From the NCBI GenBank assembly GCA_030835845.1, contig JAUROD010000036.1:1-64000 (forward strand): 64,000 nt of DNA, read 5' to 3'. The translations under genes were made by a program, and so were the position numbers. The DNA comes from Flavobacteriaceae bacterium (GTDB lineage Bacteria; Bacteroidota; Bacteroidia; Flavobacteriales; Flavobacteriaceae). Shown piece by piece: positions 1 to 64,000 of the stretch (within the stretch, counting starts at the first letter, position 1; the number at the start of each line of letters is the position of its first letter). Under the pieces are notes generated by a model. The model did not search any database. It was given only the letters and a program-made list of their open reading frames with translations, and was not told the DNA's origin.

Positions 1-33
1 AATTGGGAGTGACTGAAATTAGCTTTTAAAAAA

Positions 34-57
34 AAATCCGTTCAATTGAACGGATTT
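34..57 (-). terminator. Intrinsic terminator downstream of tRNA-Asp
   Basis: Perfect palindrome AAATCCGTTCAATTGAACGGATTT followed on the minus strand by a T-tract. Confidence 0.8.
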
Positions 58-66
58 AAAATTTTG

Positions 67-140
67 CGGTCTGGACGGGACTCGAACCCGCGACCCCATG
101 CGTGACAGGCATGTATTCTAACCAACTGAACTACCAGACC
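67..140 (-). tRNA. tRNA-Asp (anticodon GTC)
   Basis: Minus strand GGTCTGGTAGTTCAGTTGGTTAGAATACATGCCTGTCACGCATGGGGTCGCGGGTTCGAGTCCCGTCCAGACCG: 7-bp acceptor stem GGTCTGG/CCAGACC, anticodon loop CTGTCAC, GGTTCGAGTCC T-arm. Confidence 0.95.
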
Positions 141-152
141 TTGGATAGGCTG

Positions 153-182
153 CAAATATACACCTCATTTTGTTTTCGGCAA
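153..182 (-). promoter_or_regulatory. Bacteroidota-type promoter for tRNA-Asp (TTG-N19-TATATTTG)
   Basis: Minus strand TTG CCGAAAACAAAATGAGGTG TATATTTG, ending 13 nt upstream of the tRNA 5' end; matches TTG-N17-23-TAnnTTTG. Confidence 0.65.
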
Positions 183-237
183 ATAATTAATGGAAAATTA
201 ATTTTTTATTTGAAAAGAGAGTCCAAACCTCCATTGA

Positions 238-888
238 GTGGTGGGTTTTTTGATATTTATAGTGAGTAAATTATTCAATAAATACTGCTGGTTATCTAAA
301 AAAATGCTTAAAAAGACTTTGTTTAGTTGGAGTTTACACCTGTACGAAAAACTTAGTTGTTATGTTTCGGAATGTCAAAATCATAAAGGAGTTGATTTTA
401 TCCTTAATTGGAAAAACAAAAACCTTAATCTTGGACTGAACGGAAATTTAAATACAACAAAAATTGACAAAATTGACACCTTATCTGAATTGGAAGGGGT
501 GGAAATATTTTCACACAGAGAGCAAAGTTTAATTACAAACTCTCGTCCAAAATCTAAATTTTCATTCACTGTAGATTATGCGTTAGAAAGATTAGAGTTT
601 GGAATGTATAACACATACTTTGGAGAGGTGACTGTTGCCAATGTGAATGAAAACCATGAGTTAGATCAAGTAATGGCAGGTAAACTGATTACTGATTTTC
701 GTTTAACTTATCTTTTTACACCTCATTTAAAATTAACTGGAATTGTTAATAACCTATTCGATGTATACCCAGATATACTTTTAGATCAAACTGGAAATCA
801 GGGTGGACGTTTCTTGTATTCAAGAGAAGTATCACAGCTTGGACAGCTAGGTAGAAATTACAGTCTTAACTTATCCTACAAATTCTAA
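238..888 (+). pseudogene. TonB-dependent receptor, C-terminal beta-barrel remnant only
   Basis: Protein carries a typical TBDR C-terminal region (LEGVEIF, NNLFDVYPDI, GNQGGRFLYSREVSQLGQLGRNYSLNLSYKF) with no signal peptide, plug or upstream barrel. Confidence 0.75.
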
Positions 889-911
889 TGTTATAGGTAA
901 TTTAGTTGTTT

Positions 912-943
912 AAAGCTATCTGTTAATCAGATAGCTTTTTTTG
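912..943 (+). terminator. Intrinsic terminator after the TBDR remnant
   Basis: AAAGCTATCTG-TTAAT-CAGATAGCTTT followed by a T-tract. Confidence 0.8.
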
Positions 944-960
944 GTTTTTAATTAAAAAAA

Positions 961-984
961 AAGTCCTTCGTATACGAAGGACTT
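961..984 (-). terminator. Intrinsic terminator downstream of trxA
   Basis: Palindrome AAGTCCTTCGTATACGAAGGACTT followed by a T-tract on the minus strand. Confidence 0.8.
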
Positions 985-1006
985 CAAAATCGTTTAAGAT
1001 TAATTT

Positions 1007-1324
1007 CTACAATAGTGTATCAAGCGCTTGTGCGTAGGCTGTTTTTGGTGCTACACCAACTTGACGACCCACTACTTCACCATCTTTGAAGACAAGCACA
1101 GTAGGAATATTACGTACTCCGTATTTAGCTGCAAATTCTTGGTTTGAATCCACGTCCAATTTTCCAACGATAGCTTTCCCTTCGTAATCGGAACTAATTT
1201 CATCAATGATTGGACCAACCATACGGCAAGGACCACACCATGCTGCCCAAAAATCAACCATTACTGGTTTATCTGATTTTAATACTACCTCCTCAAAAGT
1301 AGCGTCTGTAATTTCTAAAGCCAT
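1007..1324 (-). CDS. trxA: Thioredoxin
   Basis: 105 aa, WCGPC active site in VDFWAAWCGPCRM. Confidence 0.95.
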   Translation of the reverse strand: MALEITDATFEEVVLKSDKPVMVDFWAAWCGPCRMVGPIIDEISSDYEGKAIVGKLDVDSNQEFAAKYGVRNIPTVLVFKDGEVVGRQVGVAPKTAYAQALDTLL

Positions 1325-1414
1325 AATTATAAATTTTTACAAATGTATTTCATTTTTTTAAGGTCTGCACAACTTTGAATTGCTTTCCTTTATACAAACA
1401 TCAAAGATTACAAT

Positions 1415-4400
1415 TTAGTTTATTTTGTATTTGATCGATTCAGACTCTAAGCTCTCCAAAAACTCATTGGTTATCGCCACTTTTTGTTTTCTACTAGGAA
1501 GTGTTAATTTAATTTCTTCTGGGGTATGAAAAACATCAACCATAAGGGGTTTGTCTCCTTTATGCAATTGAATTAAATCACGAATCCATTGAATACGGTC
1601 TTCTTTTAAATCATCCAATTCGAGTTGTAAAGTGAATCTTTTTACATTATTTGAAAGTGTATCCTGCAACATTTCGACTGCAATAAACTGCATTCTTGGC
1701 GCACCAAGTTTACCTGTTTCCCTATTCCTCCATCCCTCTACAATTTTAACCCGAAGTCGAATAAATGTATTTGGTATTAAAAAGTGTCGGTATTTGAGAT
1801 ATTCTTCTCCAAAAATTCGAAATTCAAATTGATCATCAAAATCTTCCATTTGAAAAATTGCCCATCCTTTTCCATTTTTAGAAACACGATGATCAATTCC
1901 ATTGATAATACCACCAAAACTTAGTTCTCTTCCAACAAGTACATCCAAATCATTTAAAACGGTTAGTGGATTAGGTGAAAAATAGGTCATTTCACGTTTA
2001 AAATCATCAAGAGGGTGAGCGGATAAATAGATTCCTACAACTTCTTTTTCTTGTTTCAACATTTCTAAAGTTCCCCATGGGTCACATTGTGGAATTTGTA
2101 TTTCTTCAACAACCAAACCACTGTCTTCTCCAAATAAATTGGTTTGGGATGAATTTATACTTTCTTGATGCTTTGATCCGTACCTGATTGCTTTTTCTAA
2201 AAAGATAATTCCATCTCCATCAGGATTAAAATATTGCGCTCGATGAATATCTCCAAAAGAATCAAATCCTCCAGCTAATGCTAAATTTTCAAGTGCTTTT
2301 TTATTTGCAGCACGTAAATCAATGCGCTGAGTTAAATCAAAAATAGAAGTGTATTTTGCTTCTTCGCGATTTACTATAATAGTGTCAACCGCTCCTTTTC
2401 CAACTCCCTTAATTGCACCCATACCAAAACGAATCGCGTGTTTGTCGTTTACAGTAAATTTATAAAACGATTCATTTACGTCAGGTCCTAAAACGTTTAG
2501 TCCCATTCGTCTACACTCTTCCATGAAAAAAGTAACCTGTTTGATGTCGTTCATGTTGTTTGACAAAACAGCTGCCATATACTCAGCAGGATAATGTGCT
2601 TTTAGGTAAGCTGTTTGATAACCAATCCAAGCATAGCAGGTTGAATGTGATTTATTGAATGCATAGGCTGCAAATGCTTCCCAATCTTTCCATATTTTTT
2701 CAAGAATATTTTCTGGATGTCCATTCTTTTTTCCACCCTCAATAAACCTCGGTTTTAATTTTTGAAGTAAAGAGAAAATCTTTTTCCCCATTGCCTTCCT
2801 TAGTACATCTGCATCACCTTTACTAAAACCTGCTAGTTTTTGAGAAAGGAGCATTACTTGCTCTTGATAAACTGTGATTCCATAAGTTTCTTCTAAATAC
2901 TCAGCCATAATTGGCAAATCGTAGGTAATCTGTTCTTTTCCGTTCTTTCGATCGACAAAACTAGGTATGTATTCCAATGGACCTGGTCGATACAACGCAT
3001 TCATTGCGATCAAATCAGCAAATACAGTTGGCTTTAAATCTTTTAGATATTTCTGCATTCCTGAAGATTCGTATTGAAAAATTCCTACCGTATCTCCACG
3101 CTGAAAAAGCTCATAGGTCTTAGGATCGTCAAGTGGAAAACTGTCTGGATCAAGATCAATATTGTGCTTGTATTTAACTAATTTTACTGTGTCCTTGATT
3201 AACGTAAGTGTCTTTAAACCAAGAAAATCCATCTTAAGTAGTCCCGCATCTTCAACAACTGAGTTGTCAAACTGAGTAACGTACAAATCAGAATCTTTAG
3301 CAGTTGCTACTGGAACAAATTGGGTTATGTCGTCTGGTGTAATAATTACTCCACAGGCATGTGTTCCAACATTTCTCAAGGAACCCTCAAGTACTTTTGC
3401 CTGTTGAATGGTCTCCCCTGCAATTGAATCCTCGTCAGCAATATTTTTTATTTCATTGACGCGAAGTATTTCTTCATTTCTTAATACTTTCTTAAGCTCA
3501 TCATCTGATGCATTGAAAATCTTTCCAAGCTTGATGTTTGGAAGTAGTTTTGCGATTCGATCGGCTTCCCCCAAAGGCAAATCTAATACTCTAGCAGTGT
3601 CTCTTATTGACGACTTTGCTGCCATTGTTCCGTATGTTATTATTTGAGCAACTTGATTGGATCCATATTTATCTATGACATAATCCATCACACGACTTCT
3701 TCCTTCGTCATCAAAATCAATATCAATATCTGGCATACTAACTCGATCTGGATTAAGGAAACGCTCAAAAAGTAAATCGTAAGCGATTGGGTCAATATTT
3801 GTGATTTTTAAACAATATGCAACCACTGATCCTGCTGCTGAACCTCTTCCTGGACCAACGGAGACATTCATGTTACGAGCTGCAGAAATAAAATCTTGAA
3901 CAATTAAAAAATATCCAGGGTAACCAGTATTTGCAATGACCTCTAATTCAAAATTAATTCGTTCCTCAATCTCATCTGTTATCGTTGAATAACGTTGTTT
4001 GGCTCCTTCTAATGTAAGGTGCTTCAGGTAGTTATTCTCACCTTGCTTCCCATCATAATCGTTCTCAACTTGAAATTCAATTGGAATATCAAATTTGGGA
4101 AGTAATACATCTCTAGCCAATGCAAAAGGTTCAACTTTATCAATCAAATCTTTTATATTCAAGATTGCCTGAGGGATATCTTGAAATAATTCTTTCATTT
4201 GACGACCTGACTTGAAATAATATTCTTGGTTTGGGAAACCGTATCGAAAACCTCGACCTCTTCCAATTGGAGTTGCTTGTTTTTCACCATCTTTAACACA
4301 AAGAAGAATGTCGTGTGCATTTGCTTCTTCTTTTTGAGTATAATAGGTGTTATTTGTTGCTATAAGTGATACATTGTGTTTTTCTGAAAATTGAATCAAT

Positions 4401-5734
4401 ACCTCATTTGCACGATTCTCACCCTCTTCACCATGTCGCATTAATTCAATATAAAGGTCTTCCCCAAACTGTCCTTTCCACCACAATAGGGCTTCTTCAG
4501 CTTGTCTATCCCCTAAATTCAATATTTTTGAAGGAACTTCACCATAGGTATTCCCTGTTAATACGATCAAATTATCTTTGTATTCCTCAACTAATTTTCG
4601 ATCAATTCGAGGAACATAATAAAACCCATCTACGTATGCTTTCGAAGTTAACTTTGCTAGATTGTGATATCCTTTTTTGTTCTTCGCTAAAAAAACTATC
4701 TGGTATCCATCATCTCGTCGTGTTTTATCTTTATGGTCTTCGCAAACATGAAATTCACATCCAATAATGGGTTTGATTTTATCTTCTTCTTCTACACCGT
4801 CATTGTGATTTTTGATGGCTTTAATAAAATGAAATGCACCCATTAAATTTCCATGATCAGTAATTGCAAGTGCAGGCATTTTATCTTTTGCTGCAGCCTC
4901 AACTAGCTGATTCACACGTGATGTTGATTGAAGAACGGAAAACTGAGTATGGTTATGTAAATGTACAAAAGGAGCCTCTTCCAAAGCTGTGTCTAACTCA
5001 CCTCCTGTTTCATTTGTCGATTGAAGTTTTGAACTCTTTTTGAGTTTTTTTGAAGCCTCTTTTAAGTTTTGATGCTGGAGTCCAATCAATGAAAAAGGGG
5101 TCTCGAATCCTTTAATTTCACTTGTATCAACCCCATGCTTCTTAAATGCCTCTGGATGAAGTTTATCTAATCGTAATAATTCTAGAAAAGCTCGTGTAGT
5201 TGCTTCAACATCTGCAGTTGCATTATGCGCTTCAACAAAACTTTCCTGAAATAAGAAGAAATACAGTTCTGAAAGTGTAGGTAGCTTAAATTTTCCTCCT
5301 CTACCTCCCGATAATTGACAAAGGCTAGCAGTTTCTTCTGTACATGTGTCTAAAATTAGACTGTCTGCAAATGGATCGTGTTGCCCTGTTCTAAGGAATT
5401 CAGCACCCATTATATTTCGGTCAAACAACACATTGTGTCCAACAACAAATTGAACCTGGGATAGAGCATGACTAAATTTATCAAGAACTTCTTGCAAAGG
5501 AATTCCTTGATTTTCTGCTAAAGCAGTTGAAATTCCATGTATTTGTTCCGAATCAAATGGGATGGTAAATCCATCTGGACGAATTAAATAATCTTCATTG
5601 GAAATAAGTTGACCACTTTTATCATGAATCTGCCAAGCAATTTGGATACACCTAGGCCAATTCTCGCTATCGGTAAGTGGCGCGTCCCAGCGTTTGGGCA
5701 AGCCCGTTGTTTCTGTGTCAAAGATTAAATACAT
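1415..5734 (-). CDS. dnaE: DNA polymerase III alpha subunit with N-terminal DEDDh exonuclease domain
   Basis: IFDTETTGLP (Exo I), HNVLFDRNIMGAEF (Exo II), HNATADVEATTRAF (Exo III), then PHP domain FVHLHNHTQFSVL...ITDHGNL and polymerase motif PDIDIDFDDEGRSRV. Start placed at internal Met15 (MYLIFDTETTG) of the supplied ORF. Confidence 0.93.
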   Translation of the reverse strand: MYLIFDTETTGLPKRWDAPLTDSENWPRCIQIAWQIHDKSGQLISNEDYLIRPDGFTIPFDSEQIHGISTALAENQGIPLQEVLDKFSHALSQVQFVVGHNVLFDRNIMGAEFLRTGQHDPFADSLILDTCTEETASLCQLSGGRGGKFKLPTLSELYFFLFQESFVEAHNATADVEATTRAFLELLRLDKLHPEAFKKHGVDTSEIKGFETPFSLIGLQHQNLKEASKKLKKSSKLQSTNETGGELDTALEEAPFVHLHNHTQFSVLQSTSRVNQLVEAAAKDKMPALAITDHGNLMGAFHFIKAIKNHNDGVEEEDKIKPIIGCEFHVCEDHKDKTRRDDGYQIVFLAKNKKGYHNLAKLTSKAYVDGFYYVPRIDRKLVEEYKDNLIVLTGNTYGEVPSKILNLGDRQAEEALLWWKGQFGEDLYIELMRHGEEGENRANEVLIQFSEKHNVSLIATNNTYYTQKEEANAHDILLCVKDGEKQATPIGRGRGFRYGFPNQEYYFKSGRQMKELFQDIPQAILNIKDLIDKVEPFALARDVLLPKFDIPIEFQVENDYDGKQGENNYLKHLTLEGAKQRYSTITDEIEERINFELEVIANTGYPGYFLIVQDFISAARNMNVSVGPGRGSAAGSVVAYCLKITNIDPIAYDLLFERFLNPDRVSMPDIDIDFDDEGRSRVMDYVIDKYGSNQVAQIITYGTMAAKSSIRDTARVLDLPLGEADRIAKLLPNIKLGKIFNASDDELKKVLRNEEILRVNEIKNIADEDSIAGETIQQAKVLEGSLRNVGTHACGVIITPDDITQFVPVATAKDSDLYVTQFDNSVVEDAGLLKMDFLGLKTLTLIKDTVKLVKYKHNIDLDPDSFPLDDPKTYELFQRGDTVGIFQYESSGMQKYLKDLKPTVFADLIAMNALYRPGPLEYIPSFVDRKNGKEQITYDLPIMAEYLEETYGITVYQEQVMLLSQKLAGFSKGDADVLRKAMGKKIFSLLQKLKPRFIEGGKKNGHPENILEKIWKDWEAFAAYAFNKSHSTCYAWIGYQTAYLKAHYPAEYMAAVLSNNMNDIKQVTFFMEECRRMGLNVLGPDVNESFYKFTVNDKHAIRFGMGAIKGVGKGAVDTIIVNREEAKYTSIFDLTQRIDLRAANKKALENLALAGGFDSFGDIHRAQYFNPDGDGIIFLEKAIRYGSKHQESINSSQTNLFGEDSGLVVEEIQIPQCDPWGTLEMLKQEKEVVGIYLSAHPLDDFKREMTYFSPNPLTVLNDLDVLVGRELSFGGIINGIDHRVSKNGKGWAIFQMEDFDDQFEFRIFGEEYLKYRHFLIPNTFIRLRVKIVEGWRNRETGKLGAPRMQFIAVEMLQDTLSNNVKRFTLQLELDDLKEDRIQWIRDLIQLHKGDKPLMVDVFHTPEEIKLTLPSRKQKVAITNEFLESLESESIKYKIN

Positions 5735-5871
5735 CAGATCAAAAATAGGGAAATACATCTCCTTAACGAAACCCATTAGTGGGTAGTTATTAACCGAATC
5801 GTGATTCTTTGTTCATATAGCTTATAAAGAAATAGGATAATTAAAAGTGGAAAAGAATTGATGGCTTATAT

Positions 5872-8800
5872 TTGTCAAAAAAAGCGATCGAACCACTGTT
5901 TGAGGCATTAACTTTAACTCCATCCCAAAAAAACCTGGAAAAGGCTTTTTTGAAAGATAATTTATGTCTTCATTTAAAAGGCACTGTTGGCTCAGGTTTA
6001 TCATTTAGACTTGCTGCTGCCTTTAAAAAACATCAAAAAAATATCCTTCTAGTTTGTGAGGATCGTGAAAAAGCTGCTTATCACCTAAACGACCTAGAAC
6101 AATTACTCGACGATGAAATCGTTCTTTTTTTTCCCTCCAGCTATCGTAAGCCATATCAAATAGAAACAACGGACAATGCTAATGTGTTACTTCGATCCGA
6201 AGTATTAAGCAAGTTGAGTAATTCAAAAAAAGTAAGGGTTATAGTTACCTATCCTCAAGCTTTATTTGAAAAAGTAGTATCTCAATCTACCTTAAGAAAA
6301 AGCACTCTTGAAGTAGTCAAAGGAAGTCAATTGTCACTCGATTTTGTAAATGAAATGCTGTTCGAGTATCAATTCGAACGAGTTGATTTTGTTTCTCAAC
6401 CAGGAGAATTTGCTGTTCGAGGAGGAATTATTGATGTGTTTTCATTTGCAAACCAGCACCCCTATCGCATTGAGTTTTTTGGAGATGAAGTGGATAGCTT
6501 AAGGAGCTTTGACATTGCAACTCAATTGTCAATCACTTCATTAAACAAAGTCAAAATACTTCCAAATACAAGTAAGGGATTTAAACGTGCAAGTCGTAAA
6601 AGTTTGATTGAACTACTTGCAACATCAGGGGTTTTAGTTACTCAAAATTTAGATGGTTTAGCAAAAACATTAGATGTACTTTTTGATGAAGCGCAAAAAA
6701 ATTTTAATAGCCTTTCTGAAGAAACACAACATCTTCCACCTGCTACATTATTTTTGTCAAAATCTGATTTACTTCAGGCAATCGATTTGCTTTCATGGGT
6801 TAACTTGTTACCTTCCTCTGAAAAAAATATATCTACTCAAGTTTTTGTAAAGCAAAGTCCTCAACCTGCATTCAATCGAAAATTTGATCGTTTGATTGAC
6901 TATCTCAATGAAAATCATTCAAAAGGATATTCGAACTACATCTGTTGTGCAACAGCAGAACAAAGCACCCGATTAAATTCCATTTTTGAGGAAATGGAGC
7001 AAAAGGTGCATTATAAAACTATTGTTCAGCCACTATTTGAAGGATTTGAAGACATTGAAGGAAAAATAGCTATATTTACTGACCATCAAATCTTTGAGCG
7101 ATATCACAAGTATCAACTTAAGTCAGGCTATACCAAAAAACAAGCCTTAACTCTTAAAGAATTAACTCACCTTGAAATTGGAGACTATGTCACCCATATT
7201 GATCATGGGATTGGGAAGTTTGGTGGTTTACAAAAAATTGAGGTAGAGGGAAATACACAAGAAGCCATCAAACTGGTATATGCTGATCGAGATATTCTTT
7301 ATTTAAGTATTCACTCTCTTCATAAAATTTCAAAATTTAATGGAAAAGATGGGAAAGTTCCAAAAGTATATAAATTAGGATCTGCCGCATGGAAAACATT
7401 AAAACAAAAAACCAAGAAGCGAGTAAAAGAAATTGCATTTAATCTGATTGAATTATACGCTAAAAGACGTCAAAAAATTGGAGTAGCATGTGCTCCAGAC
7501 AGTTATCTTCAGCTCGAATTAGAAGCTTCATTTTTATTCGAAGATACTCCTGATCAAAGTAGTGCTACTCAAGCTGTAAAAGCTGATATGGAAAGTGAAC
7601 GTCCAATGGATAGACTTGTTTGTGGTGATGTAGGGTTTGGTAAAACAGAAGTTGCAATTCGTGCAGCCTTTAAAGCTGTAGACAATGGAAAGCAAGTAGC
7701 AGTTCTTGTTCCAACAACAATTCTTGCATTTCAACATCATAAAAATTTTGCAAAAAGATTAGAAGATTTTCCAGTACGAGTTGATTATCTGAATCGATTT
7801 AGGACAACAAAAGAAAAACGTTTGGTTCTTGAAGATCTTAAAGATGGTAAAATTGATATTTTAATTGGCACCCATCAGTTGGTTGGAAAAGGAGTTGAGT
7901 TTAAAAATTTAGGGTTGTTGGTCGTTGATGAGGAACAAAAATTTGGAGTAGCAGTCAAAGAAAAGCTTAGAGCACTTAAAACCAATGTAGATGTGCTAAC
8001 CTTAACCGCTACACCAATCCCTCGTACACTTCAATTTAGCCTAATGGCAGCAAGAGATTTATCTGTTATCGCAACACCTCCAGCAAATAGATATCCAATT
8101 GAAAGTGAAGTGATTAGATTTACTGAATCAATTATTCGAGATGGAATTTCTTATGAAATTCAACGTGGTGGACAAGTATATTTTATCCATAATCGGGTTG
8201 AAAATATTCAAGAAGTAGCGGGAATGTTACAACGTCTTGTGCCTGATGCGAGAATACGAATTGGACATGGACAAATGGATGGCAAAAAATTGGAAAAAAA
8301 CTTACTCGAATTTATGGATGGTAAGTATGATATTTTGGTTGCAACTACAATTGTCGAAAACGGTTTAGATGTCCCAAATGCAAATACTATTTTTATCAAT
8401 AATGCACAAAATTTTGGTTTAAGTGATCTTCATCAAATGCGGGGTCGTGTAGGAAGAAGTAATAAAAAAGCATTTTGCTACTTCATTACTCCTCCACTTT
8501 CTACTATGGCAAGTGATGCTCAAAAAAGAATACAAGCTATTGAACAATATGCTGAATTAGGGTCAGGAATAAAAATTGCAATGAAGGATCTTGAAATTCG
8601 TGGAGCAGGTGATTTACTTGGGGGTGAGCAAAGTGGATTTATTAATGATATTGGATTTGAAACATACCAAAAGATTCTAAAAGAAGCCATTGACGAATTA
8701 AAAGAAAATGAATTTAAAAATCTATACAGTGAAATCGAAAATGACAAAACTTCATTTGTTAAAGAGATTCAAATTGATACTGACCTAGAAGTTCAACTAC

Positions 8801-9216
8801 CTGACGATTATGTAAATAGTATCAGTGAGCGTCTAACGTTATACAATCAATTAGGAGATTTAAAGGAGGAGAATGAATTGATTCAATTTCAAACAAATTT
8901 AGAGGATCGCTTTGGTCCGCTTCCAAGTCAAGCAGAAGATTTAATTGATAGTGTTCGTTTGAAATGGAAAGCATTGGAAATGGGCTTAGAAAGGTTAATT
9001 CTCAAAAAAGGTCAATTGTCTGGATACTTTGTTTCCGATAAAAGCAGTCCCTTTTATCAAAGTGATTCCTTTCAAAAAGTGCTAATTTGGGTCCAACAAA
9101 GTCAAGGAGAAGTTCACATAAAAGAGAAAGAAACACGTCAAGGTTTGCGCTTGAGACTCTCAGTCAAAAATATAAATTCAATTCCGGAGGCTCTTGATAA
9201 GCTGGTTAGCTTATAG
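5872..9216 (+). CDS. mfd: Transcription-repair coupling factor Mfd
   Basis: 1114 aa; UvrB-like N-terminus, CarD-like/RID region GDYVTHIDHGIGKFGG, helicase motifs CGDVGFGKTEVA and VVDEEQKFGV; TTG start. Confidence 0.95.
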   Translation: MSKKAIEPLFEALTLTPSQKNLEKAFLKDNLCLHLKGTVGSGLSFRLAAAFKKHQKNILLVCEDREKAAYHLNDLEQLLDDEIVLFFPSSYRKPYQIETTDNANVLLRSEVLSKLSNSKKVRVIVTYPQALFEKVVSQSTLRKSTLEVVKGSQLSLDFVNEMLFEYQFERVDFVSQPGEFAVRGGIIDVFSFANQHPYRIEFFGDEVDSLRSFDIATQLSITSLNKVKILPNTSKGFKRASRKSLIELLATSGVLVTQNLDGLAKTLDVLFDEAQKNFNSLSEETQHLPPATLFLSKSDLLQAIDLLSWVNLLPSSEKNISTQVFVKQSPQPAFNRKFDRLIDYLNENHSKGYSNYICCATAEQSTRLNSIFEEMEQKVHYKTIVQPLFEGFEDIEGKIAIFTDHQIFERYHKYQLKSGYTKKQALTLKELTHLEIGDYVTHIDHGIGKFGGLQKIEVEGNTQEAIKLVYADRDILYLSIHSLHKISKFNGKDGKVPKVYKLGSAAWKTLKQKTKKRVKEIAFNLIELYAKRRQKIGVACAPDSYLQLELEASFLFEDTPDQSSATQAVKADMESERPMDRLVCGDVGFGKTEVAIRAAFKAVDNGKQVAVLVPTTILAFQHHKNFAKRLEDFPVRVDYLNRFRTTKEKRLVLEDLKDGKIDILIGTHQLVGKGVEFKNLGLLVVDEEQKFGVAVKEKLRALKTNVDVLTLTATPIPRTLQFSLMAARDLSVIATPPANRYPIESEVIRFTESIIRDGISYEIQRGGQVYFIHNRVENIQEVAGMLQRLVPDARIRIGHGQMDGKKLEKNLLEFMDGKYDILVATTIVENGLDVPNANTIFINNAQNFGLSDLHQMRGRVGRSNKKAFCYFITPPLSTMASDAQKRIQAIEQYAELGSGIKIAMKDLEIRGAGDLLGGEQSGFINDIGFETYQKILKEAIDELKENEFKNLYSEIENDKTSFVKEIQIDTDLEVQLPDDYVNSISERLTLYNQLGDLKEENELIQFQTNLEDRFGPLPSQAEDLIDSVRLKWKALEMGLERLILKKGQLSGYFVSDKSSPFYQSDSFQKVLIWVQQSQGEVHIKEKETRQGLRLRLSVKNINSIPEALDKLVSL

Positions 9217-9870
9217 GTTTTTGAGTTCTTTAATGGCTTTAAATGCCTGATTCACGTGATCTTCATCAACCAAAATTGTGAATTCGTTTGAAGTAGAAAT
9301 TACTTGAAAAATATTAATCCCTTCCCATGATAATCGTTGAAAAATAAAGTAATAAATCCCTGGAATAGTTACATTTTCAGTCGGAAGTTTTATGGAAATT
9401 GAAGAGAGATGCTCCGTTTTTTCTATCAAATGCTCCTCTTTAAAAAATTGATCAATCTTTCCAGTCAGATTACTACTTACGATAATATTAGATTCGGTTA
9501 CTCCCCTAGAAGAAGTATAAAATATTTGATTGTTGTTATTTGTTTCTGCTAAAAATTGAGCTTGAGCACTTAAAAGGCTCTCTGAAATTTTAAAACTAAA
9601 GTCAACAAGGTTAGACCGTACAGTAATATCTCCAATTCCTTTCAAAACCTTAACAATTTTGTGTGTCGACAAAAACTCTAGGTTATCTGATATTCGTTTA
9701 AGTGCCATTACAATTGCACCATTTCGAGCAGGTTTCTGAAGGGTTTCCTCAATTTCAGGTTGAATTTGACGTGCTAAAGAAGTAAGGTTAATAATTCCCT
9801 GAGCCATAGCTGTGGACAAATAAGGTTTTGTTTTAATATAATGCTCTACAACCGAAGCGATAGTTTTCAT
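9211..9870 (-). CDS. ACT-domain protein, aspartate-kinase regulatory-domain-like (no kinase domain)
   Basis: 219 aa with two ACT-like segments (IKLPTENVTIPGIYYFIFQRLSWEGINIFQVISTSNEFTILVDEDHVNQAFKAI); overlaps the mfd 3' end by 6 nt. Confidence 0.6.
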   Translation of the reverse strand: MKTIASVVEHYIKTKPYLSTAMAQGIINLTSLARQIQPEIEETLQKPARNGAIVMALKRISDNLEFLSTHKIVKVLKGIGDITVRSNLVDFSFKISESLLSAQAQFLAETNNNNQIFYTSSRGVTESNIIVSSNLTGKIDQFFKEEHLIEKTEHLSSISIKLPTENVTIPGIYYFIFQRLSWEGINIFQVISTSNEFTILVDEDHVNQAFKAIKELKNL

Positions 9871-9929
9871 TTTGTTTTATTTTTTGCAAAGATAGTAAAA
9901 AATAAACTAATTGTTATAAATAAAACAAA

Positions 9930-10292
9930 TTAATTAAACGGATAAAATGCATTTTCAATGTGGTTTTGCTGCCAATTTTTTCCATTGATTACATAAGAAA
10001 TTATATCAAATCTTACTTCAACATCAAGATTATTGTTTGTTACATAAGCGTCTATAGCCATTCGAAGTAACTTCATTTTTTTAGTTGACACAAAACTTTC
10101 TGGAGCACCAAATACCTTTGATGACCTTGCTTTAACTTCTATCACAACCAACAAATTGTTATTTCTTGCATTGATATCTATCTCTGCTTTTCGGTAATAA
10201 AAGTTTTGAACTAAAATGTGATATCCTTTTGAAATAAGGTATTGAGTTGCACGATTTTCGGCTTCTCTTCCAATGACATGCGATTTATTCAT
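9930..10292 (-). CDS. UPF0102/YraN-family endonuclease-like protein
   Basis: 120 aa, GREAENRATQYLISKGYHIL...KAEIDINARNNNLLVVIEVKAR, characteristic of the YraN family. Confidence 0.88.
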   Translation of the reverse strand: MNKSHVIGREAENRATQYLISKGYHILVQNFYYRKAEIDINARNNNLLVVIEVKARSSKVFGAPESFVSTKKMKLLRMAIDAYVTNNNLDVEVRFDIISYVINGKNWQQNHIENAFYPFN

Positions 10293-10374
10293 TTTCTTAG
10301 ACTTGGGTTGAACTTTATAAAGCTAAGGGATTCTAGCGGACTAAAAAGTCTTATTTTTGCGTAAAATATAAATT

Positions 10375-12429
10375 ATGTCGCTTAAAGCGAAACGCTATAC
10401 AATAACCGCTGCCCTCCCCTACACAAATGGTCCCATCCATATAGGACATCTAGCCGGAGTTTATGTCCCTGCAGATATTTATGCACGATATTTACGTGCA
10501 CAAAACAAAGATGTAGCTTTTATATGTGGTAGTGATGAGCATGGTGCGGCAATTTCAATTCGTGCTAAAAAAGAAGGTGTTTCCCCAAAAACAATCATTG
10601 ACAAATACGATACAATGATTAGAGATTCTTTTAGTGAATTTGGAATTTCATTTGACAATTATTCTCGTACTTCGGCAGAAATTCATCATCAAACTGCATC
10701 AGAGATTTTCTGTCAAATGCATGCAGATGGAGAGTTTGTAGAGCAGGTCACCGAACAATTGTTTGATACAAAAGCGAACCAATATTTAGCTGATCGTTTC
10801 GTTATTGGAACCTGTCCAAAATGCAGCCATCCTGAGGCTTATGGTGATCAATGTGAACATTGTGGAAGCTCTCTAAATGCAACTGACTTGGTTAACCCTA
10901 AATCAACCTTATCTGGAAGTGTTCCTCAACTAAAAAAAACCAAACATTGGTTTTTACCCCTTGATAGATATGATGAATTTATTCGTGAATGGATCATAGA
11001 AGGACACCAAAAAGATTGGAAACCCAATGTATATGGTCAAGTTAAGTCATGGGTTGACGATGGTCTAAAACCAAGAGCCGTAACACGTGATTTGGATTGG
11101 GGAATTCCTGTTCCCGTTGAAGGTGCAGAAGGCAAGGTATTATACGTTTGGTTTGATGCTCCAATTGGTTATATCTCTTCCACAAAAGAATGGGCAAAAA
11201 AAAATGATAAAGATTGGGAGCCTTATTGGAAAGATAAAGACACCGAGTTAGTTCACTTTATAGGAAAAGATAATATTGTATTTCATTGCATAATTTTTCC
11301 AGCTATTCTTAAAGCAACAAAAACATACATTTTACCAGAAAATGTACCTGCAAACGAATTTTTAAATTTAGAAGGGAATAAAATATCCACCTCAAAAAAT
11401 TGGGCTGTTTGGCTGCATGAGTATTTAGAAGATTTTCCTGAAAAACAGGATGTTTTACGTTATGTTTTGACAGCAAATGCTCCAGAAACAAAAGATAATG
11501 ACTTTACTTGGAAAGATTTTCAAACGAGAAACAATAGTGAATTAGTGGCTATTTTTGGAAACTTTATCAATCGAGCTATTGTTCTAACCCACAAATATTA
11601 TGAGGGAATTGTACCAACTCCTGGGAAGCTTGAGAAAGAGGACGAAGAAGTACTTAATTCATTGAAGACGTTTCCTAAAAGCATTGGAGATTCGATAGAA
11701 AAATATCGATTTAGAGAAGCTAGTCAAGAAATGATGAACCTAGCGCGTCTAGGGAACAAATATCTAGCAGATCAAGAACCTTGGAAAAAAATTAAGGAAA
11801 ATCCAGATCGTGTTAAAACAATCATGCATGTTGCATTACAAATAGCAGCTGGATTGTCTTCAATTTGTGAACCTTTTTTACCACATAGTGCAGTTAAATT
11901 ACGCAAAATATTAAGTATTCATTCTCCCTTTGGTTGGGATACAATTGCTACAGGTCAATTGTTGATTCCTGGACATCAGATTGGAAAACAAGAATTGTTA
12001 TTTGCTAAAATTGAAGACGAGGAAATTACCAGTCAACTAGAAAAATTAAATCAATCAAAGCTTGATAACGCAAAAGAAATCAATGAAGTTATTCCTCAAA
12101 AACCTGAGATTTCGTATGACGTTTTTAGTCAACTTGATCTTCGTGTTGGTACTATTTTGTCTGCTGAAAAAGTAAAGAAAACGAAGAAATTACTAAAACT
12201 TCAGGTCGATATTGGAACCGAAACAAGTACTATCGTTTCTGGAATTGCAGAAACCTTCAGTCCTAATGAAGTGATAGGAAAAAAAGTTACCGTATTAATC
12301 AACTTGGCACCACGAAGTATTCGTGGAGTTGAAAGCCAAGGAATGTTATTGATGAGTGAAAATTCAGAGGGGAAAATGGTTTTTATAAGTCCTGATAAAG
12401 GAAGTGAAAATGGTCTTTTAATTAGCTAA
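10375..12429 (+). CDS. metG: Methionyl-tRNA synthetase
   Basis: 684 aa; ALPYTNGPIHIGHLAG, zinc knuckle CPKCSHPEAYGDQCEHCG, KISTSKN (KMSKS-like), C-terminal tRNA-binding domain. Confidence 0.97.
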   Translation: MSLKAKRYTITAALPYTNGPIHIGHLAGVYVPADIYARYLRAQNKDVAFICGSDEHGAAISIRAKKEGVSPKTIIDKYDTMIRDSFSEFGISFDNYSRTSAEIHHQTASEIFCQMHADGEFVEQVTEQLFDTKANQYLADRFVIGTCPKCSHPEAYGDQCEHCGSSLNATDLVNPKSTLSGSVPQLKKTKHWFLPLDRYDEFIREWIIEGHQKDWKPNVYGQVKSWVDDGLKPRAVTRDLDWGIPVPVEGAEGKVLYVWFDAPIGYISSTKEWAKKNDKDWEPYWKDKDTELVHFIGKDNIVFHCIIFPAILKATKTYILPENVPANEFLNLEGNKISTSKNWAVWLHEYLEDFPEKQDVLRYVLTANAPETKDNDFTWKDFQTRNNSELVAIFGNFINRAIVLTHKYYEGIVPTPGKLEKEDEEVLNSLKTFPKSIGDSIEKYRFREASQEMMNLARLGNKYLADQEPWKKIKENPDRVKTIMHVALQIAAGLSSICEPFLPHSAVKLRKILSIHSPFGWDTIATGQLLIPGHQIGKQELLFAKIEDEEITSQLEKLNQSKLDNAKEINEVIPQKPEISYDVFSQLDLRVGTILSAEKVKKTKKLLKLQVDIGTETSTIVSGIAETFSPNEVIGKKVTVLINLAPRSIRGVESQGMLLMSENSEGKMVFISPDKGSENGLLIS

Positions 12430-13331
12430 TGCTTTTTATTGCACATCACTCCATATACCAACTTCCACTTCCAGCAGGTCATCGATTTCCAATGGAAAAA
12501 TACGACCTCTTGCCTAAACAACTTTTGCATGAGGGTACCGCTGAAAAGCAAGATTTTAAATCACCAGACAAAATAAATCGAAGTGTCATTGAACGTATTC
12601 ATAGCCCTGATTATGTTGAGCGTCTTTTAGGTCTAGAACTGGACAGAAAAGAAGTTAGAAAAATTGGCTTTCCTTTAAGCGAACAACTCATTGAACGAGA
12701 AATTATTATTGCTAGCGGAACCATCGAAGGAGCAGATCATGCGTTAAAACATGGAATTGCAATGAATATAGCCGGAGGGACTCACCACGCTTTTTCAAAT
12801 CATGGAGAAGCATTTTGTTTGCTTAATGATCAGGCAATTGCAGCACAATATTTAATTGACCAACATCTTGCTAAAAAAATTTTGATTTTGGATTTAGATG
12901 TTCATCAAGGTAATGGTACAGCTGAAATTTTTAAATCAAATGAATCTGTTTTTACATGTTCATTTCATGGAGAAAAAAACTATCCATTTCATAAAGAAGA
13001 AAGTGACTTAGATGTCCCTTTTCCAGATCATTGTAGTGACCAAATGTATCTTTCAAAATTAACTGAAATTTTACCCTCTTTAATTCAAAATGTAAAGCCT
13101 GATTTTATTTTTTATCTGTGTGGTGTTGATGTGGTTTCAACAGATAAATTAGGTCGGTTAGGAATGAGTATTGAGGGATGTAAACGCAGAGATGAAATTG
13201 TTTTAAAAACTTGTTTTGAGAATCAAATACCCGTCCAGTGTAGCATGGGAGGTGGTTATTCAAAAGACATTAAAATTATTCTAGAAGCTCATGCGAATAC
13301 GTTCCGTATAGCCAATTCACTCTATAATTGA
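12429..13331 (+). CDS. Histone deacetylase-family (acetoin utilisation-like) hydrolase
   Basis: 300 aa; NIAGGTHHAF, ILDLDVHQGNGTAEIF, CGVDVVSTDKLGRL, SMGGGY metal-site motifs. Confidence 0.92.
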   Translation: MLFIAHHSIYQLPLPAGHRFPMEKYDLLPKQLLHEGTAEKQDFKSPDKINRSVIERIHSPDYVERLLGLELDRKEVRKIGFPLSEQLIEREIIIASGTIEGADHALKHGIAMNIAGGTHHAFSNHGEAFCLLNDQAIAAQYLIDQHLAKKILILDLDVHQGNGTAEIFKSNESVFTCSFHGEKNYPFHKEESDLDVPFPDHCSDQMYLSKLTEILPSLIQNVKPDFIFYLCGVDVVSTDKLGRLGMSIEGCKRRDEIVLKTCFENQIPVQCSMGGGYSKDIKIILEAHANTFRIANSLYN

Positions 13332-13792
13332 TGCCAAGTTGAGCCACGAAGATTTGCAGCTGCAATAACAATATCCTTTCTACTTACTTGACCAACTAAA
13401 TTTCCATTCTCGAGTACAGGGAAACGGCGTCGACCTGTTTTATTGAACATGGAAGCTGCATCAAAAAGACTCATGTTTGAGGGTAGTGTTTCAACTTCTT
13501 TGGTCATAAAATAGCCCACAGATTTGTCCAAAATAGGCATGTTAAAATATCGACTATCTGAGATTTCCTTCATACAATCTCCTTCAGATATAATCCCCAC
13601 CAAAGCACCCTGTTTATCTACTACAGGTCCTCCTGAAATTCGGTGTTTAATAAGCATTTTCATCACATCATGAATGGATAAATCTTCTGTAAATACAACG
13701 ATTTGTTTAGTCATAATATCTCGTACGAGAAGATTAATAGGTTTCTTTTTACTGATCGTGGCACGTGGCCCTTGAAAACTTTTAACTGCCAT
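13322..13792 (-). CDS. Tandem CBS-domain protein
   Basis: 156 aa; VRDIMTKQIVVF... and VGYFMTKEVETLPSNMSLFDAASMFNKTGRRRFPVLE. Confidence 0.88.
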   Translation of the reverse strand: MAVKSFQGPRATISKKKPINLLVRDIMTKQIVVFTEDLSIHDVMKMLIKHRISGGPVVDKQGALVGIISEGDCMKEISDSRYFNMPILDKSVGYFMTKEVETLPSNMSLFDAASMFNKTGRRRFPVLENGNLVGQVSRKDIVIAAANLRGSTWHQL

Positions 13793-13879
13793 AATTTCTT
13801 GATTTGTTGAATTCCTAAGTTAAGCAATTATTTTATAATATGTTGTTTTCCACAGAGATCGCTACCTTTACGGTGCAAA

Positions 13880-14689
13880 ATGAAGATAGAAAAAGACATA
13901 CATATTGGTATTTTAGGTTGTGGTTGGCTAGGCTTAGAGTTAGGTAAATCCTTAGTAGAAAAAGGATATAATGTAAGCGGAACTACAACTCATACAGACA
14001 GACTGAAAACTATTGAAGGTAATGGAATCAAACCCTTTTTAGTTCAATGTGATGAAAATCAGATCAGCCCAACTGAGTTTTTTGATCCACTAGATTTTCT
14101 TTTCATTTCTCTTCCTCCTGGAGTGCGTAAAAATCCTGAAAATCGTTTTGATCAAACAATAGAAACATTAATCCATCGTATCAAGCATACGGATATAAAA
14201 AAAATTATTTTCATCAGTAGCACATCTGTCTATGGTAATTTAGAGGGTGAAATAAATGAAAAATCACCTCTAAAACCCACAACTAAAAGCGGTGAGCAAC
14301 TTCTAATTGCCGAGAATTTGATATTAAATAGTGACATTGAACAGGTTGCAATTGTTCGATTTGGCGGACTGATTGGTCCGAACAGGCACCCGATTTTTTC
14401 AATTGCAAAACAAGGTATTTTAAAACAACCTGATGGATATATTAATCTAATTCATCTTCAAGATTGTATTGGTATTTTAAATTTATTACTTCATTCATCT
14501 AAAAAGAGAGAACTAATAAATGGAGTAACTCCCTATCATCCTACTCGTAAAAAATATTATTTTGCAATGGCCGAAATAGCAAATCTCACTCCTCCTAAAA
14601 TTGTCAAAACCCCTGGAAACAATAGAAAAATTAAATCTATTAACTTAACTTATACTTTCATGGTGGAAAACTTGTTAACATTAAGCTAA
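13880..14689 (+). CDS. NAD(P)-dependent epimerase/dehydratase-like protein (YeeZ-like)
   Basis: 269 aa; GILGCGWLGLELGKSL Rossmann motif, FISSTSVYG. Confidence 0.8.
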   Translation: MKIEKDIHIGILGCGWLGLELGKSLVEKGYNVSGTTTHTDRLKTIEGNGIKPFLVQCDENQISPTEFFDPLDFLFISLPPGVRKNPENRFDQTIETLIHRIKHTDIKKIIFISSTSVYGNLEGEINEKSPLKPTTKSGEQLLIAENLILNSDIEQVAIVRFGGLIGPNRHPIFSIAKQGILKQPDGYINLIHLQDCIGILNLLLHSSKKRELINGVTPYHPTRKKYYFAMAEIANLTPPKIVKTPGNNRKIKSINLTYTFMVENLLTLS

Positions 14690-14749
14690 TAAGGAAAATT
14701 AAATTTGAGTCTGATTGTTGTAAATTTCATTTAGATAAAAAATATTGTT

Positions 14750-15214
14750 TTGTCAAAAATTAGAGAAATACAATTTGTTTTAGAGCGGTTACTTAATCAG
14801 TCGCAGCAGGATAAGTTATTATACCTCAACACTGCTGACAGGCAAGACCTCCCTCTATTTAAGCGCTTTTTCAACCAAGAAGCTTTGATTAGAAACAGCT
14901 TGTTTCACGCCATAAGTACGATACTTAGTACACGTGATATCGCTATTGAAGATGTTTTGCTAAACCGTCCAAATATGGCTCAATTTATGCGGTCGGACAC
15001 AACACGTGAAAAAAAGAATTCATTTATTAAATGTCTAGAACAAGATTATTTACTTCTAGAATCTTTAGAAAAACTATCCCGTTTTGATCTTGATGAGAAA
15101 AGCAGGCAAATATGTGATAAATACCTCTCAAAAATTAGGCATTCTATTCAAGAAAATGAATTGTATTGTATTGAAATATCAGCTGAAGAACATAGTTCTC
15201 ACGAATTAATTTAG
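14750..15214 (+). CDS. Hypothetical alpha-helical protein, possibly ferritin-like
   Basis: 154-aa ORF (TTG start), amphipathic helical pattern; no clear family motif. Confidence 0.55.
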   Translation: MSKIREIQFVLERLLNQSQQDKLLYLNTADRQDLPLFKRFFNQEALIRNSLFHAISTILSTRDIAIEDVLLNRPNMAQFMRSDTTREKKNSFIKCLEQDYLLLESLEKLSRFDLDEKSRQICDKYLSKIRHSIQENELYCIEISAEEHSSHELI

Positions 15215-15712
15215 GTCAATTGAATCGCTCGAAATTTCCTCCATTGTAATCCCATCTATTCGTTTTAGATAGGCAGAATATGCGATGTACAATTCGCGTA
15301 AACTTTGATTGAGTTCAAGCTGCATTTTTTCCTCACTGTGAAATCTTGCTTTTATCAATTGAGTCTTAACCACCTTTAATCTACCTTTAACCTCTGGTAC
15401 ATCATAAGGTAAGGGTAACTTCTCTTTCAACAATTGATTACAATTGATTAAGGCGTCATTCAAAAAAGGCTCTAGACCTTCTTGGTTAAGTTTTGATAAA
15501 TCTTCAATTGTAGTTCTGAATTTTGAAAATGACTCATTGTTTAACATCGATGAATCCATAATATCCTCTGACTGGAGAGTATATATGTCAATCGTTTCCT
15601 TTTCGATTTCAACCGTTGGCTCTTCTACAAGCTGTTTTTGCTCTGGCTTAGTTGGTGTTGTGTTACATCCAATCAATATGAAAACTAAAAAGATCGAGTA
15701 TTTAAAGTGCAT
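15206..15712 (-). CDS. Uncharacterised lipoprotein, last gene of the crt operon
   Basis: 168 aa; signal peptide with lipobox (FLVFILIGCNTT); its start overlaps the cruF-like 3' end by 11 nt. Confidence 0.7.
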   Translation of the reverse strand: MHFKYSIFLVFILIGCNTTPTKPEQKQLVEEPTVEIEKETIDIYTLQSEDIMDSSMLNNESFSKFRTTIEDLSKLNQEGLEPFLNDALINCNQLLKEKLPLPYDVPEVKGRLKVVKTQLIKARFHSEEKMQLELNQSLRELYIAYSAYLKRIDGITMEEISSDSIDLN

Positions 15713-16382
15713 TTTGAAGGGTATTAAGTTGAAGTAAAAGAATCATAAAAAATAATAATTGAAGAAAAAAGAGGTGATGGGTATAGGACTCTTTTAGCTC
15801 AATTTTAAGCGATTGATATAAAATATTGAGGGGTAAAGCAACTAAAAACCATCCAATAAAATTTTGTAATGGAGGTTTTCCTCCTTCAAATTCCCAAAAG
15901 TCTAAAACTGGTGCAATGGGCTCAATAACAAAATCTAAAAGAAGCATGAGTGCTACACCCAATAGTATTCTGATGAAATAGTTATTTACCATGCTTCTTG
16001 CAATAGCAGCGCAACAAATAGTCAAAATAGACCAGTTAATCCCAATCAAAATAGGAACCTCTTTAAACTTTACTCCCAACGCATCTCCGTATGAATAGTT
16101 CCCAAAAATAAGACCATAATGCACACCTAATCCCTCCGCTATCATCCCTACAAAAAAGGCAACAAGTGCAACGAGATAAACCTTTTTATTTTCTCTACTT
16201 GTCCATAGAAGAAGAACAAATGAAAGTGTTAAATTTAGTGGTGTTGCACCGACAAACCATTGAGAGTTTCCATATAAAATACCTACAATACCACTGACAT
16301 GAAAAAGCCAAATTAATGCAATTGCAATGGTATTTGATGTAATTTTTTCTTTAATTTCCATAGGACTAAGGCACCTGTTCAC
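15702..16382 (-). CDS. cruF: Carotenoid biosynthesis membrane protein, CruF-like (carotenoid 1-/1'-hydratase type)
   Basis: 226 aa polytopic protein, EGLGVHYGLIFGNYSYGDALGVKFKEVPILIGINW...LDFVIEPIAPVLDFWEF; overlaps the crtD-like gene by 17 nt. Confidence 0.82.
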   Translation of the reverse strand: MNRCLSPMEIKEKITSNTIAIALIWLFHVSGIVGILYGNSQWFVGATPLNLTLSFVLLLWTSRENKKVYLVALVAFFVGMIAEGLGVHYGLIFGNYSYGDALGVKFKEVPILIGINWSILTICCAAIARSMVNNYFIRILLGVALMLLLDFVIEPIAPVLDFWEFEGGKPPLQNFIGWFLVALPLNILYQSLKIELKESYTHHLFFLQLLFFMILLLQLNTLQNAL

Positions 16383-17826
16383 TTACAATTTTAGCGGACA
16401 ACAAACATAGTGGTATCCCTCCACCAGGATGAACGCTTCCACCACAAAAATAGAGATTTTTGATTTTGCGTGAGAAATTTGGATGTCTCCAAAAAGCTGC
16501 CATTCTATTATTACTTGAAGAACCGTACAATGCTCCTAAATGAGACTCTGTTTTTGCTTGAATTAATGGGGGTGTAAGAATCTCTTCAACTTCGATTAAG
16601 TCCTCGAAAGACTCACTCAATACGTTCTCTATTTTTGCAATAACTACCTTACGTAGTTGAGTGACAAATTGATCCCAATCTTGTCCGTAGTCTGCAGCTG
16701 TATTAATCATTACAAACCAATTCTCACAACCCGTTGGCGCATCCCCAGGGACGTCTTTTGATGTAATATTAATATATACCGTTGGATCCTCATACAAACC
16801 ACGAGATTTGAAAATAGCTTCAAATTCTTTTCTATAATCAGCTGAAAAAATAATGTTGTGAAGATTTAATTGAGGAAAGCTTTTTTTGATTCCCCAATAA
16901 AAAATTACTGCTGAACTTGATCGCTCTTGGTGGAGTGTTTTTTTTGGAAATTGTTGTTTTGGCAATAGTTTCTTGTAAGTTGGAAAAATATCCATGTTGG
17001 ACACAATTATATCTGCTGGAAGGTGATCTTTTCCTATTCGAACATGAGTTGCTTTCTTGTTTTCAACTAGGATTTCATCCACTTTAGTGTTAAAATAAAA
17101 CTGGACTCCTTGACGTTTTGCCAGTCTATAAAGAGATTGACTAATTTGCTCCATCCCACCCTCTGGAACAAAAGTTCCGTAAAATGATTCTAAATGTTGA
17201 ACCAAAGTCATTATCCCAGGAGTTTGAAAAGGAGAAGATCCATTGTAAGTGGCATAGCGATTATAAAGTTGAATTAAATAGGGGTTTTTTAATTGTTGTT
17301 TATTTACATCGTCTAATGATTTATTTAACTCAAAAAGAGAAAGATTAGCGATTGCTTTAAGGGTGTCTTTTTGGAGAAATGTAGCGACTCTATGTAATGA
17401 TTTCTCGAGAAAAAGAGAAACCGTTAAATCATATTTCTTTTTTGCTTTATTAAGGTAATTATCAAGTTGTTCAGCAGGAACATTTAGCTTTTTTTCTATT
17501 TCTTGAAGAAACTTTTTTTTATCTGCATGTGCGGTAATTCGCATTCCGTCTATCCAAAAATATTCACATGCAATTTCTTTTCGTTTGTACGAGAAAAAGT
17601 CCCTTGGATTTTCACCAAAAAGTTGAAAAAGTTCATCCACAAAATGAGGCATAGTAAACAAAGAAGGTCCCGCATCAAAACGATATTTACCAATCTGAAA
17701 AGCACTGAGTTTCCCTCCTGGATAACTATTAGACTCATATACATCAACCTGATATCCTTTGTGTTTTAATCGGATAGCGGCTGAAATTCCAGCGATACCT
17801 GACCCTATAACGATAGCTTTCTTCAT
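16366..17826 (-). CDS. crtD: CrtI-family carotenoid desaturase, CrtD-like
   Basis: 486 aa; VIGSGIAGISAAIRLKHKGYQVDVYESNSYPGGKLS FAD motif and C-terminal CGGSVHPGGGIPLCLLSAKI; CrtD assignment by neighbours. Confidence 0.82.
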   Translation of the reverse strand: MKKAIVIGSGIAGISAAIRLKHKGYQVDVYESNSYPGGKLSAFQIGKYRFDAGPSLFTMPHFVDELFQLFGENPRDFFSYKRKEIACEYFWIDGMRITAHADKKKFLQEIEKKLNVPAEQLDNYLNKAKKKYDLTVSLFLEKSLHRVATFLQKDTLKAIANLSLFELNKSLDDVNKQQLKNPYLIQLYNRYATYNGSSPFQTPGIMTLVQHLESFYGTFVPEGGMEQISQSLYRLAKRQGVQFYFNTKVDEILVENKKATHVRIGKDHLPADIIVSNMDIFPTYKKLLPKQQFPKKTLHQERSSSAVIFYWGIKKSFPQLNLHNIIFSADYRKEFEAIFKSRGLYEDPTVYINITSKDVPGDAPTGCENWFVMINTAADYGQDWDQFVTQLRKVVIAKIENVLSESFEDLIEVEEILTPPLIQAKTESHLGALYGSSSNNRMAAFWRHPNFSRKIKNLYFCGGSVHPGGGIPLCLLSAKIVSEQVP

Positions 17827-17829
17827 GCC

Positions 17830-18507
17830 TTAAAATTCAGTATCTAATTGGACTATAAAGCGAGAAAAAAGATCTTCTTTATACCATTTTTGTTGATGTG
17901 TTTTTTTTACAATATCAGCGTGAGCATGAGACTTATACGCAAACGTATAGACATCCTCAATCGAATCCCAAATACTTACAGTTGCTTGTTGAATAAAAGG
18001 CCATTCTCCGATACCTTTAAAAAACCGAACCCCTTTTGCGTTTTCGATTGCCTTACTCGCTTGTGGAACTGATTTCCAGAATTGAAATAAACGATTCCAA
18101 TTAAGGGTGGCTCGTGTGATGACTGCAATTTTATGCTGGATATCGTACTCAGGTTGAATTGGTTTAAACGGATTTATTCCGCTCCACTTACCATGGCTAT
18201 GTATATTGCTGAGTCTAATTTCTCGTATGCTTGAAGTTCGTTTTTTATACTCGTTAACAAAGGATGAAGATAAAAATTCGATTGCATACTCCTCGGACTC
18301 CCAAACACCAAGAAAAACATAGGTAGAAAAATCAGGTCGTAAACTAAATCCCTGACCTCCTCCAGTTCCAAGCATTTTGAAAAAAGATAATCCCTCAATT
18401 GATTGCAATTGATTGAAAGAAATACCCATTTGTTTGAATGCCCACCAACGGTTGTTTGGGATATTAAAGAAGAGAAGTTGTGTAATCTGAGATTGAGTTG
18501 GCTTCAT
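17830..18507 (-). CDS. crtA: CrtA-like spheroidene monooxygenase family protein (possible carotenoid 2-hydroxylase)
   Basis: From internal ATG (MKPTQSQITQLLFFNIPNNRWWAF): GTGGGQGFSLRPDFSTYVFLGVW, ITRATLNWNRLFQFWKSVPQASKAIENAKGVRFFKGIGEWPFIQQATVSIWDS, AHADIVKKTHQQKWYKEDLFSRF. Confidence 0.82.
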   Translation of the reverse strand: MKPTQSQITQLLFFNIPNNRWWAFKQMGISFNQLQSIEGLSFFKMLGTGGGQGFSLRPDFSTYVFLGVWESEEYAIEFLSSSFVNEYKKRTSSIREIRLSNIHSHGKWSGINPFKPIQPEYDIQHKIAVITRATLNWNRLFQFWKSVPQASKAIENAKGVRFFKGIGEWPFIQQATVSIWDSIEDVYTFAYKSHAHADIVKKTHQQKWYKEDLFSRFIVQLDTEF

Positions 18508-18524
18508 TCCTCTAAGGTAGTGAG

Positions 18525-18595
18525 TAAAAAAGAAAAAAAACGCCTCTGTTGATAGGATTTTAGAATTTGACTTTGGAAGTAATAACAGAGGCGTT
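18525..18595 (-). promoter_or_regulatory. Terminator-like hairpin in the crtA 5' leader (candidate attenuator or sRNA terminator)
   Basis: Minus strand AACGCCTCTGTT-(33 nt)-AACAGAGGCGTT followed by T8-C-T6, upstream of the crtA ATG; perfect 12-bp arms. Confidence 0.6.
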
Positions 18596-18800
18596 AGAAA
18601 CCAAATTGAATTAAACTGTTTAAATATAGTCAATAAAAGTTATACAAAACAAGGGAAAAATGAAAAAAAATAACATTTCTTTAAATAAAAGTGCAAAAAA
18701 ATAGTAATAGTAATGTTGTAAAAGGTAAAAAAATAGACTGTTTTTATGTGCTAGATAAACAAGATTTCATTAATTTTAGTTCAAACTAAATCCAACTACA

Positions 18801-18887
18801 ATGACATCCTCTTTTGTTGCAAACACAGTAATTATTACCACAATACTTGTAATTATTTTTATTGCTAGAGACATAATGAAAAAATAA
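18801..18887 (+). CDS. Putative 28-aa single-transmembrane small protein
   Basis: ATG..TAA reading MTSSFVANTVIITTILVIIFIARDIMKK; hydrophobic core plus positive C-terminus in the crtA-crtI intergenic region; no homology test possible. Confidence 0.4.
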   Translation: MTSSFVANTVIITTILVIIFIARDIMKK

Positions 18888-18997
18888 AAATAATGTAATG
18901 TCCCTTTACACTTTCCGAAATAATTCAATCTAGGTGTTTGGGTTTTTTTATATCTAAAACTAAAAACACTTCGTCCGCTGTTCTCATTATTTCGGAT

Positions 18998-19005
18998 TAT
19001 CTTTG
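18998..19005 (+). promoter_or_regulatory. -7 element TATCTTTG immediately upstream of crtI
   Basis: Matches TAnnTTTG, only 7 nt before the ATG at 19013; -33 element weak. Confidence 0.4.
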
Positions 19006-19012
19006 TTATGCT

Positions 19013-20461
19013 ATGAAAAAAATAATCGTTATTGGCTCAGGTTTTTCTTCAATATCTGCAGCCACTTATCTTGCTAAAAAAGGATACTCAGTAGAGATTT
19101 TTGAAAAGAACTCAACCCCAGGGGGACGTGCTCGTCAATTAAAAAGAGATGGTTTTACCTTTGACATTGGACCTTCTTGGTATTGGATGCCCGATGTTTT
19201 TGAAAGTTATTTTAATGATTTTGGCAGAAAGGTTAGCGACTATTATCATCTAGAGAAACTAGACCCTGGTTATGAAGTTTATTTTGACACTTCAAGTTCA
19301 ATAAAAATTGGAGATACTTTAGAGAAAATATATGCTGCTTTTGAACAAGAACAAAAGGGAAGCTCAGTTCCACTAAAAAAATTCATAAAAAAAGCAGAAG
19401 ATAATTACAACATAGCAATTAAAGATTTGGTATATCGTCCTGGTATTTCTCCTTTTGAATTGGTTACTCCAGCTACGATTAAGAAATTAGGTTATTTTTT
19501 AAGCACCGTAAAGAAAGAGATAGTTAAAGAATTTGACAATCCAAGGTTGGCTCAAATTTTACAATTCCCTGTCCTGTTTTTAGGCGCTAAGCCAAGTCAA
19601 ACACCAGCTTTTTATAATTTCATGAATTTTGCTGACTTTGGTCTTGGAACGTGGCACCCTGACAAAGGAATGTATAGTGTTGTGGAAGGAATGGTTAAAC
19701 TTGCCGAAGAACATGGAGTTGTTTTTCACACCAACCAAAATGTAGAGAAAATAAATGTGGCTAACGGAAAAGCAACAGGAATTACAATTAATGGAAAAGA
19801 ACACAATGCAGATATTGTAATTAGTGGAGCTGATTACCATCACTCAGAAAGTTTATTGGACTCTCAGTATAGAGTGTATTCTGAAACATATTGGGATAAG
19901 AAAACATTTGCCCCCTCTTCCCTTTTGTTTTTTATTGGTTTAGATAAAAAAGTCAAAAATGTATCTCATCACACCCTGTTTTTTGATGTTGATTTTGATG
20001 CACATGCGAATGATATTTACGATTCACCCAAATGGCCTGACAATCCATTATTTTATGCCAACTTCCCTTCTATCACAGACAAGAGTATGGCTCCAGAAGG
20101 TAAAGAGGCCTGTTTCCTTTTGATCCCAATTGCTCCTGGTCTAAATGATACCGCTGAATTACGCGAAAAGTACTTCAATATCGTTATCGATCGTTTAGAA
20201 AAACGCACACAACAGCAAATCAAAAAACATATTTTATTTTCTGAATCATTCTGTGTCAATGATTTCGTGGAAACCTATAATTCATATAAGGGCAATGCAT
20301 ATGGTATGGCAAATACCTTGCTTCAAACTGCATTTTTGCGACCGAAACTAAAAAGTAAAAAAGTTAAAAACTTATTTTTTACTGGACAGTTAACAGTACC
20401 TGGTCCTGGTGTACCTCCGTCGTTGATTTCAGGAAAACTTGTCTCTGAATTGATTGAATAA
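19013..20461 (+). CDS. crtI: Phytoene desaturase
   Basis: MKKIIVIGSGFSSISAATYLAKKGYSVEIFEKNSTPGGRARQ...GPSWYWMPDVFE; C-terminal FFTGQLTVPGPGVPPSLISGKL. Start trimmed from the supplied ORF. Confidence 0.92.
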   Translation: MKKIIVIGSGFSSISAATYLAKKGYSVEIFEKNSTPGGRARQLKRDGFTFDIGPSWYWMPDVFESYFNDFGRKVSDYYHLEKLDPGYEVYFDTSSSIKIGDTLEKIYAAFEQEQKGSSVPLKKFIKKAEDNYNIAIKDLVYRPGISPFELVTPATIKKLGYFLSTVKKEIVKEFDNPRLAQILQFPVLFLGAKPSQTPAFYNFMNFADFGLGTWHPDKGMYSVVEGMVKLAEEHGVVFHTNQNVEKINVANGKATGITINGKEHNADIVISGADYHHSESLLDSQYRVYSETYWDKKTFAPSSLLFFIGLDKKVKNVSHHTLFFDVDFDAHANDIYDSPKWPDNPLFYANFPSITDKSMAPEGKEACFLLIPIAPGLNDTAELREKYFNIVIDRLEKRTQQQIKKHILFSESFCVNDFVETYNSYKGNAYGMANTLLQTAFLRPKLKSKKVKNLFFTGQLTVPGPGVPPSLISGKLVSELIE

Positions 20462-20476
20462 AACACCTAATAACCT

Positions 20477-23191
20477 TTATTCTTCTGTCGAAATAAAAGG
20501 GTGTTTCAAATCAAAGATTTCCTGAATTAAGGATGATATAAATCCATCTATTTCATTAAAAAAATCGGTAGTGATTTGAGGATCCCCCGAAGGTACTTCT
20601 TTACGATAGAAAGGGAGCATATACTCCTTGGGGGATTTTAAAGAAATTACACCAATGTCAATACTTTTATTTAGATTGATTTCTTCTTTTTTTGCCCAAG
20701 CGTAGAGCAAAACTTGAAAAAGAGGCTGGGTGTGAAAATCTCCGTAAAACTGATCCCAAGATTTAAACTCTAGTGCTTTTTTCTTTACCAATCCTGTTTT
20801 GTAGTCTATTATACGTAGTGTTCCATTCACACGATCAATCCGGTCAATAGTCCCTACAATATTAATTTCAGTATCAACCTCTTTTAAAGTCAAGGGTATT
20901 GTAAATTTTTCCTCCAAGGCAATCACCTCAATTTCATTCCCTTTATTCATACGTACTTTTTCTTGAGTTAAAAGTGTCTTAATAGCTTGTTCATAGGCTG
21001 CTAATATCAATTTATTTTCTCCTCGGATTGTTTTACTTTTATCATATATTTCTACATAATTAGCGTGCATTACTCCATTCACTTTACGCTCCATTTCCTC
21101 AATAATTTCAAGTGTGAGTAATTGATTTAAATAGGGCTTATAGAGGTCTTCTAGGGTATTGTGAACTAAAGTACCTCTGTTAAAATTTGAAAGGACTGGT
21201 CCAAGAGTCTCATTGTCTTTAATTCCAAGTAGGTAACGATCATAGAAGTCAACAGGGTTTTTTAAATAGGTACTTAAAGAAGTTGGAGAAAACCCACTTT
21301 TTGCTAATAAATTTAAGCGTTCAATCATCGACTTCGTCTTTTCAACTACCCTATTCTCGTGTCTTTTTACATCAATCTTAGAGGTTGATAAAATTTCACT
21401 TACCTTGTGATTTGAATTAGACATAAGTAATAACTGACGTACAAATCTACTTTGTTCACCAGCATGTAGCCCCTCACTTTGTGCATTGTAGAGTATATGT
21501 GCTTTTTTTGCACGTTGGATTAAACGATAAAAGTGATAGCTATAAATCGCATCATTATCCAAAAAGGTTGGAAGTCCAAAATGTTTTTTAAGTGCAAAAG
21601 GGAAAAAACTTTGATCATTTTTTCCCACTGGTAAAACACCTTCATTTACATCGGTAATGATTAAATTTTCAAAATCAAGAACCCTAGATTCAAGCATTCC
21701 CATAAGTTGAAATTTAGCTTTTGGGTCTCCTTTAAAATCAATGTTTTGTTGTCCCAATAACTCTGCAAATAATACAGAAAATGCGGATATTGAAAATTCA
21801 AAAGTGATGTGGTTAAAATGATTTTCAAGTTGCCGCAATACTTTATCAATTCCTTCAAGGGAAGACAATTCTAAAGAATGACTTACCGCTGTAAATTGAT
21901 CTTTTAAATGTTTGGATAACTGACCCAAAAGGCGAAGTAAATCGTGTGCATTTGTACACTTTTGAAAAAGTATTACTCCGACCTCATTTTCTTGTAAAGG
22001 ACGAATTAGTTCATGGTTAATTTCATAGGAATGTGAGGCATATAGATGGCTCAGAAATTCAGTGACTTTAATTTCAGTGTCTTTATATGAAGATCTAATC
22101 ATTGGAAAATGTAAAACGCGCTCCAATGTTTCATATGAATAATTACCCTCAGCTAATCCTTTGTGGAATTCCACACAGTCTTGAAAAAATCGCACTAAAG
22201 GGAGTGACCCTATTGGATATCCCATAGTAACATTCCAATCCGAACAATCATGAGGAAGATGTCCAAGTACAGGCAATAGTAAAAGTTCATTTCCGAAGAT
22301 TATCGCTGTTCCACTATCTTCTGTTTTCAATTGTTCTATGAGGCGACCAACTTCCTTTGCTTGTTCGATGTTCCCTGATAGTCCATGTATTGCTATTTCT
22401 TTTTCCTCTGAAAAACCTGTTTCTTTAAAGGTATAAGGTGTTTTTCTGTAGTACGTCCATTTTGATTGATATTCTTGGATAAATCGTCCAGCAGCATGTA
22501 CTTTGTCATTATAAAGTGCCTCATCTAAATCCCATACTATTTTTCCCTTATCTTCTGACAAAAAGGCTTGAAACATTCGTTCTTCTGCTTTATTAAGTGC
22601 ATTAAAACCAATGAAGTAATGATATTGCGTAGTATGCTCAAGGTATATTTCGATTGTATCTACTGCCTCCCTATACAGCATACCTATTGTCCCTAATTGT
22701 TGTTCAGCTAATTGGGTTGTAAATGACTCATATAAGGCAGGTATAATCTTCCAAAATGATTCGTCAAATGAGCTATTCTGTTCTTTTTCGAGGACATTTT
22801 CGAGTGCATAGTAAGAACCTAAATTGGAGAGTACCGATTCAGAATTCAAGCAATATGCATCAATGTCACTAAAATCCTTTAATAGTTTTGGAGCCCATTG
22901 TAAAAATAATTCAAAAGGATCTCTTTTATCTTTTGGAAGATGCTGGCAATAGAGTTCATACAAGCTGACCAATTGATGGGTGGTGTTCGCCTTTTTTGAT
23001 GTAGCTAATTCCTCTGTAAACTCCTCAATACTATAAACAAGGGGAGCAAATTTGGGTTCCTCTAACTGATTTATTAATTCATTAATAAGAAAAATACCAG
23101 CTCGTTTACTTGGTACAATCAAGCATAGTTTTTCAAAACTAGTATGATTGAGAATATATTCAGAAACAACTTCGGAAATAAAAGATTTCAC
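20477..23191 (-). CDS. AddB-like PD-(D/E)XK nuclease / inactivated helicase
   Basis: 904 aa; N-terminal LIVPSKRAGIFLINELI, C-terminal PD-(D/E)XK nuclease TIDRIDRVNGTLRIIDYKTG. Confidence 0.85.
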   Translation of the reverse strand: MKSFISEVVSEYILNHTSFEKLCLIVPSKRAGIFLINELINQLEEPKFAPLVYSIEEFTEELATSKKANTTHQLVSLYELYCQHLPKDKRDPFELFLQWAPKLLKDFSDIDAYCLNSESVLSNLGSYYALENVLEKEQNSSFDESFWKIIPALYESFTTQLAEQQLGTIGMLYREAVDTIEIYLEHTTQYHYFIGFNALNKAEERMFQAFLSEDKGKIVWDLDEALYNDKVHAAGRFIQEYQSKWTYYRKTPYTFKETGFSEEKEIAIHGLSGNIEQAKEVGRLIEQLKTEDSGTAIIFGNELLLLPVLGHLPHDCSDWNVTMGYPIGSLPLVRFFQDCVEFHKGLAEGNYSYETLERVLHFPMIRSSYKDTEIKVTEFLSHLYASHSYEINHELIRPLQENEVGVILFQKCTNAHDLLRLLGQLSKHLKDQFTAVSHSLELSSLEGIDKVLRQLENHFNHITFEFSISAFSVLFAELLGQQNIDFKGDPKAKFQLMGMLESRVLDFENLIITDVNEGVLPVGKNDQSFFPFALKKHFGLPTFLDNDAIYSYHFYRLIQRAKKAHILYNAQSEGLHAGEQSRFVRQLLLMSNSNHKVSEILSTSKIDVKRHENRVVEKTKSMIERLNLLAKSGFSPTSLSTYLKNPVDFYDRYLLGIKDNETLGPVLSNFNRGTLVHNTLEDLYKPYLNQLLTLEIIEEMERKVNGVMHANYVEIYDKSKTIRGENKLILAAYEQAIKTLLTQEKVRMNKGNEIEVIALEEKFTIPLTLKEVDTEINIVGTIDRIDRVNGTLRIIDYKTGLVKKKALEFKSWDQFYGDFHTQPLFQVLLYAWAKKEEINLNKSIDIGVISLKSPKEYMLPFYRKEVPSGDPQITTDFFNEIDGFISSLIQEIFDLKHPFISTEE

Positions 23192-23235
23192 AATATTAAG
23201 ATTAGGGGTATAAGGTAGTAATTCTAAACAAAAAA

Positions 23236-23261
23236 AATGCCCTGAAATACATCAGGGCATT
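23236..23261 (-). terminator. Intrinsic terminator after the ompA-like gene
   Basis: AATGCCCTGA-TGTAT(T)-TCAGGGCATT stem with T-tract on the minus strand. Confidence 0.75.
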
Positions 23262-23287
23262 AAATGTTTTTTTTTAAGAAAAAGAGA

Positions 23288-24655
23288 TTATTTGCTTCCC
23301 AAAGAGAATTGAACTCTACGGTTGCTCTTTCTTCCTTTAGCAGTATTGTTATCTCCAATAGGACGATCTTCACCGTAGGCTACAGAAGTTAATCTAGACT
23401 GATCAGATCCTGCTTCAATTAAAGCAGCCATTACTGATGCAGCACGTGATTCAGATAATTTCTGATTGTATCCTTTACTTCCATCACTTGAAGCATGACC
23501 TTCAATAACGAAAGAAACTGTTGGATAGCTATCCAAGATATCTTTAATTTTTCCTAAAACTACAGTTGATTCTTCACCAACGATTTTATTGCTTTCTGCT
23601 TTAAAACGAATCATTGAACTCTCATTGTTCAATGTAGCAATAACATCTTCTGGAAGTTCAGGACATCCATTGTTTGCAGCTACACCAGCCAATTGAGGAC
23701 AAGCATCATCTTTATCAGCTACACCATCTCCATCCGTATCAGGCCATGGGCATCCGTTATTTTGAGCTGGACCTGCAACTTGAGGACAAGCATCATCTTT
23801 ATCGTTTAGACCATCTCCGTCACTGTCAGGACAACCTCCCATTTGAGAAGTTCCAGCACGATTTGGACAAGCATCATCTGGGTCAGCAATTCCGTCTCCA
23901 TCTGTATCAGGACAACCATTCATTACTACAGAACCTGCTGAAGTTGGACAAGCATCATCTTTGTCTGCGATTCCGTCCCCGTCTGTGTCAGGACATCCTG
24001 AAAACTCTTCAAGGCCTGGCTCTTCTGGACATGCATCGAATTTATCGTAGACTCCATCTCCATCAGTATCAACTCCACCAAACTTTACATTCACACCAAA
24101 AGTGTGTTGAAAGTGGTTAATCCCTTTATCATCGACTGCATTCTTGTATTTTGACTCGTATGAAAAACCTAAGTTATCATTCACCCAGTATCCAAGACCA
24201 AAACCAAAGTTATAAGTAACTGAAGCTTCACCATCAAGTGAGCTATACCCAGCACCAATTTGGTAGTAAGGAGTCAAAGCAGAACCCTTGGCAGTAAGTT
24301 GACGACGAAGTCCTAAATCAACAGTATTAAGATTTACTGCATCAATTTCATTATCTCCATACACATTCAGACGATTCATGTTGAGTTGTCCAACAATTGA
24401 AAAACGCTCTGTGATATTTCTACCAACAGAAACTGATGATAGAGGAGTAATGTTCCAGTGACTCACGTTAAAAAACTCTTGGAACCATTTACCTTGAACA
24501 CCTGTCACATCATTTGTTGCGGCATTTGTTGGGTACGTATCAATCGCATTTACACCAAAAGAAACAATCCATGGATTATCTTCGTCTTGTGCAGTAAGCG
24601 TCATTGCAAAAAACAATGCAAAGAACGTTAAGAATTGTTTTGTTATTTTTTTCAT
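23288..24655 (-). CDS. OmpA-family outer membrane protein with thrombospondin type 3 repeats
   Basis: Signal peptide [23 protein letters not shown], beta-barrel domain, repeated DTDGDGxxDxxDACP, C-terminal OmpA domain [26 protein letters not shown]. Confidence 0.93.
23690..24075 (-). repeat. TSP3 calcium-binding repeats within the ompA-like gene
   Basis: Five copies of D(T/S)DGDGxxDxxDACP...GCP in the translation. Confidence 0.85.
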
Positions 24656-24742
24656 TTTTAAATATATATAATAAGTAACAAAATTAACTTTAAAACCTGA
24701 GCTATCCAAAAAAGTTTTGTGCTATTTTAAAAAGAAAAAAGC

Positions 24743-27700
24743 TTAGTTAATTTCTTTAATTTCAAGCTCTTTTTTACGGTCTTTTGGGAGGTAAATCAGT
24801 AAGCCTTTTAGTGGTAAATCATTCATTTGATCAATCCAGTTTAAGTAATTTCTGAGTTGAGTCACATGAGACTCTCGAAATTCACCCGTCTTATAATCAA
24901 TAACGACCATTTCCTCTTTGTTTTTCAAAACACGATCAGGTCTTAAAACCATTGTTTTGGGGACCAACAAAGCGCGTTCATTGAGCACTTCGTAATCTGA
25001 ACTATAATAGGGTTTTAGTCGAGGGTGGTTCATCAAAGTTGAAAAAAAATAATGAAACTCCTCTTGCTCATGGGAGCTTATCAAACCTGCATATTTAGCC
25101 TCTTCTAAAATTCCATCTAAGTCATCACTGTATTTTATTTTTTCAAGGAGGTTGTGAATCAAAACACCTTTCGTTCTAGCCTCCGAATCCTCCGTGTTTT
25201 TATGAAACTGCAAGAGCAATCTATCTTCATAGGGGTTACGTTTTATTTTTTTCAGGGTTTTAGCTGGAACTTCGTTTTCAGCATCATTTTTTAAATTTTC
25301 AATATCCTTGTACTCTTTTTGCGTACCCCATTCCACCAATTTATCACTTGCCTCTTCATTCACGTCATAATCGATGAAATGTTTTAAAAGCATTGCATAA
25401 GAAGGGTTGTCACAATTTTTTTGAGAGGAAATGATATATAATTGTTCAGCTGCTCGCGTAGTTGCTACATAAAACACATTCCAAGCGTCTAATTCATCAT
25501 TTTTTCTCGTTTCATAAAAGAGTGCTTTTGCATTTGGACCATAATTTTCCAATCGTTTTGAAAAATTTACCCAAGCCAATGGGAAATCTTCAGCAAATTG
25601 CTCATAGGTATTGAGCCATACTCTTTTTGTTATTTTGGAGTAAATCAATTCATCTGCAAAAGGGAAGATGACCACTGGAAACTCCAATCCTTTTGCTTTG
25701 TGAATCGTCATGATTTTAATCCCTCCATAATTGCTTGGCATGGATAATGTCTTTTTACTCCCTTGTAGTTCCCAAAAACGAAGAAATGATCGTAAATCAT
25801 TTTGTTCTCTTTGCGTAAACTCAAACAGTACATCAAGAAAATTAGATACAAAAGGATTTTTATCGTCAAGTCCAAAGTCAAAGCATGCTTTTTCGATGGC
25901 TACACATATGTTGTTGTTTTTTAGTGAGTTGAACTCATAGAAAAACCCTAAGTCGTTCCATACTTGGGTCAAAGGTTGTTTTAAATAATGGAATAAAAAA
26001 TCATCCAATTGTGTGTCTGATTGTGTATGAGAATGTAAAAACACTAGATGAGTTTTTTTATGAGCTTTTAACTCAGGGTAGGACCAGCAATTTAAAATTG
26101 AAATTAAGAATTGAACCTCTTCTGAATCCTCTGGCAATAGAGACTCAGATGACATAAAAGGATAAATTCTACTAGCCAAGGCTTTTGTAATCCATTTCGC
26201 TTGTTTTGATTTTCGTACAAGTATAGAAATATCATTTGGTGAATATCCTTGTCGAATCGCTAAATCAATTTTCTCAATCACCTTATCAACCGTTTGTTTT
26301 TGTTCGTCCTCCTCTTCATTAAAAAAATCAAGTTGCACGTACCCCACCTCCTCATTGGTCGGTTTTTGTGTGGCTTGATCGCCAAAAACAAGCTTATTTT
26401 CCTCGTATTCCAAAATATCAATTAATGAAGTATAGAGTTTATTATTGAATTCTACAATGGTCTTGTTGCTTCTGTAATTGTTTGGTAATCGGTCAATTTT
26501 TGCAGGGACTTGAAAAGGTGATTTTCCTTGAAGGAGTCCCATGAACTGACTCACGTCACCACCTCTCCACCTATAAATCGACTGTTTTGGATCACCCACA
26601 ACCATTAAGCTTCCCTGGGTTTTGTCTTGAGACAAACTTTCAAGTGATGAGGATATTAAAGGAATCAAATTTGACCACTGTAAAGTAGAAGTGTCTTGAA
26701 ATTCATCCAAAAAATAATGGCGGTAATTTTCCCCTAATCGTTCATAAATATAGGGCGCGGGCTGATTTAAAATTTCTTTCGAAATTCGTTCATTAAATGT
26801 CGCTAAAAGAACACTGTTTTGTTCCTTTTGTAATTCATTTAGCTCAAGACCTAATCTTGAAACCAAAGACAAAGGAGTCCATTGTTTACGTATGTCATTG
26901 ATAAGTTGATATCGAAAAAATAACTCCAGACCGCTTTCGTAAGAAGCCAATAAAGTGGGTAATAAATCGTCAATGGTGGCTTTGATATCCTCGCTCGTTG
27001 TCGTTTTGTATATCCCAGCTCCCTCTAGTAAATTTTCGTGTAATTTGCCAGTATCATATTTTGTAAAATCTCCTTGAGCTAGTTGATCAAATCGATTATA
27101 AAAAGTACCTCGGTTAAAATCTGATTTTTCGATTCCGTGATCCCTTAATAAATCCAAAGTCAGTTTACCTAAAAGTTTAAGTTCTTCCGTTACTTGATGA
27201 AACTTTTTTTCTAAAAATGTGGTGTTTTTAATTCGTCTTTGCAAATCCAATTTGCCCAATTGTGCCAATCCAATCCGGTCATTTTCATTCAACAAAAGTT
27301 TTGCTGATTTTAACAAATCCTCTTTCAGGTTCCATGACAAATCATCCTCCATTTTTTGAAATGTATAGGAGGTAAGAATAGCTGTAATTTCATCTTCTTT
27401 ACCCACTTTGGACAAAAGACGTTCGACTGTTTGTTCTAAAAGTCGATCAACCTGTAACTCTACCTCAAAATTATAGGCAAGTCCTAGGTCTTTGGAAAAT
27501 GATCGAATGATTCTATGAGTAAAACTATCCAGTGTAATGATATCAAAAGCAGCATAATCATGCAGTATTTTTTTTAAAACTTGTCTCGATTTTGATGCCA
27601 ATTGCGCAGAACTAATTCCAAGGTTTTCACAAAGCTGAATGGACATTGCATCCTTTTGGTGATTAAAATCAGAATCCGAAAAACTGTAAAGTGCTTTTAA

Positions 27701-27880
27701 AATTCTTGTTTTCATTTCAAAAACAGCCTTATTGGTAAACGTAAGAGCTAGCATCTGATGAAAAAAGTCTGCCTGAGCGTGTCCAAGAAGCTTTTCCAGA
27801 TAACGTTGTACTAATAAGTATGTTTTTCCAGCGCCTGCTGAGGCATTAAATAAGTGAACTGGAGCAGTTTTTGTTTTCAT
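24743..27880 (-). CDS. UvrD/Rep-family helicase with C-terminal nuclease domain (AddA-like)
   Basis: 1045 aa; FNASAGAGKTYLLVQRYL Walker A, LDEFQDTSTLQW, VVGDPKQSIYRWRGGD, VMTIHKAKGLEFPVV, C-terminal RPDRVL...VVIDYKTGEFR. Confidence 0.92.
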   Translation of the reverse strand: MKTKTAPVHLFNASAGAGKTYLLVQRYLEKLLGHAQADFFHQMLALTFTNKAVFEMKTRILKALYSFSDSDFNHQKDAMSIQLCENLGISSAQLASKSRQVLKKILHDYAAFDIITLDSFTHRIIRSFSKDLGLAYNFEVELQVDRLLEQTVERLLSKVGKEDEITAILTSYTFQKMEDDLSWNLKEDLLKSAKLLLNENDRIGLAQLGKLDLQRRIKNTTFLEKKFHQVTEELKLLGKLTLDLLRDHGIEKSDFNRGTFYNRFDQLAQGDFTKYDTGKLHENLLEGAGIYKTTTSEDIKATIDDLLPTLLASYESGLELFFRYQLINDIRKQWTPLSLVSRLGLELNELQKEQNSVLLATFNERISKEILNQPAPYIYERLGENYRHYFLDEFQDTSTLQWSNLIPLISSSLESLSQDKTQGSLMVVGDPKQSIYRWRGGDVSQFMGLLQGKSPFQVPAKIDRLPNNYRSNKTIVEFNNKLYTSLIDILEYEENKLVFGDQATQKPTNEEVGYVQLDFFNEEEDEQKQTVDKVIEKIDLAIRQGYSPNDISILVRKSKQAKWITKALASRIYPFMSSESLLPEDSEEVQFLISILNCWSYPELKAHKKTHLVFLHSHTQSDTQLDDFLFHYLKQPLTQVWNDLGFFYEFNSLKNNNICVAIEKACFDFGLDDKNPFVSNFLDVLFEFTQREQNDLRSFLRFWELQGSKKTLSMPSNYGGIKIMTIHKAKGLEFPVVIFPFADELIYSKITKRVWLNTYEQFAEDFPLAWVNFSKRLENYGPNAKALFYETRKNDELDAWNVFYVATTRAAEQLYIISSQKNCDNPSYAMLLKHFIDYDVNEEASDKLVEWGTQKEYKDIENLKNDAENEVPAKTLKKIKRNPYEDRLLLQFHKNTEDSEARTKGVLIHNLLEKIKYSDDLDGILEEAKYAGLISSHEQEEFHYFFSTLMNHPRLKPYYSSDYEVLNERALLVPKTMVLRPDRVLKNKEEMVVIDYKTGEFRESHVTQLRNYLNWIDQMNDLPLKGLLIYLPKDRKKELEIKEIN

Positions 27881-27912
27881 TGTGGTTTAAATGTAATTAA
27901 TCTTTAGATTTG
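27880..27912 (+). promoter_or_regulatory. Putative sod promoter (TTG-N22-TAGATTTG)
   Basis: TTG at 27880-27882 and TAGATTTG at 27905-27912, 27 nt before the ATG. Confidence 0.45.
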
Positions 27913-27939
27913 TAGTACTAATCTTTTAAAAAAAAAATT

Positions 27940-28548
27940 ATGGCTTTTGAATTACCACAACTTACTTATGGATACGATGCACTCGAACCTCATATCGATG
28001 CGCGAACTATGGAAATCCATCACAGCAAACATCACAACGGTTATACAACTAACCTAAATAATGCAATTGCAGGAACAGAATTAGAGGGGAAATCAATCGA
28101 TACAATTTTAGGAGAACTTGACCTAAACAATGCTGCTGTTAGAAACAATGGAGGTGGATTTTATAACCACTCTTTATTTTGGAGTACAATGAGTCCAAAC
28201 GGAGGAGGAACTCCTTCGGGTGAATTGGCAAATACAATTGATGCTGCATTTGGATCTTTTGATGCATTTAAAGAAGCATTTAGTAAAGCTGCTGCTACAC
28301 GATTTGGATCAGGATGGGCTTGGCTTTGTGCACACCCAGGTGGAAAAGTAGACGTTTGTTCTACACCAAATCAAGACAATCCTCTAATGCCTGGTATAGG
28401 ATGTGGAGGACACCCTTTACTTGGACTTGATGTGTGGGAACATGCCTATTATCTTAATTATCAAAACCGTCGTCCTGATTACATTAATGCATTTTTTAAT
28501 GTAGTTGACTGGGATGCAGTAAGTGCATTGTACAACGAGCACAAATAG
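27940..28548 (+). CDS. sod: Superoxide dismutase (Fe/Mn)
   Basis: 202 aa; [57 protein letters not shown]. Confidence 0.97.
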
Positions 28549-28576
28549 GCTCTTTTTAAGTATAAAATTAGCGTGT

Positions 28577-28607
28577 AAAAAGAAGGATTTCTCCTTCTTT
28601 TTTTTTT
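28577..28607 (+). terminator. Intrinsic terminator after sod
   Basis: AAAAGAAGGA-TTT-CTCCTTCTTTTTTTTTT. Confidence 0.7.
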
Positions 28608-28626
28608 GGGGTGAAACGTATAAAAT

Positions 28627-28656
28627 AAAAAAGGAGGAATAAATTCCTCCTTTTTT
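28627..28656. terminator. Bidirectional terminator between sod and purF-like gene
   Basis: AAAAAAGGAGGAA-TAAA-TTCCTCCTTTTTT, A-tract and T-tract on either side. Confidence 0.7.
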
Positions 28657-28770
28657 GCCCCAAATCTTACCATGAACTTAACCTACTTATGTTCTGGTGA
28701 TGTAAAAATGCAATTTATGGTTCAAGTCTGTCTAAAAAATAGATTAAATGCACATTTAATCGATTAAGTG

Positions 28771-30663
28771 CTAATATGCGCGCTCAGACTTCCCTTCATA
28801 AAAATTCATAAATGCGCGATTAACAACTCTATTTCCTCCTGGTGTTGGATAATTTCCAGTAAAATACCAATCTCCTTTATGGTCTGGACATGATTGGTGT
28901 AATCCCTCAATTGTTTGAAAAATAATTTTCACTGGAGAACTAATCGTGGAGGATAACAATTCTGCGATTTTATCTGATATTTCTTGTGCTTTAAAAGGCT
29001 CGTACAAGGCTTTTACATGATTTGTTGATTCTGATTCATCAGAAGCTGCACTTTGCTGACATGCGGAATAAATTTGATCTAAAACTTCTTTTAGCGTCCC
29101 TCTATCCTCATGTAATTTAAGTGCCGCTTGAAATGCAATAAAGTCCTCTAATTTCGCCATGTCAATCCCATAACAATCTGGGTAACGAATTTGAGGTGCA
29201 CTTGACACAACAACAATTTGCTTTGGATTAAGTCTTGCCAACATGGTTAAAATACTTTGACGTAAGGTTGTACCCCGTACAATACTATCGTCTACAATGA
29301 CCAAGTTGTCTTGAGGCGTAACTACACCGTAAGTGATATCGTACACATGCGCAACCAAATCATCTCGGCTGTTATCAGCAGTGATAAACGTCCTTAACTT
29401 AGCGTCCTTTATTGCGATTTTTTCTATTCGTGGACTGAGGTTTAATAATGTTTTGATTTGGTCTTTATCAAATTCATCCTGTTCCAGTTCTTCCATGATC
29501 TGGTCCTGCAGATACCGTTGGGCTTCCCCAACTAATCCATAAAAAGAAGTCTCAGCTGTATTCGGGATATAAGAAAAAACTGTGTTCTTTAAATCATTTT
29601 GAATGGCTTCACGAATTTGAGGAAACAACAACTCCCCTAGTTTTTTTCGTTCTGCATAAATAGAGGCATCACTTCCACGTGAAAAATAAATGCGTTCAAA
29701 AGAGCATGATTTTTTTTCCAATGGAGTTAATACTTTCTCAATACTTACATTACCTGATTTTTTTATCACCAAAGCACAACCAGGGTCGAGTTCTTTAATT
29801 TCGTCAATAGGTAAATTAAAGACCGTTTGAATTACTGGACGCTCGGAGGCTACAACAACAACTTCTTCATTTTCACAATAAAACGCTGGACGAATTCCTG
29901 CTGGATCACGAAGCACAAATGCATCTCCATGACCAATCATACCTGCCATAGTAAATCCTCCATCCCAATTTTTAGCAGCCTTACTCAGTACTTTTGCAAT
30001 ATTCAATCGTTCTGCAATCTGAGGAGAGGCTTGGAATTTATTAAACCCTTCTCGTTTTAATTTTCTATAAATTTTAGCTACCGCATCATCTAAAAAATGA
30101 CCGATATTTTCCATGGCTGTAATGGTGTCTGCCTTTTCTTTGGGGTGTTGACCAAGTGCCACTAGATTTTCAAATAACTCATTGACATTGGTCATGTTGA
30201 AATTCCCGGCAACAATCAGATTTCTGTGCATCCAGTTGTTTTGTCTTAAAAACGGATGAACACTTTCAATACTATTTTTTCCAAAAGTTCCATAACGAAC
30301 GTGCCCAAGCATTAGTTCTCCTAGATACGGTACATTTTTTTTAAGTGCTTCGGGGTCGGATTTTAATGAAGGATTTTCTGTGATTGTTTCTTGAATCCTT
30401 GAGCTTATTTGGTTAAACACATCTTGAATTGGTTGTGATTCACACGAACGTACTCTACTTATGTAGCGTTCTCCTGGACCCATATCAAATTTAATACTTG
30501 CAAATCCAGCTCCGTCTTGCCCACGGTTATGCTGTTTTTCCATCATCAGGTACATTTTATTTATACCATAAAGCGAAGAACCGTATTTTTCTTGATAATA
30601 TTTTAATGGCTTTTTTAAGCGAATTAAGGCAATTCCACATTCATGTTTGATTGCGTCACTCAT
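28771..30663 (-). CDS. Amidophosphoribosyltransferase-like protein (long PurF-type, 630 aa)
   Basis: HECGIALIRLKKP...KQHNRGQDGAGFAS, PRPP motif NLVIVDDSIVRGTTLRQSI. Confidence 0.85.
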   Translation of the reverse strand: MSDAIKHECGIALIRLKKPLKYYQEKYGSSLYGINKMYLMMEKQHNRGQDGAGFASIKFDMGPGERYISRVRSCESQPIQDVFNQISSRIQETITENPSLKSDPEALKKNVPYLGELMLGHVRYGTFGKNSIESVHPFLRQNNWMHRNLIVAGNFNMTNVNELFENLVALGQHPKEKADTITAMENIGHFLDDAVAKIYRKLKREGFNKFQASPQIAERLNIAKVLSKAAKNWDGGFTMAGMIGHGDAFVLRDPAGIRPAFYCENEEVVVVASERPVIQTVFNLPIDEIKELDPGCALVIKKSGNVSIEKVLTPLEKKSCSFERIYFSRGSDASIYAERKKLGELLFPQIREAIQNDLKNTVFSYIPNTAETSFYGLVGEAQRYLQDQIMEELEQDEFDKDQIKTLLNLSPRIEKIAIKDAKLRTFITADNSRDDLVAHVYDITYGVVTPQDNLVIVDDSIVRGTTLRQSILTMLARLNPKQIVVVSSAPQIRYPDCYGIDMAKLEDFIAFQAALKLHEDRGTLKEVLDQIYSACQQSAASDESESTNHVKALYEPFKAQEISDKIAELLSSTISSPVKIIFQTIEGLHQSCPDHKGDWYFTGNYPTPGGNRVVNRAFMNFYEGKSERAY

Positions 30664-31607
30664 AAGGCAAGTATTTTTTCATCCCAATTGAAATGAGTTA
30701 GTTTTCGGTAGGCTGTAATCCTATTTTGAAGGGACGTATGGGTAACTTTTTCGATGGCTTCAACGCCAAATGCTTCTACTGTAAAAGAAGCAAAAACAGT
30801 GCCTACAACAAGGGCTTGTTTGAGGGTGTCAAAATTTATTTCTCCGGAATGCGCAAGGTATCCAGCAAAACCTCCTGCAAAGCTATCTCCCGCTCCTGTT
30901 GGATCTACAACTTGATCGACTGGATAAGCGGGTGCGATAAATACTTTATCGTCTCCGTAAAGTTGTGCTCCATGTTCTCCTTTTTTGATGATTACATAGC
31001 GAGGTCCCATGGCATGTATTTTTTTGGCTGCTTTGGTCAATGAAAATTCTCCAGTCAATAAACGAGCCTCTTCATCGTTAATCGATATTAAATCTACTTG
31101 AGCGATGACTTGGTCTAAATCAGAACGGAAGTGTTCCATCCAAAAATTCATTGTATCGAGTATCCTAAATGAGTGTGATAAATCCATTTGACTTAATGCA
31201 TCAAGCTGGACGATTGGATGAAGATTTCCTACCATTACCACCGAACTATCTCGAAATTCATCAGGAACTACTGGAGTGAAGTTTTCCAATACATTCAGTT
31301 GGGTGTCCAAGGTGGTTCGCGTGTTCATATCATCATGATATCGACCACTCCAGAAAAATGTTTTCCCCTCTTTAACTTTTTCTACTCCTTGTGCATCAAC
31401 ACCTAATTGGGTGAGTTTGTCTAAGTCTGAATCAAGAAAGTCTTCTCCGATAACGGAAACTAGACCGCAGTGTAAGGGAAATTTTGAGGAAGATAAGGCA
31501 ATATATGTCGCTGCTCCTCCCAAAACTCGATCCACCTTTTGATAGGGTGTCTCGATTGCATCATAGGCCATTGTTCCTACGACTAATAGTTTTTTATTCA
31601 TATGCAA
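30660..31607 (-). CDS. PfkB-family carbohydrate/nucleoside kinase
   Basis: 315 aa; VDPTGAGDSFAGGFAGYLA; overlaps the purF-like gene by 4 nt. Confidence 0.92.
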   Translation of the reverse strand: MHMNKKLLVVGTMAYDAIETPYQKVDRVLGGAATYIALSSSKFPLHCGLVSVIGEDFLDSDLDKLTQLGVDAQGVEKVKEGKTFFWSGRYHDDMNTRTTLDTQLNVLENFTPVVPDEFRDSSVVMVGNLHPIVQLDALSQMDLSHSFRILDTMNFWMEHFRSDLDQVIAQVDLISINDEEARLLTGEFSLTKAAKKIHAMGPRYVIIKKGEHGAQLYGDDKVFIAPAYPVDQVVDPTGAGDSFAGGFAGYLAHSGEINFDTLKQALVVGTVFASFTVEAFGVEAIEKVTHTSLQNRITAYRKLTHFNWDEKILAL

Positions 31608-31735
31608 TAATACTAATCAGCTAATTATCAGCATTTTGAAATTATGTTTTGCAATTTTTTATCAACCTCTAAAAAAACACCCTTCATACAGGTAATCTTT
31701 CTTCAATACGACTAAAATTACAGAACGCTCCTCGC

Positions 31736-31766
31736 AAAGATAAAAGAAAAAGGAGAGGGTAGCAAC
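31736..31766 (-). promoter_or_regulatory. Promoter of the pfkB-purF-like operon (TTG-N20-TATCTTTG)
   Basis: Minus strand TTG CTACCCTCTCCTTTTTCTTT TATCTTTG. Confidence 0.6.
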
Positions 31767-31909
31767 GTAACTCACCCCTTTCTTTGGACATAAAAGGGAG
31801 GAAAGTGAAAAAAAAAAGAGAAGCACTCATTGGTATAACTTCCTACAAATTGGAAATAAACAAGCTCAAAACACACAAACCTTACCTCTGTGAAGTAACC
31901 CAAGTGTAG

Positions 31910-33803
31910 TTGTTTAGGGAAAAGACCAAAAAATTGAAAAAAAGAGGAATAAAAAAAGATGTTTGCTTAACGCATCACAACGGAAAAATTAATGCAATTT
32001 CCAATAAATGTCCGCATCAAGGAGGACCCTTAAGCGAAGGTTCAATCGAAAACGGTCTATTGCGCTGTCCATGGCATGGTTGGGACTTTGATCCTTGCGG
32101 TGGAGACTCAGAAGGGTACGATGACGAACTTAAGGTATATCCTCTTAAAATCCAGGGAGAAGAGGTGTTTGTCGGTTTAGAACAAGAATCAAAACACAAA
32201 AAAACAGTCGCTGACCTCATGGTGGAAACAATGATTGAATGGGGAATCGACCGTATTTTCGGTATGGTGGGCCATTCAAATTTAGGGATTGCAGATGCGT
32301 TAATGCGTCAAGAATCTCAAGGAAAATTAAAATTTATTGGAGTCCGTCATGAAGGTGCAGCAGCATTTGCAGCCTCAGCCTATGGAAAACTGACAGGAAA
32401 ACCAGCTGCATGTTTTGCAATTGCCGGTCCTGGGTCAACCAATATGTGTACAGGGCTTTGGGATGCAAAAGTAGACAGGGCGCCTATTTTAGCACTTACA
32501 GGCCAAGTAGCTACCCAAGTCGTTGGAATTGGAAATTTTCAAGAATTGGACCTTGTCACTGCCTTTCAATCCGTTGCAGTATTCAATCATAGGGTAGAGA
32601 GTCAAAGTCAACATAGTGAGCTAATGGCTATTGCCATTAAATATGCACTTTTGAATCGAGATGTATCGCATTTGACTTTTCCCGATCAAGTACAAGTGCT
32701 ACCAGCGGGTAAACAAAAAATTTCAACTCCTGAAAACCGTATCACACCTTTAGATATCGCACCACCAAAATCTGCCTAAAAAAATGCAGTAGAGTTGATT
32801 AAAAAGAAAAAACGTCCTGTCATTATTGTGGGTCATGGAGCAAAATTTAATATGAAAATGATTATCGAGCTTGGTGAAAAGCTAAATGCTCCCATTATGA
32901 CAATCTTTAAGGGAAAGGGACAAATAGCAGATCATCACCCTTTGGGGTGTGGAGTACTTAGTCGAAGTGGAACACCAATTGCATCCTATTTTATGAACGA
33001 AGCTGATTTGATTATTGCCATAGGTACTTCGTTTTCCAATCACACTGGAATTACCCCTAAAAAACCAACCATACAGATTGATTTTGACCCACTTACATTA
33101 GCTAAATTTCATCCTGTAGACGTTGAAGTCTTTGGGGAAATTGGTAGAACAGTAGAACTACTGAACAATGAAAAATATGGTGAAAAAATAAACCAAAGAA
33201 CAGAAATTAAAGAAAGATGGCAGATTTGGCAATCAGAAAAACATAAGCGTTTGAAAGAGAATCGAAACAACGGAATATCATCCACAGCCATCTTTGATGC
33301 ACTAAAAAAACAGCACCAAAAAATGCGATTATGTGTGTCGATGTAGGGAATAATGCCTATTCGTTTGGGCGCTATTTCGAACCGTCAAATCAAACTTTTT
33401 TAATGTCTGGTTATTTAGGGTCTATTGGCTTTGCATTTCCTGCAGCCATTGGAGCATGGGCAGCAGTTGGACACACACGTCCTATCATTGCAGTTGCAGG
33501 TGATGGAGGTTTTTGTCAGTATTTAGCTGACTTCACAACGGCTGTAAAGTATTCGATGCCAATAAAAGTTATTGTAATCAATAATAATGAGTTGGGAAAA
33601 ATATCAAAAGAACAAAGAGCAGGTGGTTGGTCAACTTGGGCAACAGATTTGGTAAATCCAAATTTTGCAAGCTTTGCTGAAAGCTGTGGGGCTTTTGGCA
33701 AGCAAGTCAACGATAGAAAAGTGCTACACCAAGCGTTATTCAACTGTTTGAACATGATGGTCCTGGATTGATTGAAATTGCGGCAGATGTACAATTAATT
33801 TGA
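31910..33803 (+). pseudogene. Degraded fusion of an N-terminal Rieske [2Fe-2S] domain and a thiamine-pyrophosphate-dependent (pyruvate oxidase/acetolactate synthase-like) enzyme
   Basis: Rieske CPHQGG...CPWHGW, then TPP-family sequence (GIDRIFGMVGHSNLGI, VRHEGAAAFAASAYGKLTG, AGDGGFCQYLADF). Broken by in-frame TAA at 32777-32779, frameshift at 33304-33310 and frameshift near 33734; the tail LFEHDGPGLIEIAADVQLI is in a third frame. Confidence 0.88.
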
Positions 33804-33895
33804 TTCTAACAATCAAACCCCTTGTTTCCGACAATTGGAATCCAATTTTTAAAAACTAGAATAGTTAAAAGAAAAAGAAATTGTGTGGGTAGAAA

Positions 33896-34390
33896 TTAAG
33901 CTAGGAGGTTATTATCTTTTTTAGCTTCAATTTCATAAAATTGATCGTGCTCAATTGCCATTGTTTTTGCAGCTTGAACAGCAAGGTAATCACAGCGTTC
34001 GTTTTGAGGGTGATTGTTGTGCCCTTTAATCCATTGAAAACGTACATTATGCTTAGGGTAAACAACTAAAAAACGCTTCCACAAGTCCGGGTTTTTTTTA
34101 TCCTTAAAGTTTTTCTTTTCCCATCCAAAAACCCATTTTTTATCCACTGCTTCGATTACATATTTAGAATCTGAAAACACAGTAACATCCATTGGGGTTT
34201 TTTGAAGTTTTTCAAGACCTTCAATCACAGCTAACAACTCCATTCGATTGTTGGTGGTATGAATAAACCCACGTGAAAATTCTTTGATATAACTTTTACC
34301 TACCCATTCCATAATTAAACCATATCCCCCTGGCCCCGGATTTCCCAGCGCTGAACCATCTGTGTAAATATGTACTTTTTCGTTAGCCAT
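33896..34390 (-). CDS. rnhA: Ribonuclease HI
   Basis: 164 aa; VHIYTDGSALGNPGPGGYGLI, NNRMELLAVIEGL, DSKYVI. Confidence 0.95.
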   Translation of the reverse strand: MANEKVHIYTDGSALGNPGPGGYGLIMEWVGKSYIKEFSRGFIHTTNNRMELLAVIEGLEKLQKTPMDVTVFSDSKYVIEAVDKKWVFGWEKKNFKDKKNPDLWKRFLVVYPKHNVRFQWIKGHNNHPQNERCDYLAVQAAKTMAIEHDQFYEIEAKKDNNLLA

Positions 34391-34949
34391 TTAGAACTGA
34401 TTCGATTACTTTGGGGAAATGCATAAACTCAAGTTGATGGATTTTCTCAGCAATACCCTCAGGTGTATCCTCTGAGGACAACGAACATTCAGCTTGAAAA
34501 ATAATCGCACCTTCATCATAGGCTTCATTCACATAATGAATACTAATTCCTGTTTTATCCTCACCAGACTCCTTTACAGCCCTATGAACATGCATACCGT
34601 ACATTCCTTTCCCTCCAAATTTTGGAAGCAAAGCAGGATGAATGTTAATTATTTTATTTGGAAATAAATAAGTGATCTCAGGAGGAATTTTTTTTAAATA
34701 TCCCGCTAAAACAATCAAATCAGGTGAAATATTGCTTAAATAATTTTCTAAAAAAGAAGGGGTTTCAACTTGAGGATCAAAAGCAATACAAGGTATATCA
34801 AGAGATGCTGCACGTTGAACAACACCCGCTACGGGGTTGTTAGTCAGAATACTATGAACAGATATTTCTGAATTATTCTTAAAATACCGAACGATATTTT
34901 CAGCGTTTGAACCACTTCCAGACGCCAAAATGACGATTTTTTTTTGCAT
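34383..34949 (-). CDS. purN: Phosphoribosylglycinamide formyltransferase
   Basis: MQKKIVILASGSGSNAENIV, INIHPALLPKFGGKGMYG; start trimmed to internal Met. Confidence 0.94.
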   Translation of the reverse strand: MQKKIVILASGSGSNAENIVRYFKNNSEISVHSILTNNPVAGVVQRAASLDIPCIAFDPQVETPSFLENYLSNISPDLIVLAGYLKKIPPEITYLFPNKIINIHPALLPKFGGKGMYGMHVHRAVKESGEDKTGISIHYVNEAYDEGAIIFQAECSLSSEDTPEGIAEKIHQLEFMHFPKVIESVLNG

Positions 34950-35115
34950 AAATTTAAATGTGCAAATTAGCGGTAATTCCTCATAAATCAAAGGATTTTA
35001 GTTGGATATAGAAATTGCATAATGTTAAAAAAAGCATTTTAAATCCCCCTTAAAGAGTGTTTGGTCTAAACTTTTCATATTTTTGCATTCAACAAAACTA
35101 AAACCAATTGTTATT

Positions 35116-35349
35116 ATGTCAGACATTTCATCTAGAGTTAAAGCCATAATTGTTGACAAATTAGGCGTTGACGAAAACGAAGTAGTAACTGAAGCAAGTT
35201 TCACAAATGATTTAGGAGCTGATTCTTTAGACACTGTGGAACTAATCATGGAGTGTGAAAAAGAATTTGATATTCAAATTTCTGACGATCAAGCTGAGAA
35301 TATTGCCACTGTAGGTCAAGCTATTCAATACATCGAACAAGCTAGCTAA
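35116..35349 (+). CDS. acpP: Acyl carrier protein
   Basis: [18 protein letters not shown]...[17 protein letters not shown]. Confidence 0.97.
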
Positions 35350-35361
35350 AATTAGGTCCCA

Positions 35362-36612
35362 ATGAATCCAAGACGTGTAGTTGTTACCGGATTGGGTGCT
35401 TTGACTCCTATTGGAAACACCCTCTCAGCATACTGGGAGGGGTTACTTTCTGGAACATCTGGAGCTGCGCCCATCACTTATTTTGATGCGACTCATTTCA
35501 AAACACAATTTGCATGTGAATTGAAAGGGTTTAATGCATTGGATCATTTTGATCGTAAAGAAGCCCGAAAACAAGATCGTTTTTCGCAATACGCATTAGT
35601 TTCCTCTGATGAAGCTATTGCTGACGCTGGACTTACCTCTGAAAACGTTGACAAAGACCGTGTAGGAGTGATTTGGGGTGCTGGAATTGGTGGATTAGAA
35701 ACTTTTCAAAACGAAATTCTGAATTTTGCTGAAAATGACTTAAAACCAAGATTCAATCCTTTCTTTATCCCCAAAATGATCGCTGATATTGCACCCGGAA
35801 TGATTTCAATCAAACACGGGTATCGAGGTCCTAACTTCGCAACTGTTTCTGCATGCGCATCCTCTGCGAATGCCATTATCGATGCTTTAAATTATATCCG
35901 TCTTAATCATGCCGATATAATTATTGCAGGAGGTTCAGAAGCTGGAGTTACTTATGCTGGTATTGGAGGATTCAACGCTTTACATGCCCTTTCAACCCGT
36001 AACGATGACCCCGCATCTGCTTCACGTCCTTTTGATAAAGATCGTGATGGATTTGTGTTAGGTGAGGGTGCTGGCTGCCTTGTTCTTGAAGAATATGAAC
36101 ATGCCAAAGCTCGTGGAGCTAAAATATACTGTGAATTAGCGGGTGGAGGTCTCTCTGCAGATGCACACCATATGACTGCTCCTCACCCTGAAGGTATTGG
36201 CGCAAAAAATGTGATGCTTAATTGCTTAAGAGATGCAAACCTAAAACCAACTGATGTGGATACCATCAATATGCACGGAACATCCACACCTTTAGGTGAT
36301 ATTGCAGAATCAAAAGCAGTATTGGACGTATTTGGTGAACATGCATACAAGATCAATATAAATTCTACTAAATCAATGACCGGTCACCTTCTTGGAGCTG
36401 CTGGTGCAATTGAGGCAATTGCTTCAATTATGTCGATTAAAGAAAATATAGTACCTCCAACAATAAATCATCAGACTCCAGACGAAAATATTGACTCAAA
36501 ACTTAATTTCACCTTTGGAAAAGCACAGAAAAGGGAAGTTAAAGTAGCGTTGTCAAACACCTTCGGCTTTGGTGGTCACAACGCGTGTGTTGTGTTCAAA
36601 GAATTTGATTAA
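35362..36612 (+). CDS. fabF: Beta-ketoacyl-ACP synthase II
   Basis: 416 aa; RRVVVTGLGALTPIGN, ATVSACASSANAI active Cys, MHGTSTPLGD, NSTKSMTGHLLGAAGAIE. Confidence 0.97.
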   Translation: MNPRRVVVTGLGALTPIGNTLSAYWEGLLSGTSGAAPITYFDATHFKTQFACELKGFNALDHFDRKEARKQDRFSQYALVSSDEAIADAGLTSENVDKDRVGVIWGAGIGGLETFQNEILNFAENDLKPRFNPFFIPKMIADIAPGMISIKHGYRGPNFATVSACASSANAIIDALNYIRLNHADIIIAGGSEAGVTYAGIGGFNALHALSTRNDDPASASRPFDKDRDGFVLGEGAGCLVLEEYEHAKARGAKIYCELAGGGLSADAHHMTAPHPEGIGAKNVMLNCLRDANLKPTDVDTINMHGTSTPLGDIAESKAVLDVFGEHAYKININSTKSMTGHLLGAAGAIEAIASIMSIKENIVPPTINHQTPDENIDSKLNFTFGKAQKREVKVALSNTFGFGGHNACVVFKEFD

Positions 36613-36620
36613 ATTGCTAT

Positions 36621-37342
36621 GTGCAATTTTTTACTAAATTTTGGGGGTCTAATTCAAAGAATACCGCTTTTGACCAAATGCTTAAAGAAGTTCTTGGGTA
36701 TTTACCCAAAAATAAACTACTCTATCAGAAAGCATTTACTCATCGTTCACTAAACATCAAAAACAAAGAGGGTTTTCCCGTAAACTTTGAACGCTTAGAA
36801 TTTTTAGGAGATTCTGTCATTGATTTAGTTGTAGCAAACTATCTCTATGGAACACTTGTTCATGATAATGAAGGTCAACTTACACGAATGAAATCTAAAA
36901 TTGTAAGTAGAGAGAAATTGAACACAATCGGAAGAGAATTAGATCTTTTTACTCATTTAAGTTGCTCTGGAAATAGGGTGAATTTTGGAGAAGATATTCA
37001 TGGAAACCTACTAGAATCAATAATCGGTGCTGTATTTGTAGATAAGGGATATGAGAAATGCAAAAAAATTGTATTCAAAATAATTATTGATCCTTTTATA
37101 AACCTTGAAAAAGTAAAGCAGGAGATCATTTCACATAAAAGCGTGCTGATTGAATGGGGACAAAAAGAGAAAAAGCTAATTACTTTCAGAACTGAAAAAG
37201 AACAAAGTAAAGCACCGAAAATCATCTTTCGTTGCATCCTCCTTGTTGCTGATAAAGAGCTTTTAAAGGTTCGTGAAAGTTCAAAAAAAAGGCAGAGGAA
37301 AAAGCGGCAAAACGTGCAGTCCGCATTCTTAAAATAAAGTAG
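36621..37342 (+). CDS. rnc: Ribonuclease III with apparent frameshift near its C-terminus
   Basis: FERLEFLGDSVIDLVVANYLY, HGNLLESIIGAVFVDKGY and dsRBD. The annotated frame ends RQRKKRQNVQSAFLK; one extra A in the A8 run restores SKKKAEEKAAKRAVRILKIK, stop at 37340-37342. Confidence 0.88.
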
Positions 37343-37419
37343 TAAGTCCCCGTTTATTGTGCTAAATTGACTTAAAAACCGTATTTTTGGAAGGAATTAA
37401 ACAAGACGGATTTTAAACT

Positions 37420-37893
37420 ATGCCGCATAAGAAAATAGTACGCACAGCTTTATTTGAAAACGAAATTGATTTTCGTTTAATCGCAATTCACAGTGTTGCT
37501 GAAGACTATTTTTTAGCCTATAAAATCAATCAACAACTTAACACACTTTTGTACAACGTCACCGAATACGCTACCTCCTCGACTAATCCTATTTTTTTTA
37601 GTCGTTTTATTTGGGATAATGAATCTGAGGATTGTCCATGGGAATTAATTTCCAATCAATGGTCTACTAATGATTCCAAAACTGTATCCTCACCTACATT
37701 ATTTGGTGTTGAAACAAAGCAACGTAAACAACTTATTGATGAACTCCCTCAAGTTGATTATTTGCTCAAGTTATCTCTTTATGCAGAAGACCAAAGCCTG
37801 CTCTCAAAGCTAAATAAGATGAATGAAGTGCAATTCGTGTACGAAATTACTGACAACAAAATCAAATTGAATCCAAACTTAATATTCGAATAA
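37420..37893 (+). CDS. IPExxVDY-family protein
   Basis: 157 aa ending in DELPQVDYLLKL; located between rnc and pyk as is usual in Flavobacteriia. Confidence 0.75.
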   Translation: MPHKKIVRTALFENEIDFRLIAIHSVAEDYFLAYKINQQLNTLLYNVTEYATSSTNPIFFSRFIWDNESEDCPWELISNQWSTNDSKTVSSPTLFGVETKQRKQLIDELPQVDYLLKLSLYAEDQSLLSKLNKMNEVQFVYEITDNKIKLNPNLIFE

Positions 37894-39320
37894 TGCCGCA
37901 AGAGAAAAAAACAAAAATAGTAGCTACACTAGGACCTACATCTTCTAGCAAAGAAGTCATGCGCGATATGATATTGGCAGGAGTCAATGTTTTCCGAATT
38001 AATTTTTCTCATGCAGATCATGATGATGTTCGTGAACGTATTGCAATTATTCGTTCTTTAAGTGATGAAATGGACACTTATGTATCCATTTTAGCAGATT
38101 TACAAGGTCCCAAACTCCGTGTAGGGAAAATTCAAGAAGGTGCAGAGGTCTTTCCCGGTGATCATGTTGATTTTATCACTACAAAACCTTTTGAAGGAAA
38201 TGCCAAACAGGCTTATATGACCTATCAGCAATTTCCAATGGATGTAAAACCAGGAGAAAGAGTATTGCTTGATGATGGTAAATTAATTTTTGAGGTTGTT
38301 TCAAGTGATAAAAAAGAAAAGGTAACCGCAAAAGTCATACAAGGAGGTGCTTTTAAGTCCAAAAAAGGGGTTAACCTTCCGAATACTAACGTATCTCTTC
38401 CTGCATTGACTGAAAAAGATATTGAAGATGCCATTTTTGCAATTCAGGAAAAGGTAGATTGGATTGCCCTATCCTTTGTACGCAACAGTAATGATTTGAT
38501 TCAATTAAGAGAATTAATTGAAACACATAGTGCACATAAAATCCCAATAATTGCAAAGATTGAAAAACCTGAAGCCATTCAGAATATTGACAAAATTGTT
38601 TCTCACTGTGATGGTTTGATGGTAGCTCGTGGTGATTTGGGTGTAGAAATACCTGCTGCTGAAGTTCCATTGATTCAAAAAGAATTGGTTTTGATCGCCA
38701 AGAAAGCAAGAATACCTGTTATTATTGCGACCCAAATGATGGAAACCATGATCGACAGCTTAACAGCAACTCGAGCCGAGGTGAATGATGTGGCTAACTC
38801 AGTAATGGATGGTGCTGATGCGGTAATGCTTTCTGGGGAAACATCTGTGGGTAAGTACCCTGTTCAGGTTATTGAAACAATGACTTCCATTTTAAAAAGT
38901 GTTGAGAATTCACCTTTGATAAATGTTCCTCAAATACCTCCAAGTATCCGTACCAACCGATTTATAACAAAATCAGTTTGTTATCATGCGGCAAATATGG
39001 CTAATGAAATTGATGCAGCCGCTATTTGCACCCTGACCAATAGTGGATATACCGCATTTCAAATCTCTGCATGGAGACCTAAAGCATTTATATTAGTCTT
39101 TACGTCCAACAAAGTAATTCTATCTCAACTAAATATATTGTGGGGAGTAAAAGCCTTCTATTACGATCGTTTTGAGAGTACAGACAATACCGTTGAACAA
39201 GTAAATCAAATTGCCAAAGAGAAAGGCTTAGTTAATGATGGTGATATGTTGATTAATCTAGCTGCAATGCCTATTAAAGCGAAGGGTATGGTAAATACTT
39301 TACGAGTTTCAACGATTTAA
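37893..39320 (+). CDS. pyk: Pyruvate kinase
   Basis: 475 aa; KTKIVATLGPTSSSKEVM, GDLGVEIPAAEVP, ATQMMETMI, MLSGETSVGKYPV. Confidence 0.97.
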   Translation: MPQEKKTKIVATLGPTSSSKEVMRDMILAGVNVFRINFSHADHDDVRERIAIIRSLSDEMDTYVSILADLQGPKLRVGKIQEGAEVFPGDHVDFITTKPFEGNAKQAYMTYQQFPMDVKPGERVLLDDGKLIFEVVSSDKKEKVTAKVIQGGAFKSKKGVNLPNTNVSLPALTEKDIEDAIFAIQEKVDWIALSFVRNSNDLIQLRELIETHSAHKIPIIAKIEKPEAIQNIDKIVSHCDGLMVARGDLGVEIPAAEVPLIQKELVLIAKKARIPVIIATQMMETMIDSLTATRAEVNDVANSVMDGADAVMLSGETSVGKYPVQVIETMTSILKSVENSPLINVPQIPPSIRTNRFITKSVCYHAANMANEIDAAAICTLTNSGYTAFQISAWRPKAFILVFTSNKVILSQLNILWGVKAFYYDRFESTDNTVEQVNQIAKEKGLVNDGDMLINLAAMPIKAKGMVNTLRVSTI

Positions 39321-40423
39321 AAAGGGAGTTCTAATTGAACCTGAAGAGGGATTTCTTCTTCTTTCTGCTTTTCCTTTTTTGGTCCAGTATTAAGATTTGA
39401 AATTGAAACACCTAAAAGGCGTACCGAGTTTTGAAGCTTTTCTTGATAAAGCAATTGAGTGGCATATTCCACAATCATACTCTTTTCTGAAATATAAAAT
39501 GGAAGTGTTTTACTTCGTGTTTGAATAGTAAAATCACTGTATTTTAATTTTAATGTCAACGTTTTACCCGATACTTTTCGGTTTGAAATACGTGTAACTA
39601 ATTCGCTGGCGACAACTTGAATTTTCTTTTCTAAAAAAAGTTCACTTGTTAAATTTTCCGCGAAAGTTCGTTCAGCACCAACAGATTTCTGGATTCTCGA
39701 CGATCTAACTTGACTTGTGTGAATTCCTCGAACTGCTTTGTAATAATATGCTCCTGCCTTCCCAAAATGAGTAATTAGATACTCCAGCTCCTTTTCGCGC
39801 AATTCTTTTCCTGTAAAAATTCCCAAGCTATACATTTTTTTGGAGGTGACTTTTCCAATTCCATGATATTTTCGAATATCAAGCTGTTCGAGAAAGCGAA
39901 GAACTTCCTCTGGAGGAACAGTTTTTTGACCATTTGGTTTGTTGTAGTCACTCGCTATTTTTGCGACAAATTTATTAATCGAAATTCCAGCAGAAGCTGT
40001 AAGTCCAGTTGTGTCAAAAATTGATTGACGTATCTCCTCTGCAATTTTTGTTGCAGAAAACATCCCTTTTTTATTGTGAGTGACGTCAAGGTATGCCTCG
40101 TCCAAGGACAGAGGTTCTACAAGATCAGTATACTCAAAAAAGATTTTTCTTATTTGTTTGGAAATCTCTCTGTAGCGATCAAAACGAGTTTTGACAAAAA
40201 TAAGTTCTGGACAATTACGCTTTGCAATACTTCCACTCATTGCACTTCGTACTCCGAATTTCCTAGCTTCATAGCTTGCTGCTGCAACAACCCCTCGGCT
40301 TTCAGAGCCACCAACTGCAATTGGCAAACCCCGCAACTGAGGATTGTCCAATTGTTCAACTGATGCGTAAAATGCATCCATATCAACATGAATGATCTTT
40401 CGTAAAGGCAATTGCTCCTCCAT
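39317..40423 (-). CDS. dinB: DNA polymerase IV
   Basis: IIHVDMDAFYASVEQLDNPQLRGLPIAVGG, SLDEAYLDVT; start trimmed to MEEQLPLRK. Confidence 0.95.
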   Translation of the reverse strand: MEEQLPLRKIIHVDMDAFYASVEQLDNPQLRGLPIAVGGSESRGVVAAASYEARKFGVRSAMSGSIAKRNCPELIFVKTRFDRYREISKQIRKIFFEYTDLVEPLSLDEAYLDVTHNKKGMFSATKIAEEIRQSIFDTTGLTASAGISINKFVAKIASDYNKPNGQKTVPPEEVLRFLEQLDIRKYHGIGKVTSKKMYSLGIFTGKELREKELEYLITHFGKAGAYYYKAVRGIHTSQVRSSRIQKSVGAERTFAENLTSELFLEKKIQVVASELVTRISNRKVSGKTLTLKLKYSDFTIQTRSKTLPFYISEKSMIVEYATQLLYQEKLQNSVRLLGVSISNLNTGPKKEKQKEEEIPLQVQLELPF

Positions 40424-40463
40424 TGTATAAAAATACATATCTTATTGCCACAAAAATTCTGTT

Positions 40464-40916
40464 ATGCTTGAAATAGAACGAAAATATTTAGTGAATACAA
40501 ATGAGTTTGTTGATTTGGCACATAAAAAAACTTTTTTTCAACAAGGGTATTTGACCAAAGATCCAAGCAGAACAGTACGTGTTCGAATTCAAGAGAAAAT
40601 CTGTTTTTTGACAATCAAGGGAAAATCAAACAGTACAGGAACTTCTCGTTTTGAATGGGAAAAAGAAATTTCTCTTGATGAAGGTCAATCGCTTTTGAAG
40701 CTTTGTCTTCCAACTCTAATCGAAAAAACACGCTACTACATTAAGCATAATGAGCTTGTAATTGAAGTAGACGTGTTTGAAGGGGTTCATAAAGGTTTGA
40801 TTTTAGCAGAAATAGAATTAAGCGATGAAAATCAAAAACTTATTTTACCCAACTGGATTGGGAAAGAGGTTACTGGAAATCCAGCCTATTACAATGCCGT
40901 ATTGTCGGGTAGCTAA
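40464..40916 (+). CDS. CYTH-domain protein
   Basis: 150 aa; LEIERKYLV start motif, FLTIKGKSN. Confidence 0.9.
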   Translation: MLEIERKYLVNTNEFVDLAHKKTFFQQGYLTKDPSRTVRVRIQEKICFLTIKGKSNSTGTSRFEWEKEISLDEGQSLLKLCLPTLIEKTRYYIKHNELVIEVDVFEGVHKGLILAEIELSDENQKLILPNWIGKEVTGNPAYYNAVLSGS

Positions 40917-40920
40917 TTAT

Positions 40921-41220
40921 TTAGCGTAATACCTTACAAACTCGAACGCTAAAGTCAGAATACCATTGCTTAATGCCCTTAGAAATTGCCTCTTGATGCT
41001 GGGTATTGGCTCGCCATTTTTCAATCGACTCTAAGCTTTTCCAATAACTCACAGTAATTCCTAACTCACTTCGAGCAGTTTCTATTCCTAAAAATCCTGG
41101 TTGTTTTTTTTCTAACTCGTTCATTTTCTAAGACATAAGATCATATCCAGCCGTATTATCTGATAGTTTAGATGAAAAAATGACTGCAAAATAAGGGGGT
41201 TGAAAATTATTCTCCAGCAT
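40921..41220 (-). pseudogene. Antibiotic-biosynthesis-monooxygenase-like (dimeric alpha/beta barrel) gene interrupted by in-frame TAG
   Basis: Frame reads MLENNFQPPYFAVIFSSKLSDNTAGYDLMS*KMNELEKKQPGFLGIETARSELGITVSYWKSLESIEKWRANTQHQEAISKGIKQWYSDFSVRVCKVLR with TAG at 41128-41130; ATG overlaps the upstream gene's 3' end. Confidence 0.75.
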
Positions 41221-42214
41221 AGATTTTAACCTCTAAGTCGCCTTGATTATTCATATGAGCTCGATACATTCCTGCGGTATTAAACTCCATAGCTACGTTA
41301 CCTTTATTGTCAAGTACAATAACTCCCCCATCGCCTCCTAGATCAGCTACTTTTTGAAGTGACTTCTTTGCCGCTTCGGTAACACTCATTTTTTTGTATT
41401 CAACCATTGCAGCAATGTCATATGCAACTACTGAACGAATAAAAAATTCACCCCATCCCGTTGCAGATACACCACAACTGGCATTGTTAGCGTAGGTGCC
41501 CGCTCCAATAATTGGTGCGTCGCCAATACGATCCCATTTTTTATTAGTCATTCCTCCTGTTGAGGTTCCTGAAGCTATATTTCCATTTTTATCTAATGCC
41601 ACACAGCCAACAGTTCCAAACTTAGAATCTTTTATAATGGGGTCATAAAAAGAAGCTGTTTCGTTTGTTCTTGACTGCACACGTTCCAATGCTTTCTTCC
41701 TCCTTTCTGTGATAAAATAACTGTTTGGCACGCTATCAAGTCCAATGTCTAATGCAAATCGATCTGCGCCAGTACCCGCGAGCATTACATGAGGAGATTG
41801 ATTCATTACAGCAATAGCGGCAGAGATAGGGTGTTTTATGTGTTTTAATCCAGCAACAGCTCCTGCATCGAGTGTTTTTCCATCCATAAAGGAGGCATCC
41901 AATGAGGCATATCCCTCCGCAGTCAATACTGCTCCTTTTCCCGCATTAAACAATGGAGAGTTTTCCATAACGTGTATCGTTTTTTCAACTGCCTCTTGAC
42001 TTGTTCCTCCTGCCTCTAAAATAGTATGTCCAACTCTAATTGCCTCGGCAAGTGATTCGCGGTATGCAATTTCCATTTCAGGAGACATATTCTCTTTTAA
42101 AATAGTTCCAGCACCTCCGTGAATGACTATCCCAATTGGGTTTTCCTTTACATCTGTGGTTGATTGCTTGCAAGCAAATAAACTAATAGTTAAAAGACTA
42201 AAAAAAATGCGCAT
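41207..42214 (-). CDS. Isoaspartyl peptidase / L-asparaginase (Ntn-hydrolase)
   Basis: 335 aa with signal/lipobox (LLTISLFACKQ); GIVIHGGAGTI, KFGTVGCVALDKNGNIASGTSTGGMTNK. Confidence 0.93.
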   Translation of the reverse strand: MRIFFSLLTISLFACKQSTTDVKENPIGIVIHGGAGTILKENMSPEMEIAYRESLAEAIRVGHTILEAGGTSQEAVEKTIHVMENSPLFNAGKGAVLTAEGYASLDASFMDGKTLDAGAVAGLKHIKHPISAAIAVMNQSPHVMLAGTGADRFALDIGLDSVPNSYFITERRKKALERVQSRTNETASFYDPIIKDSKFGTVGCVALDKNGNIASGTSTGGMTNKKWDRIGDAPIIGAGTYANNASCGVSATGWGEFFIRSVVAYDIAAMVEYKKMSVTEAAKKSLQKVADLGGDGGVIVLDNKGNVAMEFNTAGMYRAHMNNQGDLEVKIYAGE

Positions 42215-42334
42215 GGTTTAAAGTTTTATCACACCAAAGTAAAAAAAGGTTTTTGATTGGAGAAAATTGTGAGCAATAACTTTGTGGGGCAGTAAAATAA
42301 TTTTACTTTTAAATGCTACACAAAACTTAACCTT

Positions 42335-43864
42335 ATGATTGAACAAGCATTATCAAACCTAGGTTTGTCTGATTTTCATCCAGGAAATTCAACAGGTAAA
42401 CAATGGTTTAATTCAGGAAAAGAATTTGATTCTTTCTCACCTGTTAGCGGAAAAAAAATTGGTAAAACTCAATTTGCAACCACTGAAGAATATGAGCATA
42501 TAATGACAACTGCAGAGGATGCATTTGTTCATTTTCGTAAAATTCCTGCTCCAAAACGAGGGGAGATGGTTAGGCAACTTGGAGATGCACTCAGAAAGAA
42601 AAAAGAAGATTTGGGTGTATTGGTTTCATACGAAATGGGAAAATCATTGCAAGAAGGTTTAGGAGAAGTACAAGAAATGATTGATATCTGTGATTTTGCA
42701 GTTGGATTATCTAGACAACTTCACGGATTTACAATGCATTCAGAGCGACCCCAACACAGAATGTATGAACAATATCACCCCATTGGAATTGTGGGAATAA
42801 TCTCTGCTTTTAATTTTCCTGTTGCTGTATGGAGTTGGAATACAGCACTAGCTTGGATATGTGGAAATGTGACTATTTGGAAACCAAGCGAAAAAACACC
42901 TTTTTGTGCTATCGCTTGCCAAAAAATTGCTGCTGATGTCTTCGCTGCAAATGGACTTCCTGAGGGTATTTCATCATTGATTAATGGAGCGGCTGAAGTT
43001 GGGAAATGGATTGCTGAAGATTTTCGTGTTCCACTGGTTTCAGCTACAGGATCAACTCCTATGGGACGTAGTGTGGCACAGTCAGTAGCAGCTCGATTAG
43101 GGAAGTCATTGCTTGAGTTAGGAGGCAATAACGCAATAATCATTACGCCTAGTGCAAACTTAAAGACTACGATTCTTGGAAGTGTTTTTGGAGCTGTTGG
43201 AACAGCTGGTCAACGATGTACATCTACTCGTCGTTTGATTGTTCACGAATACGTATATGAGGAGGTCAAAAAAGCATTAAAACAAGCATATAATCAACTG
43301 AAAATTGGTGACCCACTCGATGCTTCAAACCATATGGGGCCTCTTATCGATAAAACTGCTGTCAATCAATATTTGAGTGCACTTGAACAAGTAGAGGAAC
43401 AAGGAGGAGAATGGGTAATTAGAGGGGCACAACTTGAAGGTAAAAAATATGAAAGTGGTTGCTACGTAAGTCCATCCATTGCCGAAATAGATGCCAATGC
43501 AGCCATTGTTCAAACGGAGACTTTTGCTCCACTTCTTTATCTAATTAAATATGAGGGATCTTTAGAAAACGCAATTGAAATTCAAAACAATGTCAGACAA
43601 GGACTATCCTCTGCAATTATGACTCAACATATAAAGGAATCTGAACAATTTCTCTCTCATTGGGGAAGTGATTGTGGAATAGCGAATGTAAATATAGGGA
43701 CCTCTGGTGCAGAAATTGGGGGTGCTTTTGGTGGAGAAAAAGAAACTGGAGGAGGACGTGAAAGTGGGTCAGATGCGTGGAAAGTTTACATGCGAAGACA
43801 AACCAATACAATTAACTTTTCAGATGAACTACCACTTGCACAAGGGATTAATTTTGACCTTTAG
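42335..43864 (+). CDS. Aldehyde dehydrogenase (ALDH7/aminoadipate-semialdehyde dehydrogenase-like)
   Basis: 509 aa; LLELGGNNAIII, GTAGQRCTSTRRL, GGAFGGEKETGGGRESGSDAWKVYMRR. Confidence 0.93.
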   Translation: MIEQALSNLGLSDFHPGNSTGKQWFNSGKEFDSFSPVSGKKIGKTQFATTEEYEHIMTTAEDAFVHFRKIPAPKRGEMVRQLGDALRKKKEDLGVLVSYEMGKSLQEGLGEVQEMIDICDFAVGLSRQLHGFTMHSERPQHRMYEQYHPIGIVGIISAFNFPVAVWSWNTALAWICGNVTIWKPSEKTPFCAIACQKIAADVFAANGLPEGISSLINGAAEVGKWIAEDFRVPLVSATGSTPMGRSVAQSVAARLGKSLLELGGNNAIIITPSANLKTTILGSVFGAVGTAGQRCTSTRRLIVHEYVYEEVKKALKQAYNQLKIGDPLDASNHMGPLIDKTAVNQYLSALEQVEEQGGEWVIRGAQLEGKKYESGCYVSPSIAEIDANAAIVQTETFAPLLYLIKYEGSLENAIEIQNNVRQGLSSAIMTQHIKESEQFLSHWGSDCGIANVNIGTSGAEIGGAFGGEKETGGGRESGSDAWKVYMRRQTNTINFSDELPLAQGINFDL

Positions 43865-43902
43865 TCAACAGAAATAAACTATCTTTAACAAAAATATAAA
43901 TT

Positions 43903-44337
43903 ATGTACGCAGTTCTAAAAAACATACACTCTTATTGGGCTTATTTGGTTTTGCTTATCCTATTCATTGCCATTGTAAACGGATTTGTGGGCAAAAGTAC
44001 CAACAGAGCATTTAACTCAAAAGATTTACGCATTTCTTTATTTGGTTTGATTTTTTCTCATATCCAATTACTTATTGGCTTAATTCTATATTTGGTTTCT
44101 CCTTGGTTTGATCAATGGTCTGCATTGGGAATGGGTGTCATGAAAGATGCTCAGGCGAGGTTATATTTAGTTGAGCATCCTTTGATGAATATACTGGCAA
44201 TTGTATTGATTACAATGGGTTGGTCAATGCATAAAAGACATGATTTAAGTGGTAAAAAATTTAGCAGAATTAGTTTGTTTTATTCCATTGGATTTCTCTT
44301 TCTCTTATCTCGAATTCCATGGAGTACATGGTTATAA
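43903..44337 (+). CDS. Small polytopic membrane protein, cytochrome-b-like
   Basis: 144 aa, about four TM segments; NIHSYWAYLVLLILF and internal His residues. Confidence 0.55.
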   Translation: MYAVLKNIHSYWAYLVLLILFIAIVNGFVGKSTNRAFNSKDLRISLFGLIFSHIQLLIGLILYLVSPWFDQWSALGMGVMKDAQARLYLVEHPLMNILAIVLITMGWSMHKRHDLSGKKFSRISLFYSIGFLFLLSRIPWSTWL

Positions 44338-44357
44338 TTTTGTTTTAAATTATTCGC

Positions 44358-45392
44358 GTGGTAACTACACCTAAAACAGTGATTCAGGGAGAAATTCTTA
44401 AAAAAACTCACAAAGTTGCTGTAATTGGAGGGGGAAGTTGGGCAACCGCAATTGTCAAATTGTTGACAGAAAATAAATGTAAAGTTTATTGGTATATGCG
44501 CAATGAATCTGCTAAAACAACGATAGAAAAGCAGGGACGAAATCCGAATTATTTAACCTCTACTGTATTACGTAAAAAGAGTCTCTTTTTAAGAACAGAT
44601 ATCAACGAAATAGTGTCAAATGCTGACGTTGTTATTCTGGCTATTCCTACTGCTTTTTTAGTTGATGAACTTGCAAAATTAGCTATCCCTCTCAAAGGAA
44701 AAATAATTGTCTCAGCAATAAAGGGAGTAATTCCTGAAACTCTCCAAATCGTTGGAGAATATTTACATGATTCGCATGATATCCCATATGAAGATATTGG
44801 AGTAATTGCAGGACCAAGTCATGCAGAAGAGGTGGCAATGGAAAAGCTTTCTTATCTCACAATTGCATCCAAAGACCCTAGAAAAGCAATCCTCATTAGC
44901 GCATTGCTCAAAACAAAATACGTTCGTACAACCACCTCAAACGATATTATTGGAACTGAATATGCTGCGATGCTAAAAAACATCTATGCCCTAGCCGCTG
45001 GAATTGCTCACGGGTTAGGTTATGGGGATAATTTTCAGAGTGTTTTGATGAGTAATGCTATTCGTGAAATGAAACGCTATATCCGAAATGTACACAAGCT
45101 AAAACGTAACATTAATAATTCAGCCTATTTAGGAGATTTACTTGTAACTGCCTACTCTGGATTTAGTCGAAATCGAACTTTTGGAAATTTAATTGGTAAA
45201 GGATATACTGTAAAATCTGCTCAAGCAGAAATGAATATGATTGCCGAAGGCTACTATGCTTGTGGTTCAGCAAAAAGTATGAGTCGAGAATTTAAAACAC
45301 GAACCACAATAATTGATGCCGTACATGCGATTTTGTATGAACATAAAAACCCGGAAAAGGTCTTTGAAAAGTTAAGCAGAAAAATGAATTAA
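44358..45392 (+). CDS. gpsA: Glycerol-3-phosphate dehydrogenase [NAD(P)+]
   Basis: 344 aa; VAVIGGGSWATAIVKLL, GPSHAEEVA, LKNIYALAAGIAHGLGYGDN. Confidence 0.93.
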   Translation: MVTTPKTVIQGEILKKTHKVAVIGGGSWATAIVKLLTENKCKVYWYMRNESAKTTIEKQGRNPNYLTSTVLRKKSLFLRTDINEIVSNADVVILAIPTAFLVDELAKLAIPLKGKIIVSAIKGVIPETLQIVGEYLHDSHDIPYEDIGVIAGPSHAEEVAMEKLSYLTIASKDPRKAILISALLKTKYVRTTTSNDIIGTEYAAMLKNIYALAAGIAHGLGYGDNFQSVLMSNAIREMKRYIRNVHKLKRNINNSAYLGDLLVTAYSGFSRNRTFGNLIGKGYTVKSAQAEMNMIAEGYYACGSAKSMSREFKTRTTIIDAVHAILYEHKNPEKVFEKLSRKMN

Positions 45393-46405
45393 AGAGATGC
45401 TTTAAACTGAGAAAGAAAACGAATATCATTTTCAAAAAATTGACGAATATCCCCTACTTGATACAGCAACATTGCAATTCGCTCAATACCCATTCCAAAA
45501 GCATACCCTGAGTATTCCTCAGGATCTATTCCACAGTTTGTCAATACATTTGGATCAACCATTCCGCAGCCCATAATTTCAAGCCAACCTGTTCCTTTCG
45601 TTATACGATAATCCACTTCGGTTTCTAATCCCCAATAAATATCTACCTCAGCACTAGGTTCTGTGAATGGAAAATAAGAAGGACGTAAACGAATTTTTGA
45701 TTTACCAAAAAGTGCCTTAGTAAAATATAAAAGCGTTTGCTTAAGGTCCGCAAAAGAAACATTTTTATCAATATATAAACCTTCTACTTGATGAAATATA
45801 CAATGTGCACGAGCAGATATAGCTTCATTTCTAAATACACGACCAGGTGATATTGTACGAATCGGAGGTGTATTGTTTTCCATGTATCTTACTTGAACAG
45901 ATGAAGTATGTGTCCGAAGTAAAATATCGGGGTCTGTTTGGATAAAGAAAGTGTCCTGCATGTCTCGAGCAGGATGATACTCAGGGAGATTTAAAGCAGT
46001 AAAATTATGCCAGTCATCCTCTATCTCTGGACCTTCAGAAATGTTATACCCGATTTGATTGAAAATCTCAATAATTCGGTTTTTTACCAATGTCAAAGGG
46101 TGTTGAGAACCTAATTCAACTGGATATCCAGGACGAGTCAAGTCAAGTCCTGAGTGGCTTTTAGTGTCATTTGATTGATTGCTTTTGAGCGTTTCAATTT
46201 TTTCATTAACAGCTTGCTTTAATGCATTAAGCACTTGACCGTAGGCCTTTTTATCTTCGTTTTTTACTTCACGAAATGCAGCAAAAAAGTCGTTTAATAT
46301 TCCTTTTTTACCAGCGTATTTTATTCTAAAAGTCTCAATTTCTTCCGCGGTAGAAGCACTGAATTGAGTTACTTTTTCGAGCTCTTCTTGTACTTTATCA
46401 ATCAT
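45389..46405 (-). CDS. pheS: Phenylalanyl-tRNA synthetase alpha subunit
   Basis: 338 aa; HPLTLVKNRIIEIFNQIGY, RTISPGRVFRNEAISARAHCIFHQVEGLYID, GIERIAMLLYQVGDIRQFFENDIRFL. Confidence 0.97.
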   Translation of the reverse strand: MIDKVQEELEKVTQFSASTAEEIETFRIKYAGKKGILNDFFAAFREVKNEDKKAYGQVLNALKQAVNEKIETLKSNQSNDTKSHSGLDLTRPGYPVELGSQHPLTLVKNRIIEIFNQIGYNISEGPEIEDDWHNFTALNLPEYHPARDMQDTFFIQTDPDILLRTHTSSVQVRYMENNTPPIRTISPGRVFRNEAISARAHCIFHQVEGLYIDKNVSFADLKQTLLYFTKALFGKSKIRLRPSYFPFTEPSAEVDIYWGLETEVDYRITKGTGWLEIMGCGMVDPNVLTNCGIDPEEYSGYAFGMGIERIAMLLYQVGDIRQFFENDIRFLSQFKASL

Positions 46406-46426
46406 GGTATAAAAATAAGAAATATC

Positions 46427-46792
46427 CTAGTGAATAACTTCCTTTTCAAGGAAGTAATCGACAATTGCTTCTTTGATTAAAACAGACTGTTCTCCAGACT
46501 TAAGAGGGGGAAGTTCTTCCTCAAGTGAAAAATGAGGCCAACCATCGTCGTCATAAAAGTCAAAACGATAATAGCCATAAGGCTCCAAAACTCTACAGAT
46601 ACCAATATGAATAATATTTACATTGTCATCCTTTTTAAATCGTTGATGTATTTTTCCAAGTTCTTGAATCCCTATCAGATAAAGAATTCCTTCTACATCA
46701 ATAGTTTCAGTTTCAGAAAACTGATTTGTTAATATTTCAAGTAAGGACTCCCAACGTTTTTTAAGTAATTCGTCCCTCGTAATTTTTTGCAT
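46427..46792 (-). CDS. Conserved-looking hypothetical protein
   Basis: 121-aa ORF with TATCTTTG motif shortly upstream; no recognised domain. Confidence 0.6.
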   Translation of the reverse strand: MQKITRDELLKKRWESLLEILTNQFSETETIDVEGILYLIGIQELGKIHQRFKKDDNVNIIHIGICRVLEPYGYYRFDFYDDDGWPHFSLEEELPPLKSGEQSVLIKEAIVDYFLEKEVIH

Positions 46793-46853
46793 AGCGCAAA
46801 GATAGGTAAACCAAAAACAGAATACCCGATCAAAATTTAGTTATCTTTAGCCT

Positions 46854-47363
46854 GTGAATTATATTGACATTATTCTTGGAGGTCTAATTTCTTATGGTGC
46901 AATTAAGGGGTTCTCAAAAGGTTTAATCATAGAAGCTGCATCTATTGTTGCTTTGATTTTAGGAATTATAGGTGCTTTGGTGTTTTCTCAGGAGGTACAA
47001 CTTGTTCTTGAAAAATCACTTAATGAAAATTCGACACCACCAGCGGGAATAACCTTCTTACTCCTTTTTGTCTTTATCATTATCGGTGTAAATCTTATTG
47101 CAAAATTCCTTACGCGTATCATTAATATGGCTGCTTTAGGTGGACTAAATCGCCTTCTTGGTGCAGTGCTAGGGGGACTTAAATTTGCGTTAGCTATAAG
47201 CGCTATTTTCCTGGTGATTGACAAGTTTTCTTTTGTAATGAATTATTTTGACTCAGAAGTGATAAATGAATCTACTTTATTTAAGCCTGTAAAGTCTATA
47301 GGAGAAAGAGTATTTGATTGGTTAATCGATCAAAAAGAATTCCTTCCAAATCAATTAGTTTAG
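46854..47363 (+). CDS. CvpA-family membrane protein
   Basis: 169 aa; YIDIILGGLISYGAIKGFSKGLIIEAASIVALILG. Confidence 0.85.
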   Translation: MNYIDIILGGLISYGAIKGFSKGLIIEAASIVALILGIIGALVFSQEVQLVLEKSLNENSTPPAGITFLLLFVFIIIGVNLIAKFLTRIINMAALGGLNRLLGAVLGGLKFALAISAIFLVIDKFSFVMNYFDSEVINESTLFKPVKSIGERVFDWLIDQKEFLPNQLV

Positions 47364-48113
47364 TAACCTAATCCCTTGGTTTTTAATCCAACCCTCAGAA
47401 CCATTTGCAAGTCTAATTTTTGACCAACCTTCAAGTTCATCAATTACCTCAACTGAGGTGCCTTGATGAAGGAGGAAAAGAATATCTGCACGTTCATTTG
47501 GTTCCCCCCAGATTTGAATTTCTTCAGAGAAAATTATTCCGTATTTGATTTTTTCTTGACTGTTTTTAGTCTCTGTTAAACCAATGGTTACACTAAAGAG
47601 CAATAAGAATAAAACCCCTAAAACAAATAAAATTCGTTTCAATTCAATTTTTTTACTTATACGATAGAACACAAAAAAGAAAATACTTAACCAAAGTAAA
47701 ATTATTGAGAATAATGCCCATTGGTCCAATGTAAAAATAGAAAGGACTTTGTCTGACAACGTTTTTAACTGTGTTTTAGGGAGTATCTCAATTGAATCAA
47801 GTGTCATGTTTTTAGCAAACAAACTGTTGTTTTCAATTTCCTTGTCTTGTGGTGCTAGTTGTTTGGCTTTTTCAAAGTAAAAAATACTTTCAGCTACATT
47901 CCCTAGTTTATAATGTGCATTCCCTAGGTTAAAATAGAGTGCAGCACTATGCATTTCCATACTTAAAACAAGATTGTATTGGTCTATCGCATTTGTATAA
48001 TTTCCTTCATTATAAGCACTATTCCCGTCGGCAAGATATTCTTGCGCAGTTTGTGCTTGGACTATACCGAACCCAAAAAGTAAAACACCAAGAAAAAGGG
48101 GTTTTAAACTCAT
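47355..48113 (-). CDS. batE: BatE-like TPR/SH3 protein
   Basis: 252 aa; signal peptide, TPR, two TM segments, C-terminal SH3 (WSKIRLANGSEGWIKNQGIRLL). Confidence 0.82.
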   Translation of the reverse strand: MSLKPLFLGVLLFGFGIVQAQTAQEYLADGNSAYNEGNYTNAIDQYNLVLSMEMHSAALYFNLGNAHYKLGNVAESIFYFEKAKQLAPQDKEIENNSLFAKNMTLDSIEILPKTQLKTLSDKVLSIFTLDQWALFSIILLWLSIFFFVFYRISKKIELKRILFVLGVLFLLLFSVTIGLTETKNSQEKIKYGIIFSEEIQIWGEPNERADILFLLHQGTSVEVIDELEGWSKIRLANGSEGWIKNQGIRLLN

Positions 48114-49876
48114 ATTTCTCTATCTATGGTTGTTATCATATCAGTTGCTTTGTCATAGTCACTTTGCATACTTCCGTCTGCACTAGGTGCATATCTGGCA
48201 ACTTCACAGTTATTTAATATGGTAATGAAATCACTTACAGAATCTTTACTTGCTCCTTTTTTTATCAATAATTCATAAATATAGTCCTTTGAAAACTCAA
48301 CAGTTTCAATGGCTAATTTTGCCTTCAAATAATTATGCATTGCCCTTTCTAAAGCATCATAAAAAGATTCTTGGTCTCCAATCGCCTTTTTTGCAGAGCT
48401 AAGGTATTTACGAGCCAATTTATTTGTTCGTTTTTGACGAGCAGTTAATGGATCGGTAACATAATTTTCCTTTCGTCGAAGTATGAGTAAAAACAAACAA
48501 AAAGCAAAAACAGGTAGAATTAGAATAATCCAAAATGTGTTTGATAAATAAAAAGAAGATGTACTTGTTGAGCTCAACTTTTCATCTAGTTTAATAAAAT
48601 TAAAGTAAGATTCATTATTGATCTTATTCTGAGTAGAAGCTGCATTTGGTTGAGAACTATTACTTGTCTTTGGACCCTCTATTACATCGATCAAAGTTTC
48701 TTTGGAGTCTAGGGTGTAATAACGTTCTTTTACAGGGTCAAAGTAACTGAAGCGAACAGGAGGAATTGGATAATTTCCCTGAAATTGCGGAACTATTGTG
48801 TATATGTCTTCTAGGGTTCCTTGCATTCCCAAAAGATTCGTTTTGATATTTTCTTTATGTTCTGGTTCATACAATTCCAATGAACTTGGAACACTGAGTT
48901 TAGGTAATCTAAAAAGACTTAAGTTTCCACGGCCCTCTACCTTAATTGAAGTTTGGAAAGACTCCGAAGACTTAAGTTGAAATTTGTTGAAACTAACATC
49001 CAATTTGAAATCTCCAACAGCACCATTAAAACTTGATGGTTTATTTTCTTCAGGAAGTGCTTTAACATTTATTGTCCTTCTCCCTGCAGTAATAATTTTA
49101 GGTGCTTTTTGATACTCTGTTCGACCAAAAAAGTCACGTCGATTCGTCGGCACATCCACAGAAACATTGAGACTTAAAGGTGCTATTGATAATTTACCTA
49201 CCTTTTGTGGGTACAAAACAGTCTTTCTCCAAGTGACATAGTTGTATGGTTGACCTTTAAAATTGCCACGTTTTATTTCGAGTTTTGGGATTGCTATTTG
49301 ATGACTCCAAAAATCGCTATACTTTGGAGTTTCAACTTCATTTACATTTGAAATGCTAATCTCAGAGCTGAAATATAATTTATAAATCACAGTAATTGCC
49401 TCATTCAAATACGGGGTTGACTTTGAAATTTCTGCAACAAGGTGAAGGTTTTCATCTGCAATTGCATCGGCTTGAGATTCTGGACTATTTGGAGAGGAAA
49501 CAGCCTCAGTAACTTCAACTGTTTTTGGAGATGTTTTATATACTTCACCTTCTATTTCAATGATTGCTTGACCAATCTTCAATTCCCCTTTTCGTTTTGG
49601 AGATAAAAAATAGGTGTATGATTTTGAAAAACTTCGCACTCCATTGACCCAGCTATTGCTTACCGATTGATTTGGTCCACCTACTATATTGAAATCATTA
49701 AATACAGGAGGAATGAAATTATCCCCATTTTCATTCATTTCAAAACTTACACGAAGTCGCTCATTTAGCCCTAGACGTGTTTTGCTCAACTTTGCTTCAA
49801 AAGTAACCTGACCAAAACTGGTTTGGAAAACAAACACAAACAAAAATAATAATCTGAAATAATGTAAGAATTGCAT
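48110..49876 (-). CDS. batD: BatD family protein
   Basis: 588 aa; signal peptide, VTFEAKLSKTRLGLNERLRVSFEMN, C-terminal TM and helical domain. Confidence 0.87.
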   Translation of the reverse strand: MQFLHYFRLLFLFVFVFQTSFGQVTFEAKLSKTRLGLNERLRVSFEMNENGDNFIPPVFNDFNIVGGPNQSVSNSWVNGVRSFSKSYTYFLSPKRKGELKIGQAIIEIEGEVYKTSPKTVEVTEAVSSPNSPESQADAIADENLHLVAEISKSTPYLNEAITVIYKLYFSSEISISNVNEVETPKYSDFWSHQIAIPKLEIKRGNFKGQPYNYVTWRKTVLYPQKVGKLSIAPLSLNVSVDVPTNRRDFFGRTEYQKAPKIITAGRRTINVKALPEENKPSSFNGAVGDFKLDVSFNKFQLKSSESFQTSIKVEGRGNLSLFRLPKLSVPSSLELYEPEHKENIKTNLLGMQGTLEDIYTIVPQFQGNYPIPPVRFSYFDPVKERYYTLDSKETLIDVIEGPKTSNSSQPNAASTQNKINNESYFNFIKLDEKLSSTSTSSFYLSNTFWIILILPVFAFCLFLLILRRKENYVTDPLTARQKRTNKLARKYLSSAKKAIGDQESFYDALERAMHNYLKAKLAIETVEFSKDYIYELLIKKGASKDSVSDFITILNNCEVARYAPSADGSMQSDYDKATDMITTIDREI

Positions 49877-49885
49877 AGTAGCGTA

Positions 49886-50734
49886 TTACCAGTCCTTTTT
49901 CGTTTTAATTGGAACACCTTTAACTTTTTCGGCATTCACTTTGTCTTGAACATTTTTTTCTTGCTGATTCATCGCCTCTAACAAGCTTTTAACTTGTTCT
50001 GGAGAAAGTTGACCAGGCTTTCTTGGTGGAAGGGGTTTTTTATTTTCACCCTCCTTTTTTTCATCTTTTTTATTTTTAGGATTCTCTTTTTCTTGATCTC
50101 CCTTTTCCTCATCTTCTTTGGGGTCCTTTTGGTCTTGATCTCCCTCATCTTCGCCATCATCTGAGGGCTTTTCCTTCTGATCTCCTTCTTGATTTTCGTT
50201 CTCTTTTTCTTGATCCTTCTGATCTTGTTGATCCTTTTGATCTTCCTGATCTTGTTGATCTTGGTTCTGATTTTCTTTTTCTAGAAGTTCCTTCGCTAAA
50301 GCATAATTATATCGTGTTTGATCGTCTGTTGAGTTATTTCGCAATGCATTTTTATATGCCTCAACCGCTTTTGGGTAATCTTTTTTTTGCATAAAAGTAT
50401 TCCCTAAATTATGAAAAGCTAAATGACGACCCTCCTTGTTTTCACTATTTTTTTGGGTGAGAAAATAACGTTGTGATGCCTGGTCAAAATCGCTTGATCT
50501 GTAAAGTGAATTTCCAAGATTATACTGTGCTTTGTTGTTTAATTTGTCCTTTGATAAGGCTTTACGATACTCTGCTTCAGCATTTATAAAAGATTCTTTT
50601 TGATGCAGTTCGTTTCCTTCTGCAATCAAATTATTTACTTCTTCTTTTTGCTGTGTCCATGCTGTTTGAACAAGCAAAAATAAGGCGATTAAAAAATAAT
50701 TTTTTCTTTTCATCTCAATCTTTTTGTTTCTCAT
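49886..50734 (-). CDS. batC: BatC-like TPR protein with charged low-complexity tail
   Basis: 282 aa; TPR region then (D/E/Q/K)-rich tract, between batB and batD. Confidence 0.82.
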   Translation of the reverse strand: MRNKKIEMKRKNYFLIALFLLVQTAWTQQKEEVNNLIAEGNELHQKESFINAEAEYRKALSKDKLNNKAQYNLGNSLYRSSDFDQASQRYFLTQKNSENKEGRHLAFHNLGNTFMQKKDYPKAVEAYKNALRNNSTDDQTRYNYALAKELLEKENQNQDQQDQEDQKDQQDQKDQEKENENQEGDQKEKPSDDGEDEGDQDQKDPKEDEEKGDQEKENPKNKKDEKKEGENKKPLPPRKPGQLSPEQVKSLLEAMNQQEKNVQDKVNAEKVKGVPIKTKKDW

Positions 50735-51761
50735 TAAACAGATTCAAACGTGTAATCCAACGTGTTTTTGTCTCTAATAAAAATACGTCAATCAAAAGTA
50801 ATAGGAATCCTGCAATCAAAAAAGGCTGGAAACGATCTTTATAGCTAACAAATTTCTTTGCTTCAAATTCCTTTTTCTCCATTTGCCTCAATTCCTCTCT
50901 AACAAATTCCAATACTGACTGCGTATTATTTCCGTCAAGGTATGCAGCATCTGTTGAAGTTGAAATTGATTCTAATACAACCGTATTTCTCTTTGTGATA
51001 ACTACCTCACCGTTTTGGTCTTTTTTGTATTCATCTATTACTCCATTTAGCTTAATCGGAATTGGCGCTCCTTTTTCAGTACCAATACCAAGGGTAAAAA
51101 TTTTGATTCCTGCTGCACTTGCACGTTGAGCAGCGTCAATAGTAACGTCCTCAGAGTGATCCTCACCATCAGATAGTATAAAAACAACTCGATTGGTTTG
51201 CTCTTCATCATCAAAATAAGTGATTGCCAAATCTATTGCAGCATCAATTGCTGTTCCTTGAGAGGAAAGCATATCCGTATTCAAGGCCTGTAAAAACATT
51301 TTTGCAGCGCCATAATCAGTAGTGATTGGAAGTTGTGGAATAGCCTGAGCGGCATAAGCTATTATTCCAACTCTGTCACTTGCCAAATCATTTAAAAGAG
51401 CCGAAACCAATCGTTTTGCCTTTTCAAGACGATTGGGGGCAATATCCTCTGCCAACATACTTTTGGATACATCTATTGCAAAAACAATGTCTACTCCTTC
51501 TCTCTTGACTGTCTCAAGTTGAGTTCCAATTTTTGGATTGACCAAGCCAATAATTATACAGACAATTGCTAAACTCAAAACGATAAGTTTTAGTGCTGGC
51601 TTAAATCGAGAGCGATTTGGACTAAGTATATCCAATAGATGACTTGAAGTAAAGGATGCTTGTGTTTTCCTTTTCCAATTCCCCACTAGTATATATCCCA
51701 ACCAAAGTATTAAAACACTTGGTAGAAAATAAAAATAAAATACTTCGTCAAATTGATACAT
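50715..51761 (-). CDS. batB: BatB, VWA-domain membrane protein
   Basis: 348 aa; VDIVFAIDVSKSMLAEDIAPNRLEKAK (MIDAS), C-terminal TM. Confidence 0.9.
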   Translation of the reverse strand: MYQFDEVFYFYFLPSVLILWLGYILVGNWKRKTQASFTSSHLLDILSPNRSRFKPALKLIVLSLAIVCIIIGLVNPKIGTQLETVKREGVDIVFAIDVSKSMLAEDIAPNRLEKAKRLVSALLNDLASDRVGIIAYAAQAIPQLPITTDYGAAKMFLQALNTDMLSSQGTAIDAAIDLAITYFDDEEQTNRVVFILSDGEDHSEDVTIDAAQRASAAGIKIFTLGIGTEKGAPIPIKLNGVIDEYKKDQNGEVVITKRNTVVLESISTSTDAAYLDGNNTQSVLEFVREELRQMEKKEFEAKKFVSYKDRFQPFLIAGFLLLLIDVFLLETKTRWITRLNLFNEKQKD

Positions 51762-52766
51762 CTAAATAAAGCTTCTGTATAACGTATTTTTTAATAACCA
51801 TTCCAGAAAAACCAACCCAAGTGCAATGAGCACCAATAGGCGATATTTTTCTTCGTAATTGTAATATTTAAATTCTTCTATTTCTGTTTTTTCTAACTTG
51901 TTAATTTCAGCATAAATTTTTTCTAGACTTTGATTATCAGTTGCCCTAAAATAAAGCCCACCTGTATCATCTGCAATTGACTGAAGTAACTCCTCGTCTA
52001 TCTCCACTTTGGTAATACCATATTGAAATTTGCCGTTTGGAAGAATTCCAACTGGAGCACGAGCATTCCCATTACTTCCTAAACCAATTGTATACGTTTT
52101 GATTTGAAATTCAACTGCTAATTCAGCTGCAATTTTTGGATCAATAAATCCAGCATTATTTACCCCATCGGTAAGTAAAATAATTACTTTACTTTTTGAA
52201 CTACTATCTTTTAGACGATTAACTGCAGTCGCTAATCCCATTCCAATTGCAGTTCCATCGTTAATCAATCCATCATATCGAATTTCATTCAGTGCATTTT
52301 GAATAATACGCTTATCGCTAGTAATTGGTGTCTTTGTATAACTTTCTCCTGCATATATCACCAAACCAATTCTATCACTTCTACGTTGATTGATAAAATC
52401 ACTGGCTACATTTTTCAATGCATTCAAACGGTCAGGCTTAAGATCTTGCGCCAACATACTTGACGAGACGTCAATTGCCATAATAATATCAATTCCTTTA
52501 TTCGTTTTAGTTCGAGTAGACACATCAACTGTTCTTGGTCGGGCGATTGCCAGTACTAAAAAGATTAATGCAAGAATCCGTAAAATAAATAAAAATGGAC
52601 GTAGGCGAACAAGCAATGAAGGTTTTTCACCAAATCCTTTGATTGAAGAAATTGTCAAACGAGCTTGATGACTTCTGTACTGAAACAGATACCATAGTGT
52701 AAGCGGAACTATTAGCACCAACAGCCAAAAGTATTCAGTATTTGCAAATTCTATTCCGTTCAACAC
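51762..52766 (-). CDS. batA: BatA, VWA-domain membrane protein
   Basis: 334 aa; IDIIMAIDVSSSMLAQDLKPDRLNALK, LLTDGVNNAG. Confidence 0.9.
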   Translation of the reverse strand: MLNGIEFANTEYFWLLVLIVPLTLWYLFQYRSHQARLTISSIKGFGEKPSLLVRLRPFLFILRILALIFLVLAIARPRTVDVSTRTKTNKGIDIIMAIDVSSSMLAQDLKPDRLNALKNVASDFINQRRSDRIGLVIYAGESYTKTPITSDKRIIQNALNEIRYDGLINDGTAIGMGLATAVNRLKDSSSKSKVIILLTDGVNNAGFIDPKIAAELAVEFQIKTYTIGLGSNGNARAPVGILPNGKFQYGITKVEIDEELLQSIADDTGGLYFRATDNQSLEKIYAEINKLEKTEIEEFKYYNYEEKYRLLVLIALGLVFLEWLLKNTLYRSFI

Positions 52767-52768
52767 AA

Positions 52769-54379
52769 TTAAAGTTCTTTTATAATTTCAACTGACGTCA
52801 ATAATCGTTCCTCAATTTCCATCCCATATCGATCTTCTTTAGGGTAAATCAATCGTAATTCAACCGTGCCTTGATCAAATGGAAAGACAATAGAAACAAA
52901 TCGACAACGCACATTGTCCGTTTCCTTATCCAAAAAGTCTAAAGTTCCATAAAGTTTAAATGCATCCGTCCCATCTAAAGATGTAAAACTATCATTTTGT
53001 GCCAATACGTTTGTTCCCCCATTTTCATCATAATAAGCAAGCGCGTTGTTCATTAATTCACGAGCAACTGCCTGCTGTTCTTCTTCACTTAGTTTTTTGT
53101 TTTCAGATACCTCAGATGGTTTAAAACTTAATTCTACAAAAAAATCTTCAAGTGGATTTCCTGAATTATAGACAATTGTTCCATTCTTCGAATCACTTTC
53201 TCTAATCAGTACTTCTGGTGTATGTACCGCCACTAGGGGATTTCCATATTGGCTTACAACCCATTCTTTATCTCGTAGAATTTTTGTTGGATAACGAAGA
53301 ACGGTGTCTTTTACGGGAGTAAAACCATAATAGCTAACTGTTCCTACCAAAGAAATTAAAACAATTGAAAAACATGAAATTACAACTACTTTGATTTTCT
53401 TTTTTCGTTGCTTTTTAGCTAATTCTTTTTGGTAAGCTGCTGTTGCAGCCAACTCTTCCTCTGTTGGCTCTGGAAGTGCTTCTTTCGTTTGAATTACAAC
53501 TTGTTCTACTTTTTTACGATCATTTATTGCTACTCCAAATTCTGGTGCTGAACGAGCAAATTTTACTAAATCTGCCTGCCTAAGGACAGATTTTAGATTG
53601 GATAATGTTTCATTACTTAAGTCAAGTGTTCCTGCATCTTTACGAAGTTCCAATTTATCGATCAGCTCATCAGATGTACTTTCCAGTGCTGAGATTTTTG
53701 CCTCTTCTTCCAAATATCGACGAATAACCTCTGTTAATTTTGAATAATATATTTTATACTCCTCTTGATCATTAGGTTGGTTTTCCTCAAGTGCTTTTAA
53801 TGCATTAATTGCCCACTCAAAAGGAGGTGTTTTTTCCGCTTCAATTGCTTTCTTTTTGCGATGTCTTACATTCAAGTAATAGAGAATTCCTAAGATCAAT
53901 ACTACAAGAGCAAAAACCAAAATATATTGTATCCATTTCGTGTAATTTCGTTTGACCTTTTGAATCGGTTTAATATCAAATAAAGGCTGATTTAGTGTAT
54001 CAACTTGAACTGTTGCAACTTCAATTGATATGGAATCCGTAAAACGCAAACTTTCGTCTATGACTATTTTCTGAGGGGGAATCCAATACGCTCCAGAATC
54101 AAACTGAATTAGAGAATATTTTTTGGTAAATAAATAATAGTTCTGGGAACTAAGAGTTTCTAGTTGACTCTGCTCCAACAACTCAAAAGGAGTAAAAACT
54201 GGACTCTCTGGAAAGATGATTTTTGAAAAGGAATCACTTTTTATTTGAATTGAGAGATTAATTTGTTCACCTATTTTTACCTGTGTAGAATCAACAACAG
54301 TTATAACCTCAACTTGCTGAGCATGCAATAAAATTGCACTAAAAAAGCATCCAATAAGAAAACGTAATTTATGACTCAT
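52769..54379 (-). CDS. Membrane protein of the Bat operon (BatD-like N-terminus, internal TM segments)
   Basis: 536 aa; signal peptide, beta-rich N-terminus, two TM segments, between batA and the DUF58 gene. Confidence 0.65.
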   Translation of the reverse strand: MSHKLRFLIGCFFSAILLHAQQVEVITVVDSTQVKIGEQINLSIQIKSDSFSKIIFPESPVFTPFELLEQSQLETLSSQNYYLFTKKYSLIQFDSGAYWIPPQKIVIDESLRFTDSISIEVATVQVDTLNQPLFDIKPIQKVKRNYTKWIQYILVFALVVLILGILYYLNVRHRKKKAIEAEKTPPFEWAINALKALEENQPNDQEEYKIYYSKLTEVIRRYLEEEAKISALESTSDELIDKLELRKDAGTLDLSNETLSNLKSVLRQADLVKFARSAPEFGVAINDRKKVEQVVIQTKEALPEPTEEELAATAAYQKELAKKQRKKKIKVVVISCFSIVLISLVGTVSYYGFTPVKDTVLRYPTKILRDKEWVVSQYGNPLVAVHTPEVLIRESDSKNGTIVYNSGNPLEDFFVELSFKPSEVSENKKLSEEEQQAVARELMNNALAYYDENGGTNVLAQNDSFTSLDGTDAFKLYGTLDFLDKETDNVRCRFVSIVFPFDQGTVELRLIYPKEDRYGMEIEERLLTSVEIIKEL

Positions 54380-55246
54380 CTATACCCTTGCTTTAAAATA
54401 CCCCAATAATTTTTTTACGTAACTTTCATCTAAACTACAATTTATCAGTCCTGCTCCATTTAATTTAAATAGGTTTTCAGAATAAGCTACTTGCTCTAAT
54501 TGGTGTTTTCGATAATCATTTCGAGTTTTTGAAGAACCCGTATTCACCCATTTAATCTTTGCTGTTTCACTGTCAATAATTGAAATAAATCCAAGGTTTG
54601 GTAAATTTTCTTCCGTCTTGTCGTATACTCTAATCCCTGTTAAATCGTGTTTTTTAGCAACAATTCTAAATGTTTTTTCATATCCCTTGTCCATAAAGTC
54701 AGACAATAGAAAAACAATTGCTTTCTTTTTTAGAATCCCCGACAAAAAAGCCAGTGCATTTCCAATATTAGTTTTTTTGCTTTTAGGTTGAAATTCGAGT
54801 AATTCTCGTATGATTCTCAAAATATGGGATTTTCCTTTTTTTGGAGGTATAAATAATTCTACTTGATCTGAAAAAAGAAGTAAACCTACCTTGTCATTGT
54901 TTTGAAGTGCTGAAAAGGACAAAGTAGCAGCTACTTCAGTTAGTATATCTCGTTTAAATTGATTTTCTGTCCCATAAAATTCGGATCCACTAACATCGAC
55001 AACCAACATTAAAGTAAGTTCGCGCTCTTCTTCAAATACTTTTACAAAAGGCTCATTGTATCTTGCTGTCACATTCCAATCAATGGCACGAACATCATCA
55101 CCAAACTGATATTGGCGAACTTCGCTAAAAGTCATTCCACGACCTTTGAAGGTGCTGTGATATTCACCACCAAAAACGTGATCGCTCAAGCGACGTGTTT
55201 TGATTTCAATTTTACGTACTTTTTTTAAAAGTTCTTTCGTATCCAT
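54380..55246 (-). CDS. DUF58 domain protein
   Basis: 288 aa; EYHSTFKGRGMTFSEVRQYQFGDDVRAIDWNVTAR, characteristic of MoxR-associated DUF58 proteins. Confidence 0.93.
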   Translation of the reverse strand: MDTKELLKKVRKIEIKTRRLSDHVFGGEYHSTFKGRGMTFSEVRQYQFGDDVRAIDWNVTARYNEPFVKVFEEERELTLMLVVDVSGSEFYGTENQFKRDILTEVAATLSFSALQNNDKVGLLLFSDQVELFIPPKKGKSHILRIIRELLEFQPKSKKTNIGNALAFLSGILKKKAIVFLLSDFMDKGYEKTFRIVAKKHDLTGIRVYDKTEENLPNLGFISIIDSETAKIKWVNTGSSKTRNDYRKHQLEQVAYSENLFKLNGAGLINCSLDESYVKKLLGYFKARV

Positions 55247-55266
55247 GAAGTGGTTTTGTGGTTGTT

Positions 55267-56268
55267 TTAGGGTACTTCCACGTGGTTGATGATTTGAGCA
55301 ATCAAATCTTCTGTTGTTACATTTTCAGCTTCTGCCTCATAAGTTAATCCTATTCGATGACGCATAACGTCATAAATTACAGCACGTACATCTTCAGGGA
55401 TTACATACCCTCTATGCTTTAAAAAAGCATAACATTTTGATGCTGTTGCCAAATTGATACTTCCCCTTGGTGAGGCACCAAAACTAATAAGAGGTTTTAT
55501 TTTTTCTAGTTGATAGTTCTCAGGGTATCTTGTGGCAAATACAAGATCTAAAATATATTTCTCAATTTTTTCATCCATGTATACCTCTCGAACTGTTTCT
55601 TGAGCAGACATGATTTGCTTTGTTGTAATTACGGGTTTGATTTTCTGTTGGGTCGCATTTAAATTTTGACGAACAATAAGTTGCTCATCCTCCAATTTTG
55701 GATAATCAATAACTGTTTTAAGCATAAAACGGTCTACTTGTGCTTCAGGTAGAGGATAGGTTCCCTCTTGTTCAACGGGGTTTTGTGTTGCCATCACTAA
55801 AAAAGGTTGTTGCAACTTAAAGGTACTATCTCCGATTGTAACCTGTTTTTCTTGCATTGCTTCAAGTAATGCCGATTGAACTTTTGCTGGAGCTCTGTTA
55901 ATCTCATCTGCCAAAACAAAATTTGCGAAAATCGGTCCTTTTTTAATCGAAAAATCATTCTCTTTGATATTATAGATCATAGTACCAACTACATCTGCGG
56001 GAAGTAAATCCGGAGTAAATTGAATTCGACTAAAACTTCCTTTTACAGCTTGACTAAGGGTATTAATAGCAAGTGTTTTTGCTAATCCCGGTACTCCCTC
56101 TAATAGAATGTGTCCGCGACCTAGAAGACCAATTAAAAGTCTTTCGATCATTTGTTTTTGACCAATGATGACTTTATTAATCTCAAGAGTTAATAAATCT
56201 ACGAAAGCACTTTCCTGCTCAATTTTCTCATTGATTGCTTTAATATCTTTTCCTGTTTGGGTATCCAT
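55267..56268 (-). CDS. MoxR-family AAA+ ATPase
   Basis: 333 aa; GHILLEGVPGLAKTLAINTL, DLLPADVVGT, LADEINRAPAKVQSALLEAMQE, ATQNPVEQEGTYPLPEAQVDRF. Confidence 0.96.
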   Translation of the reverse strand: MDTQTGKDIKAINEKIEQESAFVDLLTLEINKVIIGQKQMIERLLIGLLGRGHILLEGVPGLAKTLAINTLSQAVKGSFSRIQFTPDLLPADVVGTMIYNIKENDFSIKKGPIFANFVLADEINRAPAKVQSALLEAMQEKQVTIGDSTFKLQQPFLVMATQNPVEQEGTYPLPEAQVDRFMLKTVIDYPKLEDEQLIVRQNLNATQQKIKPVITTKQIMSAQETVREVYMDEKIEKYILDLVFATRYPENYQLEKIKPLISFGASPRGSINLATASKCYAFLKHRGYVIPEDVRAVIYDVMRHRIGLTYEAEAENVTTEDLIAQIINHVEVP

Positions 56269-56419
56269 AGTGTTAATAGTTTTATACGGGAGAACAAAAA
56301 TGCTTTTTTTTTCGGCGAAAACTTGTTAATAATTGGTTAAAAGTTATGGTTTTACAAGGCATTTGCTTGTTTACATTGTACTTAACTTTAATCTCAATAT
56401 TATTGAGCAATATAAGATA

Positions 56420-57277
56420 ATGAATCGAATAATAGCAGGAACAATGACATGGGGTAGTTGGGGAAAGAAATTTTCAACCAACGAAATTGCGGATTATATC
56501 AATCAGTGTATCGATTTAGGAGTTTATACTTTTGATCATGCTGATATCTACGGGGGCTATACCACTGAAACTGATTTCGGAAAAGGTCTCCAGAAAACAT
56601 CTATTGCCAGAGACAAAATGTTCCATATTTCAAAATGTGGTATTCAATATCCATGTGCAGAAAGAGCACTTTCAGTTAAACATTATAATTACTCCAAGCA
56701 ACATATCATTCAATCAGCAGAACAGTCCATTAAGAATTTAAATATTGATTATTTAGACCTCTTGTTATTGCATCGACCAAGTCCACTGATGGACGTTTCA
56801 GTGATTTCAGATGCCTTTTCATCACTTGAAAAAGACGGGAAAGTACGTGCGTTTGGTGTGTCCAATTTCACTTCCAGTCAAATGGAGCTGCTCAATAAAG
56901 AAGTGACTATTCAATGGAATCAAGTAGAATGTTCCCTTTCCGAATCTCGAGTAATGTTTGATGGAACATTGGATTATCACAATTCAAATAACATTGGCAC
57001 AATGGCTTGGAGTCCACTTGGTGATTATTTTAAAGAAGAAAATCAAGCAAATGAAATAGTAAAACCTATATTGAAGTCTATTGCTGAAAAGTACAAGGTA
57101 ACTCCAGATCAAATTTTATTAGCTTGGTTAATGACACATCCAGCCAATATTCATCCTGTTGTAGGTACAACCAATATTAAACGAATGGAGTCATCATTAC
57201 ATGCGGAAAACATACGTCTAAGCCACGAAGAATGGTTTCTTTTACTAGAAGCGCAGTGGGGACATAAAGTACCTTAA
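56420..57277 (+). CDS. Aldo/keto reductase
   Basis: MNRIIAGTMTWGSWGKK, GVYTFDHADIYGGY, LDLLLLHRPSP; start trimmed to internal Met. Confidence 0.9.
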   Translation: MNRIIAGTMTWGSWGKKFSTNEIADYINQCIDLGVYTFDHADIYGGYTTETDFGKGLQKTSIARDKMFHISKCGIQYPCAERALSVKHYNYSKQHIIQSAEQSIKNLNIDYLDLLLLHRPSPLMDVSVISDAFSSLEKDGKVRAFGVSNFTSSQMELLNKEVTIQWNQVECSLSESRVMFDGTLDYHNSNNIGTMAWSPLGDYFKEENQANEIVKPILKSIAEKYKVTPDQILLAWLMTHPANIHPVVGTTNIKRMESSLHAENIRLSHEEWFLLLEAQWGHKVP

Positions 57278-57279
57278 CA

Positions 57280-58029
57280 ATGAATAAAACAATTTTAATT
57301 ACAGGTGCAACTAGCGGAATTGGAAAAGCAACAGCTAATTTATTTTCACGAAAAGGAGCTCGGCTTATACTCACTGGTCGTCGTCAAAATCGATTAGATG
57401 AATTAAAAAATACACTTCCCACCGAAGTGTTTACTCTTAATTTTGATGTACGAAACTGTCAAGCTGTTTTCGAATGTATCCAGTCATTACCCGAAAATTG
57501 GAAACACATTGATGTGCTCATTAATAATGCCGGAAACGCTCATGGCTTAGACAATGTACAGACAGCAAATCTTGATGATTGGGATGCAATGATTGATGGG
57601 AACGTAAAAGGATTGATGTATGTAACCAAAGCTATTCTTCCTCAAATGGTTGAACGAAATGAGGGTCAAATAATCAATTTAGGTTCTATTGCAGGGTTCG
57701 AAGTTTACCCAAAGGGCAATGTATATTGTGCGAGTAAATTTGCAGTAGATGCATTTACACAAGGTTTACGTATTGATCTAAATCCACATAATATTCGTGT
57801 TAATGCAGTCAATCCTGGATTAGTAGAAACTGAATTTTCAAATATCCGTTTTAAAGGAGACCTTTCACGTGCCGAAAAAGTTTATGCCGATATCAATGCG
57901 CTCCAACCCGAGGATGTAGCAGATGCAATTGCTTATATGGTAAACGCACCCTCTCATGTTACTATTGCAGATATGACGCTTTTACCAACGCAACAAGCAA
58001 ATGCAACGGTAGTGGATAGAAAAAACTGA
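57280..58029 (+). CDS. SDR-family NAD(P)-dependent oxidoreductase (YdfG-like)
   Basis: 249 aa; ILITGATSGIGKATANLF, LINNAGNAHG, YCASKFAVDAFTQGLR. Confidence 0.93.
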   Translation: MNKTILITGATSGIGKATANLFSRKGARLILTGRRQNRLDELKNTLPTEVFTLNFDVRNCQAVFECIQSLPENWKHIDVLINNAGNAHGLDNVQTANLDDWDAMIDGNVKGLMYVTKAILPQMVERNEGQIINLGSIAGFEVYPKGNVYCASKFAVDAFTQGLRIDLNPHNIRVNAVNPGLVETEFSNIRFKGDLSRAEKVYADINALQPEDVADAIAYMVNAPSHVTIADMTLLPTQQANATVVDRKN

Positions 58030-58088
58030 CTTTGATCTTTTAAGAGTTTAATTTTTTTATATTTGATTTTAGAATTAAGCCCACAATC

Positions 58089-58610
58089 ATGCCAAAAATC
58101 AAAGTAAAAAAGTCAATATTCATTGACTCATCTCCAGAAAAAATTTTTGAATTTCTTAATAATCTCAACAATTGGAAATATTGGTCTCCATGGATAATTG
58201 CTGAACCATCTGCAACAGTTTTAGTTAATGATAATGGGAAGTATCATGAATGGGATGGTGAAATAATCGGAAGTGGTAATCTTCAAATCACAGAAATTAA
58301 AAAAAATGAAAATATTCGAATGCAGCTTAATTTCATTAAACCATGGAGATCAAAAGCATTAACTCAATTTTCTTTTGAATTATCGGATAACGGTACAATT
58401 GTATCTTGGGAAATGGAAAGTAATTTACCCTTTTTCTTGTTTTGGATGAAAAAACAAATGGAGATTTTTGTTGGTATGGATTATGAGCGTGGTCTGAGCA
58501 TGATGAAAGATTGTATTGAAATAGGTAGTCCAAATTCACATCTTGAGTTTAGGGGAATAAATACCTATACTGCAAAAAATTATATTGGAATAAAAACCCA
58601 TTGTGATTGA
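58089..58610 (+). CDS. SRPBCC-family protein, C-terminally truncated at the start of a GyrI-like domain
   Basis: 173 aa; KSIFIDSSPEKIFEFLNNLNNWKYWSPW; ends abruptly at HLEFRGINTYTAKNYIGIKTHCD, the beginning of the second domain normally present. Confidence 0.7.
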   Translation: MPKIKVKKSIFIDSSPEKIFEFLNNLNNWKYWSPWIIAEPSATVLVNDNGKYHEWDGEIIGSGNLQITEIKKNENIRMQLNFIKPWRSKALTQFSFELSDNGTIVSWEMESNLPFFLFWMKKQMEIFVGMDYERGLSMMKDCIEIGSPNSHLEFRGINTYTAKNYIGIKTHCD

Positions 58611-59086
58611 TGGAGACCCCTTAACGAAAAAAATGAATTACTAAATTGAAAACTAGCTACCTCCAAAAAAAGGCTACGTCGTGCATTTAGTTGTCCCATG
58701 TAAAAAGGTTGGTTTTCATCCGTATGCAAATCAATATCATTTCCAAAATCTACAATTGGAAGAACATCATCATTCAATAAAATGGGTTGCATTACCCATC
58801 TTCCAAGTTCAATTACAAATGCATCAAAAACAATTGGTATTCGGCGGGTTTCATACTCTGGTGCACTTAAAACAAGTGTTGTATCATCATTGTTAGGCTT
58901 AGTAACGGATAATTGGAATGTACCTTTAAAATCTGTATAGACACCATTACTTGTATTTTCCACTAAAACCTTTAATCCTGGAATTGGTATACCTTTTTCA
59001 TCTACACAAAAACCTCGAATGAGATGGGTTTGTCCATAAACAAAATGCACAAACAAAACAGAGAGAAAAAGTAGTTTATTTTACAT
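58580..59086 (-). pseudogene. TonB-dependent receptor N-terminal remnant (signal peptide + carboxypeptidase-like regulatory domain + start of plug)
   Basis: Frame reads M*NKLLFLSVLFVHFVYGQTHLIRGFCVDEKGIPIPGLKVLVENTSNGVYTDFKGTFQLSV...QLNARRSLFLEVASFQFSNSFFSLRGL, with TAA at codon 2 (59081-59083); sequence ends early in the plug. Confidence 0.8.
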
Positions 59087-59152
59087 GGTTTTAAATTTGG
59101 GTTGTATTAAATATATAAATTTTTAATCTTTAAACAATAAAACCTCAAATCA

Positions 59153-60153
59153 ATGAAATATTTTATCCTATTTTTTTGTCTGTTTACCTATGCTCAAAAA
59201 GGACATCTTCACAGCGTTGCATTTTATAATGTAGAAAACCTTTTTGATTTTTATGATCACCCTACTAATTTTGATGAAGAATTTACCCCAGAAGGAAGTC
59301 GTCTTTGGACAGAAGGTATATTAACTCAAAAAATTAATCAACTTGCAAATGTCATTTCAAGTATTGGAATACACGAAACGGGAAGAAGCCCAGTTCTTGT
59401 AGGACTTGCAGAAGTTGAAAACAAAGAAGTTCTAAAACTTCTCGTTCAATCGGATAAACTCCAGTCATCTCAGTACGGATTTATCCATTTTGATAGTCCA
59501 GATTTCAGAGGAATTGATGTTGCTCTTTTGTACAAAAAAAGGACTTTCTCGTTACAAGTAAAAAGCGTTATCCATTGCTTTTAATTGATAAGGATTCGGG
59601 CTATCGTCGAAAAACACGTGATATTTTAGTTGTCTGTGGATATTTAAATCAACACCATATTTCTAATTTGGTGAATCATTGGCCTTCGCGACGCGGAGGA
59701 AAGGTAAAAAGTGAGAGTTATCGAATTCTTGCCGCTCGATTGCACAATAAAATAACAGATTCAATACTTCGAAAACACCCCGAATCTAAACTTATATCTA
59801 TGGGTGATTTCAACGATAATCCTCGTAACAAAAGTCTTCAAAAAATCAAAAAAAACACCACTTCAAATCTATTCAATCCAATGAGAGATTTGGCTAAAAG
59901 AGGTGCTGGAAGTCTTGCGTATATCGACAAATGGTTTTTATTTGATCAATTACTTTTTTCCTCAAATTGGATCTCTACAAAAGATTTATTTTTTATAAAA
60001 GCGAGGGTGTTTAATCCAATCTTTTTAGTGACACCTGAAGGTAAATATAAAGGTTATCCTTACAGGATGAATGTAACTGGCAAGGAATTAAAGGGGTTTT
60101 CAGATCATTTCCCTGTATACGCACTAATTGGTGAAACTGTGTTATTTGAGTAA
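59153..60153 (+). pseudogene. Endonuclease/exonuclease/phosphatase family protein, frameshifted
   Basis: First ORF: signal peptide, HSVAFYNVENLFDFYDHPTNFDEEFTPEG, VGLAEVENKEVL. Second frame: RYPLLLIDKDSGYRRKTRDILVV...NHWPSRRGG...SMGDFNDNP...FSDHFPVYA. Frames meet at A7 59534-59540. Confidence 0.85.
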
Positions 60154-61071
60154 TCGCAAAACAAAACTAGCTGGTAGTTCCTGAAAAGCTCCAGAAAATT
60201 CTTGACCAACTTCGATTGCTCTTCCTCTTAAATGATTTGCGTGAAGATAGCTGTGGTAAAGTACATCAAAATCTATCCCGCCTCCTGACGTAATTAATTC
60301 ATCTCCTGCTTGATTGTACACATACACTGGTGGATCTTGACCATCCATAAATTCTATATAATTTACAGCTGCCAGTTCTGACTCGGTAGGATTTGCTGTT
60401 TTATAAAACTGAAAAAACAATTCACTTAAAACAGGACTTAACAGAAGTAAATCATCTAATTGAAAACCTGGAAATACATTTTCCCATTCATAAAGATTAT
60501 AAGTGCTTTGTGCAGCAAGTGCAAGTATACCCTGAACTTGTCTGTTGTTTGCATCTCGATATCCATTCCACTGAGCGATACCTGCTCCTGCTGAAACCCC
60601 ACCTAAAATAATTTTATTTGCAGGGATTTGCATCAACTCTAAATGGTTTTCAACAAACGAAATAACCTCACTTCCATCTTCTAAAGCACTAATTACTCCT
60701 TGTGAGTTTGTTGATGAAATAAAAGTATAATTTGCAGATACAACTGCAATATTGTTAGCGAGAAGTTCATTAATTGTAGGTAAAAAGAGTTGGTCAAACA
60801 CATCTGATTTATCTCCTGCGACAAAAGCTCCTCCATGAAAGAAAATTAATACTCCTTTTGGGGTTTGGTCAGAGGGTAAAATAATATCAAGTTGGTTACG
60901 AGTATCATTACCATAGGATATATTTTCAAAAAAAAGAGTTCCATCTCCAGCTGGTGAGATTGAGGAAAGACCAAATTCTTGCTCTAGTTGACTAATTCGA
61001 TCCTGATTTTGATTAGTTTTTGAGCATGAAACGATAAGGATAAAAAGTGGGAATAAATAAAGATTTTTCAT
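60142..61071 (-). CDS. Alpha/beta hydrolase (esterase/lipase-like) lipoprotein
   Basis: 309 aa; lipobox LFILIVSCSK, LIFFHGGAFVAGDKSD, ILGGVSAGAGIA. Confidence 0.85.
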   Translation of the reverse strand: MKNLYLFPLFILIVSCSKTNQNQDRISQLEQEFGLSSISPAGDGTLFFENISYGNDTRNQLDIILPSDQTPKGVLIFFHGGAFVAGDKSDVFDQLFLPTINELLANNIAVVSANYTFISSTNSQGVISALEDGSEVISFVENHLELMQIPANKIILGGVSAGAGIAQWNGYRDANNRQVQGILALAAQSTYNLYEWENVFPGFQLDDLLLLSPVLSELFFQFYKTANPTESELAAVNYIEFMDGQDPPVYVYNQAGDELITSGGGIDFDVLYHSYLHANHLRGRAIEVGQEFSGAFQELPASFVLRLLK

Positions 61072-61100
61072 TATTGTAGGTTTTTTTTAAAGGTATAAAA

Positions 61101-62309
61101 TTATTCTTCAAGTCCTTCAGGATATAAGAAATGATTGTAGGGAAAGCGAGTTATATGGATTTCTCTTATTGCTTTGTAAGCTTGTTCGCGAAAGGCTAAT
61201 AAATTCGTTTTATTTGTAGCAGAAATAAAAATTGCGTCACCATTCATTTTAGACATCCAAGTTGCTCTCCACTCTTCCAAAGTATAATGTTTTTTTGATC
61301 GTTCTGTAACTAAATCATCTTCATCAATTTCTTCGGCTTTAAAAGCATCAATTTTATTGAAGACCATAATTGTTGGTTTGTCGAGACTCTTTATTTCAGA
61401 TAAAATTAGATTAACTGACTCAATATGTTCTTCAAAATTCGGGTGTGAAATATCGACAATATGTAAGAGTAAGTCCGCTTCAATTACTTCGTCTAATGTG
61501 CTTTTAAATGATTCGACCAATTGTGTGGGGAGCTTACGAATAAATCCTACAGTATCACTTAACAAAAAAGGTAAATTTCCAATAACAACTTTACGAACTG
61601 TGGTGTCTAGGGTTGCAAATAATTTATTCTCAGCGAATACTTCACTTTTTGCAAGGGCATTCATTAGGGTTGATTTACCAACATTTGTGTACCCTACTAA
61701 TGCAACACGAACAAGAGCACCTCTATTTCCTCGTTGGGTAGCCATTTGCTTATCAATGATGCTTAATTTCTTTTTTAATAGAGCAATTTTATCACGAACA
61801 ATCCTCCTATCTGTTTCGATTTCTGTTTCTCCGGGTCCACGCATTCCAATTCCTCCTCGTTGACGCTCCAAGTGTGTCCACAACCCTTTTAATCGAGGAA
61901 GTAAATACTGATATTGAGCGAGTTCAACCTGTGTTCTTGCGTAACTTGTCTGTGCTCGTTGTGCAAAAATATCTAAGATAAGACCAGTACGATCCAATAT
62001 TTTACAGCGCAGTGCTTGCTCTATATTATTTTGTTGTGCTGGTGTCAATTCATCATCAAAAACAACAGTAGAAACGTCATTTTCGTGGACAAAAATTTCA
62101 ACCTCAGCGAGTTTTCCACTTCCTATAAATGTCTTTGGGTTAGGTAAGCTGATTTTTTGAGTAAATCGCTGAACAACCTCCCCTCCAGCAGTATGTGCTA
62201 AAAAAGCTAATTCTTCCAAATATTCATTGGCCTGATCTTCGTCTTGTTGTGATGTGATTACTCCAACCAAAACGGTTTTTTCAACATTGAATTCTATTTT
62301 TTGTAACAT
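61101..62309 (-). CDS. hflX: GTPase HflX
   Basis: 402 aa; ERQRGGIGMRGPGETEIETDRR, VALVGYTNVGKSTLMNAL, DTVGFIRKLPTQLVESFKSTL. Confidence 0.97.
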   Translation of the reverse strand: MLQKIEFNVEKTVLVGVITSQQDEDQANEYLEELAFLAHTAGGEVVQRFTQKISLPNPKTFIGSGKLAEVEIFVHENDVSTVVFDDELTPAQQNNIEQALRCKILDRTGLILDIFAQRAQTSYARTQVELAQYQYLLPRLKGLWTHLERQRGGIGMRGPGETEIETDRRIVRDKIALLKKKLSIIDKQMATQRGNRGALVRVALVGYTNVGKSTLMNALAKSEVFAENKLFATLDTTVRKVVIGNLPFLLSDTVGFIRKLPTQLVESFKSTLDEVIEADLLLHIVDISHPNFEEHIESVNLILSEIKSLDKPTIMVFNKIDAFKAEEIDEDDLVTERSKKHYTLEEWRATWMSKMNGDAIFISATNKTNLLAFREQAYKAIREIHITRFPYNHFLYPEGLEE

Positions 62310-62313
62310 AGGT

Positions 62314-63075
62314 TTAGAATGTCTTCCAGGGTTTTAAGAGAAGATCTTGACCGTCATAAACGGCATAGGTATTGTGGTTTATCCAGTCTCCTAAGTTTAT
62401 GTAACGAGCATTTGTCTCGATCGGTATGTCTAGCGGGATATGACGATGTCCAAAGATAAAATAATCTCTAGCTTGTTCGTTGTATTTTCGTTTTGCATAA
62501 AGAACAAGCCACTCCTTATCTTCCCCTAAAAAGGCTGCCTCTTCTTCGCCAGAAATAAGTTTGTTTTTCACAGATAAATAATGACCCAATCGCATTCCTA
62601 AGTCTGGGTGAATCCAACGAAAACACCACTGAAAAAAACGGTTCGTAAAAATTTTTTTAATTCGCTTAAATCCCATGTCATTTGGTCCTAATCCATCTCC
62701 ATGACCGATAAAAAATCGTGTTCCATTTACAACAAAATCAGTAGGTTTATGATACACTTTGATTCCTATTTCCTTTTCGAAATAATCGCGCATCCATAGA
62801 TCGTGATTTCCAACAAAAAAGTGAATTGGAATACCGCTATCCGCAATTTCTGCTAGCTTACCGAGTACACGAACAAAACCTTTAGGAACAACTGTTTTGT
62901 ATTCAAACCAGAAATCAAATAAGTCTCCCAAAAGAAATAGTGCACCAGCATCTTCTTTGATAGTGTCAAGCCATTCCACAAAAATACGTTCACGAGGAGC
63001 ACTTTTCTCTTTGTTTGGTGCGCCCAAGTGATTGTCTGAAGCAAAATATATTTTCTTTCCTTTAAGAAGTTCCAT
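62314..63075 (-). CDS. lpxH: UDP-2,3-diacylglucosamine diphosphatase
   Basis: 253 aa; YFASDNHLGAP, LLGDLFDFWFEY, FFVGNHDLWM, IFGHRHIPLDI. Confidence 0.9.
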   Translation of the reverse strand: MELLKGKKIYFASDNHLGAPNKEKSAPRERIFVEWLDTIKEDAGALFLLGDLFDFWFEYKTVVPKGFVRVLGKLAEIADSGIPIHFFVGNHDLWMRDYFEKEIGIKVYHKPTDFVVNGTRFFIGHGDGLGPNDMGFKRIKKIFTNRFFQWCFRWIHPDLGMRLGHYLSVKNKLISGEEEAAFLGEDKEWLVLYAKRKYNEQARDYFIFGHRHIPLDIPIETNARYINLGDWINHNTYAVYDGQDLLLKPWKTF

Positions 63076-63107
63076 TAAATAGAATTTAACACAAAGATAA
63101 GGTCTTT

Positions 63108-64000
63108 CTAACCAATTGCTTGTTCAAGATCATCGATCAAATCTTGTGCATCTTCAATTCCAACACTTAGTCGAATTAAAGAATCAACCACACCACTTTT
63201 TTCACGTTCTTCTTTTGGGATTGACGCGTGAGTCATACTCGCTGGATGACCTGCTAGACTTTCAACTCCCCCAAGTGATTCTGCCAAGGTGAAAACTTTT
63301 AAATTTTCTATGATCTTAATTGCAGCAGCATGATCTGCTCCTTTAGGAATAAAGGATAACATCCCTCCAAAATCTCTCATTTGCTTTTTTGCTACCTCAT
63401 GATTTGGATGAGAATCAAATCCTGGCCAGTAAACCATTTCAACTTTTGGATGCGCTGCTAAGTAGTGAGCTACTGCTTTACCATTTTCACAATGACGCTG
63501 AAGACGAACATGTAAAGTCTTAATTCCACGAAGAGTTAAAAAACTATCCATTGGACCAGGCACTGCACCACTTGCATTTTGAATGAAGGACAAACGATTT
63601 GCAAGTTTTTGATCATTGACAACCAATGATCCCAAAACCACATCACTGTGTCCTGCAAGATACTTTGTAGCAGAATGCATAACAATATCTGCTCCTAAAT
63701 TTAAGGGTTGTTGTAGATAAGGTGATGCGAAAGTATTATCAACCGCAAGTAAAAGTTTATGTTTTTTGGCTATTTGACTTATCCCCTTAATATCAACGAT
63801 ATTCATCATTGGGTTTGTCGGAGTTTCTACCCAAATAAGTTTCGTGTTGGAATTTATTGCTGCTTCGACATGATCCAAATTATTCATCGCAACAAAATGA
63901 AATTTGAGTCCAAATCCTTCAAATATCTTCGTAAATAAGCGATAAGAACCTCCATACAAATCGTTTGTTGAAATAATTTCATCACCGGGTGACAATAATT
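63108..64000 (-). CDS. Cystathionine gamma-synthase/lyase-family PLP enzyme (5' end beyond the window)
   Basis: Cys/Met metabolism PLP signature DIVMHSATKYLAGHSDVVLG, LAESLGGVESLAGHPASMTHASI; frame open to the window edge. Confidence 0.93.
   Translation of the reverse strand, partial: LLSPGDEIISTNDLYGGSYRLFTKIFEGFGLKFHFVAMNNLDHVEAAINSNTKLIWVETPTNPMMNIVDIKGISQIAKKHKLLLAVDNTFASPYLQQPLNLGADIVMHSATKYLAGHSDVVLGSLVVNDQKLANRLSFIQNASGAVPGPMDSFLTLRGIKTLHVRLQRHCENGKAVAHYLAAHPKVEMVYWPGFDSHPNHEVAKKQMRDFGGMLSFIPKGADHAAAIKIIENLKVFTLAESLGGVESLAGHPASMTHASIPKEEREKSGVVDSLIRLSVGIEDAQDLIDDLEQAIG

Follow-up and report, generated by a model that had tools for sequence, protein, structure and literature searches.

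A predicted small RNA gene beside the carotenoid genes of dozens of sunlit-ocean flavobacteria probably regulates other genes

To our knowledge, characterised small RNAs of Bacteroidota are few. GibS is an intergenic small RNA of Bacteroides thetaiotaomicron of approximately 145 nt that is reported to be conserved within Bacteroides; experiments have shown its expression and its targets BT_0771 and BT_3893, and a glycogen operon adjoins it (PMC7366714). The Rfp RNAs of Flavobacterium psychrophilum are independent transcripts without coding potential, some of them conserved across species, and Rfp18 affects metalloprotease mRNAs, with pairing predicted through its third stem-loop (PMC9723704). 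The sigma-A promoters of Bacteroidetes consist of TTTG at -33 and TAnnTTTG at -12 to -5 (PMC6847099, PMC9723704). A terminator hairpin 5' of a biosynthetic operon is also the arrangement of attenuators and riboswitch leaders.

The window, which is the whole stretch of 64,000 nucleotides analysed here, harbours on its minus strand a predicted small RNA that is a previously unreported family of a type of RNA already known. Likened by published features, it is similar to GibS in belonging to Bacteroidota, in being intergenic, in its predicted own promoter and intrinsic terminator, in its highly conserved unpaired 5' portion, and in the metabolic operon adjacent to it. Unlike GibS, with its greater length, glycogen operon, and experimental targets, the present RNA has approximately 84-90 nt, lies beside the crt operon, and is known from sequence. 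By description, it also resembles the Rfp RNAs as a predicted independent, non-coding transcript of Flavobacteriaceae that is conserved across species, and it differs from Rfp18 in having a single stem-loop. It shares the position of its hairpin with attenuators and riboswitch leaders, but the predicted crtA promoter lies behind the terminator, neither an antiterminator nor an aptamer was found in the RNA, and the RNA is kept without the operon.

No report of a small RNA from uncultured surface-ocean flavobacteria was found. The present RNA is sharply defined by its promoter, its covarying terminator, two conserved unpaired segments, its single copy, and its fixed place, and its fitness as a probe is immediate for metatranscriptomes; it is also a concrete candidate for a post-transcriptional regulator of abundant surface-ocean flavobacteria. 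It lies beside carotenoid genes in groups that bear proteorhodopsin, among them the NS5 marine group, of which the literature mentions a single cultured isolate, Arcticimaribacter forsetii AHE01FL. The features of the locus are the following:

18645..18648, minus strand: -33 element TTTG, inside the conserved block TTTTGTnTAA (~18649-18640), at fixed spacing and corresponding to the published motif.
18621..18628, minus strand: -7 box TATATTTA of the predicted small RNA promoter, kept in all homologues.
18610..18624, minus strand: palindrome over the predicted start site, TTTAAACAGTTTAAT in the window, candidate operator.
18533..18616, minus strand: predicted small RNA of 84 nt (~90 nt if termination occurs later in the T-run), its start placed from the -7 box.
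18596..18616, minus strand: unpaired 5' tail GTTTAATTCAATTTGGTTTCT, candidate seed 1, near-invariant in unselected homologues from BLAST and covariance model searches.
18595-18584, minus strand: 5' arm AACGCCTCTGTT of the terminator stem, a covarying stem (0 out of 500 shuffles).
18551..18583, minus strand: loop of 33 nt, ATTACTTCCAAAGTCAAATTCTAAAATCCTATC, with the core AGTCAAATTCTAAAATCC kept across genera, candidate seed 2.
18550-18539, minus strand: 3' arm AACAGAGGCGTT of the terminator stem, covarying as the 5' arm.
18540-18526, minus strand: T-run, T8-C-T6, of the predicted intrinsic terminator, its first two T being the last two bases of the 3' arm.
18519-18512, minus strand: predicted crtA -7 box TACCTTAG, downstream of the terminator.
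17830..18507, minus strand: crtA, a CrtA-OH-like carotenoid 2'-hydroxylase gene with its ATG at 18507, an adjoining unit separate from the RNA.
16366-17826, minus strand: crtD, which follows crtA.
15702-16382, minus strand: cruF, which follows crtD.

The hairpin 5' of crtA, with its 33-nt loop and T8-C-T6 run, had been noticed in the sequence-only reading and is real. Its arms AACGCCTCTGTT and AACAGAGGCGTT form a perfect, G+C-rich stem of 12 bp on the minus strand, and the 84-nt RNA (18616-18533) folds at -17.0 kcal/mol, versus -7.0±2.35 kcal/mol for shuffles (z = -4.25; none out of 200 as low). A scan for perfect stems of 11 bp with a loop of 3-53 nt and T6 detected two such hairpins in the 64-kb window and none in each of twenty dinucleotide shuffles used as control. 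The standard terminator scan missed the hairpin because it allowed loops of only 3-8 nt. The element had been assigned to 18507-18625; the conserved unit begins further upstream, and extends from ~18652 to 18533.

This unit of approximately 120 bp comprises a Bacteroidetes-type promoter, the RNA of approximately 84-90 nt, and the intrinsic terminator. The TATATTTA element, formerly taken for a weak -7-like sequence, is a good sigma-A -7 box (18628-18621) that fits TAnnTTTG at -12 to -5, last base excepted, and together with the TTTG at 18648-18645 it is part of the conserved unit. Homologues possess TATCTTTA or TATATTTA as -7 box, 16 nt past TTTG, and in fifty distinct loci TTTTGT is conserved at 84-100% per position, at a fixed distance of 16 nt before this box. 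The promoter fits the Bacteroidetes sigma-A consensus, and therefore the start is predicted at the G at 18616. With TTTG-N16-TATATTTA, the putative RNA has a predicted promoter of its own, as is typical of free-standing intergenic small RNAs.

The palindrome TTTAAACA(A)GTTTAAA is present over the start site in most relatives and may be an operator, its invariance being due in part to selection by the 5'-end search pattern. A regulon shared via TTTAAACA(A)GTTTAAA was rejected, with at most one exact site outside the RNA locus per genome with a match. Some carriers (e.g. L101, L102, L112, L120) also possess extra TTTGTTTAA-like boxes approximately 20 nt upstream of the small RNA promoter, which are possibly sites of a regulator.

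The search with the region among sixty relatives revealed a block of ~120 nt (18652-18533) in two genomes, with identities of 93% and 87%, and in both the matched block excluded crtA. According to BLAST and alignment, homologues share 78-93% identity along some 110-145 nt, and their flanks cannot be aligned. Fifteen sequences were used to build a covariance model, which matched in 8 out of 19 genomes of the window's genus, and in 12 out of 400 genomes of the family, which belong to seven genera and are small (1.6-2.2 Mb). Nearly all complete homologues scored 82-119 bits, and the RNA was single-copy per genome in these searches. The same search of 398 genomes of the order and 395 of the class, with filters that are stricter at this size, gave no match beyond the window's own genome.

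The exact 5'-end pattern retrieved fifty named contigs, which are without exception assigned to Flavobacteriaceae, Flavobacteriales or Bacteroidetes; almost all are uncultured. They are marine MAG/SAG assemblies, and two out of the fifty correspond to Candidatus Arcticimaribacter. Two out of the fifty contigs end within the locus and include the 5' part only, the remainder carrying the whole unit. The near-invariance of the 5' tail in this set is set in part by the exact search pattern; it is also present in the unselected homologue set. No match was found in the phage records and viral contigs searched, and a phage or viral origin was rejected on this basis.

Among fifty distinct sequences, seven out of the eleven modelled pairs of the stem changed on both sides, and 97.5% of the cells were paired. 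Forty-eight stem cells were double-changed, versus 14.3 in shuffles (0 out of 500), and no shuffle or slid register came near the observed stem. The predicted RNA has a terminator of its own, intrinsic and with a structurally conserved stem (7/11 pairs covary). Compensatory substitutions and conservation in relatives, the absence of which would have spoken against a functional hairpin, are both present (7/11 pairs; 78-93% identity). Rfam, likewise proposed as a check, returned no family above the gathering threshold: release 15 (4227 families), searched at the gathering threshold and at a lax E-value, gave chance matches only, and the best sub-threshold match was JA04, with 19.7 bits versus a cut-off of 81 (E = 3.1).

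CrtA-OH, CrtD, and CruF are part of the myxol branch of carotenoid synthesis in flavobacteria (PMC11855829). In carriers, the usual order is crtI (minus), often ThuA-like and ion-channel genes (minus), and then RNA-crtA-crtD-cruF, all plus, the strands being given in the direction of the RNA. In most loci roughly 13-80 nt separate the RNA from crtA, and both run in the same direction. Two loci (L088, L131) lack crtA and crtD, and cruF is next; in L107 and L125 there is no crt gene behind the RNA and the next genes face it. The RNA is intact in both pairs of loci, and in this respect is independent from the neighbouring coding genes.

On this evidence the hairpin is probably the intrinsic terminator that closes a free-standing small RNA gene, and we consider it likely that the putative RNA, with its own promoter, acts in trans by base-pairing with mRNAs. 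The sigma-A-type promoter (TTTG/TATATTTA) would drive the RNA on the minus strand from 18616 to ~18530, and the transcript would end at the covarying stem and the T-run. Two conserved unpaired segments would be exposed, GUUUAAUUCAAUUUGG in the 5' tail and AGUCAAAUUCUAAAAUCC in the loop of 33 nt. The tail, the loop or both would pair with mRNAs in the manner of GibS in Bacteroides, the surroundings of the start codon being the most likely site. The output of the RNA probably depends on a condition that is sensed at the promoter through the palindrome over the start site. This condition is probably relevant to pigment or photoheterotrophic life, because of the fixed place of the RNA beside the crtA-crtD-cruF operon. 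The crt operon would be a separate transcription unit, its start being indicated after, not before, the hairpin.

Among the 19 genus genomes, 11 lack the RNA, a CrtA clade with retained crtA being among them, and the RNA is therefore dispensable. In the CrtA tree, the eight genus members with crtA but without the RNA group together in a single, fully supported clade, and the ninth RNA-lacking row, G022, is placed apart on a long branch. In the RNA-lacking L005, L006, L009-L012, L014, and L015, TATCTTTA and a short leader directly precede crtA, similar to the small RNA promoter, and crtA looks as if it had been joined by deletion to a small-RNA-like promoter. A single loss of the RNA, upon which a similar promoter took control of crtA, would account for this clade.

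The sequence-only reading had given the hairpin two possible roles, the attenuation of the carotenoid operon and the termination of a small RNA of 75-90 nt. The latter has stood, given the own promoter, the covarying stem, the conservation of the whole RNA between unalignable flanks, and its retention without a co-directional gene, and the former has lost ground. A cis-acting attenuator or riboswitch, with the RNA as the leader of crtA-crtD-cruF and its terminator overridden under a signal, now appears rather unlikely. A cis role could also be compatible with the co-direction of RNA and crtA across the short gap and with their fixed synteny, seen in most genomes. In the RNA-lacking clade, a similar TATCTTTA box serves crtA, so that promoter and crtA were possibly contiguous in the past. 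However, TAnnTT[T/A]G was found in 20 out of 42 gaps between terminator and crtA, versus 3.7±1.8 in shuffles (maximum 9 in 300). With the box of the window, TACCTTAG, the crtA mRNA would begin on, or close to, the A of the ATG at 18507. From the position of these boxes behind the terminator, two transcripts are most likely, one that stops at the hairpin and another that starts at crtA.

With a separate -7 box in 20/42 gaps and in the window, transcription of crtA would not depend on read-through alone, as it would behind an attenuator. An operon promoter downstream of the hairpin had been named as a finding against attenuation, and the predicted crtA promoter does lie there. Nor does the element always lead a regulated gene, as the next genes in L107 and L125 are on the other strand; it is also intact without crtA in L088 and L131. 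No leader or riboswitch of Rfam matched the RNA. The sole register-specific alternative pairing seen, between tail and loop, spares the terminator stem and therefore would not be an antiterminator. Because of the separate crtA -7 box and of the intact RNA without a co-directional gene, the attenuator is disfavoured, and a small RNA is the better reading of the predicted unit.

A small RNA that binds or titrates a protein, or that adopts a tail-loop pseudoknot, instead of pairing with mRNAs, is also unlikely. Two long conserved unpaired segments are consistent with such a role, and the tail-loop pairing of seven pairs is possible in 97.9% of cells, versus 15.8-58.5% when slid, with one-sided changes mostly keeping it. 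Nevertheless, none of the tail-loop pairs changed on both sides, so that covariation is absent, the tail invariance derives partly from the search pattern, and a protein-binding role comes without a candidate protein.

For a small RNA that pairs in trans, the start regions of crtA, crtD, cruF, crtI, ion channel, ThuA, and c5 gave duplex energies with tail and loop that were no different from those of shuffles, and the mRNAs of these seven neighbouring genes were rejected as targets, with no complementarity above chance. Searches with 15-16-mer anti-seeds in eighteen genomes revealed no recurrent target site. The most recurrent site for the tail complement (15-mer, one mismatch, eighteen carriers), in ffh, was rejected as it is on the wrong strand, where the coding sequence resembles the RNA. 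Exact non-self matches to the loop-core complement were found in only two genomes, one in each.

A target screen covered 1785 genes in two carriers, over 1.59 Mb of G013 and 0.40 Mb of G005. The strongest loop match among the 1785 genes was gapA (z = -6.1 in G013, same site in G005), with pairing from +12 inside the coding sequence. Analysis of codon choice at this site in twenty-six genomes revealed that carriers favour pairing (mean z -0.80, 15 out of 17 negative), whereas the genus non-carriers disfavour it (mean z +0.96, nine genomes). As a target, gapA is a weak lead: most of the non-carriers belong to a single clade, so that the contrast is phylogenetically confounded, and the gene was selected as the top candidate among many. 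That the RNA would link pigment or light state to central carbon metabolism in marine photoheterotrophic flavobacteria, e.g. by loop pairing with the gapA (GAPDH) mRNA just inside the start codon, is a doubtful proposal. Another high-ranking match, with thirteen contiguous pairs 5' of purN in 6 out of 8 genus carriers, lies inside the apparent promoter of purN itself. It was rejected because the site is between the apparent -33 and -7 elements, so it should not be transcribed.

A transcriptional insulator, in which promoter and terminator would make a short non-functional transcript separating divergent units, is very improbable; the location between divergent units, with the predicted crtA promoter immediately after, suits it, but it would not need a 5' tail and a loop that are almost invariant over several genera between unalignable flanks. 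A short ORF for a leader peptide or small protein can be practically dismissed, since the TTG-started frame of fourteen codons seen by inspection in the window version is not kept: tail-to-loop lengths fall in all three frames (21/17/10 modulo 3), 42 out of 48 sequences are without ATG and 6 out of 48 possess one, and, as in a non-coding RNA, indels are not in threes and no start codon is shared.

Besides the hairpin of the RNA, the chance scan of the window detected a sole other long-stem hairpin with a T-run, near 938 (+). A perfect 10-bp hairpin with a T-run at 23236-23261, in the gap between the genes 23288-24709 and 20477-23191, is a second strong terminator-like site. Between crtI and the RNA, many carriers among L086-L135 possess a voltage-gated-type ion channel gene (PF00520), which is absent from the window and from L123, and a ThuA-like gene (PF06283) is present there in ~20/51 loci.

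The nearest divergent gene is not crtI, as had been assumed, since an unannotated ORF of twenty-eight codons (MTSSFVANTVIITTILVIIFIARDIMKK) at 18801-18887 (+), divergent from the RNA and ahead of crtI, is nearer. It likely encodes a single-span membrane protein. Homologues of 28-29 aa are found in the same place in the carriers L002, L003, L004, L086, L088, and L133, and also in the RNA-lacking L005, L006, L011, and L014 of the genus.
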